From NCBI GenBank assembly GCA_911810475.1, contig OU461276.1, positions 3,473,501-3,537,500 of the forward strand: DNA of 64,000 nt. Direction: 5' to 3'. Shown here piece after piece: positions 1-64,000 of this stretch. The notes beneath the pieces are model-generated. The model was not told the origin of the DNA. It did no database searches and saw only the letters and a list, made by a program, of their open reading frames with translations. Numbering within the stretch: position 1 is the first letter of the stretch; each line of letters begins with the position of its first letter. Source of the DNA: Candidatus Celerinatantimonas neptuna. Lineage in GTDB: Bacteria; Pseudomonadota; Gammaproteobacteria; Enterobacterales; Celerinatantimonadaceae. The translations under genes and the position numbers were made by a program.

Positions 1-41
1 GATTAAGCTTCACAGAAGCAGCACTTTATGGGAATACGCGA

Positions 42-617
42 ATGATTATTTACTTACACGGTTTTGATTCGACCAGCCCTGGTAATCATCAGAAAGTGAT
101 GCAGTTACAGTTTGTCGACCCACACGTTCAGGCCTTAAGTTACAGTACGATTCATCCCAAGCATGATATGAGTTTCTTATTAAATGAAGTGACACGGGAA
201 ATTAGTCATTGTTCCCCACAGGAACCAATGTTGATTATTGGTGTTGGTTTGGGGGGCTATTGGAGTGAACGTATCGGCTTTTTATGTGGTATCCCGGCTG
301 TGATGGTCAATCCAAATATCCATCCGGAAAAAACCATGGCTGATAAAATTGAACGCATTGAGGAATTTGATCATATAAAAGGGAAATGCATTTCTAATTT
401 CCGTGAGTTAAATTGTCAGCGCTCATTAGTGATTTTATCGAAACAAGATGAAGCACTCAACAGTGAAGATACAGCGAAAGAATTAAGCCCTTATTACTCG
501 ATTGTATGGGATGAAGAGCAGACCCATAAATTTGCAGATTTAAGCCCATATCTACAGTCGATCAAAGCGTTTCGTCAAACTCAGAAATTACCGCAAATGT
601 CTTCAATGGCAGGTTGA
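42..617 (+). CDS. ycfP: YcfP/YqiA family alpha/beta-fold putative esterase
   Basis: A 191-residue protein closely resembling E. coli YcfP (about 180 aa) along its whole length. It opens with the [10 protein letters not shown] oxyanion-type motif, has GVGLGGYW at the nucleophile-elbow position (about residues 67-74) and [13 protein letters not shown]-like conserved blocks near the C-terminus. The usual GxSxG serine is replaced by glycine, as I recall for YcfP itself, so esterase activity is uncertain. The gene sits directly before ndh, the same order as in E. coli. Family assignment is strong; substrate unknown. Confidence 0.9.
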
Positions 618-1428
618 GCTAGGGTTTATATTCTTCGAAGTTGATATATGTTGCAATTAGGTGTGTCCTTAGCACACTGCTGCGATAAGCTTTTCGATTT
701 AAGAGAATCGGTTGCAATAAAAAGCACTGGCGGGTTTAAGTCAATGCTTATAGTTATTGTTTGTTGTTTATTTGCAAACCGAGTGCCGTACATTAGTTCA
801 ATTTGTGTTCTTGTTCATCCATAGATAATGTCTGTAGAATCATCAAAATAGTTATATCCGCTAGGGTTGGGTGATACGTAATCTATCTTTATTTTAGAAT
901 TACATTTTTATCAGATAGTTATGGTGTTTTTCATTTCTTGGATTACATAGCCATGCTATATCAGAAGAAAGTCCAGATACGATAAGAGTTTCAACTTAAT
1001 CGTTACCTGATGCCAGTGTTGTAATGACTTGTTTTTGATAAATCATATGAAGCTTAATTGAAAAAAATGAGAATTTTCCTTCTTTAATCCCTTGAATACT
1101 TGCTTTTTGACCATTTTATATAGAAAACGATGCTGTTTTTTAAAAAAACGTGATGAAAGTCATGGTAATTTATCTATAATCTATATGGGTTGCTGATCTT
1201 TGATGTGTGTTTTGACAAAGAATCTCTCTATGAGATGTCTAATTGCGTTGAATAGATACTTTTTGGATAGAAATTATCCATAAAAGATGAACAAACCTTA
1301 TCATTTTTCATTGTTATAGAGATCTACTTAGGCTGGTTTTGGATATATAAGAATAATATGTATTAATGCCTTTATTTAAATCGGTTCCGATAAAGGATTT
1401 GACCCAGATTTTTGCAGGGAGATTTTTC
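618..1428. other. Long AT-rich intergenic region ahead of ndh
   Basis: About 810 bases without a convincing gene. A 58-codon open frame (648-824, plus strand) has no clear ribosome binding site and no recognisable product. I saw no tRNA, transposon end or exact FNR palindrome, although ndh in E. coli is known to be FNR-controlled. The promoter of ndh must lie in the last few hundred bases; AT-rich stretches near 1300-1370 would suit but no sure -35/-10 pair was found. Confidence 0.5.
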
Positions 1429-2742
1429 ATGTTAAACATTGTTGTCGTCGGTGGTGGTGCCGGAGGCCTGGAGTTAGTGACTAAACTAGGCCGCAAGCTG
1501 GGAAGAAAAAAAAGGGCAAACGTCACATTGGTTGATCGAAACCGAACCCATCTTTGGAAACCACTCTTACATGAAGTTGCAGCCGGTTCTCTGGATTCTG
1601 GGTTAGATGCATTGAGTTATCGGTCACAAGCCGCTTATTGTGGTTTCGATTATCAATTTGGGGAAATGTGTGGTTTGGACCGGGATAAAAAACAGGTTTT
1701 ACTTTCTCCGGTCATTGAAAATGGCGTTGAGTTATTATCGGCTCGTTGTATTGACTATGATATTCTGGTGATGGCCGTTGGATCTATATCAAACGATTTT
1801 GGAACAGAGGGCGTTAAAGAGCATTGTATTTTCCTTGATAATCCGGATCGGGCTCATTACTTTCATCAACGTATGTTAAATCGTTTTCTACAATTTTCGG
1901 TAAAATCGGGAGTTGATTTGGAGCATCCTAGTGATGAAGGTAAAGTGCGTATTGCGATTGTGGGTGGTGGTGCAACGGGTGTTGAATTATCGGCTGAATT
2001 GCATAATGCTGCACAGCAGCTAAAAGCCTATGGTGTTCCTCATGTCTCAAATGACTGTCTTGATGTTACATTGGTCGAGGCTGGTCCCCGAATTTTACCG
2101 GCGCTACCTGAGCGAATTTCTTCTTCTGCGCATAAAGAGCTTGCCAATATGGGGGTTGATGTTCGTACTGAGACAATGATAACCCGGGCAACGGCAGAAG
2201 GTTTGACAACAAAAGAAGGCGAATTACTAAAAGCAGATTTAATGGTTTGGGCTGCAGGAATTAAATGTCCTGAATTTATGCGCGATTTAGGTGGTTTAGA
2301 GAGTAATCGGATTAATCAGTTAGTTGTTCGTAAGTCATTGCAGTCAACTCAAGATGATCAGATTTATGCGATGGGTGATTGTGCCAGTTGTCCACTGGAT
2401 GATAGCGGAAAAACAGTCCCTCCTAGGGCTCAGTCTGCTCACCAGATGGCATCATGCGTTTATGCAAATATTCTCGCTTCTATTGAAGGAAAACCACAAA
2501 AGGATTATGTCTATAAAGATTATGGTTCTTTAGTTTCATTGAGTAATTATAGTACCGTTGGTTCATTGATGGGAAATCTTATGAGCGGTTCAATGAAGGT
2601 TGAAGGGCGAATTGCCAGAGTGATGTATATTTCTTTATATCGGATGCATCAAATTGCATTATACGGTTATGTTAAAACTGGTTTGATTATGTTGGTTGGC
2701 CGGATTAATCAGGTACTCCGGCCGAAGTTAAAGCTTCATTAA
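1429..2742 (+). CDS. ndh: NADH:quinone dehydrogenase, type II
   Basis: Single-subunit, non-proton-pumping NADH dehydrogenase that passes electrons from NADH via FAD to quinone at the inner membrane. The sequence shows an N-terminal FAD-binding GGGAGG (residues 8-13), a second dinucleotide fold ([17 protein letters not shown]) near residue 180, a GDCASCP FAD motif late in the protein, and the C-terminal amphipathic [22 protein letters not shown] end typical of Ndh. The open frame extends 21 codons upstream, but the ATG at 1429 is preceded by AGGGAG and gives 437 aa, matching the E. coli length (434). Followed by its own terminator. Confidence 0.95.
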
Positions 2743-2768
2743 ACAAATTTTTTTGATGGTATGATATA

Positions 2769-2790
2769 ACGGGGCAATGCCCCGTTTTTT
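2769..2790 (+). terminator. Rho-independent terminator of ndh
   Basis: A perfect 7-bp stem (ACGGGGC / GCCCCGT) with a 3-base AAT loop is followed by a run of six T. It lies 27 bases after the ndh stop codon and before the NUDIX gene. Confidence 0.9.
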
Positions 2791-2862
2791 GTGCCGCAGA
2801 ATATAGTTGGGCTTAAGTGGTTCAATTTTGCAGTTCTGCAACTTTAACTAGAGAGAGGTTAT

Positions 2863-3402
2863 ATGGGTTGGCAGACAAATTCATCACGTGTCGTTTATGA
2901 AAATCCGTGGATTCGAGTTGAAGATAGAGATGTCATTAATCCAGCGGGCAATCCGGCAAAATATGGTGTTATTCATTTTAAAAATAAGGCGATAGGGGTG
3001 ATCGCTTTAGATCATCAGCGCAATATTTATCTGGTCGGGCAAAGCCGATATGCATTGGATCAGTATTCTTGGGAAATTCCTGAAGGTGGTTGCCCTGAGG
3101 GGGAACTGCTGCTTGATGCAGCTAAACGTGAATTAGCTGAGGAAACAGGTCTTAGAGCGCAGACATGGCAGGCATTGTTTACGATGCATTTATCAAATTC
3201 AGTGTCAGATGAGCAAGCTCATATCTATCTTGCCACTGAACTCTCGCAGGGAATTCAAAATCTTGAAGAGAGTGAAGATATTAGCGTTAAAAAGATTTCG
3301 CTGGATAAAGCTCTTCAGATGATTGATCAAGGTGAAATCACCGATGCAATTACCATTGCGGCTTTATTAAAAATTGAGCGTTTGCTTTTAATAGAAGCAT
3401 AG
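2863..3402 (+). CDS. NUDIX hydrolase, ADP-ribose pyrophosphatase-like
   Basis: A 179-residue NUDIX protein. The Nudix box GX5EX7REUXEEXGU is complete at residues 75-97 (starts GGCPEGE, ends RELAEETGL), so the magnesium-binding catalytic site is intact. The preceding WEIPEGG and the overall shape match the ADP-sugar pyrophosphatase branch, which cleaves substrates such as ADP-ribose, but the substrate cannot be decided from sequence. It is distinct from E. coli NudE. A good GAGAGAGG ribosome site precedes the ATG. It has its own promoter region after the ndh terminator. Confidence 0.85.
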   Translation: MGWQTNSSRVVYENPWIRVEDRDVINPAGNPAKYGVIHFKNKAIGVIALDHQRNIYLVGQSRYALDQYSWEIPEGGCPEGELLLDAAKRELAEETGLRAQTWQALFTMHLSNSVSDEQAHIYLATELSQGIQNLEESEDISVKKISLDKALQMIDQGEITDAITIAALLKIERLLLIEA

Positions 3403-3420
3403 CTTCTCAGAAATGTAGAT

Positions 3421-3449
3421 GCGCTGATAATGATGATCAAAATCAGCGC
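3421..3449. terminator. Hairpin between convergent genes
   Basis: An 8-bp perfect stem GCGCTGAT / ATCAGCGC with a 13-base loop lies between the ends of the NUDIX gene (plus) and csiV (minus). No strong T-run follows on either strand, so it is only a probable bidirectional terminator. Confidence 0.45.
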
Positions 3450-3456
3450 GGTTGTT

Positions 3457-4275
3457 CTAAGATTCAGGTGTTTTGGCTTTTCGAATCTGAATTAATATCC
3501 CAATCTTAGGATGATCAAAGTAATGTATTTCTCCTGAACGAACCCGTCTTTTCTGGTCAAGTTTATAACTTACTAATTGTTCATCAAATGTTTGGGTTGC
3601 TGATTTGACAGGCTCTGGTGTAGAGACAATCACATCGTCATTTTCTGGTTGTTGTTCTGATGTTGTGTCTTTGGCTACGAGTGGATAGGGTGTCTCCGGA
3701 CGAAGTTCTTTTTTAACTTCTGTATAAAGTAATTGAGTATCGATATATAAATAATGTTGTAGGTATATGCGTATCCCTCCTTCGACTTCCCATTTGGGTG
3801 CATTGGAGGTATTTCTCAGATCCTCAGGTAGTCGTTTTCCAGCCATAATACCCAAGTAGGTTGATTTACGCCTTGATGGGACACTCTCTCGCCAGACTAT
3901 ATGCAGCAAAGGGGTAAAAGCTGCATGATTTAATAACGTTTGCCATTGCGTGTTCAGCCCAAATTGACTGGCTGGTAATACCTGTAGAGGTGTTGGCCCT
4001 GATTTGGGCCAGCCCTGACCATTGATTACGGTTGGTATTTGAGCCAGTGGTGTCGTGTCACAGTTTGAACAGTTAAGCAATGGTTTGAGCAACCATTGCT
4101 TGGGTGAAATTGATAATTTCTGTTGGTCAGGGTTCCAATATTCCCCTGTGGGTTTCGGGTTATTTCGTTTAAAGAGAATTAACTCGATATCGAATTGCCG
4201 AGGGGCAGCTGTTGCTTGAATTGCAAGTGTTATTAATCCAATGCTAAGAAAAAACAGCGTCAATTTTTTAAGCAT
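3457..4275 (-). CDS. csiV: CsiV family periplasmic protein
   Basis: A 272-residue protein with an N-terminal signal peptide (hydrophobic residues about 5-22, likely cleavage after ATA near residue 23). The mature start RQFDIELILFKRNN and the later GIRIYLQHYLYIDTQL and IHYFDHPKIGILIQI segments match the CsiV family. In Vibrio cholerae CsiV binds peptidoglycan and supports the LpoA/PBP1A cell-wall synthase. Its start overlaps the mfd stop by 8 bases, so it is translated as the second gene of an mfd-csiV unit, the arrangement I recall from Vibrio. Assignment rests on motifs and synteny. Confidence 0.8.
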   Translation of the reverse strand: MLKKLTLFFLSIGLITLAIQATAAPRQFDIELILFKRNNPKPTGEYWNPDQQKLSISPKQWLLKPLLNCSNCDTTPLAQIPTVINGQGWPKSGPTPLQVLPASQFGLNTQWQTLLNHAAFTPLLHIVWRESVPSRRKSTYLGIMAGKRLPEDLRNTSNAPKWEVEGGIRIYLQHYLYIDTQLLYTEVKKELRPETPYPLVAKDTTSEQQPENDDVIVSTPEPVKSATQTFDEQLVSYKLDQKRRVRSGEIHYFDHPKIGILIQIRKAKTPES

Positions 4276-7200
4276 ATTGAGGTTCCGGAAATTGATGAGC
4301 GGTTAAATCAGCGAGTAAATGTTCGATTTGTTCGATTCGTTCACGACGATCAGCGCTGATTATATTAAATTTTAAACGTGTCGGGCCATCCATATGATAA
4401 ATCTTAGATTGGCTTTGGAGAAGTTTAACCAAGTAGCCTGGGTCAACGTTCGATTGTTGTGTAAATTCGATCTGTCCTGATTTTGTGCCGGCCTCAACAC
4501 GTTTTAATCCTAGTTTTGTTGCCTGTTGTCTAATCGTTTGAACTGTAAATAGGTTTTTGGCGGCATCCGGAAGTAGCCCGAATCGGTCGATCAATTCGAC
4601 CTGAAGCTCTCGAAGCTGCCCATCATCCATGCAATTTGCTAAACGTTTATAAATGGACAAACGCGTGTTTACATCATTTATGTATGCTTCGGGTAACAAA
4701 GCCGGGATTGCTAATTCAACTTCGGCATGACTGGTATCCAGTAAATCCAGAGAGGGCTCTTTGCCTGATTTCAATGCGTTGACTGCTCGCTCTAGCATTT
4801 CCATGTAGAGTGTAAAACCAACCGCTTCGATTTGCCCACTTTGCTCATCGCCCAGGAGTTCACCCGCACCACGGATTTCGAGATCATGGGTGGCCAGAGT
4901 AAAGCCCGCCCCAAGATCTTCAAGTTCGGAAATGGCATCAAGACGCCGCTTCGCATCTCGTGTCATGGCTTTAGGTGCAGGCGTTAGTAAATAGGCATAG
5001 GCCTGGTGATGAGAGCGGCCGACACGCCCTCGCAGCTGATGTAATTGTGCCAGGCCAAAATGATCAGCTCTGTCAATAATGATAGTATTGGCATTTGGTA
5101 TATCAATACCTGTTTCAATGATGGTGGTACAGACAAGGACATTGAACCGCTGATGATGGAAGTCAGACATGACTCGTTCCAGCTGCCTTTCCCGCATTTG
5201 ACCGTGTCCGATACCTATTCTGGCTTGTGGGATCTCTTCTTGTAATTTTTCAGCAATTTTTTGAATCGTTTCAACATTGTTATGTAAGAAATAGACTTGT
5301 CCCCCACGGGTAATTTCCCGAACAATTGCCTCTTGAATTAAAGCATCATCACGTCGCCTTACAAAAGTTTTGACTGCCAGTCGTCTGGCTGGCGGTGTGG
5401 CAATAATGGATAAATCACGCATTCCGCTCATCGCCATATTTAACGTTCTTGGTATGGGGGTCGCGGTTAAGGTTAAAATATCAACATCTGCGCGCATCGC
5501 TTTAATTTTTTCTTTGTGTCGAACACCAAAGCGATGTTCTTCATCCACGATTAATAATCCAAGATCAGCAAATTTAACATCTTTAGATAGAAGTTTATGG
5601 GTCCCGATGATGATATCGACTTTCCCATCAGCTAATGCGTTTAATATTTGTTCCTGCTGTTTGGCTGTTTTAAATCGGGATAACACCTCAACTCGAACCG
5701 GCCAGTTGGCGAAGCGGTCGCAGAAATTATCAAAATGTTGCTGGGCAAGAAGGGTGGTAGGGACAAGGACTGCAACTTGTTTGTTCTCCTGAACTGCGAC
5801 AAAGGTGCCGCGCATGGCAACTTCTGTTTTACCAAAACCAACATCCCCACAAACAAGTCTATCCATAGCAACAGGTTGTTTCATATCGGAAATAACCGCT
5901 GCAATGGCTTGTTGTTGGTCATCTGTTTCTTCAAATGGGAAATCGGCACAAAATTGCTGGTAGTCTTGCTCGTCTACTTTAAAGTGATGCCCTGGTTTTG
6001 CGGCCCGTCTTGCGTAGATATCTAATAATTCAGCGGCGACATCACGTACTTTTTCAGCTGTTTTTTTACGGGCTTTTTGCCAGGCATCACTTCCTAATTT
6101 ATTTAATGGTGCTGAATCTTCATGGCTACCGCTATAACGACTAATGAGGTGTAACGATGAAACAGGGACATAAAGCTTGGCATCATTTGCGTAGAGTAAT
6201 GTCAGAAATTCGGCGGTCATTCCACCCGCATCTAAAGTTGTTAATCCCTGATATCGTCCGACACCATGTTCCAGATGAACAACGGGTTGGCCGATGGATA
6301 ATTCAGCCAGATTTCGGATCATGGTTTCCGGATTGACCGAAGACTTGCGCTTACTGCGGCTGCGAACAACTCTCTGCCCTAATAAATCGGCTTCTCCAAT
6401 AAAACAGAGGTTTTGCTCGGGAAGGATAAAGCCCTGTTCAAGCGGTGCAATGAATAAGCTGAATCGTTCCGATGCATTTAACTCATCAAGATCCTGAATT
6501 GTTTTGATGGGGAGTTTGAGTGGTTTAAGCAGGGCTAATAGAGCTTCTCTGCGACCAGCTGATTCGACGATGAAACATACGTTATAGGGTTGTTGTTCAA
6601 TAAATTGGCGGAGTTTTCGTGCTGGCTCTCCCTGGTGATGATTAAAGGTTAATTCAGGCAGTTCTTCAGCTGTGAGGTTTTTCCGACCCGGAGCCGGTGT
6701 GAATGAATCCTGTTTAATGTTAATACGTGCGTAAGGTTTGATCGACGCAAAACATTGCTCGACATTCTGGAACAGGAGCTCAGGTTCGAGTAAAGGCCGT
6801 AATCGATCATACCGGCGGCTTTCATAGCGGTTTTTTACGTCAGTCCAAAATTGTTCTGCAGCATGATGCAGATCACCTATCATCAGGACTAAAAGGTCAT
6901 CCCGCAGTAGTTCATTCAGTGTCGCTGTCTGTTCGTGAAATAACGGAAGGTAATATTCGATCCCTGCTGGCCAGATCCCTTTGGAAACCTGTTGATAGAT
7001 TGATTCCGGTTCTCTTGGTGTATCAAAGCGCTGTCGCCAGTTGCTCCTGAATGCTTCGATGGCATGACTATCTGTAGGAAACTCATGAGCAGGCAGAAGC
7101 TCAATATGAGAGACCGTGTCACGGCTTCTTTGATCATCTGGATCAAAATTTCTGATAGTGTCGATTTCATCATCGAAAAAATCAATGCGAAATGGCTCGT

Positions 7201-7738
7201 CACTCCCCATTGGGAATATGTCGAGTAAACTTCCCCGCACCGCAAATTCCCCGTGCGTAATCACCTGGTCAACCTGTTGGTATCCTGAATCGGCTAAATT
7301 GCCCCGAAATTTCTCAAGATCAAGTTGTTGCCCTTGTTTGAGTAACAGGCTGTGACTATGAATATAACTGGCTGGAGCCGTTCTCATCATCCATGTATTA
7401 ATGGATAAAATGAAAACCGTATCTGTTGGTGTGTTGGTAATCTGATAGAGTGCTTTTAATCGGCTGGAAATGACTTCCTGATGGGGTGAAAAAGTGTCAT
7501 AGGGAAGCGTTTCCCAATCAGGCAGTAATGTGACCGGGCGTTGTAGATTTAGGCCTGTGAGTTCATGTTCGAGTCGAAGTGCTGCAGACGAATTTTCTGT
7601 AATAATGACAACTGATTGTGGTGATTGTCGAATATATTGGTAAATTGCCAGGGTGATGCTATTCCCGGGAAGGTGCCCCAGACTTTTTTGAACACCGGTT
7701 TTCTCCGGGTGAGGGAGATTAGAAAACAGCTCGGTCAT
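4268..7738 (-). CDS. mfd: Transcription-repair coupling factor Mfd
   Basis: An 1156-residue ATP-dependent DNA translocase that removes stalled RNA polymerase and recruits UvrA. The N-terminal UvrB-like modules are present. The RNA-polymerase interaction domain has VVHLEHGVGRYQG at about 484-496. The motor follows, with Walker A GDVGFGKTE near 629-637, the DEEH box near 727, the SATPIPRTL-type motif (here TATPIPRTL) and the RGRVGRS motif VI, then the C-terminal UvrA-interaction region. Length equals the E. coli enzyme (1148). The ATG has an AAGGA sequence upstream but at long spacing. First gene of the mfd-csiV pair. Confidence 0.97.
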   Translation of the reverse strand: MTELFSNLPHPEKTGVQKSLGHLPGNSITLAIYQYIRQSPQSVVIITENSSAALRLEHELTGLNLQRPVTLLPDWETLPYDTFSPHQEVISSRLKALYQITNTPTDTVFILSINTWMMRTAPASYIHSHSLLLKQGQQLDLEKFRGNLADSGYQQVDQVITHGEFAVRGSLLDIFPMGSDEPFRIDFFDDEIDTIRNFDPDDQRSRDTVSHIELLPAHEFPTDSHAIEAFRSNWRQRFDTPREPESIYQQVSKGIWPAGIEYYLPLFHEQTATLNELLRDDLLVLMIGDLHHAAEQFWTDVKNRYESRRYDRLRPLLEPELLFQNVEQCFASIKPYARINIKQDSFTPAPGRKNLTAEELPELTFNHHQGEPARKLRQFIEQQPYNVCFIVESAGRREALLALLKPLKLPIKTIQDLDELNASERFSLFIAPLEQGFILPEQNLCFIGEADLLGQRVVRSRSKRKSSVNPETMIRNLAELSIGQPVVHLEHGVGRYQGLTTLDAGGMTAEFLTLLYANDAKLYVPVSSLHLISRYSGSHEDSAPLNKLGSDAWQKARKKTAEKVRDVAAELLDIYARRAAKPGHHFKVDEQDYQQFCADFPFEETDDQQQAIAAVISDMKQPVAMDRLVCGDVGFGKTEVAMRGTFVAVQENKQVAVLVPTTLLAQQHFDNFCDRFANWPVRVEVLSRFKTAKQQEQILNALADGKVDIIIGTHKLLSKDVKFADLGLLIVDEEHRFGVRHKEKIKAMRADVDILTLTATPIPRTLNMAMSGMRDLSIIATPPARRLAVKTFVRRRDDALIQEAIVREITRGGQVYFLHNNVETIQKIAEKLQEEIPQARIGIGHGQMRERQLERVMSDFHHQRFNVLVCTTIIETGIDIPNANTIIIDRADHFGLAQLHQLRGRVGRSHHQAYAYLLTPAPKAMTRDAKRRLDAISELEDLGAGFTLATHDLEIRGAGELLGDEQSGQIEAVGFTLYMEMLERAVNALKSGKEPSLDLLDTSHAEVELAIPALLPEAYINDVNTRLSIYKRLANCMDDGQLRELQVELIDRFGLLPDAAKNLFTVQTIRQQATKLGLKRVEAGTKSGQIEFTQQSNVDPGYLVKLLQSQSKIYHMDGPTRLKFNIISADRRERIEQIEHLLADLTAHQFPEPQYA

Positions 7739-7779
7739 AACTAACAGAAATTTCCTTAAAATCGTTTAATTCGCAAGTA

Positions 7780-8427
7780 TTATTGTTGCTGATGACGTGC
7801 TTTGGCTCGCTTTTGAAGAAGTTTGGATTGAACATGCAAACTGGCACGTACTAACGTTTCTTGATCTTCTTCACGGATTAAAGCATATTCGCAGGCAATA
7901 TTGAATGACTGTTGTCTATCTGCTATTTCTTTGACTCGCCCATAACAGTATATGGCAGTTGCCTCTTCAGGTATGAATAACTTGATTTCAACCAACTGAT
8001 CAAGGCGCAATGGTTCTGGCCAGTTAAATTGTAACTGTGATCCGCCAAAATGAGTTGTGTGAGTTCTTTTATGAGGATCGTCTTGTAGCGATAAAACATA
8101 TGACATCAGCATATTAAGCTTTTCGGCTTGAGCATGGAGGTAATGCTGTAATGCAACACCAGCTTCTCCAAGTGTTTGCAGCGGTGTCGCAATATTCTCA
8201 AGTCGATTCTGACCGGCGCTGGCAAGACGAAATGACTCAGGGATTGCGTTGATAAAATCACTATATTCTGGCAATTCACTTTCCCAGGGCAAAGGTGCTA
8301 CGTTTAAATTGAGCTGATATGCCACACTAAAATAGGATGGTTCGTCATTCATTAAGTCATTGCTCCACACAAAAATTGCTAGAATCTCATCATCATAGCA
8401 AATTTCTGAAAAAATCGGTGCTGGCAT
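7780..8427 (-). CDS. PilZ-like domain protein beside mfd
   Basis: A 215-residue protein, counted from the ATG at 8427. The open frame continues 67 codons further upstream but would run into lolC on the other strand, and the internal start MPAPIFSEICYDD gives a compact protein. The C-terminal half (about residues 120-200) has the beta-rich pattern of a PilZ domain, FGGSQLQF...IKLFIP...YCYGRVKEI...FNIACEY. I cannot find the RxxxR or D/NxSxxG motifs that bind c-di-GMP, so it is probably a degenerate, non-binding PilZ. Vibrio genomes carry a comparable gene next to mfd and lolC. Confidence 0.6.
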   Translation of the reverse strand: MPAPIFSEICYDDEILAIFVWSNDLMNDEPSYFSVAYQLNLNVAPLPWESELPEYSDFINAIPESFRLASAGQNRLENIATPLQTLGEAGVALQHYLHAQAEKLNMLMSYVLSLQDDPHKRTHTTHFGGSQLQFNWPEPLRLDQLVEIKLFIPEEATAIYCYGRVKEIADRQQSFNIACEYALIREEDQETLVRASLHVQSKLLQKRAKARHQQQ

Positions 8428-8479
8428 TGTTGCAAATCTGTTGGCGCGGTATGATTGCGGCACTTTTATCATCGGACTA

Positions 8480-9670
8480 ATGAATAACGTGCAAAATAAT
8501 TGGCGGCTAAGTTTAGAGATAGCTTGGCGCTTTTCCCGCGGTAGTACAAAAAACCGCTTTGCGACCTTTGTGAGTGGATTTTCAACGATTGGAATCACAC
8601 TAGGAGTTGCTGCTTTAATTACTGTCATTTCAGTGATGAATGGTTTTCAGGGCGAACTGGAAAAGCGTATTTTGAATGTCGTTCCTCAGCTTCAGATCCC
8701 TCCTCATGTGGCTGTTCCCCAGCAATTAACTCAACTTAAAAAAGCACCGCTTGTCATGGGGCGGGTTGTTATTCAAAGTGAAAATCAGCTTCAGGCTGTT
8801 TTGATGCAGGGAATTGATCCTAAAAAGGAACCGGACCGTCAACGTTTAGAGCATCATCTGATTGCTGGTTCGTTAAATTCTCTTCAAAATGGTCATTTTC
8901 AGGTTATTTTAGGTAGCCAATTAGCGGATCAATTACAGGTTTCTGTCGGAGATAAAATTCGGTTAATTGCGACTAATAAACTGATTTATACCCCATTTGG
9001 GGAAATTCCTTCACAGCGCACGTTTAGAGTGTCTGGGATTTTCCGGTTCGCTTCTGAAGTCGATAGCCAATTTATCTTAGTGAATATGCATGATGCGGCA
9101 AGATTACTTCGTGAACCTTTTAGTCAGGTTCGTCAAACACGTTTGTTTATTCATGATCCTTTAAATATTGAAAAGTACAGTCGGTTTTTGCCTAAAGGAG
9201 GTAGTGACTGGCGCCAGTACTATGGTCAGCTATTTTCAGCAGTAAAAATGGAAAAAACCATGATGGGGTTGCTTTTTTGTCTGGTTATTGCTGTTGCAGC
9301 GTTCAATATTCTTTCTGCATTGGTCATGATGGTGGGAGATAAACAGGCTGATGTGGCAATTTTACAAACGTTGGGAATGCCCCGGCGGGTATTGCTGCGA
9401 ATTTTTATGATTCAGGGAGCCTGGAGTGGATGTTTGGGAGCTCTGGTCGGTATTGCTGCTGGTATTGGCCTTGTACATCATTTGAATCCGCTACTGACGC
9501 TTTTGGGACTGAATATGGCTTTAGGTAATGGTGGTGTTCCAGTTGTGATTGTTCCATCACAGGTCGTTATTATTGCAGTTTTAGCAATGATTCTGAGTAT
9601 TTTAGCGACATTATATCCGGCTCGGCAGGCCAGTCGGATCTTGCCGGCAGAGGCTTTGCGATATGAATGA
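8480..9670 (+). CDS. lolC: Lipoprotein-releasing ABC permease LolC
   Basis: Inner-membrane permease of the LolCDE complex, which extracts outer-membrane lipoproteins and hands them to LolA. The 396-residue protein has the LolC/E layout: one N-terminal membrane helix ([22 protein letters not shown], about residues 30-51), a large periplasmic domain with the PSQR loop ([11 protein letters not shown]), then three C-terminal helices from about 260 onward, and the family ending AEALRYE. The ATG at 8480 was chosen over the 8441 start because [17 protein letters not shown] lines up with LolC N-termini. Its 3' end overlaps lolD by 8 bases. Confidence 0.92.
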
Positions 9671-10361
9671 TGTAATTTTGAAATGTAGTTCTTTATGTAA
9701 GCAATATCAGGATGGCGGAGTGACTACATCCGTCTTGCAGGGGGTTGATTTAAGCATTGCATCTGGTGAAGCAATAGCAATAGTCGGAAGTTCCGGTAGT
9801 GGTAAGAGTACGCTATTACATCTTTTGGGAGGACTGGATGTAGCAACCTCAGGAGATGTTTGGATCGCCGGTTCGAAGTTATCGTCTTTGTCATCTAAAA
9901 AACTGGCTTATTTGCGTAATCAGAAATTGGGTTTTGTTTATCAGTTCCATCATCTGTTGGGTGAGTTTAGTGCCGTAGAAAATGTGGCTATGCCACAACT
10001 TATTGCCGGAATAAAACCCAAACTGGCATTAGAGCAGGCAAAACGATTACTTGATCGCGTTGGGTTAAGTCATCGCTTTAATAGCCGTCCTTCTGAAATG
10101 TCAGGGGGAGAGCGTCAGCGTACAGCAATAGCCAGGGCTTTAGTCAATGAACCTGACGTAGTTCTTGCCGATGAGCCAACCGGTAATCTGGATAGTCAGA
10201 CAACTGACGCTGTTTATAAGTTGTTATTAGAATTGAACCGGGAACAGAAAACTGCATTTATCGTTGTAACCCATGATCAGCAATTGGCTAGCCGTTTTGA
10301 TCAACAGTTGACGATGGCTGACGGGCTTCTTCAATCGAACCGACAAGAGATTTTAGTCTGA
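9663..10361 (+). CDS. lolD: Lipoprotein-releasing ABC ATPase LolD
   Basis: ATP-binding subunit of LolCDE, on the cytoplasmic face. Of its 232 residues, Walker [10 protein letters not shown] is at 42-50, the Q-loop region [17 protein letters not shown] near 97-113, the ABC signature [15 protein letters not shown] near 145-159 and Walker [13 protein letters not shown] follows about 10 residues later. The QFHHLL segment is typical of LolD. It overlaps lolC by 8 bases and lolE by 1 base, indicating tight translational coupling in one operon. Confidence 0.95.
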
Positions 10362-11608
10362 TGATGCGATATCTTGCTTTATTTATTGGGCTTCGGTATC
10401 ACCGTTTTGGCCAACGACGTGGTTTAGTCGCATTTATTTCCCGTTCATCTACGATTGGTATTGCCTTAGGTGTTGCGGTGCTTATCATCGGTTTATCGGT
10501 GATGAATGGATTTCAGTATGAGTTGAATCACAGGTTCCTTTCTGTTGTCAGCCAGGGAGAGTTATCTGCTGTAAAACCGCCTCTCCAGCAGGCTAAAAAG
10601 CTGACACATATTGCCCAAACGACTACCGGTGTAACCGGTGCATCTCCTTATGTGGAATTGCATGGATTACTTTCATTTAACGGCCATTTAAGTGCAGTGG
10701 GTATTCGTGGCATTGAGCTGCCTTCACAACTTAGAGTCACTGATCTGAAACCATTTGTTAATCACTCTGCGTGGGAAAAATTGCTTAAAAATGAAGATGG
10801 TTTAGTTATTGGTTCACAAATTGCTAAACGACTAAAAGTTAAGCCTGGAGAGCGTGTTACGTTGATGCTGGCTCAAAAAGGTGATAATCACCAGCTTAGG
10901 GCTCCAAGGCGTATTCGTATTCCTATATTGGGCACATTTCGAATTGGTGGACAATTGGATGGTGAGCTTGCCTTTATGAGTTTATCTCGTGCTCAGAAGA
11001 TCAATGGGTGGACTTCTGATCAGGTCACAGGCATTGGGATTCGGGTGACGAAGCCTCTTGAGGCGTCCCACATTGTCAGACGAGTTGGGTTACAGTATCC
11101 GCAAATGGTTTATGTCCAGAGTTGGACCGGTGTATATGGCTATTTATATCAGGATATTCAGATGGTCAGAACGATTATGTATGCCATTATGTTATTGGTT
11201 GTTGCAGTTGCCAGTTTTAATATTATTACGACGTTGATCCTTGCTGTTGCAGATAAACGTCGTGATCTTGCCATTTTGAAGACAATTGGAGCCAGAGATT
11301 CATTATTAGTGCGAAGCTTTATGATTTATGGGGCTTATAATGCGGTCGTTGGTTGTTTTTGGGGTGTTGTCTTTGGAATTATGGGAAGCCTGTGGTTACC
11401 TGGCCTTGTCAGTCTTATTGAACGATTAATCGGTCATCGATTACTATCTCCAGATATCTACTTTATTGACTTTTTACCAAGTCAGCTTGAATGGTCTAAT
11501 GTTGTTGTTGTTGCTGTGGCAGCCGCCGCTATAGGCATTTGCTCAACCATTTGGCCTGCGTGTCGAGCCAGACAGATTAAACCGGCCGAAGAGCTCAATA
11601 ATGGATAA
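10361..11608 (+). CDS. lolE: Lipoprotein-releasing ABC permease LolE
   Basis: Second permease of LolCDE, a paralogue of LolC with the same layout: N-terminal helix (STIGIALGVAVLIIGLSVMNG), periplasmic domain, and three C-terminal helices from about 275 onward. It is 415 residues from the first ATG; the next codon is also ATG (10364), so the start is uncertain by one residue. It follows lolD with a 1-base overlap (TGATG). As the third gene it is assigned LolE by position and similarity. LolC and LolE can be hard to separate without alignment. Confidence 0.9.
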   Translation: MMRYLALFIGLRYHRFGQRRGLVAFISRSSTIGIALGVAVLIIGLSVMNGFQYELNHRFLSVVSQGELSAVKPPLQQAKKLTHIAQTTTGVTGASPYVELHGLLSFNGHLSAVGIRGIELPSQLRVTDLKPFVNHSAWEKLLKNEDGLVIGSQIAKRLKVKPGERVTLMLAQKGDNHQLRAPRRIRIPILGTFRIGGQLDGELAFMSLSRAQKINGWTSDQVTGIGIRVTKPLEASHIVRRVGLQYPQMVYVQSWTGVYGYLYQDIQMVRTIMYAIMLLVVAVASFNIITTLILAVADKRRDLAILKTIGARDSLLVRSFMIYGAYNAVVGCFWGVVFGIMGSLWLPGLVSLIERLIGHRLLSPDIYFIDFLPSQLEWSNVVVVAVAAAAIGICSTIWPACRARQIKPAEELNNG

Positions 11609-11622
11609 TAAATCTTAACTCT

Positions 11623-11657
11623 GGATAAGAACACTAACCATTCTGTGGTTCTTATCC
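11623..11657. terminator. Hairpin after lolE
   Basis: A perfect 10-bp inverted repeat GGATAAGAAC / GTTCTTATCC with a 15-base loop starts 15 bases after the lolE stop. It is a stable stem but no T-run follows, so it may be a terminator or a transcript-stabilising 3' end. Confidence 0.5.
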
Positions 11658-11728
11658 AAAACAGGCGCTTTCAGGTTTCCGATACTTAAACCTAAGCTTT
11701 TTCGCCGGAAAACCTTTTTTATTTTAAT

Positions 11729-11750
11729 TTTGAGGTTAATTAACCTCAAA
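11729..11750. promoter_or_regulatory. Perfect 22-bp palindrome without a loop
   Basis: TTTGAGGTTAA is followed directly by its exact reverse complement TTAACCTCAAA. It lies in the gap between the 3' ends of lolE (plus) and the DUF2062 gene (minus), where an operator would be unexpected. There is no T-run in the right place for a terminator. Role unknown; it may be a protein-binding site or remnant of a mobile end. Confidence 0.4.
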
Positions 11751-11786
11751 GATGAACTTAAATCCTGTGGTTAACTGGATGTCATT

Positions 11787-12296
11787 TTAACGTTTACGTC
11801 TTCTTTGATAGCGACGTATCGTAGAAAACTTCCATAATTGACTAATCGCAATATAACCGACTAATGAACTGATTAAACCGCAAATTAAGCATCCGAGTAA
11901 AAACGGGGGGCCAATGTGCTCCATAGTGGCTAAAAGCCATTGCCAGGATAGGTGAAATTGAAATTTTTCAGCGGGAGTTTGCAGAACCAGAGCTCCAACA
12001 CGGTAGCAAAAATAGAATAACGGTGGCATGGTTAATGGATTAGAGATCCAAACTAACGCAACAGAAAGAGGCAGGTTTACCCGGAATAGGACAGCGCCCA
12101 TTGCAGCAAGGACCATCTGTGAAGGAAGGGGAACGAATGCCATAAACAAACCGACAGCAAATGCACCGGCAGCTGAGCGTCGGTTTAAGTGCCACAAGTT
12201 TGCTTCTTGTAACCAATTTCCTAAAAATCGAAGGTGTTTGTTTTTCTTGAGCTGTTCTGGATCAGGCATGATGCGCTGTAAAAGTCTTCTTGGCAT
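11787..12296 (-). CDS. DUF2062 family inner-membrane protein
   Basis: A 169-residue basic membrane protein. The motif block FAVGLFMAFVPLPSQMVLAAMGAVLFRVNLP (about 46-76), then LVWISNPLTMPPLFYF, is the hallmark of DUF2062. Hydrophobic stretches near 45-95 and 130-150 suggest three or so membrane helices; the C-terminus is arginine/lysine rich (RRYQRRRKR). The function of the family is unknown. It lies head to head with comEC with only 34 bases between starts, an arrangement I recall from related marine genera. Confidence 0.8.
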   Translation of the reverse strand: MPRRLLQRIMPDPEQLKKNKHLRFLGNWLQEANLWHLNRRSAAGAFAVGLFMAFVPLPSQMVLAAMGAVLFRVNLPLSVALVWISNPLTMPPLFYFCYRVGALVLQTPAEKFQFHLSWQWLLATMEHIGPPFLLGCLICGLISSLVGYIAISQLWKFSTIRRYQRRRKR

Positions 12297-12330
12297 GCTA
12301 TTATATTGTCAAATTAATCATTAGTGGTTT

Positions 12331-14550
12331 ATGAATTTACTCGCTTTAGGATGGATGTTGGCCTTGGTGTCATCCTTATTCTGGCCCTCTTTACCTTCGA
12401 TTCCTACCATTATTGGGGTCGCTTTATTTGCCTGCTATTGCCTCAATCGTCGCTATTACCTGATCGTAGGCCTTTGTTTCGGTGCCTGTTGGTTCAGTTG
12501 GCAAGCTCTACAATATAGCCAAGCGGTCAACCAACTCTATCAGCATAATACTCACTATACCATACAAGGCAGAATAATTTCCGTATCTACAAATCAATAT
12601 CGACAAAGTTTTTTACTGCAAATTGATACATCATCACGCTTTTTAAAGAAATTGCATGGACGGGTGGTTCGCTTGTCAGAGTATCATCATCCAAGACGAT
12701 CATTTATTTATGTTTATCCAGGGGATGTGATAAGAGCCGGAGCATCAATCAAGCCTTGTCATAGTAGTCTGAATCAAGGTGGGTTCAACTATCAGCGATG
12801 GATGATTTCCAAAAATATTATTGGGCAGGGGAATGTTCGTCAGGTTGTGGTTGTTCACAAAATATCGACGCTAAGGAGCGCCTTACTTGAACAGCTCCGT
12901 CATTTCTATAGAAAAGTTCCTCAATCGGCAATCATTAATGCATTAATAACAGGTGAGCGAAGCGACATTAACCCGCGACAGAAATTACTCTGGATGCACG
13001 CGGGGGTCGGACATTTACTCGCAATATCCGGATTACATCTTGGAATTCTGGCGTTTTGGGGTTATTGGCTGGGACGTTTGTTAACAATTAAATGTCGGTG
13101 GGGAAAGCGTCTTATCCCATCTGCTATATCGATTTTACTTGCTTGTAGTTATGGTTATCTGGCCGATTGGCCATTATCGGCTCAAAGGGCAGCTGTGATG
13201 CTTTGTGTTTGGTTGTTATCTCAAAGTATAAATTTGTCGATTTCTCGCATTGATAGCTGGCTGTTAGCTCTGTTAGGTGTGACGATTATATGGCCTTTAT
13301 CTGTCCTTTCCGATGGCCTGTGGTTATCTTTCGGAGCCATAATTATTCTATTTTTATTACTATGGTGGTGTCCCTGGAAAGGGTGGCGTCAGATGTTGGT
13401 GATCCAGTCAGGGTTATTAATACTTATGCTACCGATGCAGGCTTGTCTATTTGGCTATATTTCTATTTGGTCTTTGCCTCTTAATTTAATTTTTATACCT
13501 GTTTTTAGTCTTCTAATTATTCCTATGTTGCTTGTTGGTGTCGTATTAGGTTGCCTGAATCTGTCTGTGTCCCATCTCATTCTTAGTTGGGTGGGTGATA
13601 TGCTGAATTTTTTGTCGTGCATCATAAACTTTGTTGCTCAACATTCTTCATTGATACGGCAGATTGCTAAATCACAATGGATCATTTTGTTATTGATTTT
13701 ATTGGTTGTCGGTTTAACCGTTTTAATGCGGGGATATTATGTAATGGTTGGCCTTGTTTTGTGGATTATTACGCCTTCGATTGCAAGTCGTGGGAGTGAT
13801 TGGTGGGTTCACTTTTTAGATGTAGGGCAAGGCTTGGCGATCGTCATTGAATCTCACCACCATGTTGTGATTTATGATACGGGGAACCGTTATCCGACGG
13901 GGTTTTCATATGCTAAGGCAGCTATTGAACCTTTTCTTGTTAGTCGTAGAGATAAATCAGTAGATATGATTGTAGTAAGTCATGCTGATCGGGATCACTT
14001 TGGAGGATATTCTTTTTTACATCAGGAATATCCAAAGGCACAAACGATTTTTGGCGATGACCCGAGGTTTCCGTGGCATAATTGCCATGGACGTATTCAT
14101 TGGCGAGGGCTTATATTAAAATTTATCCAGCCTCGGGCTGAGCATATATCAAACAATAACCGCTCGTGTTTATTACTCGTCAGTGATGGTCTTCATCGGA
14201 TATTATTGACTGGTGATATCGAAACTCGGGCAGAACTCTGGTGGGTAAGGCACTTTCATCAAAATGTTGATGGGATAAGTGTTCCTCATCATGGTAGCCG
14301 TACCTCATCAAGTTTAGTTTGGTTGGAGCACCTTTCTCCTATATGGGCTGTTATTAGTCGTGGTTTTATGAATGCTTACGGTTTTCCCCATCCATCAGTG
14401 ATCTCCCGATATAAACAACAAGGTATTCGGGTATACGATACGGGTAAAGATGGGCAAATTTCAGTTCATATTAAACGATCTCAGATAAAGTTGATGAGTT
14501 ACCGGCAGAATATAAAGCCTTTTTGGTATAACCGTTTACGTTATAAGTGA
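12331..14550 (+). CDS. comEC: ComEC/Rec2 family DNA uptake channel
   Basis: A 739-residue polytopic membrane protein of the ComEC/Rec2 family, which imports single-stranded DNA across the inner membrane during natural transformation. It has the N-terminal DUF4131-type region, a central Competence domain of many helices (GVGHLLAISGLHLGI near 227-241) and a C-terminal metallo-beta-lactamase-like domain beginning at FLDVGQGLAIVIES (about 495). That domain carries the metal motif SHADRDHFGG at about 550-559 and a later PHHGSRTSS. All three parts are complete, so it should be functional. No other competence genes are nearby. Followed 76 bases on by msbA. Confidence 0.92.
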   Translation: MNLLALGWMLALVSSLFWPSLPSIPTIIGVALFACYCLNRRYYLIVGLCFGACWFSWQALQYSQAVNQLYQHNTHYTIQGRIISVSTNQYRQSFLLQIDTSSRFLKKLHGRVVRLSEYHHPRRSFIYVYPGDVIRAGASIKPCHSSLNQGGFNYQRWMISKNIIGQGNVRQVVVVHKISTLRSALLEQLRHFYRKVPQSAIINALITGERSDINPRQKLLWMHAGVGHLLAISGLHLGILAFWGYWLGRLLTIKCRWGKRLIPSAISILLACSYGYLADWPLSAQRAAVMLCVWLLSQSINLSISRIDSWLLALLGVTIIWPLSVLSDGLWLSFGAIIILFLLLWWCPWKGWRQMLVIQSGLLILMLPMQACLFGYISIWSLPLNLIFIPVFSLLIIPMLLVGVVLGCLNLSVSHLILSWVGDMLNFLSCIINFVAQHSSLIRQIAKSQWIILLLILLVVGLTVLMRGYYVMVGLVLWIITPSIASRGSDWWVHFLDVGQGLAIVIESHHHVVIYDTGNRYPTGFSYAKAAIEPFLVSRRDKSVDMIVVSHADRDHFGGYSFLHQEYPKAQTIFGDDPRFPWHNCHGRIHWRGLILKFIQPRAEHISNNNRSCLLLVSDGLHRILLTGDIETRAELWWVRHFHQNVDGISVPHHGSRTSSSLVWLEHLSPIWAVISRGFMNAYGFPHPSVISRYKQQGIRVYDTGKDGQISVHIKRSQIKLMSYRQNIKPFWYNRLRYK

Positions 14551-14626
14551 AAAGTATGCTCTAATTGGTTGGTGATTCTAAACTTAAACGTTAGAATGAC
14601 TGTCATTTTTTTTAAGTTGATAAGTT

Positions 14627-16384
14627 ATGGGCCGAAAAAAAACGCAGCATAAGCACTCGAATTTTGTTCGTTTGTTTGGGTATGTTGCAGAACGTAAAGC
14701 GGGCTTGGTTGTTGCTATAATTGCAATGATTGGTTATGCCGCAGTCGATACGACTTTTGTCTATTCGATTAAACCGTTAATCGATCAGGGGCTGAGTGGT
14801 AAAGATCCGAGTATATTGAAGATCATGCCATTCTTTGTCGTTGGAATCGTTTTATTACGGGGGACGTTTAACTTCGTATCTGCCTATTGTATGGCATGGG
14901 TTGGTAGCCATGTGGTCATGAAAATGCAGCGACAAATTTTCAATCATCTTATGGGGATGCCCGTCTCGTTTTTCGATAAAAATTCAACCGGTAATTTGTT
15001 ATCAAAGATTACTTACGATACCAATCAAATCGCAGATACTTCAACAAAAGCTCTGGTCACGATGGTCAAGCAGGGCGGCTTAGTCATTGGCTTAGTTGGA
15101 ATGATGTTCTATAACAGCTGGATGCTATCTTTAATTTTCTTAATTATAGGCCCGATTGTGGCTATTGTAATACGTACCGTCAGCCGACGTTTTCGCCGTA
15201 TTAGTAAAAATATGCAAGATGCAATGGGATCTGTGACATCAGTGTCAGAGCAGATGTTAAATGGTCATCGTGAGGTGTTAGCGTTTAACGGGCAAGCCAG
15301 AGAGAACGAACGTTTTTTTGATGTTAGTAATCGAATTCGTCGTCAGCAAATGAAAATGTCTGCAACGTCAGCAATGTCTAATCCGGTTGTTCAGATTGTT
15401 GCAACCTTGGGGTTAGCTGTTGTCCTTTACGCAGCGTCGTTTCCCCATGTAATGGCTCAGTTAACACCAGGGACTTTTACAGTTATTGTGACATCGATGA
15501 TGATGCTCCAACAGCCTATAAAACAGCTTACACAGATCAATACCAACTTTCAGCGGGGTATGGCTGCATGTACAAGTCTGTTCACTGTTTTAGATACACC
15601 TAATGAAACAGATGATGGAGATTATGAACCCAAACGGGTTAAAGGTCAGATTGAACTTAAGGATGTTACATTTACTTATCCGACTAAAGATGCACCAGTA
15701 CTTCGAAATATTGGATTTAAAGTCGACGCAGGTAAGACAATTGCGCTTGTCGGTCGTTCGGGAAGTGGTAAAACAACTATCGCCAGCCTGCTATCGCGTT
15801 TTTACGATATTGATGATGGTACGATCAAAATTGATGATCATGAGCTGCAATCGTATAAATTATCTGCTTTAAGAAAACAGTTTTCTATGGTCTCTCAAGG
15901 CGTTCATCTTTTTGCCGGAAGCATCGCTGAAAATATTGCCTACGCTTATGATAGCGCATCCCGAGAGCAAATAGAGAAAGCCGCTGAAATGGCGAATGTC
16001 ATGGAATTTGTGAATCACTTACCTGATGGGCTTGATACGCTTATTGGGGAGCGGGGGGTGATGTTGTCGGGTGGGCAACGTCAACGTGTAGCAATCGCAA
16101 GAGCTTTGTTAAGAGATGCCCCTATTCTGATTCTTGATGAGGCGACATCAGCGTTAGATACAGCATCAGAGCGTAAAATCCAGGAAGCAATTGAGCGTGT
16201 TTGTGAAAATCGAACTGCGATTGTGATTGCTCACCGTCTTTCTACAATTGAAAATGCTGATGAAATTTTAGTTATTGATGATGGCAGGTTATTGGAGAGC
16301 GGTTCACATCGCCAGCTATTAGACAAGCAAGGGGCTTATTACCAGCTTTATCAAATGCAGTTTGGTGGTGGTGAAAGTGCTTGA
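14627..16384 (+). CDS. msbA: Lipid A flippase MsbA
   Basis: A 585-residue half-transporter ABC exporter that flips lipid A-core across the inner membrane; it works as a homodimer. Six membrane helices fill residues about 25-300, followed by the nucleotide-binding domain with Walker A GRSGSGKTT at about 376-384, signature LSGGQRQRVAIARAL at about 480-494 and Walker B ILILDEATSALD. Length matches E. coli MsbA (582). The position before lpxK, ycaR and kdsB is the classic order and supports the specific name over other ABC exporters. Its end overlaps lpxK. Confidence 0.95.
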   Translation: MGRKKTQHKHSNFVRLFGYVAERKAGLVVAIIAMIGYAAVDTTFVYSIKPLIDQGLSGKDPSILKIMPFFVVGIVLLRGTFNFVSAYCMAWVGSHVVMKMQRQIFNHLMGMPVSFFDKNSTGNLLSKITYDTNQIADTSTKALVTMVKQGGLVIGLVGMMFYNSWMLSLIFLIIGPIVAIVIRTVSRRFRRISKNMQDAMGSVTSVSEQMLNGHREVLAFNGQARENERFFDVSNRIRRQQMKMSATSAMSNPVVQIVATLGLAVVLYAASFPHVMAQLTPGTFTVIVTSMMMLQQPIKQLTQINTNFQRGMAACTSLFTVLDTPNETDDGDYEPKRVKGQIELKDVTFTYPTKDAPVLRNIGFKVDAGKTIALVGRSGSGKTTIASLLSRFYDIDDGTIKIDDHELQSYKLSALRKQFSMVSQGVHLFAGSIAENIAYAYDSASREQIEKAAEMANVMEFVNHLPDGLDTLIGERGVMLSGGQRQRVAIARALLRDAPILILDEATSALDTASERKIQEAIERVCENRTAIVIAHRLSTIENADEILVIDDGRLLESGSHRQLLDKQGAYYQLYQMQFGGGESA

Positions 16385-17363
16385 TCGGATTTGGTACCAT
16401 CGAACGCTTCTAACCTGGTTGCTCTGGCCTCTAAGTTGTGTGTTTCGTTGTATTGCTTTTTACCGGCGGAAGCGTTTTTTAACCGGAAAGCAAAAGAGTT
16501 ATCGTCCTGAACAGCCTGTTATTATTGTTGGCAATATTGGTGTAGGTGGTAATGGTAAGACACCCGTTGTTTTAGCTATTTGTCGATATTTGAGTCAAAT
16601 CGGCTATCACCCCGGCGTTATTAGTCGTGGTTACGGTGGAAAGGCTGGCTCTCCTTTATTAGTCACTGAAACGATGAGTGCTTCATTATGCGGTGATGAG
16701 CCATTATTAATTTTCCGACGTAGTCTGTGTCCTGTTGCTGTCTTTGCGGACCGCCAACAAGCGATCGAACAGTTATTACAACATCATCCTGAATGTGATG
16801 TGATCATCGCTGATGATGGTATGCAACATTATCGTTTAGCGCGGGATGTCGAAATTTGTGTAGTGGATGCTGTTCGTCAATTTGGTAATGGTTTTTGCTT
16901 GCCTGCCGGGCCACTTCGTGAACCTGTCCGGCGGTTGGATGATGTCGATCGAATTGTTTCAAATGGTGGTTTGCTTGATGGATTTTCAGCTGATGTGATG
17001 CTTTTAGAGCCTGGATCATGGTTTTTAGTTCAAAATAGGGAGCAAGTAAGTCATGAGTCTGTTCCTCAAAAAGGCTGGGCATTAGCTGGTATTGGTCATC
17101 CTCAGCGGTTCTATCAAACATTATCTGAACAAGATATCGAAATTGAAGGTTATGTTGATGTCCCTGATCATGCGATCTTAAATTCAGGACAGATCAACCG
17201 GTTGCAGGACCAGGTTGTTTTTATGACTGAAAAAGATGCTCTGAAATATAGTCAACTAGCTGGGCCTAAGTGGTATTATTTATCGGTATCGGCAGCACTA
17301 CCCGATGCTTTTTATTCTTTTATTTCTCAACGTGTGGAGCTGTTTTATGCCTCTAGATCATAA
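16362..17363 (+). CDS. lpxK: Tetraacyldisaccharide 4'-kinase LpxK
   Basis: Membrane-associated kinase that phosphorylates the 4' position of the lipid A disaccharide precursor. The P-loop-like [15 protein letters not shown] lies near residue 57-71, followed by [15 protein letters not shown], the [15 protein letters not shown] block and [15 protein letters not shown], all LpxK signatures. The frame starts with ATG at 16362 inside msbA, but several in-frame GTG codons follow; GTG at 16377 (giving [10 protein letters not shown]) fits E. coli LpxK better and would overlap msbA by 8 bases. The 3' end overlaps ycaR by 17 bases. Confidence 0.93.
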
Positions 17364-17535
17364 TTTGCTTGAAATAATTGCTTGTCCTATATGTAAGGGC
17401 AAGTTGTATTTGGATCCTGTTCGGGAAGAGCTGGTTTGTAAATTTGATCGTCTTGCGTATCCAATTGATCAAGGTATCCCCGTTTTGTTAGAGGATAAAG
17501 CGCGTGAATTAAGTAGTGAAGATTTACCAAAATGA
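17347..17535 (+). CDS. ycaR: Trm112/YcaR family small protein
   Basis: A 62-residue protein starting [20 protein letters not shown], with the CPxC zinc-like pair and [17 protein letters not shown] ending typical of YcaR (60 aa in E. coli). The frame is open further upstream, but the ATG at 17347 has a GGAG ribosome site 7 bases before it and gives the family length. It overlaps lpxK at its start and kdsB (ATGA) at its end, as in enterobacteria. Precise function is not established. Confidence 0.92.
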
Positions 17536-18275
17536 GTTATACCATTATTATTCCGGCTAGATATGCATCAACTCGTTTACCTGGAAAAGCTTTGCTTGAT
17601 ATTGCAGGAAAAACGATGATTCAAAGGGTTTTTGAGCAAGCAACCCAGTGTAAAGCAAATCGTGTTGTCATTGCCACCGATGATCAACGGATAGTTGATA
17701 CTGTACAAGCCTTCGGTGGGGAAGTGTGTTTAACGGCATCAACTCATGAGTCTGGTACTGAGCGACTTGCCGAAGTTGTGGATAAATTGTCATTAGATGA
17801 CAACGAAATTATTGTGAATATACAAGGTGATGAGCCTTTGATTCCTCCGTGCATTGTCGACCAGGTTGCTGAATTATTAGAAAATGACTTAGAAGTACCA
17901 ATGGCAACATTAGCGGGTGACTTTATTTCATTCGGTCAGATTCAAGATCCAAACGTTGTCAAAGTGGTTTGTGATCATTATGGAAGGGCCCTTTACTTTA
18001 GCCGAGCGCCTATTCCTTATTCAAGAAATGGAGAATGGCCAAGAGATGCTTTCTTGAAACATATTGGAATATATAGTTATCGGGCTGGATTTATTCATAA
18101 GTATATCTCAATGCAGCCATCACCAATTGAGCAATATGAAAAACTCGAACAATTGAGGGTGCTTTGGTATGGATATAAAATTAACGTTGCTAAAGCATTA
18201 GCTGATCCTGGCTATGGTGTTGATACACAAGAAGATATTGAAAAAGTAAGAGAGATAATAAAACAAGGTTTGTAG
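17532..18275 (+). CDS. kdsB: CMP-Kdo synthetase KdsB
   Basis: Activates the LPS sugar Kdo with CTP to give CMP-Kdo for inner-core assembly. The 247-residue cytidylyltransferase shows the N-terminal [16 protein letters not shown] nucleotide-binding motif, [15 protein letters not shown] (magnesium and substrate site) and the [11 protein letters not shown] and [10 protein letters not shown] blocks characteristic of KdsB. Length equals the E. coli enzyme (248). It is the last gene of the msbA-lpxK-ycaR-kdsB operon, overlapping ycaR by 4 bases. Confidence 0.96.
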
Positions 18276-18675
18276 AAGGTGGTTGTAACGTGTTTAAACT
18301 AAGCGCATTTATTCCTTGTAACTTTCTTTGTAATTGGATTTCGTTATAAGTCAATTTTACTTCATACCTTAATTGGACTGTTATTTAAAATTCGTTAGTA
18401 GGGTTGTATCGTATTATGTTGAAGTCTATCTAACTATTTGATTTAAGGCTCTTGTAATGACATTAGCAGTTTGCTTTTTGATCAGATGTTAGATGGGTTG
18501 TTTAATAGACCTTTTTTGAAGTAGGTAAGAGAAATTGTATAATTGGTTTTAATTACATTGGTTTTATAGAGAATTAATAATTACATTTTCATATGTAGCT
18601 TTGGTCAGCGGTTTGGATTGTATTATTAGTTGTCTGGTTATAAGTTGGTAATCGTGAATAAATATCTAACTTAAT
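18276..18675. other. Gene-free AT-rich gap between kdsB and gltA
   Basis: About 400 bases with frequent stops in all frames and no recognisable element except the shared terminator at its right end. No promoter is expected here because both flanking genes end into it. Confidence 0.5.
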
Positions 18676-18702
18676 AAAAGCTGCTTATATAAAGCAGCTT
18701 TT
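18676..18702. terminator. Bidirectional terminator of gltA
   Basis: An 11-bp perfect stem AAAAGCTGCTT / AAGCAGCTTTT with a 5-base loop, giving T-rich ends on both strands. It lies 20 bases beyond the gltA stop and would also stop read-through from kdsB. Confidence 0.85.
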
Positions 18703-18722
18703 ATTATTTAGTAATAAAGAGT

Positions 18723-20009
18723 TTATTTACGTGAAGTCTTTGGGAAATCTTTGAGAGTTTCACCGGTATATAGTTGTCGTGGACGCCCAATACGTTGGCC
18801 TGGTGTTTGTAACATTTCAATCCAGTGAGCAATCCATCCAACTGTTCGAGACATTGCGAAAATAACCGTAAACATGCTGGTTGGTATTCCTATTGCGCGC
18901 ATAACAATACCAGAATAGAAATCGACATTCGGGTACAGTTTTTTCTCGATAAAATATTCATCTGTTAATGCAATTTTTTCGAGTTCCATTGCAATATCAA
19001 GCAATGGATCATTAATATTTAACTCATCTAATACTTCATGACATGTTTCTCGCATAACTTTTGCGCGAGGATCATAGTTTTTATATACCCGATGACCAAA
19101 TCCCATTAAACGGAAAGGATCGTCTTTATCTTTTGCTTTTTCTATATATTCAGGGATCTTCTCAACAGAGCCAATTTCTTCTAGCATTGTCAAGCATGCT
19201 TCATTTGCACCGCCATGGGCAGGTCCCCATAAACATGCTATACCAGCTGCAATGCAAGCGAATGGATTAGATGCTGATGAACCAGCCAATCGCACTGTTG
19301 ATGTTGATGCATTTTGCTCATGATCTGCATGAAGCATGAAAATACGATCAATAGCTTTTTCGACTACAGGGTTGATCTCATATTCTTCAGTTGGAACAGA
19401 AAACATCATGTTTAGGAAGTTTCCGGCATAACTTAGATCATTCCTTGGGTAAACAAATGGTTGGCCAGTTGAATACTTATAGCTCATAGCAGCAAGTGTT
19501 GGCATTTTTGACAACAGTCGATAGGCTGCTATTTCCCGGTGTCTCTCATTAGTTACATCAAGTGAGTCATGATAGAAAGCCGATAAAGCACCAACGACAC
19601 CAACCATAATAGCCATAGGATGTGAATCTCGGCGAAATCCCTGAAAGAAATGGATTAGCTGTTCATGCACCATTGTATGACGGGTTACAGTCTCTTTAAA
19701 TTGGGTATATTGCTCTTCGTTCGGGCGTTCACCAAACAATAAGATATAGCATACTTCCAGATATTCAGACTGTTCGGCTAATTGATCAATAGGATATCCC
19801 CGATGTAATAAAATCCCTTTATCCCCATCGATATAGGTGATTTGTGATTCGCATGATGCGGTTGCCAAAAAGCCGGGATCAAAAGTGAAATACCCTTTAG
19901 AACCTAAATTACGGACATCAATCACATCATTTCCGGCAGTGCCTGAAATAATAGGAAGCTCAATAGGATCTTGTCCGGGCAACTGTAAAATGGCTACTTT
20001 ATCAGCCAT
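18723..20009 (-). CDS. gltA: Citrate synthase, type II
   Basis: Condenses acetyl-CoA and oxaloacetate to citrate, the entry step of the TCA cycle. The 428-residue protein has the catalytic blocks [11 protein letters not shown] (histidine near 265), [15 protein letters not shown] (histidine near 306) and [16 protein letters not shown] (aspartate near 363), and matches the E. coli allosteric type (427 aa). The start is preceded by GGGAG. It is transcribed away from the sdh-suc operon and ends at a strong terminator. Confidence 0.97.
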
Positions 20010-20062
20010 AGCTCGTCTCCCTTGCTTATAAGTTTATTATTAAAATCGTTACGAGTAAATTT

Positions 20063-20091
20063 AGTATTACCTTGATATATGGGGTTGTCAA
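20063..20091 (-). promoter_or_regulatory. Candidate sigma-70 promoter of gltA
   Basis: On the minus strand a perfect TTGACA (-35, plus coordinates 20086-20091) is followed after 17 bases by AATACT (20063-20068, four of six to TATAAT). The transcript would start roughly 45-50 bases before the gltA ATG. Confidence 0.5.
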
Positions 20092-20133
20092 ACAAAGTCG
20101 AGGTATATCATGTTACATGTTTTTTTGAAAATT

Positions 20134-20210
20134 GTTAATTTTTTAATGAGATGAAAATAATAATCATTAAAAATGATAAAACTTTGCACATTTGTTAATT
20201 GCTATTAAAT
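20134..20210. promoter_or_regulatory. Two ArcA-like GTTAATT boxes in the gltA-sdh control region
   Basis: GTTAATT occurs at 20134-20140 and again at 20194-20200, each followed within a few bases by an AT-rich second half (TTTTTAATGA and GCTATTAAAT). ArcA is known to repress gltA and sdh in E. coli through GTTAAT-type direct repeats. Assignment is by resemblance only in a very AT-rich region. Confidence 0.35.
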
Positions 20211-20396
20211 AGCTCACTCACTATACTAAATCTGTATTTGTCATATCCATCAAAGAATAATTCTATGAATTTAAGTGCCGATCATAGTTTTTTGTTTAAT
20301 TCTTTGAAGGGAAGCACATTTTTAACATTTGTATAACTATAATTCAGTTTGACGAATGAATTAAGTTGTCATCAAACTTAGAGTTCATGGATATAA

Positions 20397-20786
20397 GTGA
20401 GTGATACCGTGAATAAAAAATCCAGACCTGTAAATCTCGAATTACAAACAATTCGATTACCTGTAACTGCAATTGCATCAATTTTGCACCGAGTTTCTGG
20501 GGTGCTGACTTTTTTTGCATTAGCTGTTTTGCTTAGTCTTCTGGCTAAGTCTCTTCAATCTGCCGATGGTTTTGCTTTAGTTGCCAGCTGGTTTGATTCC
20601 TCTATCGTAAAATTGCTCATTTGGGCTATTCTGAGTGTGCTGATGTACCATATTGTTTTTGGTATCCGCCATATGATTATGGATATGGGATACTGGGAAG
20701 AGTTATCAAGTGGTTCAGCAAGTGCCCGTGGAGGTTTTATCGTGACGGTTGTTCTCATTATTTTAATGGGGGTTCTCGTATGGTGA
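20397..20786 (+). CDS. sdhC: Succinate dehydrogenase cytochrome b556 subunit
   Basis: Membrane anchor subunit of complex II that helps bind heme b and ubiquinone. The 129-residue product carries the SdhC block RPVNLELQTIRLPVTAIASILHRVSG (about 10-35), three hydrophobic helices, and the histidine in LMYHIVFGIRHMIMD (His85, equivalent to the heme ligand of E. coli). It starts with GTG at 20397; another GTG at 20409 would also serve, and neither has a strong ribosome site. First gene of sdhCDAB-sucABCD; overlaps sdhD by 7 bases. Confidence 0.95.
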   Translation: MSDTVNKKSRPVNLELQTIRLPVTAIASILHRVSGVLTFFALAVLLSLLAKSLQSADGFALVASWFDSSIVKLLIWAILSVLMYHIVFGIRHMIMDMGYWEELSSGSASARGGFIVTVVLIILMGVLVW

Positions 20787-21124
20787 GTAATGCTGCAACT
20801 TTTGGTAGAAGTGGGGTACATGACTATTTGCTCGTTAGGGCAACAGCCGCGATACTATTTCTATACATCCTTTATATTTTAAGTTTCGTTGCTTTTCATG
20901 ATGTGACTTATGCTTCCTGGACAGCCTTTTTTAGTGGTGTGACGACCAAAGCATTTACTTTATTAGCGCTAGCATCAATGCTGGCCCATGCTTGGATTGG
21001 TATATGGCAAGTGTTGAGTGACTATGTCAAAAACACAATGTTGAGGTTGATCTGTCAATGGGTACTGAATGTCATCGCATTATTTTATGTGGCAGCAGGT
21101 ATCGTAATTTTATGGGGTGTATAA
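20780..21124 (+). CDS. sdhD: Succinate dehydrogenase membrane anchor subunit
   Basis: Second membrane anchor of complex II. The reading frame is open far upstream within sdhC, but ATG at 20780 gives MVSNAATFGRSGVHDYLLVRA and 114 residues, the E. coli length. Three hydrophobic helices and the HAWIGIWQVLSDYVK block (heme/quinone region) are visible. It overlaps sdhC by 7 bases (ATGGTGA) and is followed 3 bases later by sdhA. Confidence 0.93.
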   Translation: MVSNAATFGRSGVHDYLLVRATAAILFLYILYILSFVAFHDVTYASWTAFFSGVTTKAFTLLALASMLAHAWIGIWQVLSDYVKNTMLRLICQWVLNVIALFYVAAGIVILWGV

Positions 21125-21127
21125 GAA

Positions 21128-22897
21128 GTGGCTATATCTATTCGAGAATTCGACGCTGTAGTCGTTGGAGCAGGGGGCGCTGGTATGCGTGCCGCTTTAC
21201 AAATTTCTCAGCAAGGTAATTCATGTGCATTGATTTCTAAAGTTTTTCCAACCCGTTCTCATACGGTATCTGCACAGGGTGGAATTACGGTTGCTTTGGG
21301 AAATACACATCCGGATAATTGGCAATGGCACATGTATGATACAGTGAAAGGGTCTGATTATATTGGAGACCAGGACGCAATTGAATATATGTGTCATGCC
21401 GGACCTGAAGCTATTATTGAATTGGAGCATATGGGGCTGCCATTTTCCAGATTAGAAAATGGTAAGATTTATCAAAGACCTTTTGGTGGGCAGTCGAAGG
21501 ATTTTGGTGGTGAGCAGGCAGCCCGAACAGCAGCTGCGGCAGACCGAACCGGACATGCACTGCTTCACACGCTCTATCAACAGAACATCAAGAATAAAAC
21601 AACCGTTTTTTCTGAATGGTATGCGTTGGATCTGGTTAAAAACGCAAAAGGTGACATTGTCGGTGTGACCGCTATGTGTATTGAGACCGGTGAAATTGTT
21701 TATTTTAAAGCCAGAGCAACGGTGCTTGCGACCGGTGGAGCTGGACGAATTTTTGCATCGACGACGAATGCCCACATTAATACTGGTGATGGTATTGGTA
21801 TGGCCATCAGGGCAGGTATTTCTGTTCAGGATATGGAAATGTGGCAATTTCATCCGACTGGCATCGCTGGTGCTGGTGTATTAGTGACAGAAGGATGTCG
21901 TGGAGAGGGTGGCTATCTTCTTAATAAAGACGGGGAACGTTTCATGGAACGTTATGCTCCGAATGCAAAAGATTTAGCCAGCCGTGATGTCGTTTCACGA
22001 TCAATGATGCTGGAAATTCGTGAAGGCCGGGGATGTGAAGGACCATTGGGACCTCATCTTAAGTTGAAGCTTGATCATTTGGGCGAAGAAGTGCTTGAAT
22101 CCCGGTTACCCGGTATTTGTGAATTATCCCGTACGTTTGCTCATATTGATCCTGTAAAAGAGCCTATTCCAGTTATTCCCACATGCCATTATCAGATGGG
22201 AGGGATCCCTTGTAATATACATGGTCAGGCTATTAAGCAAGATACCAATGGTCAGGACCAAATTGTTAATGGTCTGTTTGCCGTAGGTGAGATAGCTTGT
22301 GTCTCGGTGCATGGAGCGAACCGTCTGGGTGGTAATTCATTGTTGGATTTGGTCGTGTTTGGCCGTTCAGCTGGTCGTTTCCTGAAAACGTATCTGGCGC
22401 AGACAGATACATCAGAAGCTGCGGGTGAGTCGGATATTGAAAGTGCCCTTGATCGTTACAACCGCTGGGAAAATTCAACGAAAGATGGTGAGGATCCGGC
22501 TCAGCTACGTAAGGCTTTGCAGCAATGTATGCAGATGCATTTTTCAGTGTTCCGCGAAGGTCGCGTGATGGCTGAAGGCCTGACTGAACTGAAGTCACTA
22601 CGTGAGCGATTGCAAAATGCCAGACTGGATGACAAGTCGACAGATTTTAATACTCAGCGAGTCGAGTGCTTAGAACTAGATAATCTGATGGCAACTGCTG
22701 TAGCCACAGCAACTGCTGCTAATTATCGGACCGAGAGTCGTGGGGCCCACAGTCGGGAAGATTATCCTGAGCGTGATGATGAAAACTGGTTGTGTCATTC
22801 GGTTTTCAATCCAGAAACTGAACAGATGCAGCGCCGGGAGGTTAATATGTCACCTCATTTACGTGAAGCATTCCCACCAAAAATTCGGAGTTACTAA
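21128..22897 (+). CDS. sdhA: Succinate dehydrogenase flavoprotein subunit
   Basis: Catalytic subunit oxidising succinate to fumarate. Of 589 residues, the FAD fold [14 protein letters not shown] is at 11-24, and the [10 protein letters not shown] block places the covalent-FAD histidine at 45, as in E. coli. Further conserved segments are [22 protein letters not shown] and the [14 protein letters not shown] and [15 protein letters not shown] blocks. It starts with GTG three bases after the sdhD stop. Confidence 0.97.
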
Positions 22898-22912
22898 TAA
22901 AGGGCCGCTATC

Positions 22913-23629
22913 ATGAATGTGAAATTTTCAATCTATCGTTATAATCCTGCAAAAGATAAAAAGCCATATATGCAGGATTACCTACTGGATATTCCAGAAG
23001 GCTCCGATATGATGGTACTTGATGCATTATTGCAATTAAAAGAGCAAGATCCCTCATTAGCTTTTAGGCGTTCATGCCGGGAAGGCGTCTGTGGCTCCGA
23101 TGGTGTCAATATGAATGGTAAAAATGGTTTGGCATGTATCACACCTTTATCTGATTTATTAGGTAAAGGTGAAATTGTCATCAGACCTTTACCAGGATTA
23201 CCTGTGATTCGTGATTTGATCATCGATATGAGTCAGTTTTATGAAAATTATGAGCGGATCAAACCTTATTTGATTCATCAGGATGGTGGTATACCGCCTG
23301 CCAGGGAGTATCTACAGTCTCCTGAGCAACGGGCGCAGTTAGACGGGATGTACGAATGTATTCTTTGTGCATGCTGTTCGACTTCTTGTCCGTCATTTTG
23401 GTGGAATCCGGATAAGTTTGTTGGCCCAGCTGGCTTACTTGCATCTTATCGTTGGCTTGCAGACAGTCGTGATACAGCTGCAAATGAGCGACTCTCAGAA
23501 TTAGATGATGCTTTTAGCGTTTTTCGCTGTCATGCAATTATGAATTGTGTCAGTGTTTGTCCAAAAGGGCTGAATCCGACAAAAGCAATTGGTAAGATTA
23601 AATCCATGTTGCTCAAACAGGCTATTTAA
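22913..23629 (+). CDS. sdhB: Succinate dehydrogenase iron-sulfur subunit
   Basis: Carries electrons from the flavin to quinone through three clusters. The 238-residue protein has the [2Fe-2S] ligands Cys55, Cys60, Asp63 and Cys75, the CILCACCSTSCP motif for the 4Fe cluster, and the later CHAIMNCVSVCPKGLNP motif for the 3Fe/4Fe ligands. The start has a weak upstream AGGG. Last sdh gene, followed by a hairpin and sucA. Confidence 0.97.
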   Translation: MNVKFSIYRYNPAKDKKPYMQDYLLDIPEGSDMMVLDALLQLKEQDPSLAFRRSCREGVCGSDGVNMNGKNGLACITPLSDLLGKGEIVIRPLPGLPVIRDLIIDMSQFYENYERIKPYLIHQDGGIPPAREYLQSPEQRAQLDGMYECILCACCSTSCPSFWWNPDKFVGPAGLLASYRWLADSRDTAANERLSELDDAFSVFRCHAIMNCVSVCPKGLNPTKAIGKIKSMLLKQAI

Positions 23630-23645
23630 TTTGTAATGATGAAGA

Positions 23646-23672
23646 AGCACTCTTTATTTGAAAAAGAGTGCT
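23646..23672 (+). other. Intercistronic hairpin between sdhB and sucA
   Basis: A 10-bp perfect stem AGCACTCTTT / AAAGAGTGCT with a 7-base loop, 16 bases after the sdhB stop. No T-run follows, so it could be an mRNA processing or stability element rather than a full terminator. Confidence 0.5.
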
Positions 23673-23726
23673 ATAAAAAAGAATGAGTTATTTTAAGCGA
23701 AGAGAAGATTACAAGGGAAATAATTG

Positions 23727-26528
23727 ATGCAAAATGGCATAATGAAGGCTTGGCTCGATTCTTCTCATTTGTATGGTGCTAATGCTGCATATATTGAAGA
23801 GTTATACGAAGCCTTTCTTGAAGACCCCGAATCTGTGCCGGATGATTGGGGGGAGGTATTTTCAGAGCTGCCTCATCACCCCAATGACCCGATAGATATA
23901 CCTCTTTCACCTCTAAAAGAATATTTTCGTAGGCTAGCCAAAGATACATCACGATTTAGTTCTCCTGCACGGGACCCTCATCATAGTTCTAAACAAGTCA
24001 AAGTATTACAGCTGATTAATGCGTTTCGGTTTCGTGGACACCAGCATGCTCAGCTGGACCCGTTGGAACTTTGGAAACAACCTCGTGTCCCGGATTTAGA
24101 TCCTGAATTTCATAATCTTGATAAAGCCGATTTTGAGCAGATGTTCAATGTCGGTTCTTATGCAATCGGTCGTGATTCGATGCAGCTGGATGATCTTTAT
24201 CATTCTTTGCAGAAGACGTATTGCGGTTCGATTGGTGCAGAGTATATGCACATTACTGATACTGAGGAAAAGCGGTGGATTCAGGCTCGTTTAGAGTCGG
24301 TTGAAGGACATGGCCATTATTCACGGGATGATAAACTTCGATTGTTGAAAAGTTTGACTGCGGCAGAAGGTCTTGAAAAATACCTCGGGGCAAAATTTCC
24401 TGGTGCGAAGCGCTTCTCTCTTGAAGGCGGTGATAGTTTAATTGTGATGCTCAAAGAGCTGGTTCGGGCCAGTGGTATTGCAGGTTTAAAAGAAGTTGTC
24501 ATCGGTATGGCGCATCGCGGTCGTCTGAATGTGCTAGTTAATGTGCTGGGTAAAACATCATCAGATCTATTTGATGAATTTGCTGGCCGCCATGATGGTA
24601 CCTGGGGAACCGGTGACGTGAAATATCATCAAGGTTTTAGCTCTGATTTTTCAACACCTGGCGGGAATGTCCATCTGTCACTTGCTTTTAATCCTTCTCA
24701 CTTAGAAATTGTTAATCCGGTTGTTATCGGATCAGTCAGAGCCCGTCAGGATCGTCGGGGTGTAGGTGATTGTTTGCCTGTGACAATTCATGGTGATTCT
24801 GCTATTGCCGGGCAAGGTGTGGTTCAAGAAACTTTTAATATGTCCCAGACCCGCGGATATAAAGTGGGTGGAACGATTCGTGTTGTTGTTAATAACCAGA
24901 TTGGTTTCACAACATCGAATCCGAAAGATTCTCGTTCTACTCAATATTGTACCGACATTGCTAAAATGGTTCAGGCACCTATTTTCCACGTGAATGGGGA
25001 TGATCCTCAGGCAGTTGCATTTGTGACTCAAATAGCGCTTGATTTTCGCAATACATTTCATCGTGATGTTGTTATTGAACTGGTTTGCTATCGCCGCCAT
25101 GGTCATAACGAAGCCGATGAGCCGAATGCAACTCAACCGTTGATGTATCAGAAAATTAAACGTCATCCAACTCCTCGAAAAGTCTATGCGGATCAGCTTG
25201 TTGAAGATAAAGTAATTGATAATGCAGAAGCAACAGCGTTGAGTAATGAATATCGTGATCAATTAGATCATGGTGAATGTGTTGTTGAAGAATGGCGGCC
25301 AATGACTGGCCATGCCGTTAACTGGGCTCCTTATCTCAATCATTCGTGGAATATTGAGTATGATACGAGACTGGATATCGATAAAATTAAAGAGTTATCT
25401 GTGAAGATAGCATCTTATCCAAGTAGTCATAAACTTCATCCGCGTGTTCGTAAGGTTTATGATGATCGACTGTTAATGGCTAAAGGTAGTAAACCAGCCG
25501 ATTGGGGGTTTGCTGAAAACCTGGCTTATGCATCCTTATTAGATGAGGGATATAGTGTTCGTTTGACCGGTCAGGACTCAGGTCGGGGAACCTTTTTTCA
25601 CCGACATGCAGTGCTTCACAATCAGGATGATGGTTCAACTTATTTCCCGTTGAAAAATATCTCTGAAAACCAGGGACATTTGGCCTTGTATGATTCAGTG
25701 CTTTCAGAAGAGGCCGTTCTTGCATTTGAATATGGATATTCTACTGCCAGACCTGAAACGCTGGTGCTATGGGAAGCTCAGTTTGGTGATTTTGCCAACG
25801 GTGCTCAGGTTGTTATCGATCAGTTTCTCTCTTCGGGCGAACAAAAATGGGGACGGATGTGTGGTTTGGTCATGCTTTTGCCTCACGGTTATGAAGGACA
25901 AGGACCCGAACATTCATCAGCCAGGCTTGAACGTTATTTGCAACTTTGTGCCGAGCAAAATATGCAGGTTTGTGTGCCATCAACGCCGGCTCAGGTGTAC
26001 CACATGTTACGCAGGCAGCATATTCGTAAAGTTAGAAGACCTTTGATTGTTATGTCACCTAAGTCGCTTTTACGTCATCCCATGGCTATTTCCAGTCTGG
26101 AAGAATTAGCTAATGGTCGTTTTTATAATGTACTGCCTGAAGTTGATGAGTTAGAGCCAGAGCAGGTTGAACAGGTAATTCTCTGTTCAGGCAAAGTATA
26201 CTACGATTTATTAGACACAAGGCGCAAAGCCGAGCAGACCAATGCTGCGATAATCCGTATTGAGCAACTTTATCCTTTCCCTTACGAAGATTTAGCTGAA
26301 ATTTTAAAAGATTATCAGCATGTGAAACGTTTTGTCTGGTGTCAGGAAGAGCCACAGAACCAAGGAGCATGGTATTGCAGTCAGCATCATTTCTTTAATG
26401 CAATTCCAAAGTGTGCAACATTACGCTATGCCGGTCGTGAAGCTTCAGCATCACCTGCTGTCGGATATATGTCTTTGCACCTGAAGCAGCAGCAAGCACT
26501 CGTAAAAGACGCTTTAACTATTGAATAA
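23727..26528 (+). CDS. sucA: 2-Oxoglutarate dehydrogenase E1 component
   Basis: Thiamine-diphosphate-dependent subunit that decarboxylates 2-oxoglutarate in the TCA cycle. The 933-residue product equals the E. coli length and shows IGMAHRGRLNVLVNVLGK, HGDSAIAGQGVVQE, the QIGFTTSNP block, and YRRHGHNEADEP. The open frame starts one codon earlier with TTG, but the ATG at 23727 is better placed behind AAGGGA. Transcribed with sucB, sucC and sucD. Confidence 0.97.
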   Translation: MQNGIMKAWLDSSHLYGANAAYIEELYEAFLEDPESVPDDWGEVFSELPHHPNDPIDIPLSPLKEYFRRLAKDTSRFSSPARDPHHSSKQVKVLQLINAFRFRGHQHAQLDPLELWKQPRVPDLDPEFHNLDKADFEQMFNVGSYAIGRDSMQLDDLYHSLQKTYCGSIGAEYMHITDTEEKRWIQARLESVEGHGHYSRDDKLRLLKSLTAAEGLEKYLGAKFPGAKRFSLEGGDSLIVMLKELVRASGIAGLKEVVIGMAHRGRLNVLVNVLGKTSSDLFDEFAGRHDGTWGTGDVKYHQGFSSDFSTPGGNVHLSLAFNPSHLEIVNPVVIGSVRARQDRRGVGDCLPVTIHGDSAIAGQGVVQETFNMSQTRGYKVGGTIRVVVNNQIGFTTSNPKDSRSTQYCTDIAKMVQAPIFHVNGDDPQAVAFVTQIALDFRNTFHRDVVIELVCYRRHGHNEADEPNATQPLMYQKIKRHPTPRKVYADQLVEDKVIDNAEATALSNEYRDQLDHGECVVEEWRPMTGHAVNWAPYLNHSWNIEYDTRLDIDKIKELSVKIASYPSSHKLHPRVRKVYDDRLLMAKGSKPADWGFAENLAYASLLDEGYSVRLTGQDSGRGTFFHRHAVLHNQDDGSTYFPLKNISENQGHLALYDSVLSEEAVLAFEYGYSTARPETLVLWEAQFGDFANGAQVVIDQFLSSGEQKWGRMCGLVMLLPHGYEGQGPEHSSARLERYLQLCAEQNMQVCVPSTPAQVYHMLRRQHIRKVRRPLIVMSPKSLLRHPMAISSLEELANGRFYNVLPEVDELEPEQVEQVILCSGKVYYDLLDTRRKAEQTNAAIIRIEQLYPFPYEDLAEILKDYQHVKRFVWCQEEPQNQGAWYCSQHHFFNAIPKCATLRYAGREASASPAVGYMSLHLKQQQALVKDALTIE

Positions 26529-26553
26529 TTAAATTTATGAAGGAATTTACTGA

Positions 26554-27774
26554 ATGACCATCGAAATCAAGGTACCTGACCTTCCTGAATCAGTTGCTGA
26601 TGCAACGATTGCAACATGGCATAAACAACCGGGTGATTCCGTTGAGCGGGATGAGGTGATCGTTGATATTGAAACCGATAAGGTAGTTCTCGAAGTCCCC
26701 GCTTTGGAAAATGGCGTCTTAGAAGCAATTATTGAAGCAGAAGGTGCAACCGTTCTTGCTCAACAAGTGATTGGTAAGCTTAAAACTGATGTAGCTGTCG
26801 GTGAAGAGACAAAAGTGACTCAGAATCAATCCGCTGCAGTAGTTGAAGAGCCTGTCGCATCTCAAGAAGATGATAGTGCGTTGAGTCCATCGGTAAGACG
26901 TTTATTGGCTGAGCACAGTTTAAACGCTTCTCAAATTAATGGCACTGGTAAAAATGGCCGCATTTTGAAAGAAGACGTCGAAAATTATATTAAATCAGCC
27001 GCTGCATCTTCATCGTCTAAACCCGCGAAGGCAGAGCCGGTTACAGCTTCTCAAGAGCCAGTGGTGAACCCAGGTCGAACAGAGAAACGGGTTCCGATGA
27101 CTCGTCTTCGTAAACGCGTAGCAGAGCGTTTACTTGAAGCAAAAAACACTACGGCAATGTTAACAACATTTAATGAAGTGAACATGAAACCAATTATGGA
27201 ACTTCGCAAGAAATACCGCGATGTTTTTGAAGAACGCCATGGTGTGCGCCTTGGTTTTATGTCGTTTTATGTGAAAGCGGTTGTTGAAGCATTAAAACGC
27301 TTCCCTGATGTAAATGCGTCTATTGATGGTGAAGATATTGTCTATCACAATTATTTTGATGTCAGTATCGCTGTTTCAACTCCCCGGGGATTGGTTACGC
27401 CTGTTTTACATGACTGTGATTTGCTGAGCTTGGCCGATATTGAGAAAAAAATTAAAGAATTAGCCATTAAAGGGCGTGATGGGAAGTTGACTGTTGAAGA
27501 AATGATCGGTGGTAACTTCACTATTACTAACGGTGGTGTATTTGGCTCTTTGATGTCTACACCTATTATTAACCCACCGCAGAGTGCGATTCTTGGAATG
27601 CATAAAATTCAGGATCGCCCCATGGCTGTTGACGGTAAAGTGGAAATTTTACCAATGATGTATCTTGCGCTTTCGTATGATCATCGACAGGTAGATGGGA
27701 AAGAATCGGTGAGTTTCTTAGTGGCTATTAAAGAGTTACTTGAGGATCCGACTCGATTGTTACTGGATGTCTAG
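26554..27774 (+). CDS. sucB: Dihydrolipoyl succinyltransferase (E2)
   Basis: Core of the 2-oxoglutarate dehydrogenase complex; transfers the succinyl group to CoA. The 406-residue protein has one lipoyl domain with the lipoylated lysine at 43 ([11 protein letters not shown]), an E1/E3-binding domain around 112-145 ([21 protein letters not shown]), a flexible Ala/Ser/Pro linker, and the catalytic domain ending with [11 protein letters not shown] (active-site His and Asp). No lpd gene for E3 follows, as in E. coli. Confidence 0.97.
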
Positions 27775-27790
27775 TCGTCTAAAAATACGA

Positions 27791-27809
27791 AGCTGCGTTT
27801 AGCGCAGCT
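27791..27809 (+). other. Intercistronic hairpin between sucB and sucC
   Basis: A 7-bp perfect GC-rich stem AGCTGCG / CGCAGCT with a 5-base loop, 16 bases after the sucB stop. Weak T content follows (CATTATTTC). Likely a partial attenuator or RNA-stability element within the operon. Confidence 0.5.
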
Positions 27810-27853
27810 CATTATTTCTGAAAATAGAACACTATAATAACGGAAACTGAAAC

Positions 27854-29026
27854 ATGAATCTTCATGAATATCAAGCGAAGCAACTATTTCGGGAGTATGG
27901 TTTACCTGTTCCGGAAGGATATGTTGCTGAAACACCTCAGGATGCTGCAAGTCATGCAGATACCCTTGGAGGGGTGAAATGGGTTGTAAAATGCCAAGTT
28001 CATGCCGGTGGAAGAGGCAAAGCAGGTGGTGTTCAAGTTACAACCAGTAAGGATGAAATCCGGGCTTTTGCACAAAATTGGCTTGGTAAGAATTTGGTAA
28101 CTTTTCAGACTGATGAAAAAGGTCAGCCTGTTAATAAGATTTTAGTTGAAGAAGCGAGTGATATCTCATCTGAGTTGTATTTAGGGGCTGTTGTCGACAG
28201 GGCTAGTCAACGTGTTGTGTTTATGGCTTCAACCGAAGGTGGTGTTGACATTGAAAAAGTTGCCAGTGAAACACCTGAACTGATTTATACGACTGAAATA
28301 GACCCTCTTGTCGGGCCTCAGCCATATCAGGCTCGTGAACTGGCTTTTAAGTTAAACCTGGATGCCGCTCAGCAAAAACAGTTTGTTAAACTTTTCTTAG
28401 GGTTGGCACATCTATTTACTGATTATGACTTAGCTCTGATTGAAGTGAATCCACTCATTATTACTAAACAGGGCAACTTATTGTGTTTGGATGGTAAAAT
28501 TAATGTTGATAGCAATGCCTTATACCGTCAACCTAAACTTCGAGATATGCAAGATCCTTCTCAGGAAGATGAGCGTGAAGCCCAGGCTGAACAGTGGGAG
28601 CTAAACTATGTGGCTTTAGATGGTGACATCGGTTGTATGGTTAATGGTGCGGGCCTTGCGATGGGTACCATGGACATTGTAAAACTGCATGGTGGTAATC
28701 CGGCAAATTTTCTGGATGTTGGCGGTGGTGCAACTAAAGAGCGTGTTGTTGAAGCATTTAAGATTATCCTTTCAGATCCTCATGTAAAAGCTGTTTTAGT
28801 GAATATTTTTGGCGGAATTGTGCGTTGCGATTTGATTGCTGATGGCATCATTGGAGCAGTCGCTGAAGTGGGGGTACATGTCCCTGTTGTCGTTCGCCTG
28901 GAAGGAAATAATGCAGATGTTGGTGCAAAAAAACTGGCTGATTCAGGTTTGAATATTATTGCGGCCGCCAGTTTAACCGATGCAGCCACGCAAGTGGTGA
29001 ACGCTGCAGCAGGAGGTGCTCAATGA
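27854..29026 (+). CDS. sucC: Succinyl-CoA synthetase beta subunit
   Basis: ATP-grasp subunit that couples succinyl-CoA cleavage to nucleotide triphosphate formation. The 390-residue protein starts [20 protein letters not shown] and shows [21 protein letters not shown] and [12 protein letters not shown], all family signatures. It overlaps sucD by 4 bases (ATGA). Confidence 0.97.
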
Positions 29027-29898
29027 GTATTTTAATCGATAAAAATACCAAAGTAATTTGCCAGGGATTTACCGGTGGGCAAGGGACGTTTCATTCCGAG
29101 CAGGCCATTGAGTATGGAACGCAAATGGTCGGGGGAGTATCTCCTGGTAAAGGAGGAACCACACATCTTGGTTTACCCGTTTTTAATACCGTTCGTGAGG
29201 CCGTTGAGCAAACAGGGGCCCATGCTTCAGTTATTTATGTTCCTGCACTTTTTTGTAAAGATGCCATTCTTGAAGCGATTAATGGTGGAATTGAACTTAT
29301 TGTATGCATTACTGAAGGGATCCCGACTTTAGATATGCTTGAAGTGAAAATCAAATTAGACCAGACAGGGGTTCGGATGATAGGTCCGAACTGTCCGGGA
29401 GTCATTACACCTGATGAATGTAAAATAGGTATTATGCCCGGCCACATTCATCTTGCTGGAAAAGTAGGAATTGTCTCTCGTTCTGGAACACTGACTTATG
29501 AAGCTGTTAAACAAACGACAGATGAAGGCTTTGGTCAATCAAGTTGTGTCGGTATTGGCGGGGATCCTATTCCTGGTTCTAGCTTTATTGATGTTCTTCA
29601 ATTATTTGAGGATGATCCTAAAACTGAAGCGATTGTTATGATCGGTGAGATTGGCGGGGCGGCTGAAGAAGAAGCGGCTGCTTTTATTAAAGCACATGTT
29701 ACGAAACCTGTGGTTTCATATATTGCTGGTGTTACAGCTCCTGCTGGTAAACGCATGGGGCATGCAGGGGCAATTATCGCCGGTGGTAAAGGCACGGCAG
29801 CTGAGAAGTTCGCAGCACTAGAAGATGCGGGTGTTAAAACTGTTAAGAGCCTGGCTGATATTGGCTCCGCTTTAAGATCTGTCACAGGGTGGTCTTAA
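29023..29898 (+). CDS. sucD: Succinyl-CoA synthetase alpha subunit
   Basis: CoA-binding and phosphohistidine-carrying subunit. In the 291 residues, the CoA site region [15 protein letters not shown] is near 16-30 and the phosphorylated histidine falls in [15 protein letters not shown] at His247. [17 protein letters not shown] is also conserved. Last gene of the sdh-suc unit, followed by a strong terminator. Confidence 0.97.
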
Positions 29899-29922
29899 AG
29901 TTAATTAATAAAAACCGTCTAA

Positions 29923-29949
29923 AAAGAAGCCCACTTAGTGGGCTTCTTT
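29923..29949 (+). terminator. Terminator of the suc operon
   Basis: A 12-bp perfect stem AAAGAAGCCCAC / GTGGGCTTCTTT with a 3-base loop, 24 bases after the sucD stop. The T-rich 3' arm makes it a convincing Rho-independent terminator. Confidence 0.9.
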
Positions 29950-30180
29950 AGTTATGAACAAGCCAGATAATTGCTTTATCTTTGATTATTTGATTTGGAA
30001 AATTAATGTGTCTGTATTTGAGGGCAAGGTTGAAGATATAGCCTTAGTTAACAGTCAAAGTCATTTTTACAGAATTGAAACAGGTAAATAGTGTATCTGA
30101 GCGTTGTGGGCATGCTTCATCTTGGAATGATACCTATTCCCCGCTGTAGGAAATGCGGGGACAGTAGAGAGAGGCTTCTA

Positions 30181-30366
30181 TTAATTATGAGTTGTCAGAG
30201 CAGCTTCTAACGACCAGTGTGCTTTAAGCCGTTGCTGTACAACATTGGCTTCAATATCATATATTTCAGCAAGCTCACTGATAGTCGCATAAGGTGCATC
30301 ATTACAGACAAGTAATGGTACATTGGGCTGGCGTTCTTTCTCCTCGCTCTGGGATTGGGTATTCAT
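30181..30366 (-). CDS. 61-aa protein with HTH-like C-terminal motif
   Basis: I do not recognise a named family. The first 25 residues are polar; residues about 27-58 (ATISELAEIYDIEANV then RLKAHWSLEAALT) look like a small helix-turn-helix. The pattern of an A-E-x-Y-x-I turn then R-L-x-x-x-W-S-x-E-A-A-L resembles the short repeats found beside HNH and intron-type nucleases and in small DNA-binding proteins. The ATG has a GAGGT ribosome site 7 bases upstream. It is followed by a hairpin (stem 30139-30144 / 30155-30160). Probably real; function unknown. Confidence 0.6.
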   Translation of the reverse strand: MNTQSQSEEKERQPNVPLLVCNDAPYATISELAEIYDIEANVVQQRLKAHWSLEAALTTHN

Positions 30367-30458
30367 AATCTGACCTCATTGCAATAAATAAAATGGATTA
30401 GCAGATACAACAAAACAACACCTTTTACTAAAGATGTTGTTTTAAATTTGGTGTCTTC

Positions 30459-30623
30459 TTAAATTTGGTCTAATTCCGACCGATTTGCAAGTTTCTTTTG
30501 GTAGTCGGTCTTGACGAGTTCCAGTGCCTTTAACACTAATTCAGGCTCAATTTGATTTTCTTCAAGGAGTTGAATCAAATCGACGGCAAGTTGAATCTCT
30601 GGAGGAGCGTTTTTGAGAGACAT
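30459..30623 (-). CDS. rsmS: RsmS/YbaM family small regulatory protein
   Basis: A 54-residue protein, MSLKNAPPEIQLAVDLIQLL then EENQIEPELVLKALELVK, closely matching E. coli YbaM (now RsmS, DUF2496). The family is described as a pleiotropic regulator of secondary metabolism and virulence traits in Pectobacterium. It is too short for the usual length cut-offs. In E. coli ybaM lies directly after priC; here a yccT-like gene is inserted between them. No strong ribosome site is visible. Confidence 0.88.
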   Translation of the reverse strand: MSLKNAPPEIQLAVDLIQLLEENQIEPELVLKALELVKTDYQKKLANRSELDQI

Positions 30624-30683
30624 AATCTAATTGTTTAAGAAGCTTACCTGACTAATAATAACACAATCTAGTGGCAAAATGCA

Positions 30684-30711
30684 GGGATAGATCAATTTTG
30701 CAATCTATCCC
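30684..30711 (-). terminator. Hairpin after the yccT-like gene
   Basis: A 9-bp perfect stem GGGATAGAT / ATCTATCCC with a 10-base loop, 30 bases beyond the stop of the minus-strand yccT-like gene, followed on that strand by GCATTTT. Probable terminator separating it from rsmS. Confidence 0.55.
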
Positions 30712-30740
30712 GAAGTCCTTTCGCGACTTTGTTTACTGAG

Positions 30741-31451
30741 CTATTGTAACAACCAAACCTGAAATGATTTCCGTTGTGCTTTATTGGCTTTATTAAACCA
30801 GAATTTTAACATCTTAAATGGTGTATTTTCGGCTTTAGGATGAGTTGAATGATCCACGAGCCAAATACGAATCGCTTTACGTGTTGGTTTGTCGGCTTTG
30901 TTATACCAGAATTTCATCATCTGATATTCGTTGGTTTTGGCAATCTCTTTAGGAGCCGGCGCCGGGGCTTTATATCCATCGGTTGCCTCACCCATAAACC
31001 GTTTAATTTCGTTGATGTAACTCCGGGTTGGCTGGAATCCCTGTTTTAAAGGGAGCATTTGGGCCTGATAATCTACTTTTTCACCTTTACTGTTGACGAT
31101 GGTAAAAGTGGGATGATTGGCATATTTACTTGCATGCCGTTCTTCGTAAAAATGTCGACCTTTTAATTGTAACTTGGCATCTTTGGCAACTTTCATATCA
31201 ATAATTATCGGTTGAGAACGATACATATCAACTTCGCCATGTCGTCCAATATTTTGATTGTATCTGACAACAAATTGATGATGCCCTCCATCAACAGTTG
31301 CTTTAAAACTGTCGCCGAAAGAAGGCTTGTGAAGATCAACGTACATTATTTCAAATGAAGTGGGTACCTCAAAGGTGGCTGCTACAGCTGGAATTGCTGT
31401 TATTCCGATCAGAGCTGAACTGATCAACATAGCTTTTTTAGTTAAGCGCAT
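30741..31451 (-). CDS. YccT/DUF2057 family periplasmic protein with duplicated C-terminal motif
   Basis: A 236-residue exported protein. A signal peptide covers residues 1-25 (cleavage near AVAA-TFEVP). The body matches the YccT (DUF2057) family; the E. coli member, also called CsgI, affects curli assembly. E. coli YccT ends with one motif of the form LKYWFxxADPxTRxxFxxW; here it occurs twice, at 178-200 (begins MMKFWYNKADKPTRK) and 214-236 (begins MLKFWFNKANKAQRK), separated by a short linker. It lies 9 bases after priC, so the two are probably cotranscribed. Confidence 0.75.
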   Translation of the reverse strand: MRLTKKAMLISSALIGITAIPAVAATFEVPTSFEIMYVDLHKPSFGDSFKATVDGGHHQFVVRYNQNIGRHGEVDMYRSQPIIIDMKVAKDAKLQLKGRHFYEERHASKYANHPTFTIVNSKGEKVDYQAQMLPLKQGFQPTRSYINEIKRFMGEATDGYKAPAPAPKEIAKTNEYQMMKFWYNKADKPTRKAIRIWLVDHSTHPKAENTPFKMLKFWFNKANKAQRKSFQVWLLQ

Positions 31452-31460
31452 GAATCACTC

Positions 31461-32051
31461 CTAAAAGCGCGACTGTTTTTTAGAAAGTTGTTGTTCGATT
31501 TGCCAAGTTGCCTTTTGGCAACGGCCATAACGTTGTTTAAGTTCGAGTATCTGTTGTTGTAAGCGGGCAGACTGTTCCGTGTCATTTGATCGTTCAAGTG
31601 CATCCACTTGCTGAGCGATTCGCTTTGTCAGCCGCTGTTCAAATTCCCGTTGCTGGGCTAATTTAGCATAAAGTTCATTAATATTTCCCGAATTCGATAT
31701 TTTTTTTAACTGTTTTTGCCAATGCTCGATATTTGTTTTGACTTTATGCGGCTTTTCCAAACGAGTTAAGCAACGTTGTAACATGAGATATTTACCACAC
31801 AGGCGGTTGCAAAACAGTTGAATTAATTCCTGATCATTGGTTTTATTGATGAGTTTTTTGAGTTGACTAAATTCTGTTATAAGCTCATTTGCGTAATCGA
31901 TAAATTGGTCGCTAAGGCTGGTAAAACGTTCATCATCCTTACCTAAAATTTGATAGGCATGAAAATTCCCCTGGTGGTCCCAGTCGCAGGCTTGCTGTCG
32001 TAGTCGGGATAATTGGACTTCAAGTTGTGCGAGTTCTTTTTGTCCTATCAT
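31461..32051 (-). CDS. priC: Primosomal replication protein PriC family
   Basis: A 196-residue, strongly helical, charged protein. PriC helps reload DnaB at stalled forks. The C-terminal half LAQQREFEQRLTKRIAQQV then LKQRYGRCQKATWQIEQQL matches the E. coli PriC pattern of QHQDFERRL...RLARCRHALEKIENRL. It is slightly longer than E. coli PriC (175). Neighbourhood supports it: dinG upstream, rsmS close downstream. Sequence similarity is moderate, so the call depends partly on context. Confidence 0.75.
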   Translation of the reverse strand: MIGQKELAQLEVQLSRLRQQACDWDHQGNFHAYQILGKDDERFTSLSDQFIDYANELITEFSQLKKLINKTNDQELIQLFCNRLCGKYLMLQRCLTRLEKPHKVKTNIEHWQKQLKKISNSGNINELYAKLAQQREFEQRLTKRIAQQVDALERSNDTEQSARLQQQILELKQRYGRCQKATWQIEQQLSKKQSRF

Positions 32052-32181
32052 GGGCTCACTAATGCATTCATGCTTATTTTACCTAGTTTGATGGTTGAGT
32101 GCATAACTCAGTTCACTTTTACCAGGAGAACCGGTTTTATCCGAAGTTGAGTTTAATTATATGTTGTTGAGAATGAAGAAT

Positions 32182-34209
32182 CTATTCGCAGTGAAAATAG
32201 TTTATCTGATAATTTGGTAAAGCATTTAATAATTGTTTGCCATAACGGCGGGTTATGATCCTTGGGTCTAAAATTGAAATGACCCCCGAGTCGGATTCTT
32301 TTCGCATTAGACGTCCACAGCATTGAATTAATTTACGACTGGTTTGCGGCAAAGTGAGTTGTAAAAATGGATTTTGCCCTCTTGATTCGATGAGCTCAAC
32401 ATAACTTTGGGTAACCGGATCTGAAGGAACTGAAAAAGGTAATCGGGGGATGACCAGGTGATTAAGATAATCTCCGGGAAGGTCAATACCTTCACCAAAA
32501 CCAGTTGTTGCTATAAGCAATGCGGGTTGTTTTTGATCGATAGTGGTCCGATAACGCTCGAGTAATCTTTGATTGGATACTTCTCCCTGACAAAAGATAT
32601 TTGCACAATGGGTTTTAGCCAATAATGATCTGAGCTGTTCAACAAATACGTAAGAGGTACATAAGACCAACATGGCGCTTGTTTTATGATAATAGCGTTG
32701 AATATAAAGGCTGGTTTGTATAATAAATTGGTCACTATCTGGTTCGGGGAATTTGTGTGGAATATTAAGCGTGACATTTTTATAGTTAAATGGAGAAGGA
32801 ATTAAAAGTTGCTGTTCTTGATTTAGTCGATTTTTTAACCCGGTTTGCCAGAGGAAATAGTCAAAGCGGCCTAATGCCGATAATGTGGCAGAAAGAGCCG
32901 CGACTGAAAAAAAACGCTCCCATAAAATGGCCTGAAGTTTTGCTCCAACATCTAAAGGTGATGTGCATAAATAGGTGCTTTTTTCACTTTTTTCAAACCA
33001 ATATGCGTAGGGTGTCTGATCGTTCTCTCTTTGGCAGTGATAAAGCGTATTTTGTAAATTCTCTGCTAATAACTGAAACTGACCGACATGAGATAACCAA
33101 TTTTCTGCTTGTGCTTCGCGAATCTGTCCATCACCGGTGGCTTCTTGTAATTGCCCTGCCAATTGATCGAGTGCCCGGCACAATCGTTGACTGGTGGGTA
33201 AGTAGTTATGAGCCAAATCACTTAATGTCTTTGGCAGTTTACCGGGTGAAAACCTCAGAATATTTTCATTAAATTGTGATGAATGCAGCATCGTATAATC
33301 TTTGAACTTTCCGATAAGTTTCGTCAATTCGGCAATCGCATCCAGACACTGTAAGCGGGTATTGATGAATCCACCGCTGGTTAGTTTTTGGTTGACAGTC
33401 TTAATTAGAAGAATTAATTCAGCAAACTGTGTTTTTGTTCTGTGTAAAGGTAATTGATATAAACTCATCTCACGAGTGATATCTGCTAATAAGTGGGCTT
33501 CATCAATAATTAAAATGCAATCATCAGGCTCTGGTAATGCAATTCCACCACCGTGTTCTAAATCAGTGATGAGAAGACTGTGATTGGTCACAATGACCTG
33601 AGATTTTTGAATTTGTTGTCTGGCTTTTGTAAATGGACAATGCCGATGTCTTGGCAATTGAGCTTGACAACTGGAACTATCTGACTGGATTCTTTGCCAG
33701 ATATCATTTGGTATTGGAGTGGGCCAACTATCACGGTCACCCTGCCACTGATTATTTTGATGGGCATGCCATAATTGTCCAATGATCAGGCTCTGTTTAG
33801 TATTCAGGGTACTTAATGAAAGCCTTTTTAATTTATGCCAGCAGCAGTAGCGCCTTCTTCCTTTAGCTAGCGTAAATTGAAAATTCCCCTGATAGGCTTG
33901 ATGAACCAGGGGTAGCTCATGTTGAATTAATTGTTGCTGTAAGGCAACCGTAGCCGTACTGACAATTAATTTTTTATGAAATAACCGAGCCAATGGAATA
34001 GCAGCTAATAAATAAGCAAGTGATTTACCTGTCCCCGTGCCTGATTCTGCTAAGAGAATACGTTGCTGGCGATCTATATCACCGGCGATATTACGTGAGA
34101 TAGCTGCAATTAATTGCTTTTGTTCTACTCTCGAAATAAACCTGGGATTTTGTGATTTAAGTTGGCGGTAGCCGTCTTTAATTAGTTTTTTATGTTGCGA
34201 CGTTAACAT
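32182..34209 (-). CDS. dinG: DinG-type ATP-dependent DNA helicase
   Basis: XPD-like superfamily 2 helicase of 675 residues counted from ATG at 34209 (MLTSQHKKLIKDGYRQLKSQ); the open frame runs 38 codons further but those residues look non-family. It has Walker A ESGTGTGKSLAYLL, the DEAH box IIDEAHLL, a SATLSALGRFDYFL motif and the C-terminal QCCGRLMRKESDSGVI and YGKQLLNALPNYQ ends typical of DinG. The Fe-S cluster region has cysteines in RYCCW, SSSC and HRHCPF, but the third of the four E. coli ligands (the NRNC cysteine) is absent. Possibly the extra cysteine in YCCW compensates. Confidence 0.82.
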   Translation of the reverse strand: MLTSQHKKLIKDGYRQLKSQNPRFISRVEQKQLIAAISRNIAGDIDRQQRILLAESGTGTGKSLAYLLAAIPLARLFHKKLIVSTATVALQQQLIQHELPLVHQAYQGNFQFTLAKGRRRYCCWHKLKRLSLSTLNTKQSLIIGQLWHAHQNNQWQGDRDSWPTPIPNDIWQRIQSDSSSCQAQLPRHRHCPFTKARQQIQKSQVIVTNHSLLITDLEHGGGIALPEPDDCILIIDEAHLLADITREMSLYQLPLHRTKTQFAELILLIKTVNQKLTSGGFINTRLQCLDAIAELTKLIGKFKDYTMLHSSQFNENILRFSPGKLPKTLSDLAHNYLPTSQRLCRALDQLAGQLQEATGDGQIREAQAENWLSHVGQFQLLAENLQNTLYHCQRENDQTPYAYWFEKSEKSTYLCTSPLDVGAKLQAILWERFFSVAALSATLSALGRFDYFLWQTGLKNRLNQEQQLLIPSPFNYKNVTLNIPHKFPEPDSDQFIIQTSLYIQRYYHKTSAMLVLCTSYVFVEQLRSLLAKTHCANIFCQGEVSNQRLLERYRTTIDQKQPALLIATTGFGEGIDLPGDYLNHLVIPRLPFSVPSDPVTQSYVELIESRGQNPFLQLTLPQTSRKLIQCCGRLMRKESDSGVISILDPRIITRRYGKQLLNALPNYQINYFHCE

Positions 34210-34376
34210 TATTTCGCTATAAATAACCAGATAAAAGGATATTATCTGATGTTTTATCATAGATAAACGATAATTATCGACTAAAATTAAATTTTGATGA
34301 ATTATCTTTGTTAGCAATAGCATTATTGATATTGATACGCTATTAAAGGCACAGATTATTTATCGCACTATAAAAA

Positions 34377-34392
34377 TGTGATTTTTGTCACA
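34377..34392. promoter_or_regulatory. CRP-type binding site upstream of the porin
   Basis: TGTGA-N6-TCACA, both half-sites perfect (TGTGATTTTTGTCACA), preceded by AAA. It lies about 190 bases before the porin ATG and 168 bases before the divergent dinG start. Porins of this type are known CRP targets in related bacteria, so the porin is the likelier target. Confidence 0.7.
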
Positions 34393-34504
34393 CGTTTGTA
34401 GCTTATGTGATTTAAAGAAATTCGTTGTAAAATCGTATGGTTACGGAATTGGCAAAAAGTTCAATTTTTTATTGCGAAAGGAAAAATCCGGTGGTAGGCT
34501 CATT

Positions 34505-34530
34505 TCAGGCAGTTAGTGATAACTGCCTGA
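34505..34530 (+). promoter_or_regulatory. Stable hairpin in the porin 5' leader
   Basis: An 11-bp perfect stem TCAGGCAGTTA / TAACTGCCTGA closes on a 4-base GTGA loop. It ends 49 bases before the porin ATG. A highly expressed porin often has a structured leader for mRNA stability or small-RNA control; it could also be an attenuator, although no T-run follows. Confidence 0.6.
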
Positions 34531-34579
34531 CTGCGAATACTAAGGATTATGTGTTTAATTGCTTGAAAGGCACAAGACA

Positions 34580-35647
34580 ATGAAAAAAACTATTTTAGCT
34601 TTGGCGGTACCAGCCGCTTTATTGGTTGCCGGTACTGCAACAGCTGCCAATGTATATAAAACTGACACTCAGTCTGTTGATGTTTATGGCCACGTTGAAG
34701 TTGACTTAACTCATGCTGGTTCAGATACTTCTGATTCTGGTTCTCATACTGGTAAAAGTGGAACTGATGTACAGAATGATTTGAGCTCATATGGCCGCCT
34801 TGGCATGAAAGGTTCAACTAAAGTGACTGATAACATGACTGCGTTCGGTCGTGCAGAATGGAAGGTAGCTGGACAAAATAGCGATGGGGATCAATTTAGT
34901 ACCCGTTATATGTATATGGGGCTAGATTTTGGCGATGCCGGTAATGTTAAATTTGGCCAAGCTGCTGTTCCTCTGTATACCAATGTTATGAGCATCGTCG
35001 ATATATTTGATGAATGGGGTTATGAAGCTCAAGCTGATGTTTATGGCGGTTCGTCAACCCGTGTATCAAATCAAGTTATCTATTCTAATGACTTCGGCCC
35101 TGTAACATTCCAGGGTAGTTATCAGTTCCATGACGAATCTGGTACAGTTAACAAGAAAAACAATTACGGTACTGGAAGTAAGGTTCAAAACAGTGCATAT
35201 TCAGCGACTGTTTCTTATCACACCGGTGTTGGCTTGAATGTCCGTGCTGGTTATGCCCGTCAGAATTATGATGCTTCTGCTTCTAAAAACACTTGGGCAA
35301 TGGGCTTAGATTATACAATGAATAATCTATATTTAGCTGCATTGTATGATGGTTCTAAAGCAACAAACTCTTCTGATGTTGATTCCAATGTCGCAGGTTA
35401 TGATTTAGTGGCTGCTTACACTATGGGTAAAACTCGTGTTTACACAGGTTATGGTATCCAACGTCTGAGCGGTGATGCAATGACTGGTACTAAAACTGCT
35501 ATCAATGCATATAAATTGGGTGCAGAGTATAACTTTACTTCAAACTTCCTGTCATGGGTTGAATACCGTCATAACAATGGTTCTGCCGATGGAACTAATG
35601 GTTATGCACCAAACGAATTCGCTGTTAGTGGCGAATATAAATTCTAA
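34580..35647 (+). CDS. OmpU/OmpC-like general porin
   Basis: A 355-residue outer-membrane beta-barrel. A clear signal peptide MKKTILALAVPAALLVAGTATA (1-22) precedes the mature NVYKTDTQSVDVYGHVEVDL, and the protein ends in phenylalanine (GEYKF), as porins do. Alternating aromatic strands such as RYMYMGLDFGDAGNVKFGQ and SFxGSYQFHDE-like repeats fill the body. The start was placed at 34580 behind AAAGG rather than the upstream TTG. It has a CRP-type site, a leader hairpin and its own terminator, suggesting a strongly expressed single-gene unit. Confidence 0.93.
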   Translation: MKKTILALAVPAALLVAGTATAANVYKTDTQSVDVYGHVEVDLTHAGSDTSDSGSHTGKSGTDVQNDLSSYGRLGMKGSTKVTDNMTAFGRAEWKVAGQNSDGDQFSTRYMYMGLDFGDAGNVKFGQAAVPLYTNVMSIVDIFDEWGYEAQADVYGGSSTRVSNQVIYSNDFGPVTFQGSYQFHDESGTVNKKNNYGTGSKVQNSAYSATVSYHTGVGLNVRAGYARQNYDASASKNTWAMGLDYTMNNLYLAALYDGSKATNSSDVDSNVAGYDLVAAYTMGKTRVYTGYGIQRLSGDAMTGTKTAINAYKLGAEYNFTSNFLSWVEYRHNNGSADGTNGYAPNEFAVSGEYKF

Positions 35648-35672
35648 GTTAGTATTTAATACAGCTTTAGTT

Positions 35673-35699
35673 AAAAACCAGCCTTCGGGCTGGTTTTTT
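35673..35699 (+). terminator. Terminator of the porin gene
   Basis: An 11-bp stem AAAAACCAGCC / GGCTGGTTTTT closed by a UUCG tetraloop, then a T-run, 25 bases after the stop codon. Textbook Rho-independent terminator. Confidence 0.95.
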
Positions 35700-35738
35700 C
35701 ATTTTTAGCTGCTTATCAATGAATCATATTGCGTGAAA

Positions 35739-36314
35739 TCAACAATTTTTTAATTGCTGATAGGCTTTGCTAATTTGCTGAAATTTAACAGAGTTTCCTC
35801 CGCGATCAGGGTGATGATATAGAGCTAATTCACGATAACGTTTTCTGATTTGAGCCGGTGTCGCATCAAGGGGTAATTTAAGCATTTTTAATGCGGATGC
35901 TCTCTGTTTTATATTTGAAAACCTCCCCCAAAAGCTTTGTAGTAATTGCTGTACATCGTCTTTGTCTGTTTCATATAAGTTTTGCCAGTTTAAATAATAA
36001 TCACGAAGTGGATCTTCGAGTTGTAGTGTGTTAACTGATATGACTTTGTTGAAAAGTATTAATTGAATGGCTAATGGTGTAATTTCGATAGTATAGCTCT
36101 TTGTGAATAATAGATTTTGTAATTGGTAAAGTGAATTTGTGGTAATGAAATGCTGCCTGAATAACTGTAATTCATTTTCAGGCGTTTCAAATAAAACCAT
36201 GAATGGATGTTTTTTAATCATCTGGATGAGATGATATTCCTTGATAGGACTATCGCGCATTGCGAGTATTTTTAAAATGGTACTGTTGAGTGGATTACAA
36301 TTAATATTTTTCAT
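35739..36314 (-). CDS. DnaJ-related protein with C-terminal J domain
   Basis: A 191-residue protein. Residues 1-130 match the DNA-J-related domain (PF12339-type), with the opening NPLNSTILKIL and SPIKEYHLI pattern. Residues about 140-191 form a J domain, containing ALKMLKLPLDATPAQIRKRYRELAL and the HPD tripeptide (YHHPDRGG) needed to stimulate Hsp70 (DnaK) ATPase. A co-chaperone role is expected; the client is unknown. It may be cotranscribed with radD just upstream (93 bases). Confidence 0.85.
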   Translation of the reverse strand: MKNINCNPLNSTILKILAMRDSPIKEYHLIQMIKKHPFMVLFETPENELQLFRQHFITTNSLYQLQNLLFTKSYTIEITPLAIQLILFNKVISVNTLQLEDPLRDYYLNWQNLYETDKDDVQQLLQSFWGRFSNIKQRASALKMLKLPLDATPAQIRKRYRELALYHHPDRGGNSVKFQQISKAYQQLKNC

Positions 36315-36407
36315 TTAAAAATGATTTTGATGAATAGGGTATCTTAGAACCGGTTACTCATTCAAAATATAATCAGTAGAATTCATTATCTTCAGTATGG
36401 CAGCTTA

Positions 36408-38153
36408 TTAATTTAATTGGTAAGCCATTCTGAAATGTCCCTGATAATCGAAAATTCGTTCCTGAACTTTCCAATGATTATTTTGCTTTCGGGCAACAAC
36501 AAAATCGGGATGCCGAAAATTGTGTTGGTTTGCCATAATTAAATCAAGTTGATTCGTTTGGATCGGTTGTTGCCATTGACGGTGGGCAAAAATAGCGGTG
36601 AACCGATCGCGACCGGATAGCGCGTTGAAATTAAATCGCTCGGTGAGTTCAGCCCCATCTTCATCGAAATAGTGAATCAGCAGTTTTTGTTGCTGTTTTT
36701 CAAATAACATGCCACTGCAACGGATGATCATGGCATCTTTTAATGAAAGGGCTCGTTTAAGTAAATCATCGGGGTCGATTAATTGTTTATGGCAGTGTTG
36801 GCAAACACGTGCGGCAATGTCATTTTCACCGAGACAATCCGGACATTGCTTAAAGCGAAAACGGTAATCACATTGTTTAAGCTGATGATTATCTTCAATG
36901 GTTCCCTGACAACGCCGGCCATAATGTTCAATTAGTTCCCCCTGATTATCGAGTTTCCCCCAAAAAATATTGGCAAATCCACAAGCTGGGCACGGAACCT
37001 GAACCGGGACACTGTCTGAATCAGGTTTGGGTTGACCGATTTCAGGCTGAAAAATGTCAAAGCCATTGCCTGCATAATCAATGATCAAACAGTTGTCTTT
37101 CTCTGGCGCTAAACGTAACCCCCTTCCTATAATTTGTTGATAAAGACTTACCGATTCAGTCGGCCTTAATATGGCAATCATATCGACATGCGGTGCATCG
37201 AATCCAGTTGTCAAAACTGAAACATTAACCAGATATTTAATAGACTGGTTTTTAAATTGTTCAATGATCTGTTGCCGCTGCTTTTTCGGGGTGCTGGCGA
37301 TGATTAAACTGGCTGACTCTCCCTCGAGATATCCCATAATTTCCTGGGCGTGGTCGACTGTTGCCGCAAAAATCATCACGCCTTTTCGGTGGCTACTTAG
37401 CTGAATGACTTGTTTAATAATAGAGTGCGTGACTCGTTGTGAATGGACCAATAAATGGTTGACCGCTTGTTGCTCGAATAAGTGATTGTCTGTCTGGCAT
37501 TGATCAAAACGATATTCGGCAATCGGGGCGTCAAAAATTTTGGGCGGAGTTAAATAGCCTCTTCGAATTAGTGTTGATAGTGGCAATTCATACAGGCAGT
37601 GGCAAAATGCGGCATGAGTTGCCGGGCGAACAAACCCCCGATAATCGAACTGATAACACCATCCCTGATTTAATCGATAAGGTGTGGCGGTCAGCCCCAA
37701 CACTTTTAAATGTGGATTAAACTGCCTGAGATGTGTAAGCAGCCGTTGATACTGGCTCTGTTGATCATCACTCACCCGGTGGCATTCATCAATAATTACC
37801 AGGGAATAAAATCGGTTAAATTGGTCCAGATTTCGAATCATTGACTGAATACTGGTAAAGCAAACTTTGTCTTCAGTTTCTTTACGATTGAGCCCCGCAG
37901 AAAAGATAGAACATGTTAAGCCAAGTTGTGTAAATTTGGCGGCATTTTGCTCGACCAGTTCACTCACATGAGCAATCACTAATACCGGATGATGGGCCAG
38001 TCGAGTGAGTTCGGCAATGACTAAACTTTTACCAGCGCCTGTGGGCAAGACAATAATGGCCGATTCGCTACTTTTACGGAAGTGGTTAATAACTGAATGA
38101 ACAGCCTGCTGTTGGTAATCTCTGAGTTGATGCAATGCTAGTCGAATGATCAC
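36408..38153 (-). CDS. radD: RadD (YejH) DNA repair helicase-like ATPase
   Basis: A 581-residue superfamily 2 protein that matches E. coli RadD (586 aa) throughout. Walker A LPTGAGKS is at 36-43 and DECH at 122-125; TATPYR and the QQIIGRGLRLA motif VI follow. The C-terminal part carries cysteine pairs CPACGF and CPDCLGENDIAARVCQHC that likely bind zinc, and ends with HPDFVVARK and RIFDYQGHFRMAYQL as in RadD. RadD works with RecA in recombinational and radiation repair. Divergent from slyD with about 80 bases between starts. Confidence 0.95.
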   Translation of the reverse strand: MIIRLALHQLRDYQQQAVHSVINHFRKSSESAIIVLPTGAGKSLVIAELTRLAHHPVLVIAHVSELVEQNAAKFTQLGLTCSIFSAGLNRKETEDKVCFTSIQSMIRNLDQFNRFYSLVIIDECHRVSDDQQSQYQRLLTHLRQFNPHLKVLGLTATPYRLNQGWCYQFDYRGFVRPATHAAFCHCLYELPLSTLIRRGYLTPPKIFDAPIAEYRFDQCQTDNHLFEQQAVNHLLVHSQRVTHSIIKQVIQLSSHRKGVMIFAATVDHAQEIMGYLEGESASLIIASTPKKQRQQIIEQFKNQSIKYLVNVSVLTTGFDAPHVDMIAILRPTESVSLYQQIIGRGLRLAPEKDNCLIIDYAGNGFDIFQPEIGQPKPDSDSVPVQVPCPACGFANIFWGKLDNQGELIEHYGRRCQGTIEDNHQLKQCDYRFRFKQCPDCLGENDIAARVCQHCHKQLIDPDDLLKRALSLKDAMIIRCSGMLFEKQQQKLLIHYFDEDGAELTERFNFNALSGRDRFTAIFAHRQWQQPIQTNQLDLIMANQHNFRHPDFVVARKQNNHWKVQERIFDYQGHFRMAYQLN

Positions 38154-38232
38154 AAATTTAGCGACTATTCTAGCGATAAGGCTAAGATAACGCTACACTT
38201 TGGACTTTATATGCCAACGATGGTTAATTTTT

Positions 38233-38787
38233 ATGAAAATTGCAGAAAATAAAGTCGCGCTGATTCATTATACAGTTTCGGCACAGGGGACCGAATTAGA
38301 TAGTTCTAAAGGAAAAGAGCCACTTTCCTATATTGCTGGACAAGGCTTTTTAGTTCCAGGATTAGAAGAAGCGTTAATGGGTCATGAAGCCGGTGAAAAC
38401 CTTGATGTGGAAGTTAATGCCGATAAAGCTTATGGCCAACGTGATGAACATTTAATGCAATCTGTGCCACGCTCAATGTTTGAAGGAATTGAAGTTGAAT
38501 CTGGTATGCAGTTTCGTGCCAGTACCGATGCTGGTGAGCAAACGGTTATGGTACTCGAAGTCAATGATGACGAAGTTGTTGTTGATGGTAACCATCCTCT
38601 GGCGGGCATGGATTTATTTTTCAACGTTAGTATTGAAGATGTTCGGGATGCAACAGCTGAAGAATTGGAACACGGTCATGTTCACGGGCAGGGATGTTGT
38701 GGTGGACATGGTGAAGATTGCGATCATGATCACCAGGGCAAAGGCCAGTGTGGTAGTGATAGCTGTTGCTGCGGGCATGACCACTAA
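38233..38787 (+). CDS. slyD: FKBP-type peptidyl-prolyl isomerase SlyD
   Basis: A 184-residue prolyl isomerase and metallochaperone. The FKBP domain (residues 1-70 and about 130-150) shows MKIAENKVALIHYTV, GLEEALMGHEAGE and AYGQRDEHL, interrupted by the IF chaperone insert. From about residue 153 the tail is His/Cys rich (HVHGQGCCGGHGEDCDHDH and more), the nickel-binding region. ATG at 38233 was chosen over one 11 codons earlier to match SlyD N-termini. It supplies nickel to hydrogenase in E. coli. Confidence 0.93.
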   Translation: MKIAENKVALIHYTVSAQGTELDSSKGKEPLSYIAGQGFLVPGLEEALMGHEAGENLDVEVNADKAYGQRDEHLMQSVPRSMFEGIEVESGMQFRASTDAGEQTVMVLEVNDDEVVVDGNHPLAGMDLFFNVSIEDVRDATAEELEHGHVHGQGCCGGHGEDCDHDHQGKGQCGSDSCCCGHDH

Positions 38788-38839
38788 ACATTAAGTCTGT
38801 GGTTATCTCTTTTTAAGAGAACCGTTGATATTGATTGTG

Positions 38840-38859
38840 CCGCATCGTTTTGGATGCGG
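38840..38859 (+). terminator. Hairpin after slyD
   Basis: A 7-bp stem CCGCATC / GATGCGG with a 6-base loop, 52 bases after the slyD stop. The following sequence is only moderately T-rich, so it is a weak terminator candidate. Confidence 0.45.
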
Positions 38860-38960
38860 ACATGCTCTTATTATCTTTTTGATGAATAAAATCAATGCTG
38901 TATTAGTTCCGAATTATGTTTAATGCATCATTCATCCTGATAAGGAAAGGTTTTCCATCT

Positions 38961-38993
38961 CACCATTTAGTTAGCCTTGTGTGCTAAGTGGTG
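38961..38993. terminator. Hairpin between convergent slyD and EamA gene
   Basis: CACCATTTAG pairs with CTAAGTGGTG over 10 bp with one G-U on one strand, loop of 13 bases. It lies 40 bases beyond the minus-strand EamA stop and may terminate either transcript. Confidence 0.4.
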
Positions 38994-39032
38994 TTTATCC
39001 TTCCGCTGGTTATTCTTTGAGATCACTGTTAA

Positions 39033-39890
39033 TTATTTATGATGTTTTGCCCATAACTGATTCACATAGAGCGCTGCAACAATCATGACTCCACCAATGC
39101 TCAATCTTAGTATATTGGCATTGTGATTCCAGATTAGCAGATTAACAAGGATTCCTGCAGGAATGAGCAGGTTATTAGCAACAGCGAGAGCTCCAACATT
39201 CACCTGTGTTGCGCCTTTATTCCAGGCAAAATACCCTAATCCTGATGCAATAATGCCAAGATAGATAAGAATTACCCACTGCTTTGCATTTTGAGGTAAT
39301 TGATGGATATTACCTAATAGAGCAAATGCAATGACTGCGACAATTAAAGCACCAATAAAAAACCAGCCAAATATAGATTGTTGCGATATCTCTTTTCCGG
39401 TATGTGAAAGAATTCTTTTGTAAGCAACCTGACCAATTGCAAAGCTAAGGTTCGCGCCTTGTACCATAAGCAGTCCCCAGATAAATCCTTCATTTACATT
39501 GTGATAGCGTATTGCAATGGCTCCGAGAGTTGCCAGTGTTGCACAAACGAGAAAATGGCCGTTTAATCGTCTATCTAATAAATCGTTCACTAATGTAACA
39601 TAAACTGGCGTCATCACGGTAAACAGAAGAACTTCAGGAACAGTTAAAAATAGGAATGACTGATAGTAAAAACCATACATGACACCTAGTTGGATGGCCC
39701 CAATTCCCATCAGTTGTATAGCCAATTTAACCGGTGTTTTTCTGGGTTTGAGAAAAGGTAAAAAAACCAGTACAGCCAAAGCAATGCGGATTAAAACACA
39801 AAACCAGGCGTCGACATGACCCGCAAGATAAACACCTATTAAACTAAATGAAAAAGCCCATAGTAGGGTAACTAATATTAGTAAAAGCAT
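39033..39890 (-). CDS. DMT superfamily (EamA) transporter
   Basis: A 285-residue integral membrane protein with about ten hydrophobic helices and the two-fold EamA repeat: the first half begins LLLILVTLLWAFSFSLIGVYLA, the second GFIWGLLMVQGANLSFAIGQVAYKR. Conserved PxxxxL segments occur after helices 3 and 8 (TVMTPVYVTLVNDLL, ANNLLIPAGILVNLLIW). It resembles the carboxylate/amino acid/amine exporter branch, but substrate and direction cannot be inferred. Single gene, divergent from the unknown 81-aa gene. Confidence 0.85.
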   Translation of the reverse strand: MLLLILVTLLWAFSFSLIGVYLAGHVDAWFCVLIRIALAVLVFLPFLKPRKTPVKLAIQLMGIGAIQLGVMYGFYYQSFLFLTVPEVLLFTVMTPVYVTLVNDLLDRRLNGHFLVCATLATLGAIAIRYHNVNEGFIWGLLMVQGANLSFAIGQVAYKRILSHTGKEISQQSIFGWFFIGALIVAVIAFALLGNIHQLPQNAKQWVILIYLGIIASGLGYFAWNKGATQVNVGALAVANNLLIPAGILVNLLIWNHNANILRLSIGGVMIVAALYVNQLWAKHHK

Positions 39891-40167
39891 TATTGTATTC
39901 GTTGTGACCAGATAATCTATTGTAATAATTTCTGTTCTGCATTAGGAGGTTTTTTCTTATAGTCATCATATAATGATGGAAAATCAAAATAGACAGATAT
40001 ATTATCTTGTTGTTCTTCCAGAATAATTATATTAAAACCGATAACTGTAATACCGTGTAATTGATAGATTTAAAATTCCAGACTAAGCTTTGTGGTGTTA
40101 AATAGAGTGTTCGCTGTTTTGAACCTTGTTAGTCAATATTGATAACATTCATCAATTGGAGAAGAAC

Positions 40168-40413
40168 ATGGATTTCACAGTTCAATTAAACGATACAGGA
40201 CTCACCCTCAAAAACTCTGGCGACGCAGCGACTGTGCCACTTGGTGGCTCAAATTCAATTGAATTACCCGATGGCGCTGTCATTCAGCCACCTTCAGGCC
40301 ATTACTGGCACATTGATATGAATCGTTCCAGCGGAGTTCGCCTTCAGGGAACTCACGGCCCGGTCGATATGGGAAAAAATAGCAGTGCATTCTTCTATAT
40401 CGATTCACTATAG
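40168..40413 (+). CDS. Unrecognised 81-aa protein
   Basis: I do not recognise this protein. It starts MDFTVQLNDTGLTLKNSGDA behind a good GGAGAAG ribosome site and ends FFYIDSL. There is no signal peptide, membrane helix or cysteine. Alternating short hydrophobic runs with Gly, Asn and Asp suggest a compact beta fold of cytoplasmic character. It stands alone with a 277-base upstream gap that can hold its own promoter and a hairpin downstream. Codon use looks like its neighbours. Confidence 0.7.
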   Translation: MDFTVQLNDTGLTLKNSGDAATVPLGGSNSIELPDGAVIQPPSGHYWHIDMNRSSGVRLQGTHGPVDMGKNSSAFFYIDSL

Positions 40414-40433
40414 GTAGTTTTGTATAAACTCAG

Positions 40434-40459
40434 GTTGCCTTAAGTTCTTTTGAGGCAAC
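40434..40459. terminator. Hairpin after the 81-aa gene
   Basis: A 7-bp stem GTTGCCT / AGGCAAC with a 12-base loop, 20 bases after the stop and just before the convergent YhdN-type gene end. The sequence after it is partly T-rich; probably bidirectional. Confidence 0.5.
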
Positions 40460-40469
40460 TTATTGCTTT

Positions 40470-40841
40470 TCAGAGGATGTCTAGTTTCTGGATATAGTGA
40501 TGAATAAATGTCGTATCCATTCCCTTTAATCTCATTTTTAGCTCTAATTCTTGCAGTTTACGAAAAATATGGTGCTGTTTGAACGTTTGATTATTTATTG
40601 CTTGTGTATCGAGTGATTGCAATAAATTACAAAGGTGTAGAGCCTCTTGCCGTTGCTGTATCTCTGGTGGAAGATACCCCGCATTTTTTAGAATACGATA
40701 GCCTGCTTTTAATTCTTCTGGAACCTGACTGTCATCGTCAAGTTGTAATGGTTTTCCTTTCCCTGGGAGATCATCGAGCTCGCCATTTTTAATGGCTTGA
40801 CTAATTTGTTGCTCAACGAGTTGGTCAAATATTGACATCAT
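40470..40841 (-). CDS. YhdN-type DUF1992 protein
   Basis: A 123-residue protein matching E. coli YhdN and the DUF1992/DnaJC28-type conserved domain. The hallmark ELDDLPGKGKPLQLDDDSQVPEELKAGYRILKNAGYLPPE runs across residues about 21-60. The function of the family is not established. The first two codons are both ATG, leaving the start uncertain by one residue. It is 21 bases after the GlxA-type regulator gene, so cotranscription is possible. Confidence 0.88.
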   Translation of the reverse strand: MMSIFDQLVEQQISQAIKNGELDDLPGKGKPLQLDDDSQVPEELKAGYRILKNAGYLPPEIQQRQEALHLCNLLQSLDTQAINNQTFKQHHIFRKLQELELKMRLKGMDTTFIHHYIQKLDIL

Positions 40842-40862
40842 CGTTCCAATAAGAGATACCCG

Positions 40863-41840
40863 CTATGCATTATACATTTTTGCACGGATCATTTTCCTAT
40901 ATTTACTAGGTGTAATATGGCATGTTTGCCTAAAGCGAGTTGCAAAATGATAGCTATCTTTATAGCCAACCTGTTCGGCGACATCCTGAATTGACATGCT
41001 AAAGTCTCGTAGAAGCTGCTGTGCGGTTGTGACCCTGAGTTGTTGAAGGTATTGATGTGGGGTTTGGCCAACTTGTTCTTTGAACTTTCTATTAAATGTG
41101 CGTAAGGGGAGTTCACAGTGGTCGGCGACGGTTTGAGAGGTAATATTCTGGCTAAGATGCCGTTTCATCCAATCCTGGGCAAGCGCGATAGATTCATCAA
41201 ACTGGACTTGGCCACCAATTTTGTAGAAGGGTTGCTGTGACGTTTTTGAAACTTCATGTCCATAATGTGTTTCAATGATATTTGCTGTTTTTTGCCCAAA
41301 ATGTTCAGCGATCAGATAGAGAATCATTTCTGCCTGAGAGTTAATACTTCCGGTACAATAAAGCCCATCAGCTGCAGTAATAGATGCTTTCCGGTTTAAT
41401 TTGACTAGTGGGTAGTTTTTGGCAAATCGGTCATAATAATACCAATGGGTTGTGGCGACCTGTCCATCCAGTAGCCCTGTTTCAGCCAGCCAGATCACGC
41501 CTGTTCCTGTTGCGACAAACTGGCAACCTGAATGATAGTTTTGTCTGATCCAATCGATGATCCCCGTGGTTTTTTTGAGTGTTGAGCGCGGATTTCCCCA
41601 CATTGGCGGAAGCACAATGATATCTGCGTTTAAAGGGTCTTTGAATGTGGCATTTGGCTGTAAGACCAATCCACCTGTCAGAGATGGGCAGTGCAGTGAA
41701 TCAGCAACGATTTTGATTGTTAAAGGTTCTTTTTTTTGAAGCGCATGTTCACGCAAACTTGCTGCACTTGTGAGCATTTCAACAGCTAATGAGACCCCTG
41801 TGACGATTGCCCGGGGGTAAAGCGCAAAGGCAACATTCAT
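40863..41840 (-). CDS. GlxA family transcriptional regulator (DJ-1/PfpI-AraC)
   Basis: A 325-residue two-domain regulator. Residues 1-200 form a DJ-1/PfpI-like (GATase1) domain; where class members often have a Cys nucleophile the sequence is FVATGTGVIWLAETGLLDG, so it is non-catalytic and likely senses a ligand. Residues about 225-320 are an AraC-type double HTH: SQTVADHCELPLRTFNRKFKEQVG then SIQDVAEQVGYKDSYHFATRFRQ. It is divergent from fabY with about 110 bases between starts, so it may control fabY or itself. Ligand unknown. Confidence 0.88.
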   Translation of the reverse strand: MNVAFALYPRAIVTGVSLAVEMLTSAASLREHALQKKEPLTIKIVADSLHCPSLTGGLVLQPNATFKDPLNADIIVLPPMWGNPRSTLKKTTGIIDWIRQNYHSGCQFVATGTGVIWLAETGLLDGQVATTHWYYYDRFAKNYPLVKLNRKASITAADGLYCTGSINSQAEMILYLIAEHFGQKTANIIETHYGHEVSKTSQQPFYKIGGQVQFDESIALAQDWMKRHLSQNITSQTVADHCELPLRTFNRKFKEQVGQTPHQYLQQLRVTTAQQLLRDFSMSIQDVAEQVGYKDSYHFATRFRQTCHITPSKYRKMIRAKMYNA

Positions 41841-41949
41841 GAAAACTCCAAATTGGCATTAATTTCAGATTTTTTGGCCCTATTGCCAGGTTACAGACTA
41901 TCATTAATTAGTAACAATAGCTTCATATTTGATAGTTTTAGGTTGTAAT

Positions 41950-43797
41950 ATGGCGAAAATTCCGGTAATCGTCGGGCTCGGTGGCATGAATGCAGCGGGT
42001 CGAAGCTCTGGATTTCATAGTTATAAACGTATGATTTCCGATGTATTGGATGATCAGGTAATGTCATCAACTTGGTGTGATCTGGCAAATCGAATGGGAT
42101 TTGACAGTGACAAGCTTGATAAAGAGATGATTGAATCAATTAAACAAGGCACGCTGGTCAGAAGAATTGATTCATTTGATCCGGACAATCTGTTATATCA
42201 ATCTAAAGCTACCTTAAACAGCCAGGAAGGCCAGCTTAGTTTTCTTTTACGTAAGAGTAAATTACCGGATCAAATTCCAGAGAGCTGGCATTTAGAAGAG
42301 CAGGGTAGCAAAGTTAAAGTAACCGTATTTGGTGATTTAACGGCTTTACTTCCTGAACGAGTATCCTTTGGTGTAACTAGCGCAGCAAATATTCCACATG
42401 GCTTTGATCCCGGGAAACTCTATAATGCCCGTTTCCATCCCCGGGGCCTGAAACTCAGTATTTACGGCGCATCTGATTTACTTAATTCGTTAGGTTTTGA
42501 ATGGCAGCAGGTTCTTGAGTTAATTACGCCTGACCAGGTCAGTGTCTACGCCGGCAGTTCGATGGGGCAGATTGACGATTGTTCTATGGCAGGAATGATC
42601 GCTGCGCCTCTGACAGGGGGGCGTGTCAGCACTAAGATGATGGCTATGTCGTTCGCTCAAATGCCTGCGGACTTTATTAATAGCTATGTGATTAATTCGG
42701 TCGGTAATACCGGAACGAATATGGGGGCCTGTGCGACATTTCTATATAATCTTCGTCAGGGTATGAATGATATTCAGCAAGGGAATGCCAGAGTTGCTGT
42801 CGTTGGTAATGCTGAAGCACCTATTGTTGCAGAATTAATGGAAGGTTACCGGGTCATGGGGGCGCTGGCTGAAGATAAGCGTTTATGTGCCCTGGATAAT
42901 AGTGAAAAACCAGATAACCGCAGGGCGTGTCGTCCGTTTTCAGAAAATGCCGGGTTTATTATGGGTGAGTCGGCTCAGTTTATTGTCCTGATGGATGATG
43001 AGCTGGCTTTAGAACTTGGCGCGAATATTTATGGATCAATTGCAGATGTATTTGTAAGTGCCGATGCTAATAAAAAATCGATTTCAGCGCCCGGTGTTGG
43101 TAACTATATCACGATGGCAAAAGCAACAGCCCTTGCAAAGGCTATTTTGGGAGAAGATGGCTTACAGCAAACCTATGTTCAGGCACATGGAACCGGTACA
43201 CCACAAAACCGTGTAACTGAAAGCCATATTTTGAATGAAGTTGCAAAAACATTTGGAATTAAACAGTGGCCGGTTACCGCTGTTAAATCTTACGTTGGTC
43301 ATTCGATGGGCGTAGCAGCAGGTGATCAGCTTATTGCATCGCTTGGGGTATGGCGTTATGGCTATATTCCAGGTATTAAAACGATTGACCATATTGCTGA
43401 GGATGTTCATTGCTCAAACTTGAATATACTGACCGATCATCATTTTGTCGGAGAACAAGGGAATCAGTGTCAAGGTGTGATCATCAATGCGAAAGGCTTT
43501 GGTGGTAATAATGCTTCTGCTTTGGTTTTATCTCCAGAGAAAACGATGTCGATGCTGACTAAAAAATATGGCGAGAAGCGATTAGCCCAATATATTGACA
43601 GTAATGAACCCGTCCGCCTGAACGTGGAGAAGGCCGATGAAGCTGCGACAGAAGGTCAGGAATCGATGATCTATACGTTTGGAAAATCAGTGATGGATGA
43701 AAGTAGTGTGGTTTTAGGTGAAAAACAGGTACAACTTTCTGAATTTAATCAGGCGATTCCGTTACCCACAGATAATCCATTTAAAGATTATTGCTAA
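41950..43797 (+). CDS. fabY: Beta-ketoacyl-ACP synthase FabY-type
   Basis: A 615-residue ketosynthase closely resembling Pseudomonas FabY, which primes type II fatty acid synthesis from acetyl-CoA and malonyl-ACP in place of FabH. The start KIPVIVGLGGMNAAGRSSGFHSYKR and FHPRGL block are family features. The catalytic triad is Cys261 (GACATFLYNL), His413 (QAHGTGTP) and His451 (VGHSMG). ATG at 41950 was chosen over 41929 for N-terminal fit, behind AGGT. Single gene followed by a terminator. Confidence 0.88.
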   Translation: MAKIPVIVGLGGMNAAGRSSGFHSYKRMISDVLDDQVMSSTWCDLANRMGFDSDKLDKEMIESIKQGTLVRRIDSFDPDNLLYQSKATLNSQEGQLSFLLRKSKLPDQIPESWHLEEQGSKVKVTVFGDLTALLPERVSFGVTSAANIPHGFDPGKLYNARFHPRGLKLSIYGASDLLNSLGFEWQQVLELITPDQVSVYAGSSMGQIDDCSMAGMIAAPLTGGRVSTKMMAMSFAQMPADFINSYVINSVGNTGTNMGACATFLYNLRQGMNDIQQGNARVAVVGNAEAPIVAELMEGYRVMGALAEDKRLCALDNSEKPDNRRACRPFSENAGFIMGESAQFIVLMDDELALELGANIYGSIADVFVSADANKKSISAPGVGNYITMAKATALAKAILGEDGLQQTYVQAHGTGTPQNRVTESHILNEVAKTFGIKQWPVTAVKSYVGHSMGVAAGDQLIASLGVWRYGYIPGIKTIDHIAEDVHCSNLNILTDHHFVGEQGNQCQGVIINAKGFGGNNASALVLSPEKTMSMLTKKYGEKRLAQYIDSNEPVRLNVEKADEAATEGQESMIYTFGKSVMDESSVVLGEKQVQLSEFNQAIPLPTDNPFKDYC

Positions 43798-43823
43798 ACA
43801 TCTATTTCAGTAAAACTTAGAGT

Positions 43824-43852
43824 AAACAGGCGGATCTATGATTCGCCTGTTT
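43824..43852. terminator. Bidirectional terminator after fabY
   Basis: A 9-bp perfect stem AAACAGGCG / CGCCTGTTT with an 11-base loop and T-rich ends on both strands, between the ends of fabY (plus) and cydC (minus). Confidence 0.8.
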
Positions 43853-43858
43853 CTGTTC

Positions 43859-45508
43859 TTACTCATGAGAAAGTTCTAATTTGGTAAAGTCATTTAATAA
43901 TGGAACAGATAAATGACTGGCAATAATAAGCATTGATGAACGACAGGCACTATTTAACGTTTGACTAATGATACCGATAGTTTGTTTATCTAAGCCTTCA
44001 AAAGGTTCATCTAAAAGCATAACATCAGGGGTTTGAAGCAAAACACGGGCAAGCCCCAAACGTCTGGCTTGTCCTCCTGATATGTTATTCCCTTGAGTGC
44101 CTAATAGCGTATCGATTCCATTTGGAAGCTCGTTAACCCATTCATCTAAAGCAACACCTTTGAGTACCTGATAGATTTGCTCATCAGTTGCCTGGGCTAA
44201 TCCTAACCGTAAGTTGTTTCTGATACTTTGATTAAATATATAAGGTGTCTGAGGTAAGTAGCCAATTTGTGATTGGTAATTTAACCGATCATTGAGACCC
44301 AGAGATTGATGGTTATAACAAATTTCGCCTGATTCGGGTTCAAGTTGATTTGCTAATGCATCCAGAAGTGTTGTCTTCCCAATGCCACTTGGTCCTTTAA
44401 GCCAGATTTTAGCGCCTGTTTCAAGATGAAGATTAAGCCGGTGAATTCCTTTAACAGCATTCTGTTTTCTAATATCTGTATTGCTTAGTTCGATTGATTG
44501 TAAACGGTTATCCTGACCTGAATGCGTTGGTGGGGTAATCGGCTCTTCAGGCTGCAATTGGTTCAGACGTTTAATCCCCACTTGTGCCTGAGCTGTTCCA
44601 ATAAAGCTCATCGCTAAAGGCGAAAAAACTTCATTTAATCCAAGAAGAGCAAAAATAAGACCTGCAAATATAGAACCATGGATAGTGCCATTTTCAAGTT
44701 GTGTTGCAGCGAGCAGGCTGCTACTGGCAATGGTTAGTGCTGTAATTGCTAACATAAGATGCCGGGTGGCAGCTGCGATAATTTGCATTCGATATTCAAT
44801 GTTAAACTGACATTGATCCTGATAGAACAGCCGCTCTGCATAGCCTTGCCAGCGACCCCTGATAGATAAAGTCACCAAAGCACCAAACAGGTTCATAAAC
44901 CGGGATCTCCGGTACACGCCAATTAACTGTAATTTCCAAATAAGTTTGTGACCGAATCGAAAACTCAGCCAGGGCAGGATAAGTGTGTTAATGATAAGTC
45001 CTGACGCCATTGGAATCAGTGTAGCAGGCGCAAATATATAAATGATAATGAGGTAGATAAGGCTGGCAACCCATGCATAGATTCTGGGCATCCAGACCTG
45101 AAGCGGCCAGCGGTTAAGTAAATCAACATCGCTCACAATGCGTTGAAGCAAATCTCCGACTTTCACATGCTGTGGGAGTTTGTGATGTGTAAGCTGTTGC
45201 CATACCCATAAACGAAGATCTTTCAATAAACTTAACAGGTGATGATGGGCCGTAAGTTGCTCAAAGTAGCGACCACTTGTTCGTAATATTGCCATTAAAC
45301 GAATAATGGCGCCAGGGGTAAAATAGTTGAAAGTAAGAGTCATTCCCATAACGCCAGCTAATCCGGCTGCCGTAATGAACCATCCTGAGATCGCGAGAAG
45401 AAAAACGGCAGAAATAGTGGATATTAGCCCCAAACCTAAAGCTAACCAAAGCATAGAACTTTGGTTTTTTATTAGGGATGGTATCGTTAGTTTTTGATCA
45501 GATTTCAT
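43859..45508 (-). CDS. cydC: Heterodimeric ABC exporter subunit CydC
   Basis: Partner of CydD in the thiol exporter that sends glutathione and cysteine to the periplasm and is needed for assembly of cytochrome bd. The 549-residue protein has six membrane helices with the characteristic SGWFITAAGLAG near 42-53, Walker A GPSGIGKTT, signature ISGGQARRLGLARVL and Walker B VMLLDEPFEGLD. Its start overlaps the cydD stop by 4 bases. Last gene of cydABX-DC. Confidence 0.9.
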   Translation of the reverse strand: MKSDQKLTIPSLIKNQSSMLWLALGLGLISTISAVFLLAISGWFITAAGLAGVMGMTLTFNYFTPGAIIRLMAILRTSGRYFEQLTAHHHLLSLLKDLRLWVWQQLTHHKLPQHVKVGDLLQRIVSDVDLLNRWPLQVWMPRIYAWVASLIYLIIIYIFAPATLIPMASGLIINTLILPWLSFRFGHKLIWKLQLIGVYRRSRFMNLFGALVTLSIRGRWQGYAERLFYQDQCQFNIEYRMQIIAAATRHLMLAITALTIASSSLLAATQLENGTIHGSIFAGLIFALLGLNEVFSPLAMSFIGTAQAQVGIKRLNQLQPEEPITPPTHSGQDNRLQSIELSNTDIRKQNAVKGIHRLNLHLETGAKIWLKGPSGIGKTTLLDALANQLEPESGEICYNHQSLGLNDRLNYQSQIGYLPQTPYIFNQSIRNNLRLGLAQATDEQIYQVLKGVALDEWVNELPNGIDTLLGTQGNNISGGQARRLGLARVLLQTPDVMLLDEPFEGLDKQTIGIISQTLNSACRSSMLIIASHLSVPLLNDFTKLELSHE

Positions 45509-47229
45509 GCATGAATTCCTGTAATGGGCTGATGTTCTGTTAATTCACCATGCTGCATGATTAAGGATCGGTCGCACCAGAATATCGGGTGCGTATCATG
45601 GCTTACCAATAAGGTGGTTTTCCCCTTTGTTACCTTATCTAAGGTTACATAAAGCGCACTAACTGTTTGCGGATCAAGATGGGCACCAGGTTCATCTAAA
45701 AGCCAGACCGGAGCATCAGTTAAAATCGCTCTGGCGATAGATAAGCGTTGAAGTTGGCCTCCTGATAAACCCGCACCAAGTTCTGAGATTGGTGTATCTA
45801 GTCCCAGAGGGAGTGCCTGTATAAATTCACTTGCTTCAGCTTGAACTAATGCTTTTGCAACTTGTGTATCTGTAATTTTTCCTAATCCTAAAATCAGGTT
45901 TTGTCCTAGTGTTCCACTAACCCATTCTGGTGTTTGTGGTAGCCACGCCAGTTGACTTCGCCAGCTAGAGAGTTCTATCGACTTGAGAGATTGCGAGCCA
46001 ATCGATATGGTTCCCTGATAATCAAGGTTAAAACCAAGTAACAGATTAAGCAGGCTTGATTTACCGGCTCCTGATTCACCACTTAGCCAAATGCGTTCAC
46101 CCGGATTGATCGTCAGGTGGATATTTTTGAGTAGATGGCGTTGTTCTATTTGCCAGCTGACATCACTAAAAGTAATCGTGTTGTTGGTTTGCTTTAATGG
46201 CTCAGGCGCTTTGGCTGTTGGATGGACTAGCTGAATAGATAATATTTCAAGGATTTTTTCGGCAGCCGCAATTGCTTTTTGCCGGGCATGATAATCAGCA
46301 CCTAATTGCCTTAATGGAAGATAAAACTCAGGAGCAAGTAATAGCATGAATAATGAATCATGCAGATTTAAGAAAATCTGGCCCCCGTATCCAGGAACTT
46401 GCTTAATTAAACCCAGCCCCAGAATCAAGGCAATAATTGCAATTGAAATGGAGGCAAATAATTCGAGAGTTGCCGTTGATAGAAAAGCTAATCCCAGCAC
46501 TTTCATTGTTGTCGACTGATAGGACTCAGCACTGTCTCGTAGACGCTGTTCTGCCTCGCGCTCGCGACTGAGTAAGCGTAGCTGAAACAATCCCCGTGTT
46601 AAATCTACAAACTGATTTGATAGAATTGCCAAAACTGCAAATTGACGACGGTTTGCATCAGCAGCTTTCTGGCCAACTAATATCATAAAATAGATGACTA
46701 AAGGGGCGGTTAGTAGAAAGACTATAAATGCAAACCAGGAGATGCATGCAGCGGTTACAAGTATGGCTACAGGTATTAATATACACATAATTGCCTGGAG
46801 CTGATAACGATTGAAATAATCGTCTAATGCATCAACTTGCTCATATATAGTTGTTGATAAACCGCCATCAAGATCAATAGCCTGGCGTGCTGGTCCAAGA
46901 TGCGCAAGATGTTCTATAAGTCGGTGACGCAAAGAGGAGCGAATTTGAATACTTGCTTTTGCGCAGCACCTATCTTTAACAAATCCGGCTAAAGCTCGAA
47001 TCAGTAAAGTTGCAGTAAAACCGTAAACTAAATTAAGAGAGAAAAAATGATCCAGTATTAACTGGCTGATGATTGTCGCAAGTAACGCTGCCTGAGTAAT
47101 AATTGTTGCTGTAATTACTACGCCTGCGATAAGCGCCGCAACGAACAGTTGCCGTTGCTGCGCTTGCAGGTTTTTGAGCAGGTTAATGGACTTATTGTCT
47201 TGAACCTTCGTCGTGCTCAACCTCTTCAC
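45505..47229 (-). CDS. cydD: Heterodimeric ABC exporter subunit CydD
   Basis: First half of the CydDC exporter (see the role in periplasmic redox balance and bd oxidase assembly). Of 574 residues, the membrane part spans about 30-330 and contains ADANRRQFAVLAILSNQFVDLTRGL and ILAPEFYLPLRQLGADYHA-like text (LLAPEFYLPLRQLG) typical of CydD. The ATPase domain has [26 protein letters not shown] and VWLLDEPGAHLD. It starts with GTG, inside the cydX frame, overlapping by 38 bases, which implies translational coupling. Confidence 0.9.
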   Translation of the reverse strand: MKRLSTTKVQDNKSINLLKNLQAQQRQLFVAALIAGVVITATIITQAALLATIISQLILDHFFSLNLVYGFTATLLIRALAGFVKDRCCAKASIQIRSSLRHRLIEHLAHLGPARQAIDLDGGLSTTIYEQVDALDDYFNRYQLQAIMCILIPVAILVTAACISWFAFIVFLLTAPLVIYFMILVGQKAADANRRQFAVLAILSNQFVDLTRGLFQLRLLSREREAEQRLRDSAESYQSTTMKVLGLAFLSTATLELFASISIAIIALILGLGLIKQVPGYGGQIFLNLHDSLFMLLLAPEFYLPLRQLGADYHARQKAIAAAEKILEILSIQLVHPTAKAPEPLKQTNNTITFSDVSWQIEQRHLLKNIHLTINPGERIWLSGESGAGKSSLLNLLLGFNLDYQGTISIGSQSLKSIELSSWRSQLAWLPQTPEWVSGTLGQNLILGLGKITDTQVAKALVQAEASEFIQALPLGLDTPISELGAGLSGGQLQRLSIARAILTDAPVWLLDEPGAHLDPQTVSALYVTLDKVTKGKTTLLVSHDTHPIFWCDRSLIMQHGELTEHQPITGIHA

Positions 47230-47320
47230 CTTTATAGCCTTGGAATTCTAGCCAGACAGCATTAATAACACCAAATGAGCAAGCCAGAAGTACACCTAAA
47301 ACCCAAGTAAAATACCACAT
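47192..47320 (-). CDS. cydX: Cytochrome bd oxidase small subunit CydX
   Basis: A 42-residue single-helix protein, MWYFTWVLGVLLACSFGVIN followed by AVWLE, a clear CydX. In E. coli (37 aa) CydX stabilises the heme site of cytochrome bd-I. It lies 12 bases downstream of cydB, with an AGGAG-type ribosome site (AAAGGAGCATAAAC before the ATG). The tail is acidic (GEEVEHDEG) and overlaps the cydD start by 38 bases. Confidence 0.93.
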   Translation of the reverse strand: MWYFTWVLGVLLACSFGVINAVWLEFQGYKGEEVEHDEGSRQ

Positions 47321-47332
47321 GTTTATGCTCCT

Positions 47333-48469
47333 TTAGTACAAAGAATGACTATTATTCTCAATGTGTTTAGTATCCAGACGACCACGCATAACCCAATAGT
47401 TCCACAAGGTATATGCAAGAATAATTGGTACGAAGATACATGCAACAACAAACATAATCATCATAGTTTCATGACTTGATGTTGCATCCCACATTGTTAG
47501 ACTCATTCCAGGGTTTGTGATGGAAGGCATCAGGAATGGGAACATTGAACCACCGGCAGTCAGAATGATTCCGGCAATTCCCAAAGATGAGAATAAAAAT
47601 GCAAGTCCGCCATTTTTCTTCAAAGAAGATAATGCCGCCAGTAACATGCCACCAATTCCTAAAACAGGAGCAAGGATCAGAATCGGATACTTACTATAGT
47701 TGGTCAGCCATGCGCCCGGTTGCTGGACTGCGGTTTTCATCAGTGGAGTTAATTCTTGATTGCCATGGATAACACTGGTAATGACATAACCTTTGATACC
47801 ATATGCAATCCATACACCGGCTAAAGCGAATAGAACTGCGGTTAGCACACCAGTAATTAATGTCGATTTACTTGCGCGAGCACGTAGATCATCCGTGGTT
47901 TTCATTTGTAACCATGCGCCGCCCTGGGTGACAACCATGAGTACACTGATAAGACCCGCTAAAATGCCAAATGGGTTCAATAACTGGAAGAATGTGCCAG
48001 TATAGAAAGAACGCATCATGTCATTAAAGTGGAAAGGTACGCCTTGTAAAATGTTACCGAATGCAACGCCGAAAATGAGTGCAGGAACAAACGAACCGAA
48101 TGTGATCCCCCAATCCCAGGCATTACGCCATTTGCTTTTTTCCAGTTTTGAACGATAGTCGAATCCGACGGGGCGGAACCATAACGCTGCTAATGCCAGT
48201 AAAACCGCCAGATAAAAACCAGAAAAAGAAGTTGCATAAACAATTGGCCAGGCAGCAAATAATGCGCCGCCAGCGGTAATTAGCCAGACCTGATTACCAT
48301 CCCAGTGAGGGGCGATACTATTAATCATGATTCGACGGTCGGTATCGGTTTTGCCAATGACTCTGAGCAGTGTACCTACGCCCATGTCAAAACCATCGGT
48401 AACAGTAAACCCAATTAACAGGACTCCCATTAATACCCACCAGATGAGTTTAAGAGTTTGATAATCCAT
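47333..48469 (-). CDS. cydB: Cytochrome bd ubiquinol oxidase subunit II
   Basis: Membrane partner of CydA in the high-affinity oxygen reductase used at low oxygen. The 378-residue protein has about eight to nine helices, the N-terminal WWVLMGVLLIGFTVTDGFDMGVG, HWDGNQVWLITAGGALFAAWP and GLRP-like WFRPVGFDYRSK motifs. Length matches E. coli CydB (379). It follows cydA by 3 bases and precedes cydX by 12. Confidence 0.96.
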   Translation of the reverse strand: MDYQTLKLIWWVLMGVLLIGFTVTDGFDMGVGTLLRVIGKTDTDRRIMINSIAPHWDGNQVWLITAGGALFAAWPIVYATSFSGFYLAVLLALAALWFRPVGFDYRSKLEKSKWRNAWDWGITFGSFVPALIFGVAFGNILQGVPFHFNDMMRSFYTGTFFQLLNPFGILAGLISVLMVVTQGGAWLQMKTTDDLRARASKSTLITGVLTAVLFALAGVWIAYGIKGYVITSVIHGNQELTPLMKTAVQQPGAWLTNYSKYPILILAPVLGIGGMLLAALSSLKKNGGLAFLFSSLGIAGIILTAGGSMFPFLMPSITNPGMSLTMWDATSSHETMMIMFVVACIFVPIILAYTLWNYWVMRGRLDTKHIENNSHSLY

Positions 48470-48472
48470 CGC

Positions 48473-50050
48473 TTAAACCTCCTTCACTGTGGCAGATTTG
48501 ATTTCTTGTTCCAAAGCATAACGGCCGGTGTGGAGACTCGATGGCCCATGTTTTGCGAATCGTATCATCAAATACATTTCGGCTGTCAGGAATAATGTAT
48601 ATAGAACAACCATTCCGATAAGTGTTGTGAGTACATCAGCTTCAGACAAGCTCGAAACAGCCATACTTGTTGGTAAGATTTCACCAATCGCCCAGGGTTG
48701 ACGACCAAATTCGGCGACAAACCACCCGGTCTCACACGCTAGCCAGGGGAGGGGTAATATGAGCATACATATTTTCAGGAATGTCCTGTTTTGACCGATT
48801 TTCCGCCTTGCGTTTTGGTAGAATGCCGCAATAAAGACTAATAGCATAATACCGCCACAGGCAACCATGATCCTAAATGCATAGAAAAGTGGTGCAACTT
48901 CTGGAATACTGTTTGCGACCGCTTTATCAATAGCTGCTTTAGACACATGATTCATGTCCGGGCTATATGGTTTAACCAGTAATCCATATCCTAAATCATT
49001 TTTAACCTTATCAAAGTTTGCTTTCTCGGCATTTGTTGCTGTTCCTGCTTTAAGTTTCTGCAAGAGCCGATAAGCATAGATCCCGTTAATGATACGTTGG
49101 CGATGGTATTTCATGAGATCTCTCAGGCCTGTGACCTGTTCATCCAACGAGCGGGTTGCAATTAATCCGAGAACGCCTGGCACTTTAATAGCGTATTCGG
49201 TTTCTTTGAGTTTTTGATTTGGGAATCCTATTAACGTCCAAGCAGCAGGCGCTGGTTCTGTCTGCCATTCACCTTCAATTGCTGCGAGTTTAGTTTTTTG
49301 GACATCGCCCATTTCATAACCAGATTCGTCACCTAAGACAATGACACTTAGCACAGAAGCAAGACCAAATGCAGCGGCAATCGCAAATGAACGACGAGCG
49401 AAAGGAAGGTCCCTTCCCTTAAGCAGGTAATAACTGGAGATTGCCATTACAAAAACGGCTCCCGTTACATAACCAGCCGATACCGCATGCACGAACTTAA
49501 CTTGAGCAACAGGGTTGAAAATTAATGACGTAAAACTAGTCAGTTCCATACGCATAGTATGGTAGTTGAATTCAGCCCCGACAGGATTTTGCATCCAGCC
49601 ATTTGCAATAAGAATCCAAAGTGCGGATAAATTTGAGCCAATTGCAACTAGCCAAGTTACGGCGAGATGCTTCACTTTGCTTAATCTTTCCCAGCCAAAG
49701 AAAAATAGCCCGACCATTGTTGATTCAAGGAAGAAAGCCATGAGGCCTTCGATAGCCAGTGGTGCGCCGAAAATATCACCTACGTAATGAGAATAATAAG
49801 ACCAGTTACTACCGAATTGGAATTCCATAGTCAGACCGGTCGCGACGCCTAATGCAAAGTTAATCCCGAAGAGTTTGCCCCAGAACCGCGTCATATCCTT
49901 GTATATCTGCCGCCCAGTGATGACATAGGTTGTTTCCATAATGGCTAGCAAGAAAGTCATGCCTAATGTCAGTGGTACGAACAGGAAGTGATATAGCGCG
50001 GTGAGAGCGAACTGCCATCGAGAAAGCTCGACCACCGTTTCGTTAATCAT
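48473..50050 (-). CDS. cydA: Cytochrome bd ubiquinol oxidase subunit I
   Basis: Heme-bearing subunit that oxidises quinol and reduces oxygen. Of 525 residues, the N-terminal helix has LTALYHFLFVPLTLG with the likely heme d ligand histidine, and the conserved GRQPW is at 449-453. Between helices 6 and 7 is a long quinol loop (region around RSLDEQVTGLRDLMKYH to LLVKPYSP), placing it with the long-Q-loop E. coli-like enzymes. It heads cydABX-DC. The 520-base gap upstream holds FNR-type and ArcA-like motifs. Confidence 0.96.
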   Translation of the reverse strand: MINETVVELSRWQFALTALYHFLFVPLTLGMTFLLAIMETTYVITGRQIYKDMTRFWGKLFGINFALGVATGLTMEFQFGSNWSYYSHYVGDIFGAPLAIEGLMAFFLESTMVGLFFFGWERLSKVKHLAVTWLVAIGSNLSALWILIANGWMQNPVGAEFNYHTMRMELTSFTSLIFNPVAQVKFVHAVSAGYVTGAVFVMAISSYYLLKGRDLPFARRSFAIAAAFGLASVLSVIVLGDESGYEMGDVQKTKLAAIEGEWQTEPAPAAWTLIGFPNQKLKETEYAIKVPGVLGLIATRSLDEQVTGLRDLMKYHRQRIINGIYAYRLLQKLKAGTATNAEKANFDKVKNDLGYGLLVKPYSPDMNHVSKAAIDKAVANSIPEVAPLFYAFRIMVACGGIMLLVFIAAFYQNARRKIGQNRTFLKICMLILPLPWLACETGWFVAEFGRQPWAIGEILPTSMAVSSLSEADVLTTLIGMVVLYTLFLTAEMYLMIRFAKHGPSSLHTGRYALEQEIKSATVKEV

Positions 50051-50148
50051 TATCTGCTCCTTAAGTAACGAATTATTGTTTTGATTAGTTTTCAGCCTGT
50101 GGGGCCAACGTTTGGCGGTAGGCGTAGCACGTCACCGCTTTTTATCGA

Positions 50149-50175
50149 TTAAGAAACATTCATCATATTTCTTAA
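50149..50175 (-). promoter_or_regulatory. Inverted repeat in the cydA leader
   Basis: TTAAGAAA (50149-50156) and TTTCTTAA (50168-50175) form an 8-bp stem with an 11-base loop, about 100-125 bases before the cydA ATG. It may be an operator or an RNA hairpin in the leader. No matching known motif. Confidence 0.35.
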
Positions 50176-50287
50176 CATGCGGATGATGACAACCACGGCA
50201 TTAGTATGCCATTAGTTGATCTAAATTAAGAGTTCAAACACGTATTTCTCAGCAATTATTTGTACTTGTTACTCTCATCACACTAAA

Positions 50288-50307
50288 TGTTTTAATATTG
50301 TTTTAAT
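50288..50307. promoter_or_regulatory. Tandem TGTTTTAAT repeat upstream of cydA, ArcA-like
   Basis: TGTTTTAAT occurs at 50288-50296 and again at 50299-50307, exactly 11 bases apart. ArcA binds GTTAAT-type direct repeats with this 11-base (one helical turn) spacing, and cydA is a known ArcA-activated gene. The hexamer is not exact, so this is only a candidate. Confidence 0.35.
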
Positions 50308-50403
50308 TGTGTATTTTTATGGTTTCTCCCGTGTTTTATTCTGTTAACCAGAAGATGAATTTATGAAACACGAACCGAACAAATAATCATCAACCTAAAT
50401 TGT

Positions 50404-50417
50404 TTGATCCATATCAA
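50404..50417. promoter_or_regulatory. Perfect FNR-type palindrome upstream of cydA
   Basis: TTGAT-CCAT-ATCAA, both half-sites exact. It lies about 355 bases before the cydA ATG. The only other gene bordering the gap, cmoM, ends into it, so cydA is the sole likely target. FNR controls cydAB in E. coli. A second near match, ATGAT-TAAG-ATCAA, is at 50519-50532 (nine of ten). Confidence 0.65.
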
Positions 50418-50570
50418 TCACTTATAACAATATTAATCACAATTCAATCAATAAAAAAGATCTATTTCTATTACATGAATTGAATTCAGAATGTACAAAT
50501 ATTTAACCGTGCAGCAACATGATTAAGATCAAAAATAAGAAGATTAGTTCTAAATTATTTACAAACCATT

Positions 50571-51329
50571 TTAATTGCTTCCAATAATATGAATGTAACG
50601 ACCCAGTTCTAAGTAAGCTGGATGAGTTGAGTATTTTAATTCCATATCGATTAATTCAGACTCATTAAACTGTTGACGAGCACCTGCTTTTAAATAATCG
50701 TTAATGACCCGCACTCCGCTGGTTGCGACTTCAGTTAACTGCCATTCTTTGAACCATTTTCTTATATCCTGAATTAAATAGGCATGCTGAGGGGTTAGTC
50801 GTACAGTCTTCTTGGCCTTTAACCCATTGTTTATATAACTAAAGTTACCACAAACAAGCGCGTGGAAGCGCTGTGCTTCTAAATTATAGAACATGAGAGA
50901 GAAATGGCCTGTTTCAGATAGAAATTCTTGAAGTTTAGACAGGGTTTGATAGCCATCTTCAAGCCATTCAAGTACAGCATGGCAAAGTATTAAATCGAAT
51001 TTTCCAAGGTTTTTAGGTAATTTCTGAATGGAACAATGTAATAACTGTAGAGAAATATTGGGTGTAAATTGTTCGATTTCTTGCTGTGCCTTGTGAAGTA
51101 ATTCATCTGATATATCACATAAAACAACTTCATGTCCCTGAGCCGCCAATTGTCTACTTAGATATCCAATTCCGCCGCCCGCATCAAGGATTCTTAATTT
51201 TTGACTTTGCAAAGGCGTATATTTATTTAGATCTCGGTTAAGAATCTCTAATCTTATTTGACCTTTAATTGTTCCATAAATGTTATGGGTAAATTTATGG
51301 GCTAAGGAATCGAAATTTTGGTCACTCAT
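50571..51329 (-). CDS. cmoM: tRNA 5-carboxymethoxyuridine methyltransferase CmoM
   Basis: SAM-dependent enzyme making the wobble methyl ester mcmo5U34. The 252-residue protein matches E. coli CmoM in NFDSLAHKFTHNIYGTIKGQIRLEIL, the SAM motif LDAGGGIGYLSRQLA (about 48-62), VLCDISDELL, the LCHAVLEWLED block and the ending YLELGRYIHIIG. It lies 58 bases after otsA on the same strand and may be cotranscribed with the trehalose genes. No clear terminator follows. Confidence 0.92.
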   Translation of the reverse strand: MSDQNFDSLAHKFTHNIYGTIKGQIRLEILNRDLNKYTPLQSQKLRILDAGGGIGYLSRQLAAQGHEVVLCDISDELLHKAQQEIEQFTPNISLQLLHCSIQKLPKNLGKFDLILCHAVLEWLEDGYQTLSKLQEFLSETGHFSLMFYNLEAQRFHALVCGNFSYINNGLKAKKTVRLTPQHAYLIQDIRKWFKEWQLTEVATSGVRVINDYLKAGARQQFNESELIDMELKYSTHPAYLELGRYIHIIGSN

Positions 51330-51387
51330 AATAAATCAAAAACCAGACTATATGGCGGATTGGACTGAAGAACAAGCATTAGACGAT

Positions 51388-52773
51388 TTATATTGGATGA
51401 ACATGAGCAATCAAATCAGCCCGGAAAGATTTTTGCCAGTGATGGATATTATTATGTTTTATGGTTGTGATTAATTTGTTCCACCTGTGTTGCCTTTCTT
51501 CCAGAGGCATATTTAATGCCATCGCTAATTGGTGAGCAACAGATTCTGTGTCATAAGGATTTACGATTACAGCTGCATCTAATTCTGCTGATGCTCCAGC
51601 CATCTTTGAGAGAACTAAAACTCCCGGGTTATTTGGATCTTGGGCAGCAATAAATTCTTTTGCGACTAAGTTCATTCCATCACGCAAAGGCGTCACGAAA
51701 CCTATGTGAGCGAGGTTATATAATGCAAAAATGGTATTGCGCCGAAATCCCTGATTGAGATAGCGTAAAGGTGTCCAATCGAAATCGGCATATGTTCCGT
51801 TGATATGGCCTACAGTCTGCTCGACTTGTTGGGCTAATTGCCCATAGGCTTTTACATCACTTCTGGATTTTGGGGCTATTTGCATATAGACCGTTTTTCG
51901 GTGAAATTCCTGATGTGTTTTGAGTAATTGTTCATAAGACTGAAATCGATGAAAGAGTCCTTTACTATAGTCAAGCCTATCAACTCCAATAATTAATTTC
52001 CGAAGCCCAAGCTCACTTTTCAATTGTTGGTATTCTTTTGACCGAATGCCTCGTTTGACTTTCTGTGGAACTTCATCTGTTTCGATGCCAATTGGATAAA
52101 CGCCGGTTAATAATTGATGTCCCTGACAGATCACGAGATTAGAACGGGTTATTTTTCCATGAAGGCTATAGCGTATTGCCTCAAGGAAATCACGTTGATC
52201 CATAAGTGTGTGAAATCCGACTAAATCGTAGTGAAGTAACTCGTGAAGCAGTTCTTTATGCCCGGGGAGGGCCCTTAGTGAATCTAATGGAGGGAAAGGA
52301 GTATGTAAGAAAAATCCTATGGGTGATTCAACACCAGCCTCACGGAGTAGTTTAGCCATTGGAATTAGTTGGTAATCATGGATCCATATTGTGTCATCTG
52401 GGTATAGAAAAGGAAGCAAGTGGTCGACGTATTTTTTATTTACACCGAGGTATCCTAGTCGATAATGATTATGATAATTCATCAGATCCGGACGTTGATG
52501 CAATAGTGGCCATAATACGCTGTTTGAATAGCCGCGATAGAAATTATCATATTCATTTTTCCGTAAGCCAATGGTAATAAAGTCGATATTCCCTTTTTTG
52601 TCCTGGCGAACTTCATTGATTGCCCGATTTTCAATACGGCCATTCCAGCCAAACCATAATCCACCACTTTCGGCCATAGCCGCTAAAACCCCGACGGCTA
52701 AGCCGCCTTGATTTCCTTTATTGATTGAATCTGGCCGAGCAACCCGATTTGAGACGACCACTAATCTGCTCAT
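51388..52773 (-). CDS. otsA: Trehalose-6-phosphate synthase
   Basis: GT20 enzyme that joins UDP-glucose and glucose-6-phosphate. The 461-residue product, counted from ATG at 52773 (MSRLVVVSNRVARPDSINKG), has GGLAVGV, WFGWNGR, HDYQLIPMAKLLR, RLDYSKGL and PLRDGMNLVAKEF, all substrate-site motifs. The frame extends 28 codons further upstream into the GH15 gene but the chosen start has GGGAAA upstream and fits OtsA. It overlaps the GH15 stop by 4 bases. E. coli OtsA is 474 aa. Confidence 0.95.
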   Translation of the reverse strand: MSRLVVVSNRVARPDSINKGNQGGLAVGVLAAMAESGGLWFGWNGRIENRAINEVRQDKKGNIDFITIGLRKNEYDNFYRGYSNSVLWPLLHQRPDLMNYHNHYRLGYLGVNKKYVDHLLPFLYPDDTIWIHDYQLIPMAKLLREAGVESPIGFFLHTPFPPLDSLRALPGHKELLHELLHYDLVGFHTLMDQRDFLEAIRYSLHGKITRSNLVICQGHQLLTGVYPIGIETDEVPQKVKRGIRSKEYQQLKSELGLRKLIIGVDRLDYSKGLFHRFQSYEQLLKTHQEFHRKTVYMQIAPKSRSDVKAYGQLAQQVEQTVGHINGTYADFDWTPLRYLNQGFRRNTIFALYNLAHIGFVTPLRDGMNLVAKEFIAAQDPNNPGVLVLSKMAGASAELDAAVIVNPYDTESVAHQLAMALNMPLEERQHRWNKLITTIKHNNIHHWQKSFRADLIAHVHPI

Positions 52774-54563
52774 AGAATGCTTTCCCATTGTTGGCTGAGT
52801 ATCCGGGCGCAGTTGATGATGCCAACCATGCTGTAGGTTTGAGGGAAGTTTCCCCAAAGCTCGCCGGTCTGCGGCGATATATCTTCTGATAGTAGACCTA
52901 CATGATTCCTTTGTTTTAATAGATGCTCAAATAGATGGCGGGCATCTGCTTTTCTGCCAATAGATGCCAGAGCTTCGATATACCAGAAGCTACAAATTGT
53001 AAAAGCATTTTCAGGAGAACCAAAATCGTCGGGAATGACATATCGAAACAGATAAGGGCTACGATTAGGTTTCAGGTTATTTTCAATAGCCTGGACTGTT
53101 CCTGTAAATCGGGGATCTGAGCTGGCTATAAATCCTAGCTTACAGGCCAGTAAAAGACTTGCATCAATTGACTTACCATCCCATGTTGCTGTGTAACTAT
53201 TTATCTCAGAGTTAAAACCTCGCTGATCAATTTCTTTGTGGATCAGGTAAGCCTGTTGTTGCCAGTATTGTTGGCGTGTATTAAGACCCAGTTTCGCCGC
53301 GATTTTCGCAAGACGATCGGTGGCAGCCCAACACATCATACTTGAGAATGTATGAATATGTTTTTGACCTCTCAGCTCCCATAGCCCGGCATCTGGTTTA
53401 TTGTAGAATTGAACAGCTTTTGTCCCAACTGCTTCTAATATATGGAAAAGACATTGATCACCTGGTGGGGTAATTCGTTCATCGAAGAACATTTGAGTCA
53501 CAGATAAAATAATTGCACCATAAATATCATGCTGTATCTGTTGTGCTGCTTGGTTGCCGATTCGGACAGGTCCCATTCCGCGGTATCCGCTTAATGTTTT
53601 GATCTCTTCCTCAGGCATTTCATGTTCACCATTGATGCAATACACCGGTTGAAGATGATGATCATCCATGTCGATGACAATATTTATAATGAATTGCAGA
53701 TATTGCTGCATTGTGGTTGTAATCCCTAATCGGTTAAGTGCATGGATGGTAAAAAAGCTGTCTCTTAGCCAGCAAAAACGATAATCCCAGTTTCGCCCAG
53801 AGTGAGCTGATTCCGGGATAGACGTTGTCATTGCCGCAACAATTGCTCCAGTATCTTCATAAGCACTTAATTTGAGTGTGATGGCCGATCGGATAACGGC
53901 TTCTTGCCATTCGAAGGGAAGCGCAAGGTTACTGACCCAGTGCCGCCAGAATTCTGCAGTTTTGTGAAAAAAGCGATTGGCTTCTCTGGGAATTGATTCT
54001 TTTACTGGTTCATCTTTACCCAGAATTAAGTTATGTTCTTTATTCAGGATGAACCATTTTTCCTGATTGATGTGGGTAATGGATAAGTCAGTTGTGAGCC
54101 TGATTGAAAACTGATCTCCGATAAAGCGAATATGATGGCTCCCTGTAATACGCGCATATGATGAATTACTTCCAATATCAACTGGACGTATATGGACCCG
54201 GATTTTTGGGTATCCCTGGGGTTTTATCCGTCTAACAATTGTTGTTGGCCTGTATATTCGGTCATATTGTTGAAATCGGGGAGCAAAATCAGTAATGACA
54301 ACACTATTACCATGGTGATCAAATAAGATTGTTTCTACAATAGCCGTATTTTTTTGATAATGTTGTTCACAATGACTAAAGTCGGCGAGATCAATCCTAT
54401 ATATTCCATTGATTAATTCTTTTTTGGGTTCGCTTAACAGAGAAGCAAATATTGGATTACTATCAAAGCTTGGCATGCAACACCAAACTATTTCAGCGTG
54501 TGAATCAATTAATGCACTGATTGTACAGTTTCCAATTAATGCCAGATTAAGATTTTTTTTCAT
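52770..54563 (-). CDS. Glycoside hydrolase family 15 protein in the ots operon
   Basis: A 597-residue GH15 enzyme (glucoamylase/trehalase-like). After an N-terminal beta domain, the (alpha/alpha)6 barrel shows SGRNWDYRFCWLRDSFFTIHAL (about 265-287), YRGMGPVRIGNQAAQQIQHDIYGA and the late PENAFTICSFWYIEALA, with catalytic-type glutamates. It is sandwiched between otsB and otsA, with 4-base gap and overlap, so it is cotranscribed. GH15 members act on alpha-glucans or trehalose; trehalose turnover or glucan supply are both possible. Cytoplasmic: no signal peptide. Confidence 0.88.
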   Translation of the reverse strand: MKKNLNLALIGNCTISALIDSHAEIVWCCMPSFDSNPIFASLLSEPKKELINGIYRIDLADFSHCEQHYQKNTAIVETILFDHHGNSVVITDFAPRFQQYDRIYRPTTIVRRIKPQGYPKIRVHIRPVDIGSNSSYARITGSHHIRFIGDQFSIRLTTDLSITHINQEKWFILNKEHNLILGKDEPVKESIPREANRFFHKTAEFWRHWVSNLALPFEWQEAVIRSAITLKLSAYEDTGAIVAAMTTSIPESAHSGRNWDYRFCWLRDSFFTIHALNRLGITTTMQQYLQFIINIVIDMDDHHLQPVYCINGEHEMPEEEIKTLSGYRGMGPVRIGNQAAQQIQHDIYGAIILSVTQMFFDERITPPGDQCLFHILEAVGTKAVQFYNKPDAGLWELRGQKHIHTFSSMMCWAATDRLAKIAAKLGLNTRQQYWQQQAYLIHKEIDQRGFNSEINSYTATWDGKSIDASLLLACKLGFIASSDPRFTGTVQAIENNLKPNRSPYLFRYVIPDDFGSPENAFTICSFWYIEALASIGRKADARHLFEHLLKQRNHVGLLSEDISPQTGELWGNFPQTYSMVGIINCARILSQQWESIL

Positions 54564-54567
54564 TATA

Positions 54568-55311
54568 TTAATTCTCCAAATTTAAACTGCTTTGGAAAAA
54601 TTGAATAAGGCTATATGGAGTTTCAAGGTGGAATTTTGCACGGCTGTTTTTATAATTACCGATTTTTACAGAAATACCCTGATGGTGATTAATCCATTGG
54701 AAAGCATCTTCATCTGTTATGTCATCACCAAAATACCAGGGGTTTCGTCCATAGAATAAAGGTTTGTTCATAAATAATTTTAGAGCGGATGATTTATTTA
54801 TACCTGCATGTTTTATTTCGCATATAAACTTACCTTTTTGAATTGTTAAGTCAGGATAATCTGAAATGATATTTTTTAAATAACTTTCAACTTCTTTTTC
54901 TAATTCAGGGTAATTCCGGTAATGGATAATAATAGAATATGGTTTAGGTTCCCAGATGAGTTGGTGTTTTTGACTAAATGCTTTGCATTGCCTTACAAGC
55001 GGTAATGGCATGGCTTTCACTTTGGGGTGTAATTGTACGAAATTGGACTCTGAAAGTTGATACTGAGCGCCGTGGCTACCACTTAAGCTGAGTTTAGGTA
55101 CAGGTTTTAGTAAACAGTTGACTAATGATTCGATGCTTCTTCCGCTAATAATTGCAAGTGCATTGTCTAATCTATTGTTGAGCTGGATTAACAAAGATTG
55201 TGTTTGAGGGCGTATTTTGACTTGATCAGGAGTCGGTTTTATATCTACTAAAGTGCCATCAAAATCAAAGAAAATAGCAGATTGATTTAAATTTAAATTT
55301 GGCAAATCCAT
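54568..55311 (-). CDS. otsB: Trehalose-6-phosphate phosphatase
   Basis: HAD-family enzyme completing trehalose synthesis. The 247-residue protein has the nucleophile motif FFDFDGTLVDI (Asp16 and Asp18), the IISGRSIESL motif, and FYGRNPWYFGDDITDEDAF at the C-terminal magnesium site. First gene of otsB-GH15-otsA. The 204-base upstream gap, very AT-rich, is shared with the divergent M20 gene and must contain the promoter. Confidence 0.93.
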   Translation of the reverse strand: MDLPNLNLNQSAIFFDFDGTLVDIKPTPDQVKIRPQTQSLLIQLNNRLDNALAIISGRSIESLVNCLLKPVPKLSLSGSHGAQYQLSESNFVQLHPKVKAMPLPLVRQCKAFSQKHQLIWEPKPYSIIIHYRNYPELEKEVESYLKNIISDYPDLTIQKGKFICEIKHAGINKSSALKLFMNKPLFYGRNPWYFGDDITDEDAFQWINHHQGISVKIGNYKNSRAKFHLETPYSLIQFFQSSLNLEN

Positions 55312-55515
55312 TCACAATATTCTCATATTAAAAATCCCTAATATTAAAAGTAATCACAGATCTTAAATTAATCAAGTTTTTATATATTTCTATGTTTTTA
55401 ACGATTTGTTTGCATCTAAGTTCATCGATTTTAATAAAATATACAATGGATGATATTGAATATTTAATAATATTTATGTTATATTGAATCAATTATAATC
55501 GCCTGTATCTGATTA

Positions 55516-56661
55516 ATGATTCATTCTGATGAACATCAAAAACTCATAACTATCCGGCATGATTTACATAAAATTGCAGAATTATCTGGAAGTGAGTTTC
55601 AAACCCAGACATATATACGAAATCAATTGAGGCTTTTACCTTCCCCTCCAACGATTTCAACTATTGCCGACTCCGGCATAATTGCTTGTTTTAATAGCCA
55701 TATTCCCGGACCTTCTGTGTTATTGAGAGCTGATATGGATGCTCTCCCCATTCAGGAGCTGGCCCAGCACTGTTACGTCAGCATGACACCTGGGGTTAGT
55801 CATTTGTGTGGTCATGATGGCCATACAACATCCTTGTTAGGTGTTGCAAGATTACTGAGTCGGAAACCGATCAGCAGAGGTGCTGTCTGGCTTCTTTTTC
55901 AACCCGCAGAGGAAACAGGGCAGGGTGCGCAGGCCGTTATTACTGAGTTACAGCAAAAAAATATAAAATTAGATTATGTTTTTGCGTACCATAATCTTCC
56001 CGGATATCCTCTGGGCCAGTTGGTCATCCGCGAGAATTCATTTACTGCAGCAGTTCAGAGCATTGCGATTCAGTTACATGGTCAAACGGCTCATGCAGCA
56101 GAACCGGAGTCGGGTAATTGTCCTGCCTGGGTAATAGAAAAGCTGATTAATTTTGCAAAACAATTTAGTAATAATTGTATCAAATACAAAGCGTTCAGGT
56201 TAATAACTCCTATTTGTATTAAAATGGGTGAACCTGCATATGGAACGATGCCGGGGAATGCGGAGATACATTTTACTTTGAGATGTTTTGGCAATCGGTC
56301 TATGGATGAACTGTCAAATCAATTTATCGAGTATTTTTCGGCTATTTGTTCTGAGTACCAAATCTCATTTGATTATCAATGGTTGGATATTTTTAGGGCT
56401 TGTGATAACCATCAGGAATCGGTTGCTTTACTTGAAATGGCGGGCCGGCGTCTGGAAATGAGTATAATGTATCCCTCTGAACCATTTAAGTGGGGAGAAG
56501 ATTTCGGTTGTTTTACTGAAAATTTCCAGGGGGCCATGTTTGGATTGGGAGCCGGGGAAGGGCATAGTGCTTTACATCATGTTGACTATGATTATCCCGA
56601 CTCTCTTTTACTACCTTCAGTTAAGTTGTTTGAACTGTTAACCCGGCAGATATGCTGTTAG
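55516..56661 (+). CDS. M20 family amidohydrolase
   Basis: A 381-residue M20D-type metal-dependent amidohydrolase (HipO / N-acyl-amino-acid hydrolase branch). Metal-binding blocks are visible: LLRADMDALPIQE near 74-86, SHLCGHDGHTTSLLG near 96-109, FQPAEETGQGAQ near 132-143 with the catalytic glutamate, HAAEPESG near 195, and GLGAGEGHSALHHVDYD close to the end. No signal peptide. Substrate is unknown: hippurate, N-acetyl amino acids or indole-3-acetyl conjugates are typical of the family. The ATG lacks a strong ribosome site. Confidence 0.88.
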   Translation: MIHSDEHQKLITIRHDLHKIAELSGSEFQTQTYIRNQLRLLPSPPTISTIADSGIIACFNSHIPGPSVLLRADMDALPIQELAQHCYVSMTPGVSHLCGHDGHTTSLLGVARLLSRKPISRGAVWLLFQPAEETGQGAQAVITELQQKNIKLDYVFAYHNLPGYPLGQLVIRENSFTAAVQSIAIQLHGQTAHAAEPESGNCPAWVIEKLINFAKQFSNNCIKYKAFRLITPICIKMGEPAYGTMPGNAEIHFTLRCFGNRSMDELSNQFIEYFSAICSEYQISFDYQWLDIFRACDNHQESVALLEMAGRRLEMSIMYPSEPFKWGEDFGCFTENFQGAMFGLGAGEGHSALHHVDYDYPDSLLLPSVKLFELLTRQICC

Positions 56662-56694
56662 GTCTAGGAGGAAGTGTCTTATCCATTGATATAG

Positions 56695-57453
56695 TTAATT
56701 TATATTTTGTGGTGATTGATCGTCTTGTGGAAAGCTCAATCTTGAAGCATGAAGAATGAGCGCTGAGATTAATTGTTGAGGGTTTGCTTGTTTATCCTCT
56801 TTTAATAAAACGCCATAAATTGAGTTGCCTTTCGCACTGCGGCGATTTCGGATCATTCCTTTTAAGACATATTGCTGATGATTATATGGATGTTGAATTG
56901 AAAGACGTATTGATGAATCTTGTTGAAGTGATTCGATTAATCGACTGATTGCGAAACAACAACCATGAAGTGATAAATCTGTCAAATTAATTTCAAATCG
57001 ACGATTCTGGTATTGAAGTTCCCCTGGTAAGTTGAGTCTATACCGTGTTTCTTGGCGTAATTCGGCAAGCATTGCCTGTGCTGGTAGTTCCAATGAAAAA
57101 AGTCTCATCGGCTTTGTGATGATATGCTTTATTTGTTGATTAAATTGAGCCAGACAGCCTTCACCGTCTTCTGATATAACCGTAACCTTTACATGTCTGC
57201 CTGCTGTGAAATATTCCTGAAAAGTTTTTGGCGAAAGGTTCGAAGGAAGCGCAAAGAGCAACTGGCAGTCATCGTCAGAGTATCCAATAAATCGGGTGAT
57301 CAGTTTCAGGCGTTTTCCTAAAGGGGTTGTTATTTCAATAGATGCGTAATTGCCATGTTGAAGATAGGCTAAAGCTTGTAGGCTGGGGACTGCCTTTTGT
57401 CGTTCCTTGGCTGAATAATAGCGATTTTTTAGTTTATCTTGCAATGACTTCAT
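56695..57453 (-). CDS. YcgR-like PilZ domain c-di-GMP effector
   Basis: A 252-residue cytoplasmic protein. Residues 25-125 resemble the YcgR-type N-terminal domain (PilZN); the PilZ domain follows from about 130, with the c-di-GMP motifs intact: RxxxR at 133-137 (RQETR) and DxSxxG at 159-164 (DLSLHG). YcgR-like proteins slow flagellar rotation when c-di-GMP is high, but flagellar genes are not nearby. Convergent with the M20 gene, 33 bases apart. Confidence 0.85.
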   Translation of the reverse strand: MKSLQDKLKNRYYSAKERQKAVPSLQALAYLQHGNYASIEITTPLGKRLKLITRFIGYSDDDCQLLFALPSNLSPKTFQEYFTAGRHVKVTVISEDGEGCLAQFNQQIKHIITKPMRLFSLELPAQAMLAELRQETRYRLNLPGELQYQNRRFEINLTDLSLHGCCFAISRLIESLQQDSSIRLSIQHPYNHQQYVLKGMIRNRRSAKGNSIYGVLLKEDKQANPQQLISALILHASRLSFPQDDQSPQNIN

Positions 57454-57640
57454 GTCTGCGTAACATCTTGAGCAATATTGAAATAATTCTTTTATATCAT
57501 ATAACTATTGCAGTTCAAGGTTTTCTCATCACTATTTAAGTCTGGATTGAATGATTTATTATTATTGTATGTTAGTCAGGAGGGGCAGGTTGATGGTAGG
57601 GCCATTCACGCAAGAATGACCTTTTATTAACTTTGGTTGA

Positions 57641-58624
57641 TTAATGAACAGATTCTATTTTTTCTAACCATGCAGCTTTTTGTGGGTTCTTACGGAAATC
57701 ATTCCACATTGGAGCCAATTTTGCCTTAAAGGCAGCTTTGTTTACTGTTATGAAATGGGCTCCAAGTTTAATTGCTTCAGCTTTTGATTTCTTTACCTGC
57801 GCAACCCATAACCTTCTTTCATATTGTTCCGAATGTTCCACTGCAGTTTTAAGGATTTTTTGCTCTTTGGGAGTCAACTTATTCCAGCTATTTGTAGAAA
57901 TCACCAGATAGTCAGGAATGGATGTATGTTGGTCGGCAGAAAAGTAAGGTGTTATTTCTACGTGACGGGTCTGAACATAGGATGGGATGTTGTTTTCGGC
58001 AGCATCGACAACACCTTGTTGTAGTGCTGTATATACCTCACCAAAAGGAATAGGAGCTGGCGAGCCTCCGAGTAATTGGATCATTTTAATGGTTGTCGGA
58101 GTCGTAATAACTCTGACTCGTAGCCCTTTGAGATCTGCTGGTGTCCGAATTGGTTTTTTTGCATAAAAACTACGGCTACCACCAATATAAGCTCCGATAG
58201 GGTAAAGACCCTTTTTCATGGCATGCTTGGCCAACTCTTGCCCGACAGGTCCATATAAGACCTTATGGTATTGTTCGCTGCTGGAAAACAAATAAGGTAG
58301 GCTGAATATTGAGAAGACTGAATCAAATGATTCGAGTTCAGATGCCATTGCTTTGGTCATATCCAGTGCGCCTTGCTGAAGCATTTCCAGACTTTCGCGA
58401 GGTCCTCCCATTTGTCCACTTGGGTAAATACGGATTTGTAGATCGCTATGTGATTGCTCTGCTACTTCTTTAGCCATATGACGAAATGCAATTGCTACTA
58501 CATGGTTATTTTCTAAGTTATGAGCTAGTTTTAAAACTACTTTTGCATTAGCCTGATGGCTAAAGGCTGCTAGAGAGCCGCTAAGCAGGAGTGCTGTAAT
58601 ACATGGAAGTATTTTAGCTTTCAT
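57641..58624 (-). CDS. TRAP transporter solute-binding protein, DctP family
   Basis: A 327-residue periplasmic binding protein. The signal peptide (1-27, cleavage after ANA) precedes KVVLKLAHNLENNHVVAIAF. Internal blocks IRIYPSGQMGGPRESLEMLQQGALDM, LFSSSEQYHKVL and GLRVRVITTPTTIKMIQLLGG (with the carboxylate-binding arginine) and GVVDAAENNIPSY are classic DctP. The ligand is probably a carboxylate. The membrane partners DctQ and DctM are not adjacent, so it is an orphan that must pair with permeases elsewhere. Palindromes lie just upstream. Confidence 0.9.
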   Translation of the reverse strand: MKAKILPCITALLLSGSLAAFSHQANAKVVLKLAHNLENNHVVAIAFRHMAKEVAEQSHSDLQIRIYPSGQMGGPRESLEMLQQGALDMTKAMASELESFDSVFSIFSLPYLFSSSEQYHKVLYGPVGQELAKHAMKKGLYPIGAYIGGSRSFYAKKPIRTPADLKGLRVRVITTPTTIKMIQLLGGSPAPIPFGEVYTALQQGVVDAAENNIPSYVQTRHVEITPYFSADQHTSIPDYLVISTNSWNKLTPKEQKILKTAVEHSEQYERRLWVAQVKKSKAEAIKLGAHFITVNKAAFKAKLAPMWNDFRKNPQKAAWLEKIESVH

Positions 58625-58675
58625 TGCAAAATTCCTTTTGAGCAGTGTTTAATATGCGAAAGACTAAGTTGTCAG

Positions 58676-58689
58676 GACTATTAATAGTC
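58676..58689 (-). promoter_or_regulatory. 14-bp palindrome upstream of dctP-type gene
   Basis: GACTATTAATAGTC is a perfect palindrome 52 bases before the binding-protein ATG. A second 10-bp perfect palindrome, GTGATATCAC, lies at 58713-58722. Either could be an operator. Neither matches a motif I can name. Confidence 0.4.
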
Positions 58690-58800
58690 TACTAAGAAAT
58701 AAGATTAAAAACGTGATATCACTAAAAATAAAACATAGTTTTTATTATAATTGTAAAAATGAGAGATAGCGCATTTTCAGCGCAATATGATATGTAAATA

Positions 58801-58937
58801 ACCCCACCTCGGGATAAGAAAGCTTTTTCTGATAGGGAGTAAAGTCGATTTTGGCGTTAAATCCCACATCAGAAAACAAGACTGACCCATCATGAATCAA
58901 TCGTTATTCATTGTAACTTCTTATCTCGGGTTGAGGT
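58801..58937. mobile_element. 137-bp MITE-like element
   Basis: ACCCCACCTCGGGATAAGAA (58801-58820) is inverted at 58918-58937, where the complement reads ACCTCAACCCGAGATAAGAA (16 of 20 match). The six bases TAAATA stand directly outside both ends (58795-58800 and 58938-58943), like a target-site duplication. Inside are two further hairpins: TTTTCTGAT (58826-58834) with ATCAGAAAA, and ATGAAT with ATTCAT. No open frame is present. It sits between the ppsA terminator and the dctP-type promoter. A non-autonomous transposon relic is the simplest reading; a structured RNA is the alternative. Confidence 0.55.
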
Positions 58938-58945
58938 TAAATATT

Positions 58946-58978
58946 AAAAAAGGAAAGGCAACATTGAGTTACCTTTCC
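58946..58978 (-). terminator. Terminator of ppsA
   Basis: On the minus strand a 7-bp stem GGAAAGG / CCTTTCC, extended by three further pairs after one mismatch, is followed by six T. It lies 26 bases beyond the ppsA stop codon. Confidence 0.85.
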
Positions 58979-59003
58979 CGTATATTTTCTTAGTCAGATG
59001 TGA

Positions 59004-61373
59004 TTATCGGGTCACTTTTTCTAATTTTATCCAGGTGTCAATGACTGTGTCTGGGTTTAGAGATACGGAGCTGATTCCCTGTTCCATTAACCATTTTGCC
59101 AGATCATCATGATCTGATGGGCCCTGACCACAAATACCAATATATTTACCTGCTTTCGTTGCAGCTTCAATTGCCATTTTCATCATGGCTTTTACGGCAT
59201 CATTGCGCTCGTCGAATAGGTGAGCTATATCACCTGAATCGCGATCTAATCCGAGGGTTAATTGAGTCATATCGTTGGAACCAATAGAAAAACCATCGAA
59301 GTAACTTAGAAATTCATTCGCTAAAATTGCATTCGAGGGCAATTCGCACATCATAATCACTTTGAGTCCTTGTTCTGCGCGACGAAGTCCATATTTTTCA
59401 AGCAGATCAATCACACAAGCTGCTTCATCCGTTGTGCGTACAAAAGGAATCATAATTTCAACATTCTTTAATCCCATTGTATTGCGAACACGTTTGATGG
59501 CTTCACATTCAAGTTTAAAACAATCTTCAAATGACTCAGAAACATAGCGAGAAGCTCCACGGAATCCCAACATTGGATTTTCCTCATGGGGTTCGTAGAC
59601 ATCACCACCAATCAAATTACTATATTCATTTGATTTAAAGTCAGACATCCTGACAATCACGCGTTTTGGCCAAAAAGCAGCCGCGATAGTCGCGATCCCT
59701 TCGGTCAGTTTGCTGATGTAAAAATCGACAGGATCTTTATATCCGCGAATACGTTGTTGTATTTCATCCTGAAGTTTTTGCTCTTGTCGGTTAAAATTCA
59801 AAAGCGCTTTAGGGTGAATACCGATCATTTTATTGATGATAAATTCAAGACGTGCGAGTCCTACACCTTCGTTAGGAAGCTGCGCAAAGCTAAAAGCACG
59901 ATCAGGATTTCCGACATTCATCATCACTTTGATTGGTAGTTTGGGTAGGGCAGTGATTTCTGAACGATGGATTTCATAATCTAACTGGCCTTGATAAACA
60001 ATACCCGTTTCACCTTCTGAGCATGAAACTGTGACCAGTTCCCCCTCTTGTAATGTTGAGGTGGCTTCACCACATCCAACGATAGCCGGTATGCCAAGTT
60101 CTCGGGCAATAATTGCAGCATGACATGTCCGTCCGCCTCGGTTTGTGACAATTGACGAGGCTTTTTTCATAACTGGTTCCCAGTCAGGATCTGTCATATC
60201 GGTTACCAGCACATCGCCATCTTGTACCAGTGACATCTGGCTTAAATCTTTGACCAGTCTTACCGGCCCACTACCAATTCTCTGACCGATTGCTCGACCT
60301 TCGATTAACACGTTGCTTTTTTCATAGAGCTGAAAGCGTTCAATTTCATTTTTATCGCTCTGGGAGCAAACGGTTTCAGGTCTGGCCTGGACAATATAGA
60401 TTTTTCCATCGATACCATCTTTAGCCCATTCGATATCCATTGAACGTTGATAGTGTTTCTCAATGATCATTGCCTGCTTAGCTAATTCGATGATTTCATC
60501 TTCGCTGAGCGAGAATTGTTCTCTTTCTTTAGAATCTGTGTCGATAACCTGGACTTGCTTGCCAATCTGCTGGTCATTGGTGTAAACCATTTTGATAAGT
60601 TTTGAGCCGAATGTTTTTTTGACAATAGGCATCACACCAGATTCGAGAGATGGTTTATGAATGTAAAATTCGTCAGGGTTTACTGCCCCCTGAACAACCA
60701 TCTCCCCAAGACCCCAGGCCGATGTTATGAAAATCACCTGATCAAAACCTGATTCTGTATCTAAGGTGAACATGACGCCTGAGGATGCTTTGTCTGAGCG
60801 GACCATTCGCTGGACGCCCGCTGAAAGTGCAATTCCCCGGTGATCAAAACCCTGGTGTACCCGGTAGGATATTGCGCGATCATTAAATAATGATGCATAA
60901 ACGTATTTGGTGGCTTCGAGAACGGCATTAATTCCTTTAACATTTAAAAATGTCTCTTGCTGGCCGGCAAAAGATGCATCTGGCAGATCTTCCGCTGTTG
61001 CTGAAGAGCGAACTGCAACCGATAATTCGGAATTTCCATCAATAAGAATTTGATAGTCTCGGCGGATGGCTGTTTCAAGATCTTCAGGGAATGGAGCATC
61101 AATGATCCATTGACGAATAGCCGCTCCGGTTTCTTGTAATACATTGACATCAGTGATGTCGAGTGAGTCGAGTCGTTGGTGGATCCGCTCATCCAGACCA
61201 TCAAAGTCCAGAAATTGGTTAAATGCATAGGCAGTGGTTGCAAAACCATTGGGTACTGATACCCCGGCAGAGGTGAGCTTTGAGACCATCTCTCCAAGAG
61301 ATGCATTTTTTCCACCTACTTTATCAACGTCGTCCATTGATAATTGATTGAACCAGAGGATATGTTCTTGCAT
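59004..61373 (-). CDS. ppsA: Phosphoenolpyruvate synthase
   Basis: Converts pyruvate and ATP to PEP, AMP and phosphate for gluconeogenesis. The 789-residue protein, from ATG at 61373 ([20 protein letters not shown]) behind GGAG, starts with the ATP-grasp domain ([37 protein letters not shown]). The phosphohistidine is His418 in [18 protein letters not shown]. The PEP-binding domain follows, ending with [19 protein letters not shown] and [10 protein letters not shown]. Length matches E. coli (792). Divergent from ppsR. Confidence 0.96.
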
Positions 61374-61415
61374 TTTTAAAATCTCCATGACATCTCATGT
61401 TACTTGTAGGGTGAT

Positions 61416-61428
61416 GGGAAAGTTTCCC
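61416..61428. promoter_or_regulatory. Palindrome in the ppsA-ppsR divergent region
   Basis: GGGAAA-G-TTTCCC, a perfect 13-bp interrupted palindrome 43 bases before the ppsA ATG and 108 before ppsR. E. coli ppsA is controlled by Cra, whose site is TGAAACGTTTCA-like; this resembles that only loosely. Candidate operator. Confidence 0.35.
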
Positions 61429-61535
61429 GGGTTAAAAATTTTTGAATTTATAGTGAGTTAACCTAAACACTTTCTTATATTATTGTTATTGTCTATTACA
61501 TTCCATGTAAAAATACTTATTTTGAGCAACTGAGT

Positions 61536-62369
61536 ATGCAAATTGAGAAAAAAAAACGTAATGTATTTTATGTCTCTGATGGGACAGCGATAACGTGTGA
61601 AACAATAGGACGTACAGTCGTCAATCAGTTTTCTATTATTGCCGATGAAAAAAGGGTTCCATTTGTTGAAAATTCGGAAAAATTAGATGAGTTGGTAAGA
61701 TGGCTTCAGAAATCTTATGCGCGCTCTGGTTGTAAACCATTGGTCTTTTTTTCAATTGTGATTCCTGATATTCGAGAAGCACTGCTCAAAGCCCCGGGTT
61801 TTTTTTACGATGTTTTGGCAGGATTAGTTAATTCTGTTGGGCAAGATTTAAATATGGAAGCTCAGCCAAAGTTACATCGCTCACGCAGTGTCTTTAAAGA
61901 TTCTGATCGATATTTTGATCGTATTTCAGCCATTGAATATACGTTAGCTCATGATGATGGCATTTCACTTAAAAATTTGGATCAGGCGGATCTTATTCTT
62001 TTGGGGGTATCAAGAAGCGGGAAAACTCCAACAGGGCTTTATATGGCAATGCAATTTGGGTTACGTGTTGTGAATTATCCTTTTATTGCAGAAGATCTGA
62101 ATGCACTTAGATTATTGCCGGAATTTGAGATTCATCGTTATAAATTATTTGGATTAACGATTGATGCGCAGCGCCTGACCGAAGTGAGAGAAAATCGTCT
62201 TGCAGGGAGTCAATATGCCAGCAAGCAGCAGTGTGCTCATGAACTTGCTTGTGTAGAAACCTTATTCCGCCAGGAAGCGATTCCGTATATCAATACCAGC
62301 CAACTATCGGTTGAGGAGATATCAACCCGAATTTTAGAACAAACCGGATTTAACCGGAAGTTATGCTAG
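61536..62369 (+). CDS. ppsR: PEP synthase regulatory kinase/phosphorylase PpsR
   Basis: Bifunctional ADP-dependent kinase and Pi-dependent pyrophosphorylase that switches PpsA off and on by threonine phosphorylation. The 277-residue protein equals the E. coli length. It shows [23 protein letters not shown], the P-loop [19 protein letters not shown] (residues 157-175), and [18 protein letters not shown]. The gene is divergent from its target ppsA. Confidence 0.95.
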
Positions 62370-62392
62370 ACCCAATCGAAGTTAAAAGAAAA

Positions 62393-62410
62393 TGGCCTCA
62401 AAGGAGGCCT
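62393..62410. terminator. Bidirectional terminator between ppsR and metG
   Basis: A 6-bp GC-rich stem GGCCTC / GAGGCC with a 4-base AAAG loop, 23 bases after the ppsR stop and 12 bases beyond the metG stop. On the minus strand it is followed by ATTTTCTTTT, so it serves metG best. Confidence 0.7.
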
Positions 62411-62422
62411 TATAAATATCAG

Positions 62423-64000
62423 TTATTTAATGCGCATACCAGGTTCTGCACCTTCATCAGGGCTTAATAACCAGATATCTTTTCCTCCGGGCCCTGCTGC
62501 GGCAATCATGCCTTCTGACACTCCGAATCGCATTTTTCGCGGAGCCAGATTTGCAACCATAACGGTTAATTTTCCTTCAAGATCTTCAGGGTTATAAGCG
62601 GATTTTATGCCTGCAAAGACTTGTCGTGTTTCTCCACCTAGATCCAACTGTAACTTGAGTAATTTATTGGCTTTTGGTACGTGTTCTGCTTTGGTTATGC
62701 GGGCAACACGTAAGTCGATTTTTGCAAAATCATCAAACTCAATTGTTTCACTGATTGGTTCATCTGTCAGATGTGAAGTTGCAGCTTGTGATTGCGTCTG
62801 TTGCATCTGAGTTAAGTCTTGCTTGGAGCTTTCAATCATTGCTTCAATTTCTGCCATTTCAACACGTTGTAGTAGTGGTTTGAATGGATTAATTGAAGCG
62901 CCAAAAATTGGCTTATGAATTGATTGCCATGTCAGCTTGGTATTGAGTAGCTGTTCAGTTTGTGAAGCCAGTTCAGGTAAAATCGGTTTTAAATAGATAA
63001 TGAGTATTCGGAAAAGTTCTAAAGCAAGCGAGCAAACATTATGAGCTTGTTGGTTGGTTGCTTCATCTTTAATTAATTTCCACGGTGCCTGTTCAGCAAT
63101 ATATTGGTTCGCTTTATCAGCTAAGGCCATAATTTCACGAACAGCTTTACCAAATTCTCTCTGCTCAAAATAGGAGGCTATTTGTTCATTAGCATTCACA
63201 AAATGTTCTAGCAGTTCAGGTTGAGCTATATGTTCAGATAATTTGCCATTAAATCGCTTATGAATAAAACCCGCTGTACGGCTGGCAATATTAATGACTT
63301 TGCCGACAAGATCTGAGTTGACGCGTTGTGCAAAGTCTTCGAGATTCAGGTCTAAATCATCAAGACGACTATTTAATTTTGCAGCATAGTAATAGCGAAG
63401 ATAAGTTGGATTTAAATGCTTCAGATAGGTGCTGGCTTGAATAAATGTCCCTTTTGATTTAGACATTTTAGCGCCGTTAACAGTGACATAACCATGAGCA
63501 AAAATGCTGGTTGGTTTTCTGAATCCGGCTCCGTCTAACATTGCAGGCCAAAATAGACCATGGAAATAGATGATATCTTTTCCAATAAAGTGGTAGACCT
63601 CAGCATCGGAATTCTTATTCCAGAATGCATCAAAATCAACATTGTGTTGATCACAATAGTTTTTAAAAGAACCCATATAGCCAATGGGAGCATCCAACCA
63701 GACGTAAAAATATTTTCCGGGCGCATCTGGGATTTCAAAGCCAAAGTAGGGTGCATCACGGCTGATATCCCATTGTTGCAGGCCTTGCTCAAACCATTCT
63801 TTTAATTTATTAGCAACCCCGGTTTGCAGTGCACCTGAGTCAATCCATTTTTTGAGCATGTCTTCAAAAGCGGGTAAATCAAAGAAATAATGCTCTGATT
63901 CGCGCATTTCAGGGGTTGCACCTGAAACAGCCGAACGGGGGTTAATCAGTTCTGTGGGACTATATGTTGCGCCACAATTGTCACAGTTATCGCCGTATTG
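62423..64000 (-). CDS. metG: Methionyl-tRNA synthetase (5' end outside window)
   Basis: Charges initiator and elongator tRNA-Met. The visible 525 residues continue in frame to the window edge, where [18 protein letters not shown] belongs to the zinc knuckle, so roughly 150 N-terminal residues (with HIGH) are missing. KMSKSKGTF (ATP site) lies about 180 residues into the visible part. The C-terminal tRNA-binding dimerisation domain starts near [14 protein letters not shown] and runs through [20 protein letters not shown] to the end. E. coli MetG is 677 aa. An internal ATG at 63907 is not the true start. Confidence 0.95.

Follow-up and report, generated by a model that had tools for sequence, protein, structure and literature searches.

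The window, a 64,000-nucleotide stretch of the Candidatus Celerinatantimonas neptuna genome, carries a 137-bp element (58801–58937, plus strand) in the gap between two minus-strand genes, downstream of the stop codon of ppsA and upstream of the start codon of a DctP-family gene. Pfam assigns PPDK_N, PEP-utilizers and PEP-utilizers_C domains to ppsA (59004–61388), and the second gene (57641–58624) encodes a TRAP-type solute-binding protein. The left terminal inverted repeat, ACCCCACCTCGGGATAAGAA (58801–58820, plus strand), matches the right one (reverse complement ACCTCAACCCGAGATAAGAA; 58918–58937, minus strand) at 16 of 20 positions, and each has 2 mismatches relative to the genome-wide end consensus. 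TAAATA immediately flanks the body on the left (58795–58800) and right (58938–58943), and is read as a target-site duplication in keeping with the enrichment of 6-bp duplications across the copy set. Just outside the element, GGGAAAGGTAACTCAATGTTGCCTTTCCTTTTTT on the minus strand (58945–58979) is a probable intrinsic terminator of ppsA, judged by reading the sequence. The terminal repeats, the flanking TAAATA, the absence of any open reading frame (ORF) of at least 80 aa and the inner hairpins were all confirmed as initially annotated. On each strand the block is far more stably folded than expected by chance (z = -4.9 and -4.8), and none of 200 dinucleotide shuffles folded as well.

Six relatives from the genus and family yielded only partial matches of ~30% to ppsA, none of them full-length. 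Together with a neighbouring kinase/pyrophosphorylase gene (59004–62369 for the pair), ppsA may have been gained or lost as a unit, the search having covered ppsA only.

A dispersed copy family and its resident IS982 elements

The initial annotation proposed a MITE from the sequence, and the genome bears this out with numerous copies that have conserved ends, variable flanks and target duplications, together with a resident insertion sequence (IS) of like ends. When the block was searched by BLAST against the genome it comes from (a single contig of 4,132,137 bases, 4.13 Mb), 82 aligned pieces were returned in at least ~40 places at 74–100% identity, a copy number that sets the block above chance; 40 of 93 candidates were scored, so the true copy number is higher. 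The 20-bp end consensus, ACCTCAACTCGGGATAAGAA, has 90 genome matches at ≤3 mismatches, 45 on each strand, compared with 0 for the reversed control pattern. Copies are dispersed over unrelated loci rather than forming a single-copy block at a locus fixed across genera, and searches of the congener and 58 other relatives gave short, chance-level matches only. A plasmid and phage search with the window MITE gave no match. All 40 examined copies lie outside ORFs of ≥90 aa. In the table of these 40 copies, with genes called as longest ORFs rather than from annotation, neighbouring genes are convergent in 13 cases and divergent in 2 (binomial P = 0.007), and copies therefore shun regions with two facing promoters. 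Divergence among copies reaches ~20% in short forms and ~27% in long forms (see below), so most insertions are not recent.

Exact 6-bp duplications, as predicted, are present in 12 of the 24 copies with both ends recognizable, compared with 3.35 expected from pairing left flanks with right flanks of other copies; none of 20,000 permutations reached 12. Duplications of 5, 7 and 8 bp occur in 0, 1 and 0 of these copies, respectively, and some copies lack a clean duplication. Target sites are mostly TANNTA (TAAATA, TATTTA and TAGTTA). The search of the same six genus and family relatives found no ppsA ortholog and thus no counterpart of the window site. Another copy lies in the rsmB-trkA gap, which is 308 bp long in this genome; the congener has 66 bp there, and three more distant genomes read directly have 68, 74 and 2 bp. 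These short gaps support absence of the copy in the relatives, with no base-exact empty site seen for this or any other copy. Six other loci were left out of this gap comparison.

The same genome contains four full-length IS982-family elements of ~1 kb each (NF033520 above cut-off), with 99% identity among them, alongside older, decayed IS982 copies. One IS982 end, ACCTGAACTCGGGATAAGAA, matches the MITE consensus at 19 of 20 positions, and the other, ACCTGAGATCGGTTTAAGCC, is much less alike. The four IS copies are flanked by duplications of TATTTA, TAAATA, TAATTA and, in one case, the 7-bp TATGTTA. No similarity between the MITE and the resident IS982 elements was noticed beyond the terminal ~20 bp. 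Because the interior is unshared and the second IS end is much less similar, simple internal deletion of the present-day IS982 does not account for the MITE. The block is an IS982-type non-autonomous transposon (MITE), very probably moved in trans by the transposase of an IS982-family source elsewhere in the genome. MITE and IS have the same type of end and prefer the same targets, and we infer that the resident IS982 supplies the transposase. Under this scheme, the transposase would recognize the ~20-bp MITE ends, excise or copy the MITE, and insert it at AT-rich TANNTA sites with a 6-bp duplication.

Partial copies are also found. At least six in the same genome retain only the right half, including the right end (L042, L046, L050, L051, L052 and L060), and start internally near a common point, (T)TAATC(C/T)CACATC, TTAATCCCACATC. 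These right-half copies may reflect use of a cryptic inner end or the spread of a half element. The palindrome at 11729–11750, for which kinship with the block had been hinted, gained little from the family model, which scored only E = 0.7 over 11612–11736. That interval includes the palindrome and the GGATAAGAA hairpin, and its left end is 3 mismatches from the consensus; it may at best be a decayed MITE copy, and possibly a chance match.

Long and short forms and their relatives in other genomes

Copies fall into a long form of ~194 bp (13 copies) and a short form of 126–137 bp (10 copies), whose consensus sequences are identical save for 57 bp absent from the short form. In the long form, TTAAATCC stands at both borders of this 57-bp stretch, and one TTAAATCC is retained in the short form; in the window element it marks the junction at 58857–58864 (plus strand). 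The missing 57 bp carries the conserved core hairpin of the 194-bp sisters, and, as expected of a core-deleted copy, the covariance model of the core (R2, described below) gives no hit anywhere in the window up to E = 10. The earlier MITE reading holds, but it overlooked that the window copy is itself a deletion derivative of a 194-bp element. Judged from the sequence, the simplest account is deletion between the two TTAAATCC direct repeats, by which the 57 bp would have been lost. Perfect target duplications flank several short copies, including the window copy. Either the core is dispensable for insertion, then, or each deletion came later than the insertion. A tree in which the two forms are intermixed does not favour either alternative.

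Related elements extend well beyond this genome. Exact matches to the 20-bp end turn up in 20 stretches from other species, chiefly Vibrio, Photobacterium, Aliivibrio, Litorilituus and other marine Gammaproteobacteria. Several of these relatives are complete elements of 193–196 bp flanked by TANNTA (such as TAAGTA on both sides or TAAATA on both sides), and like ends with TANNTA flanks are found in Vibrio, Litorilituus and an uncultured Alteromonadaceae genome. An end-to-end alignment of fifteen such elements shows the hairpin maintained through two-sided changes: 93 cells are doubly changed, compared with 31 in shuffles and 13–31 when the pairing is shifted one to three columns out of register. 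Two incidental RNA matches were recorded among these sequences and near core-bearing elements: a near-threshold match to TwoAYGGAY RNA (40.2 bits, cut-off 43) at L096:4069-4233 in an Alteromonadaceae genome, and a c-di-GMP-I riboswitch (77.4 bits) at L155:2232-2316 near a core-bearing element.

A covarying core hairpin with unrelated ends

A model of full-length elements (R1) also found elements from other Gammaproteobacteria that share only the middle. This shared core is a hairpin of ~82 nt, with ~50 nt from AAGGC to AACGC. It runs through the first half of the outer stem, C-AAGGC, the first half of the inner stem, the tip AATAGC..GCTATT, the second half of the inner stem, AACGC and the second half of the outer stem; both stems are free in sequence. 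In alignment A3 (30 sequences from ~28 genera), 239 cells are doubly changed, compared with 84 in shuffles. Because its rows were found by a model, the A3 count favours structure, and it was hence repeated on a held-out set of 36 hits of a second model (R2) from 27 genomes outside the set used to build R2. There, 385 cells are doubly changed, compared with 116 in shuffles, and the covariation score is 0.907, compared with 0.211 in shuffles and ≤0.226 with partners slid; the held-out alignment was fitted to the R2 structure and the count leans that way, by far less than the observed excess. All 36 held-out hits keep one particular G-C pair at the conserved strands.

R2 matches 119 of 398 Pseudomonadota genomes at E ≤ 1e-4 (6–150 candidates scored per genome); examples in other genomes are L155–L241. 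With more candidates scored, copies per genome reach at least 150 (G756), followed by 133, 128, 113 and 102, and the genome studied here has 25. Relative to tandem genes, the core lies on the same strand in 9 cases and on the opposite strand in 17, a bias that is not significant. A Pseudomonas-type core hairpin matches four plasmids, without an annotated feature beneath; plasmid and phage searches with three other queries returned nothing.

At least four kinds of end can be told apart in the sequence on either side of the core. IS982-type ends (TAACCTCAACTCGGGATAAG and variants) delimit elements that are mostly 187–209 bp and up to 233 bp long. IS5-like ends (GGAAGCTCTGAACAAGTC, GGGAACCTCTGAATAATTC and GGGCACCTCTATTAATTA) occur on elements of ~160–168 bp, TATACC-type ends (TATACCCGTGGCGTTTGAGATTTAGG, TATACCTCTTGCGTTCAAGAATACCCC and others) on elements of ~160–166 bp, and CTAGT-type ends (CTAGTGGGCCATGCGCAAAGTTC, CTAGTACATCAACCAC and others) on elements of ~160–168 bp. 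Bare core hairpins of ~85–100 bp are also found, some of them in inverted pairs ~105 bp apart. These inverted bare pairs (L191, L193, L196, L198, L202, L205 and L213) often lie beside CCCTTCGGG-like sequence, an organization resembling that of REPINs.

A transposase partner was identified for the IS982 and IS5 end types only. Elements of genome G450 end in GGGCACCTCTATTAATTA, and the same genome encodes an IS5-family transposase (NF033581) within a 1,254-bp element with ends GGGCACCTCTATTTAG (L243:1320-2573), flanked by ATAA/ATAA. This IS5-family IS is probably paired with the G450 MITEs that end in GGGCACCTC. IS982 and IS5 are thus each paired with core-bearing MITEs, and two different transposase families are involved.

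The interior of a MITE is ordinarily regarded as the remnant of one parent IS. The core breaks this pattern, in that a strongly covarying hairpin, with conserved strands at fixed spacing, recurs with at least four kinds of end across the Pseudomonadota. It could tentatively be viewed as a distinct and widespread nucleic-acid module that has repeatedly been joined to IS982, IS5 and other ends, presumably serving recognition by a host factor or in transposition, or some benefit to element or host, although we would put the chances of this somewhat below even. The chief competing explanation for the element is that it derives by internal deletion from a lost relative of IS982 and that its interior has no conserved role. 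Such an origin is the usual explanation of MITEs and would fit the older, decayed IS982 copies in this genome, but we consider it unlikely: the long-form interior recurs as a 193–196-bp element across genera with compensating changes, and the core is common to elements with unrelated ends, which is unexpected of a chance leftover. If the core is functional, many unrelated short transposons would have this part in common, and its motif would be sharp enough to serve as bait for the protein or process that reads it. In practical terms, the covariance model is a tool able to find core-bearing elements, and the window block by itself is ordinary once recognized as an IS982-type MITE.

The core was also compared with known structures. 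It matches no family in Rfam 15, where the only overlapping hits, two plant microRNA models, score far under their cut-offs. Integron attC sites were considered, as GTTAGGC occurs in some Vibrio copies, and rejected because this box is not retained in the other genomes. Identity with YPAL/RU-2 was set aside on a by-eye reading of the printed RU-2 sequence, which has no AAGGC/AACGC core (PMC2759123). Searches of open-access papers, which did not extend to ISfinder or subscription journals, gave no description or name of the core.

Structured RNA, RAYT-mobilized palindromes and known MITEs

Two further explanations address the hairpins of the window element directly. One is a structured RNA (an attenuator, riboswitch or sRNA) of ppsA or of the TRAP binding protein gene, to which good folding on both strands and the position between two genes would be suited. 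It is highly improbable given ~40 copies at unrelated loci with target duplications, the lack of any Rfam match to the window element and the lack of anything above chance in the congener or the 58 other relatives; dispersion and target duplications refute it as the sole explanation, and a secondary effect of the hairpins on transcripts at the window site is possible. The other, a REP/BIME- or REPIN-type palindrome that a RAYT (Y1) transposase mobilizes in single-stranded form, would account for a palindromic, intergenic and high-copy sequence and for the inverted core pairs of other genomes, but is scarcely credible for an element with 6-bp duplications and long terminal inverted repeats shared with a DDE-family IS, with no constant protein family beside the core (none among 741 ORFs) and no GTAG/CGTC tag noticed on an informal look. 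The REPs and REPINs of RAYT transposases are likewise high-copy palindromes, some in inverted pairs like some core occurrences, but they are 20–40 bp long, carry GTAG/CGTC tags and have no long terminal repeats (PMC3116915, PMC3733652), unlike the window element with its IS982 ends and target duplications.

As an IS982-type MITE, the window element belongs to a known kind, because IS982-derived MITEs have been described in Cardinium: MITECca01 and MITECca02 are MITEs of the IS982-family element ISCca4 in Cardinium cOegib (PMC9769881). Like these, the family described here is non-coding, ~140–240 bp long, bounded by IS982-family ends, present in tens to hundreds of copies and mostly intergenic, and an intact IS of the parental type resides in the same genome (PMC9769881). 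Cardinium is an unrelated host, however, and MITECca01 keeps a piece of its parent beside one end (PMC9769881), whereas here nothing of the resident IS is found beyond the end and the full-length form has a conserved hairpin core.

Enterobacterial ERIC and YPAL/RU-2 sequences are also intergenic, palindromic, MITE-like and hairpin-forming, but they duplicate TA rather than 6 bp (PMC2759123). For the IS5-type class of core-bearing elements, a parallel is MITEPsy1 of Pseudomonas syringae, a short MITE with IS5-like ends that has been seen experimentally to transpose (PMC3189936). It differs from the window element in its transposase family and its 4-bp target duplication (PMC3189936), and its CTAG/YTAA targets and GGAAGGTCTGAAAAAGCC ends resemble those of the IS5-type core-bearing class, a likeness that lies in ends and targets (PMC3189936).
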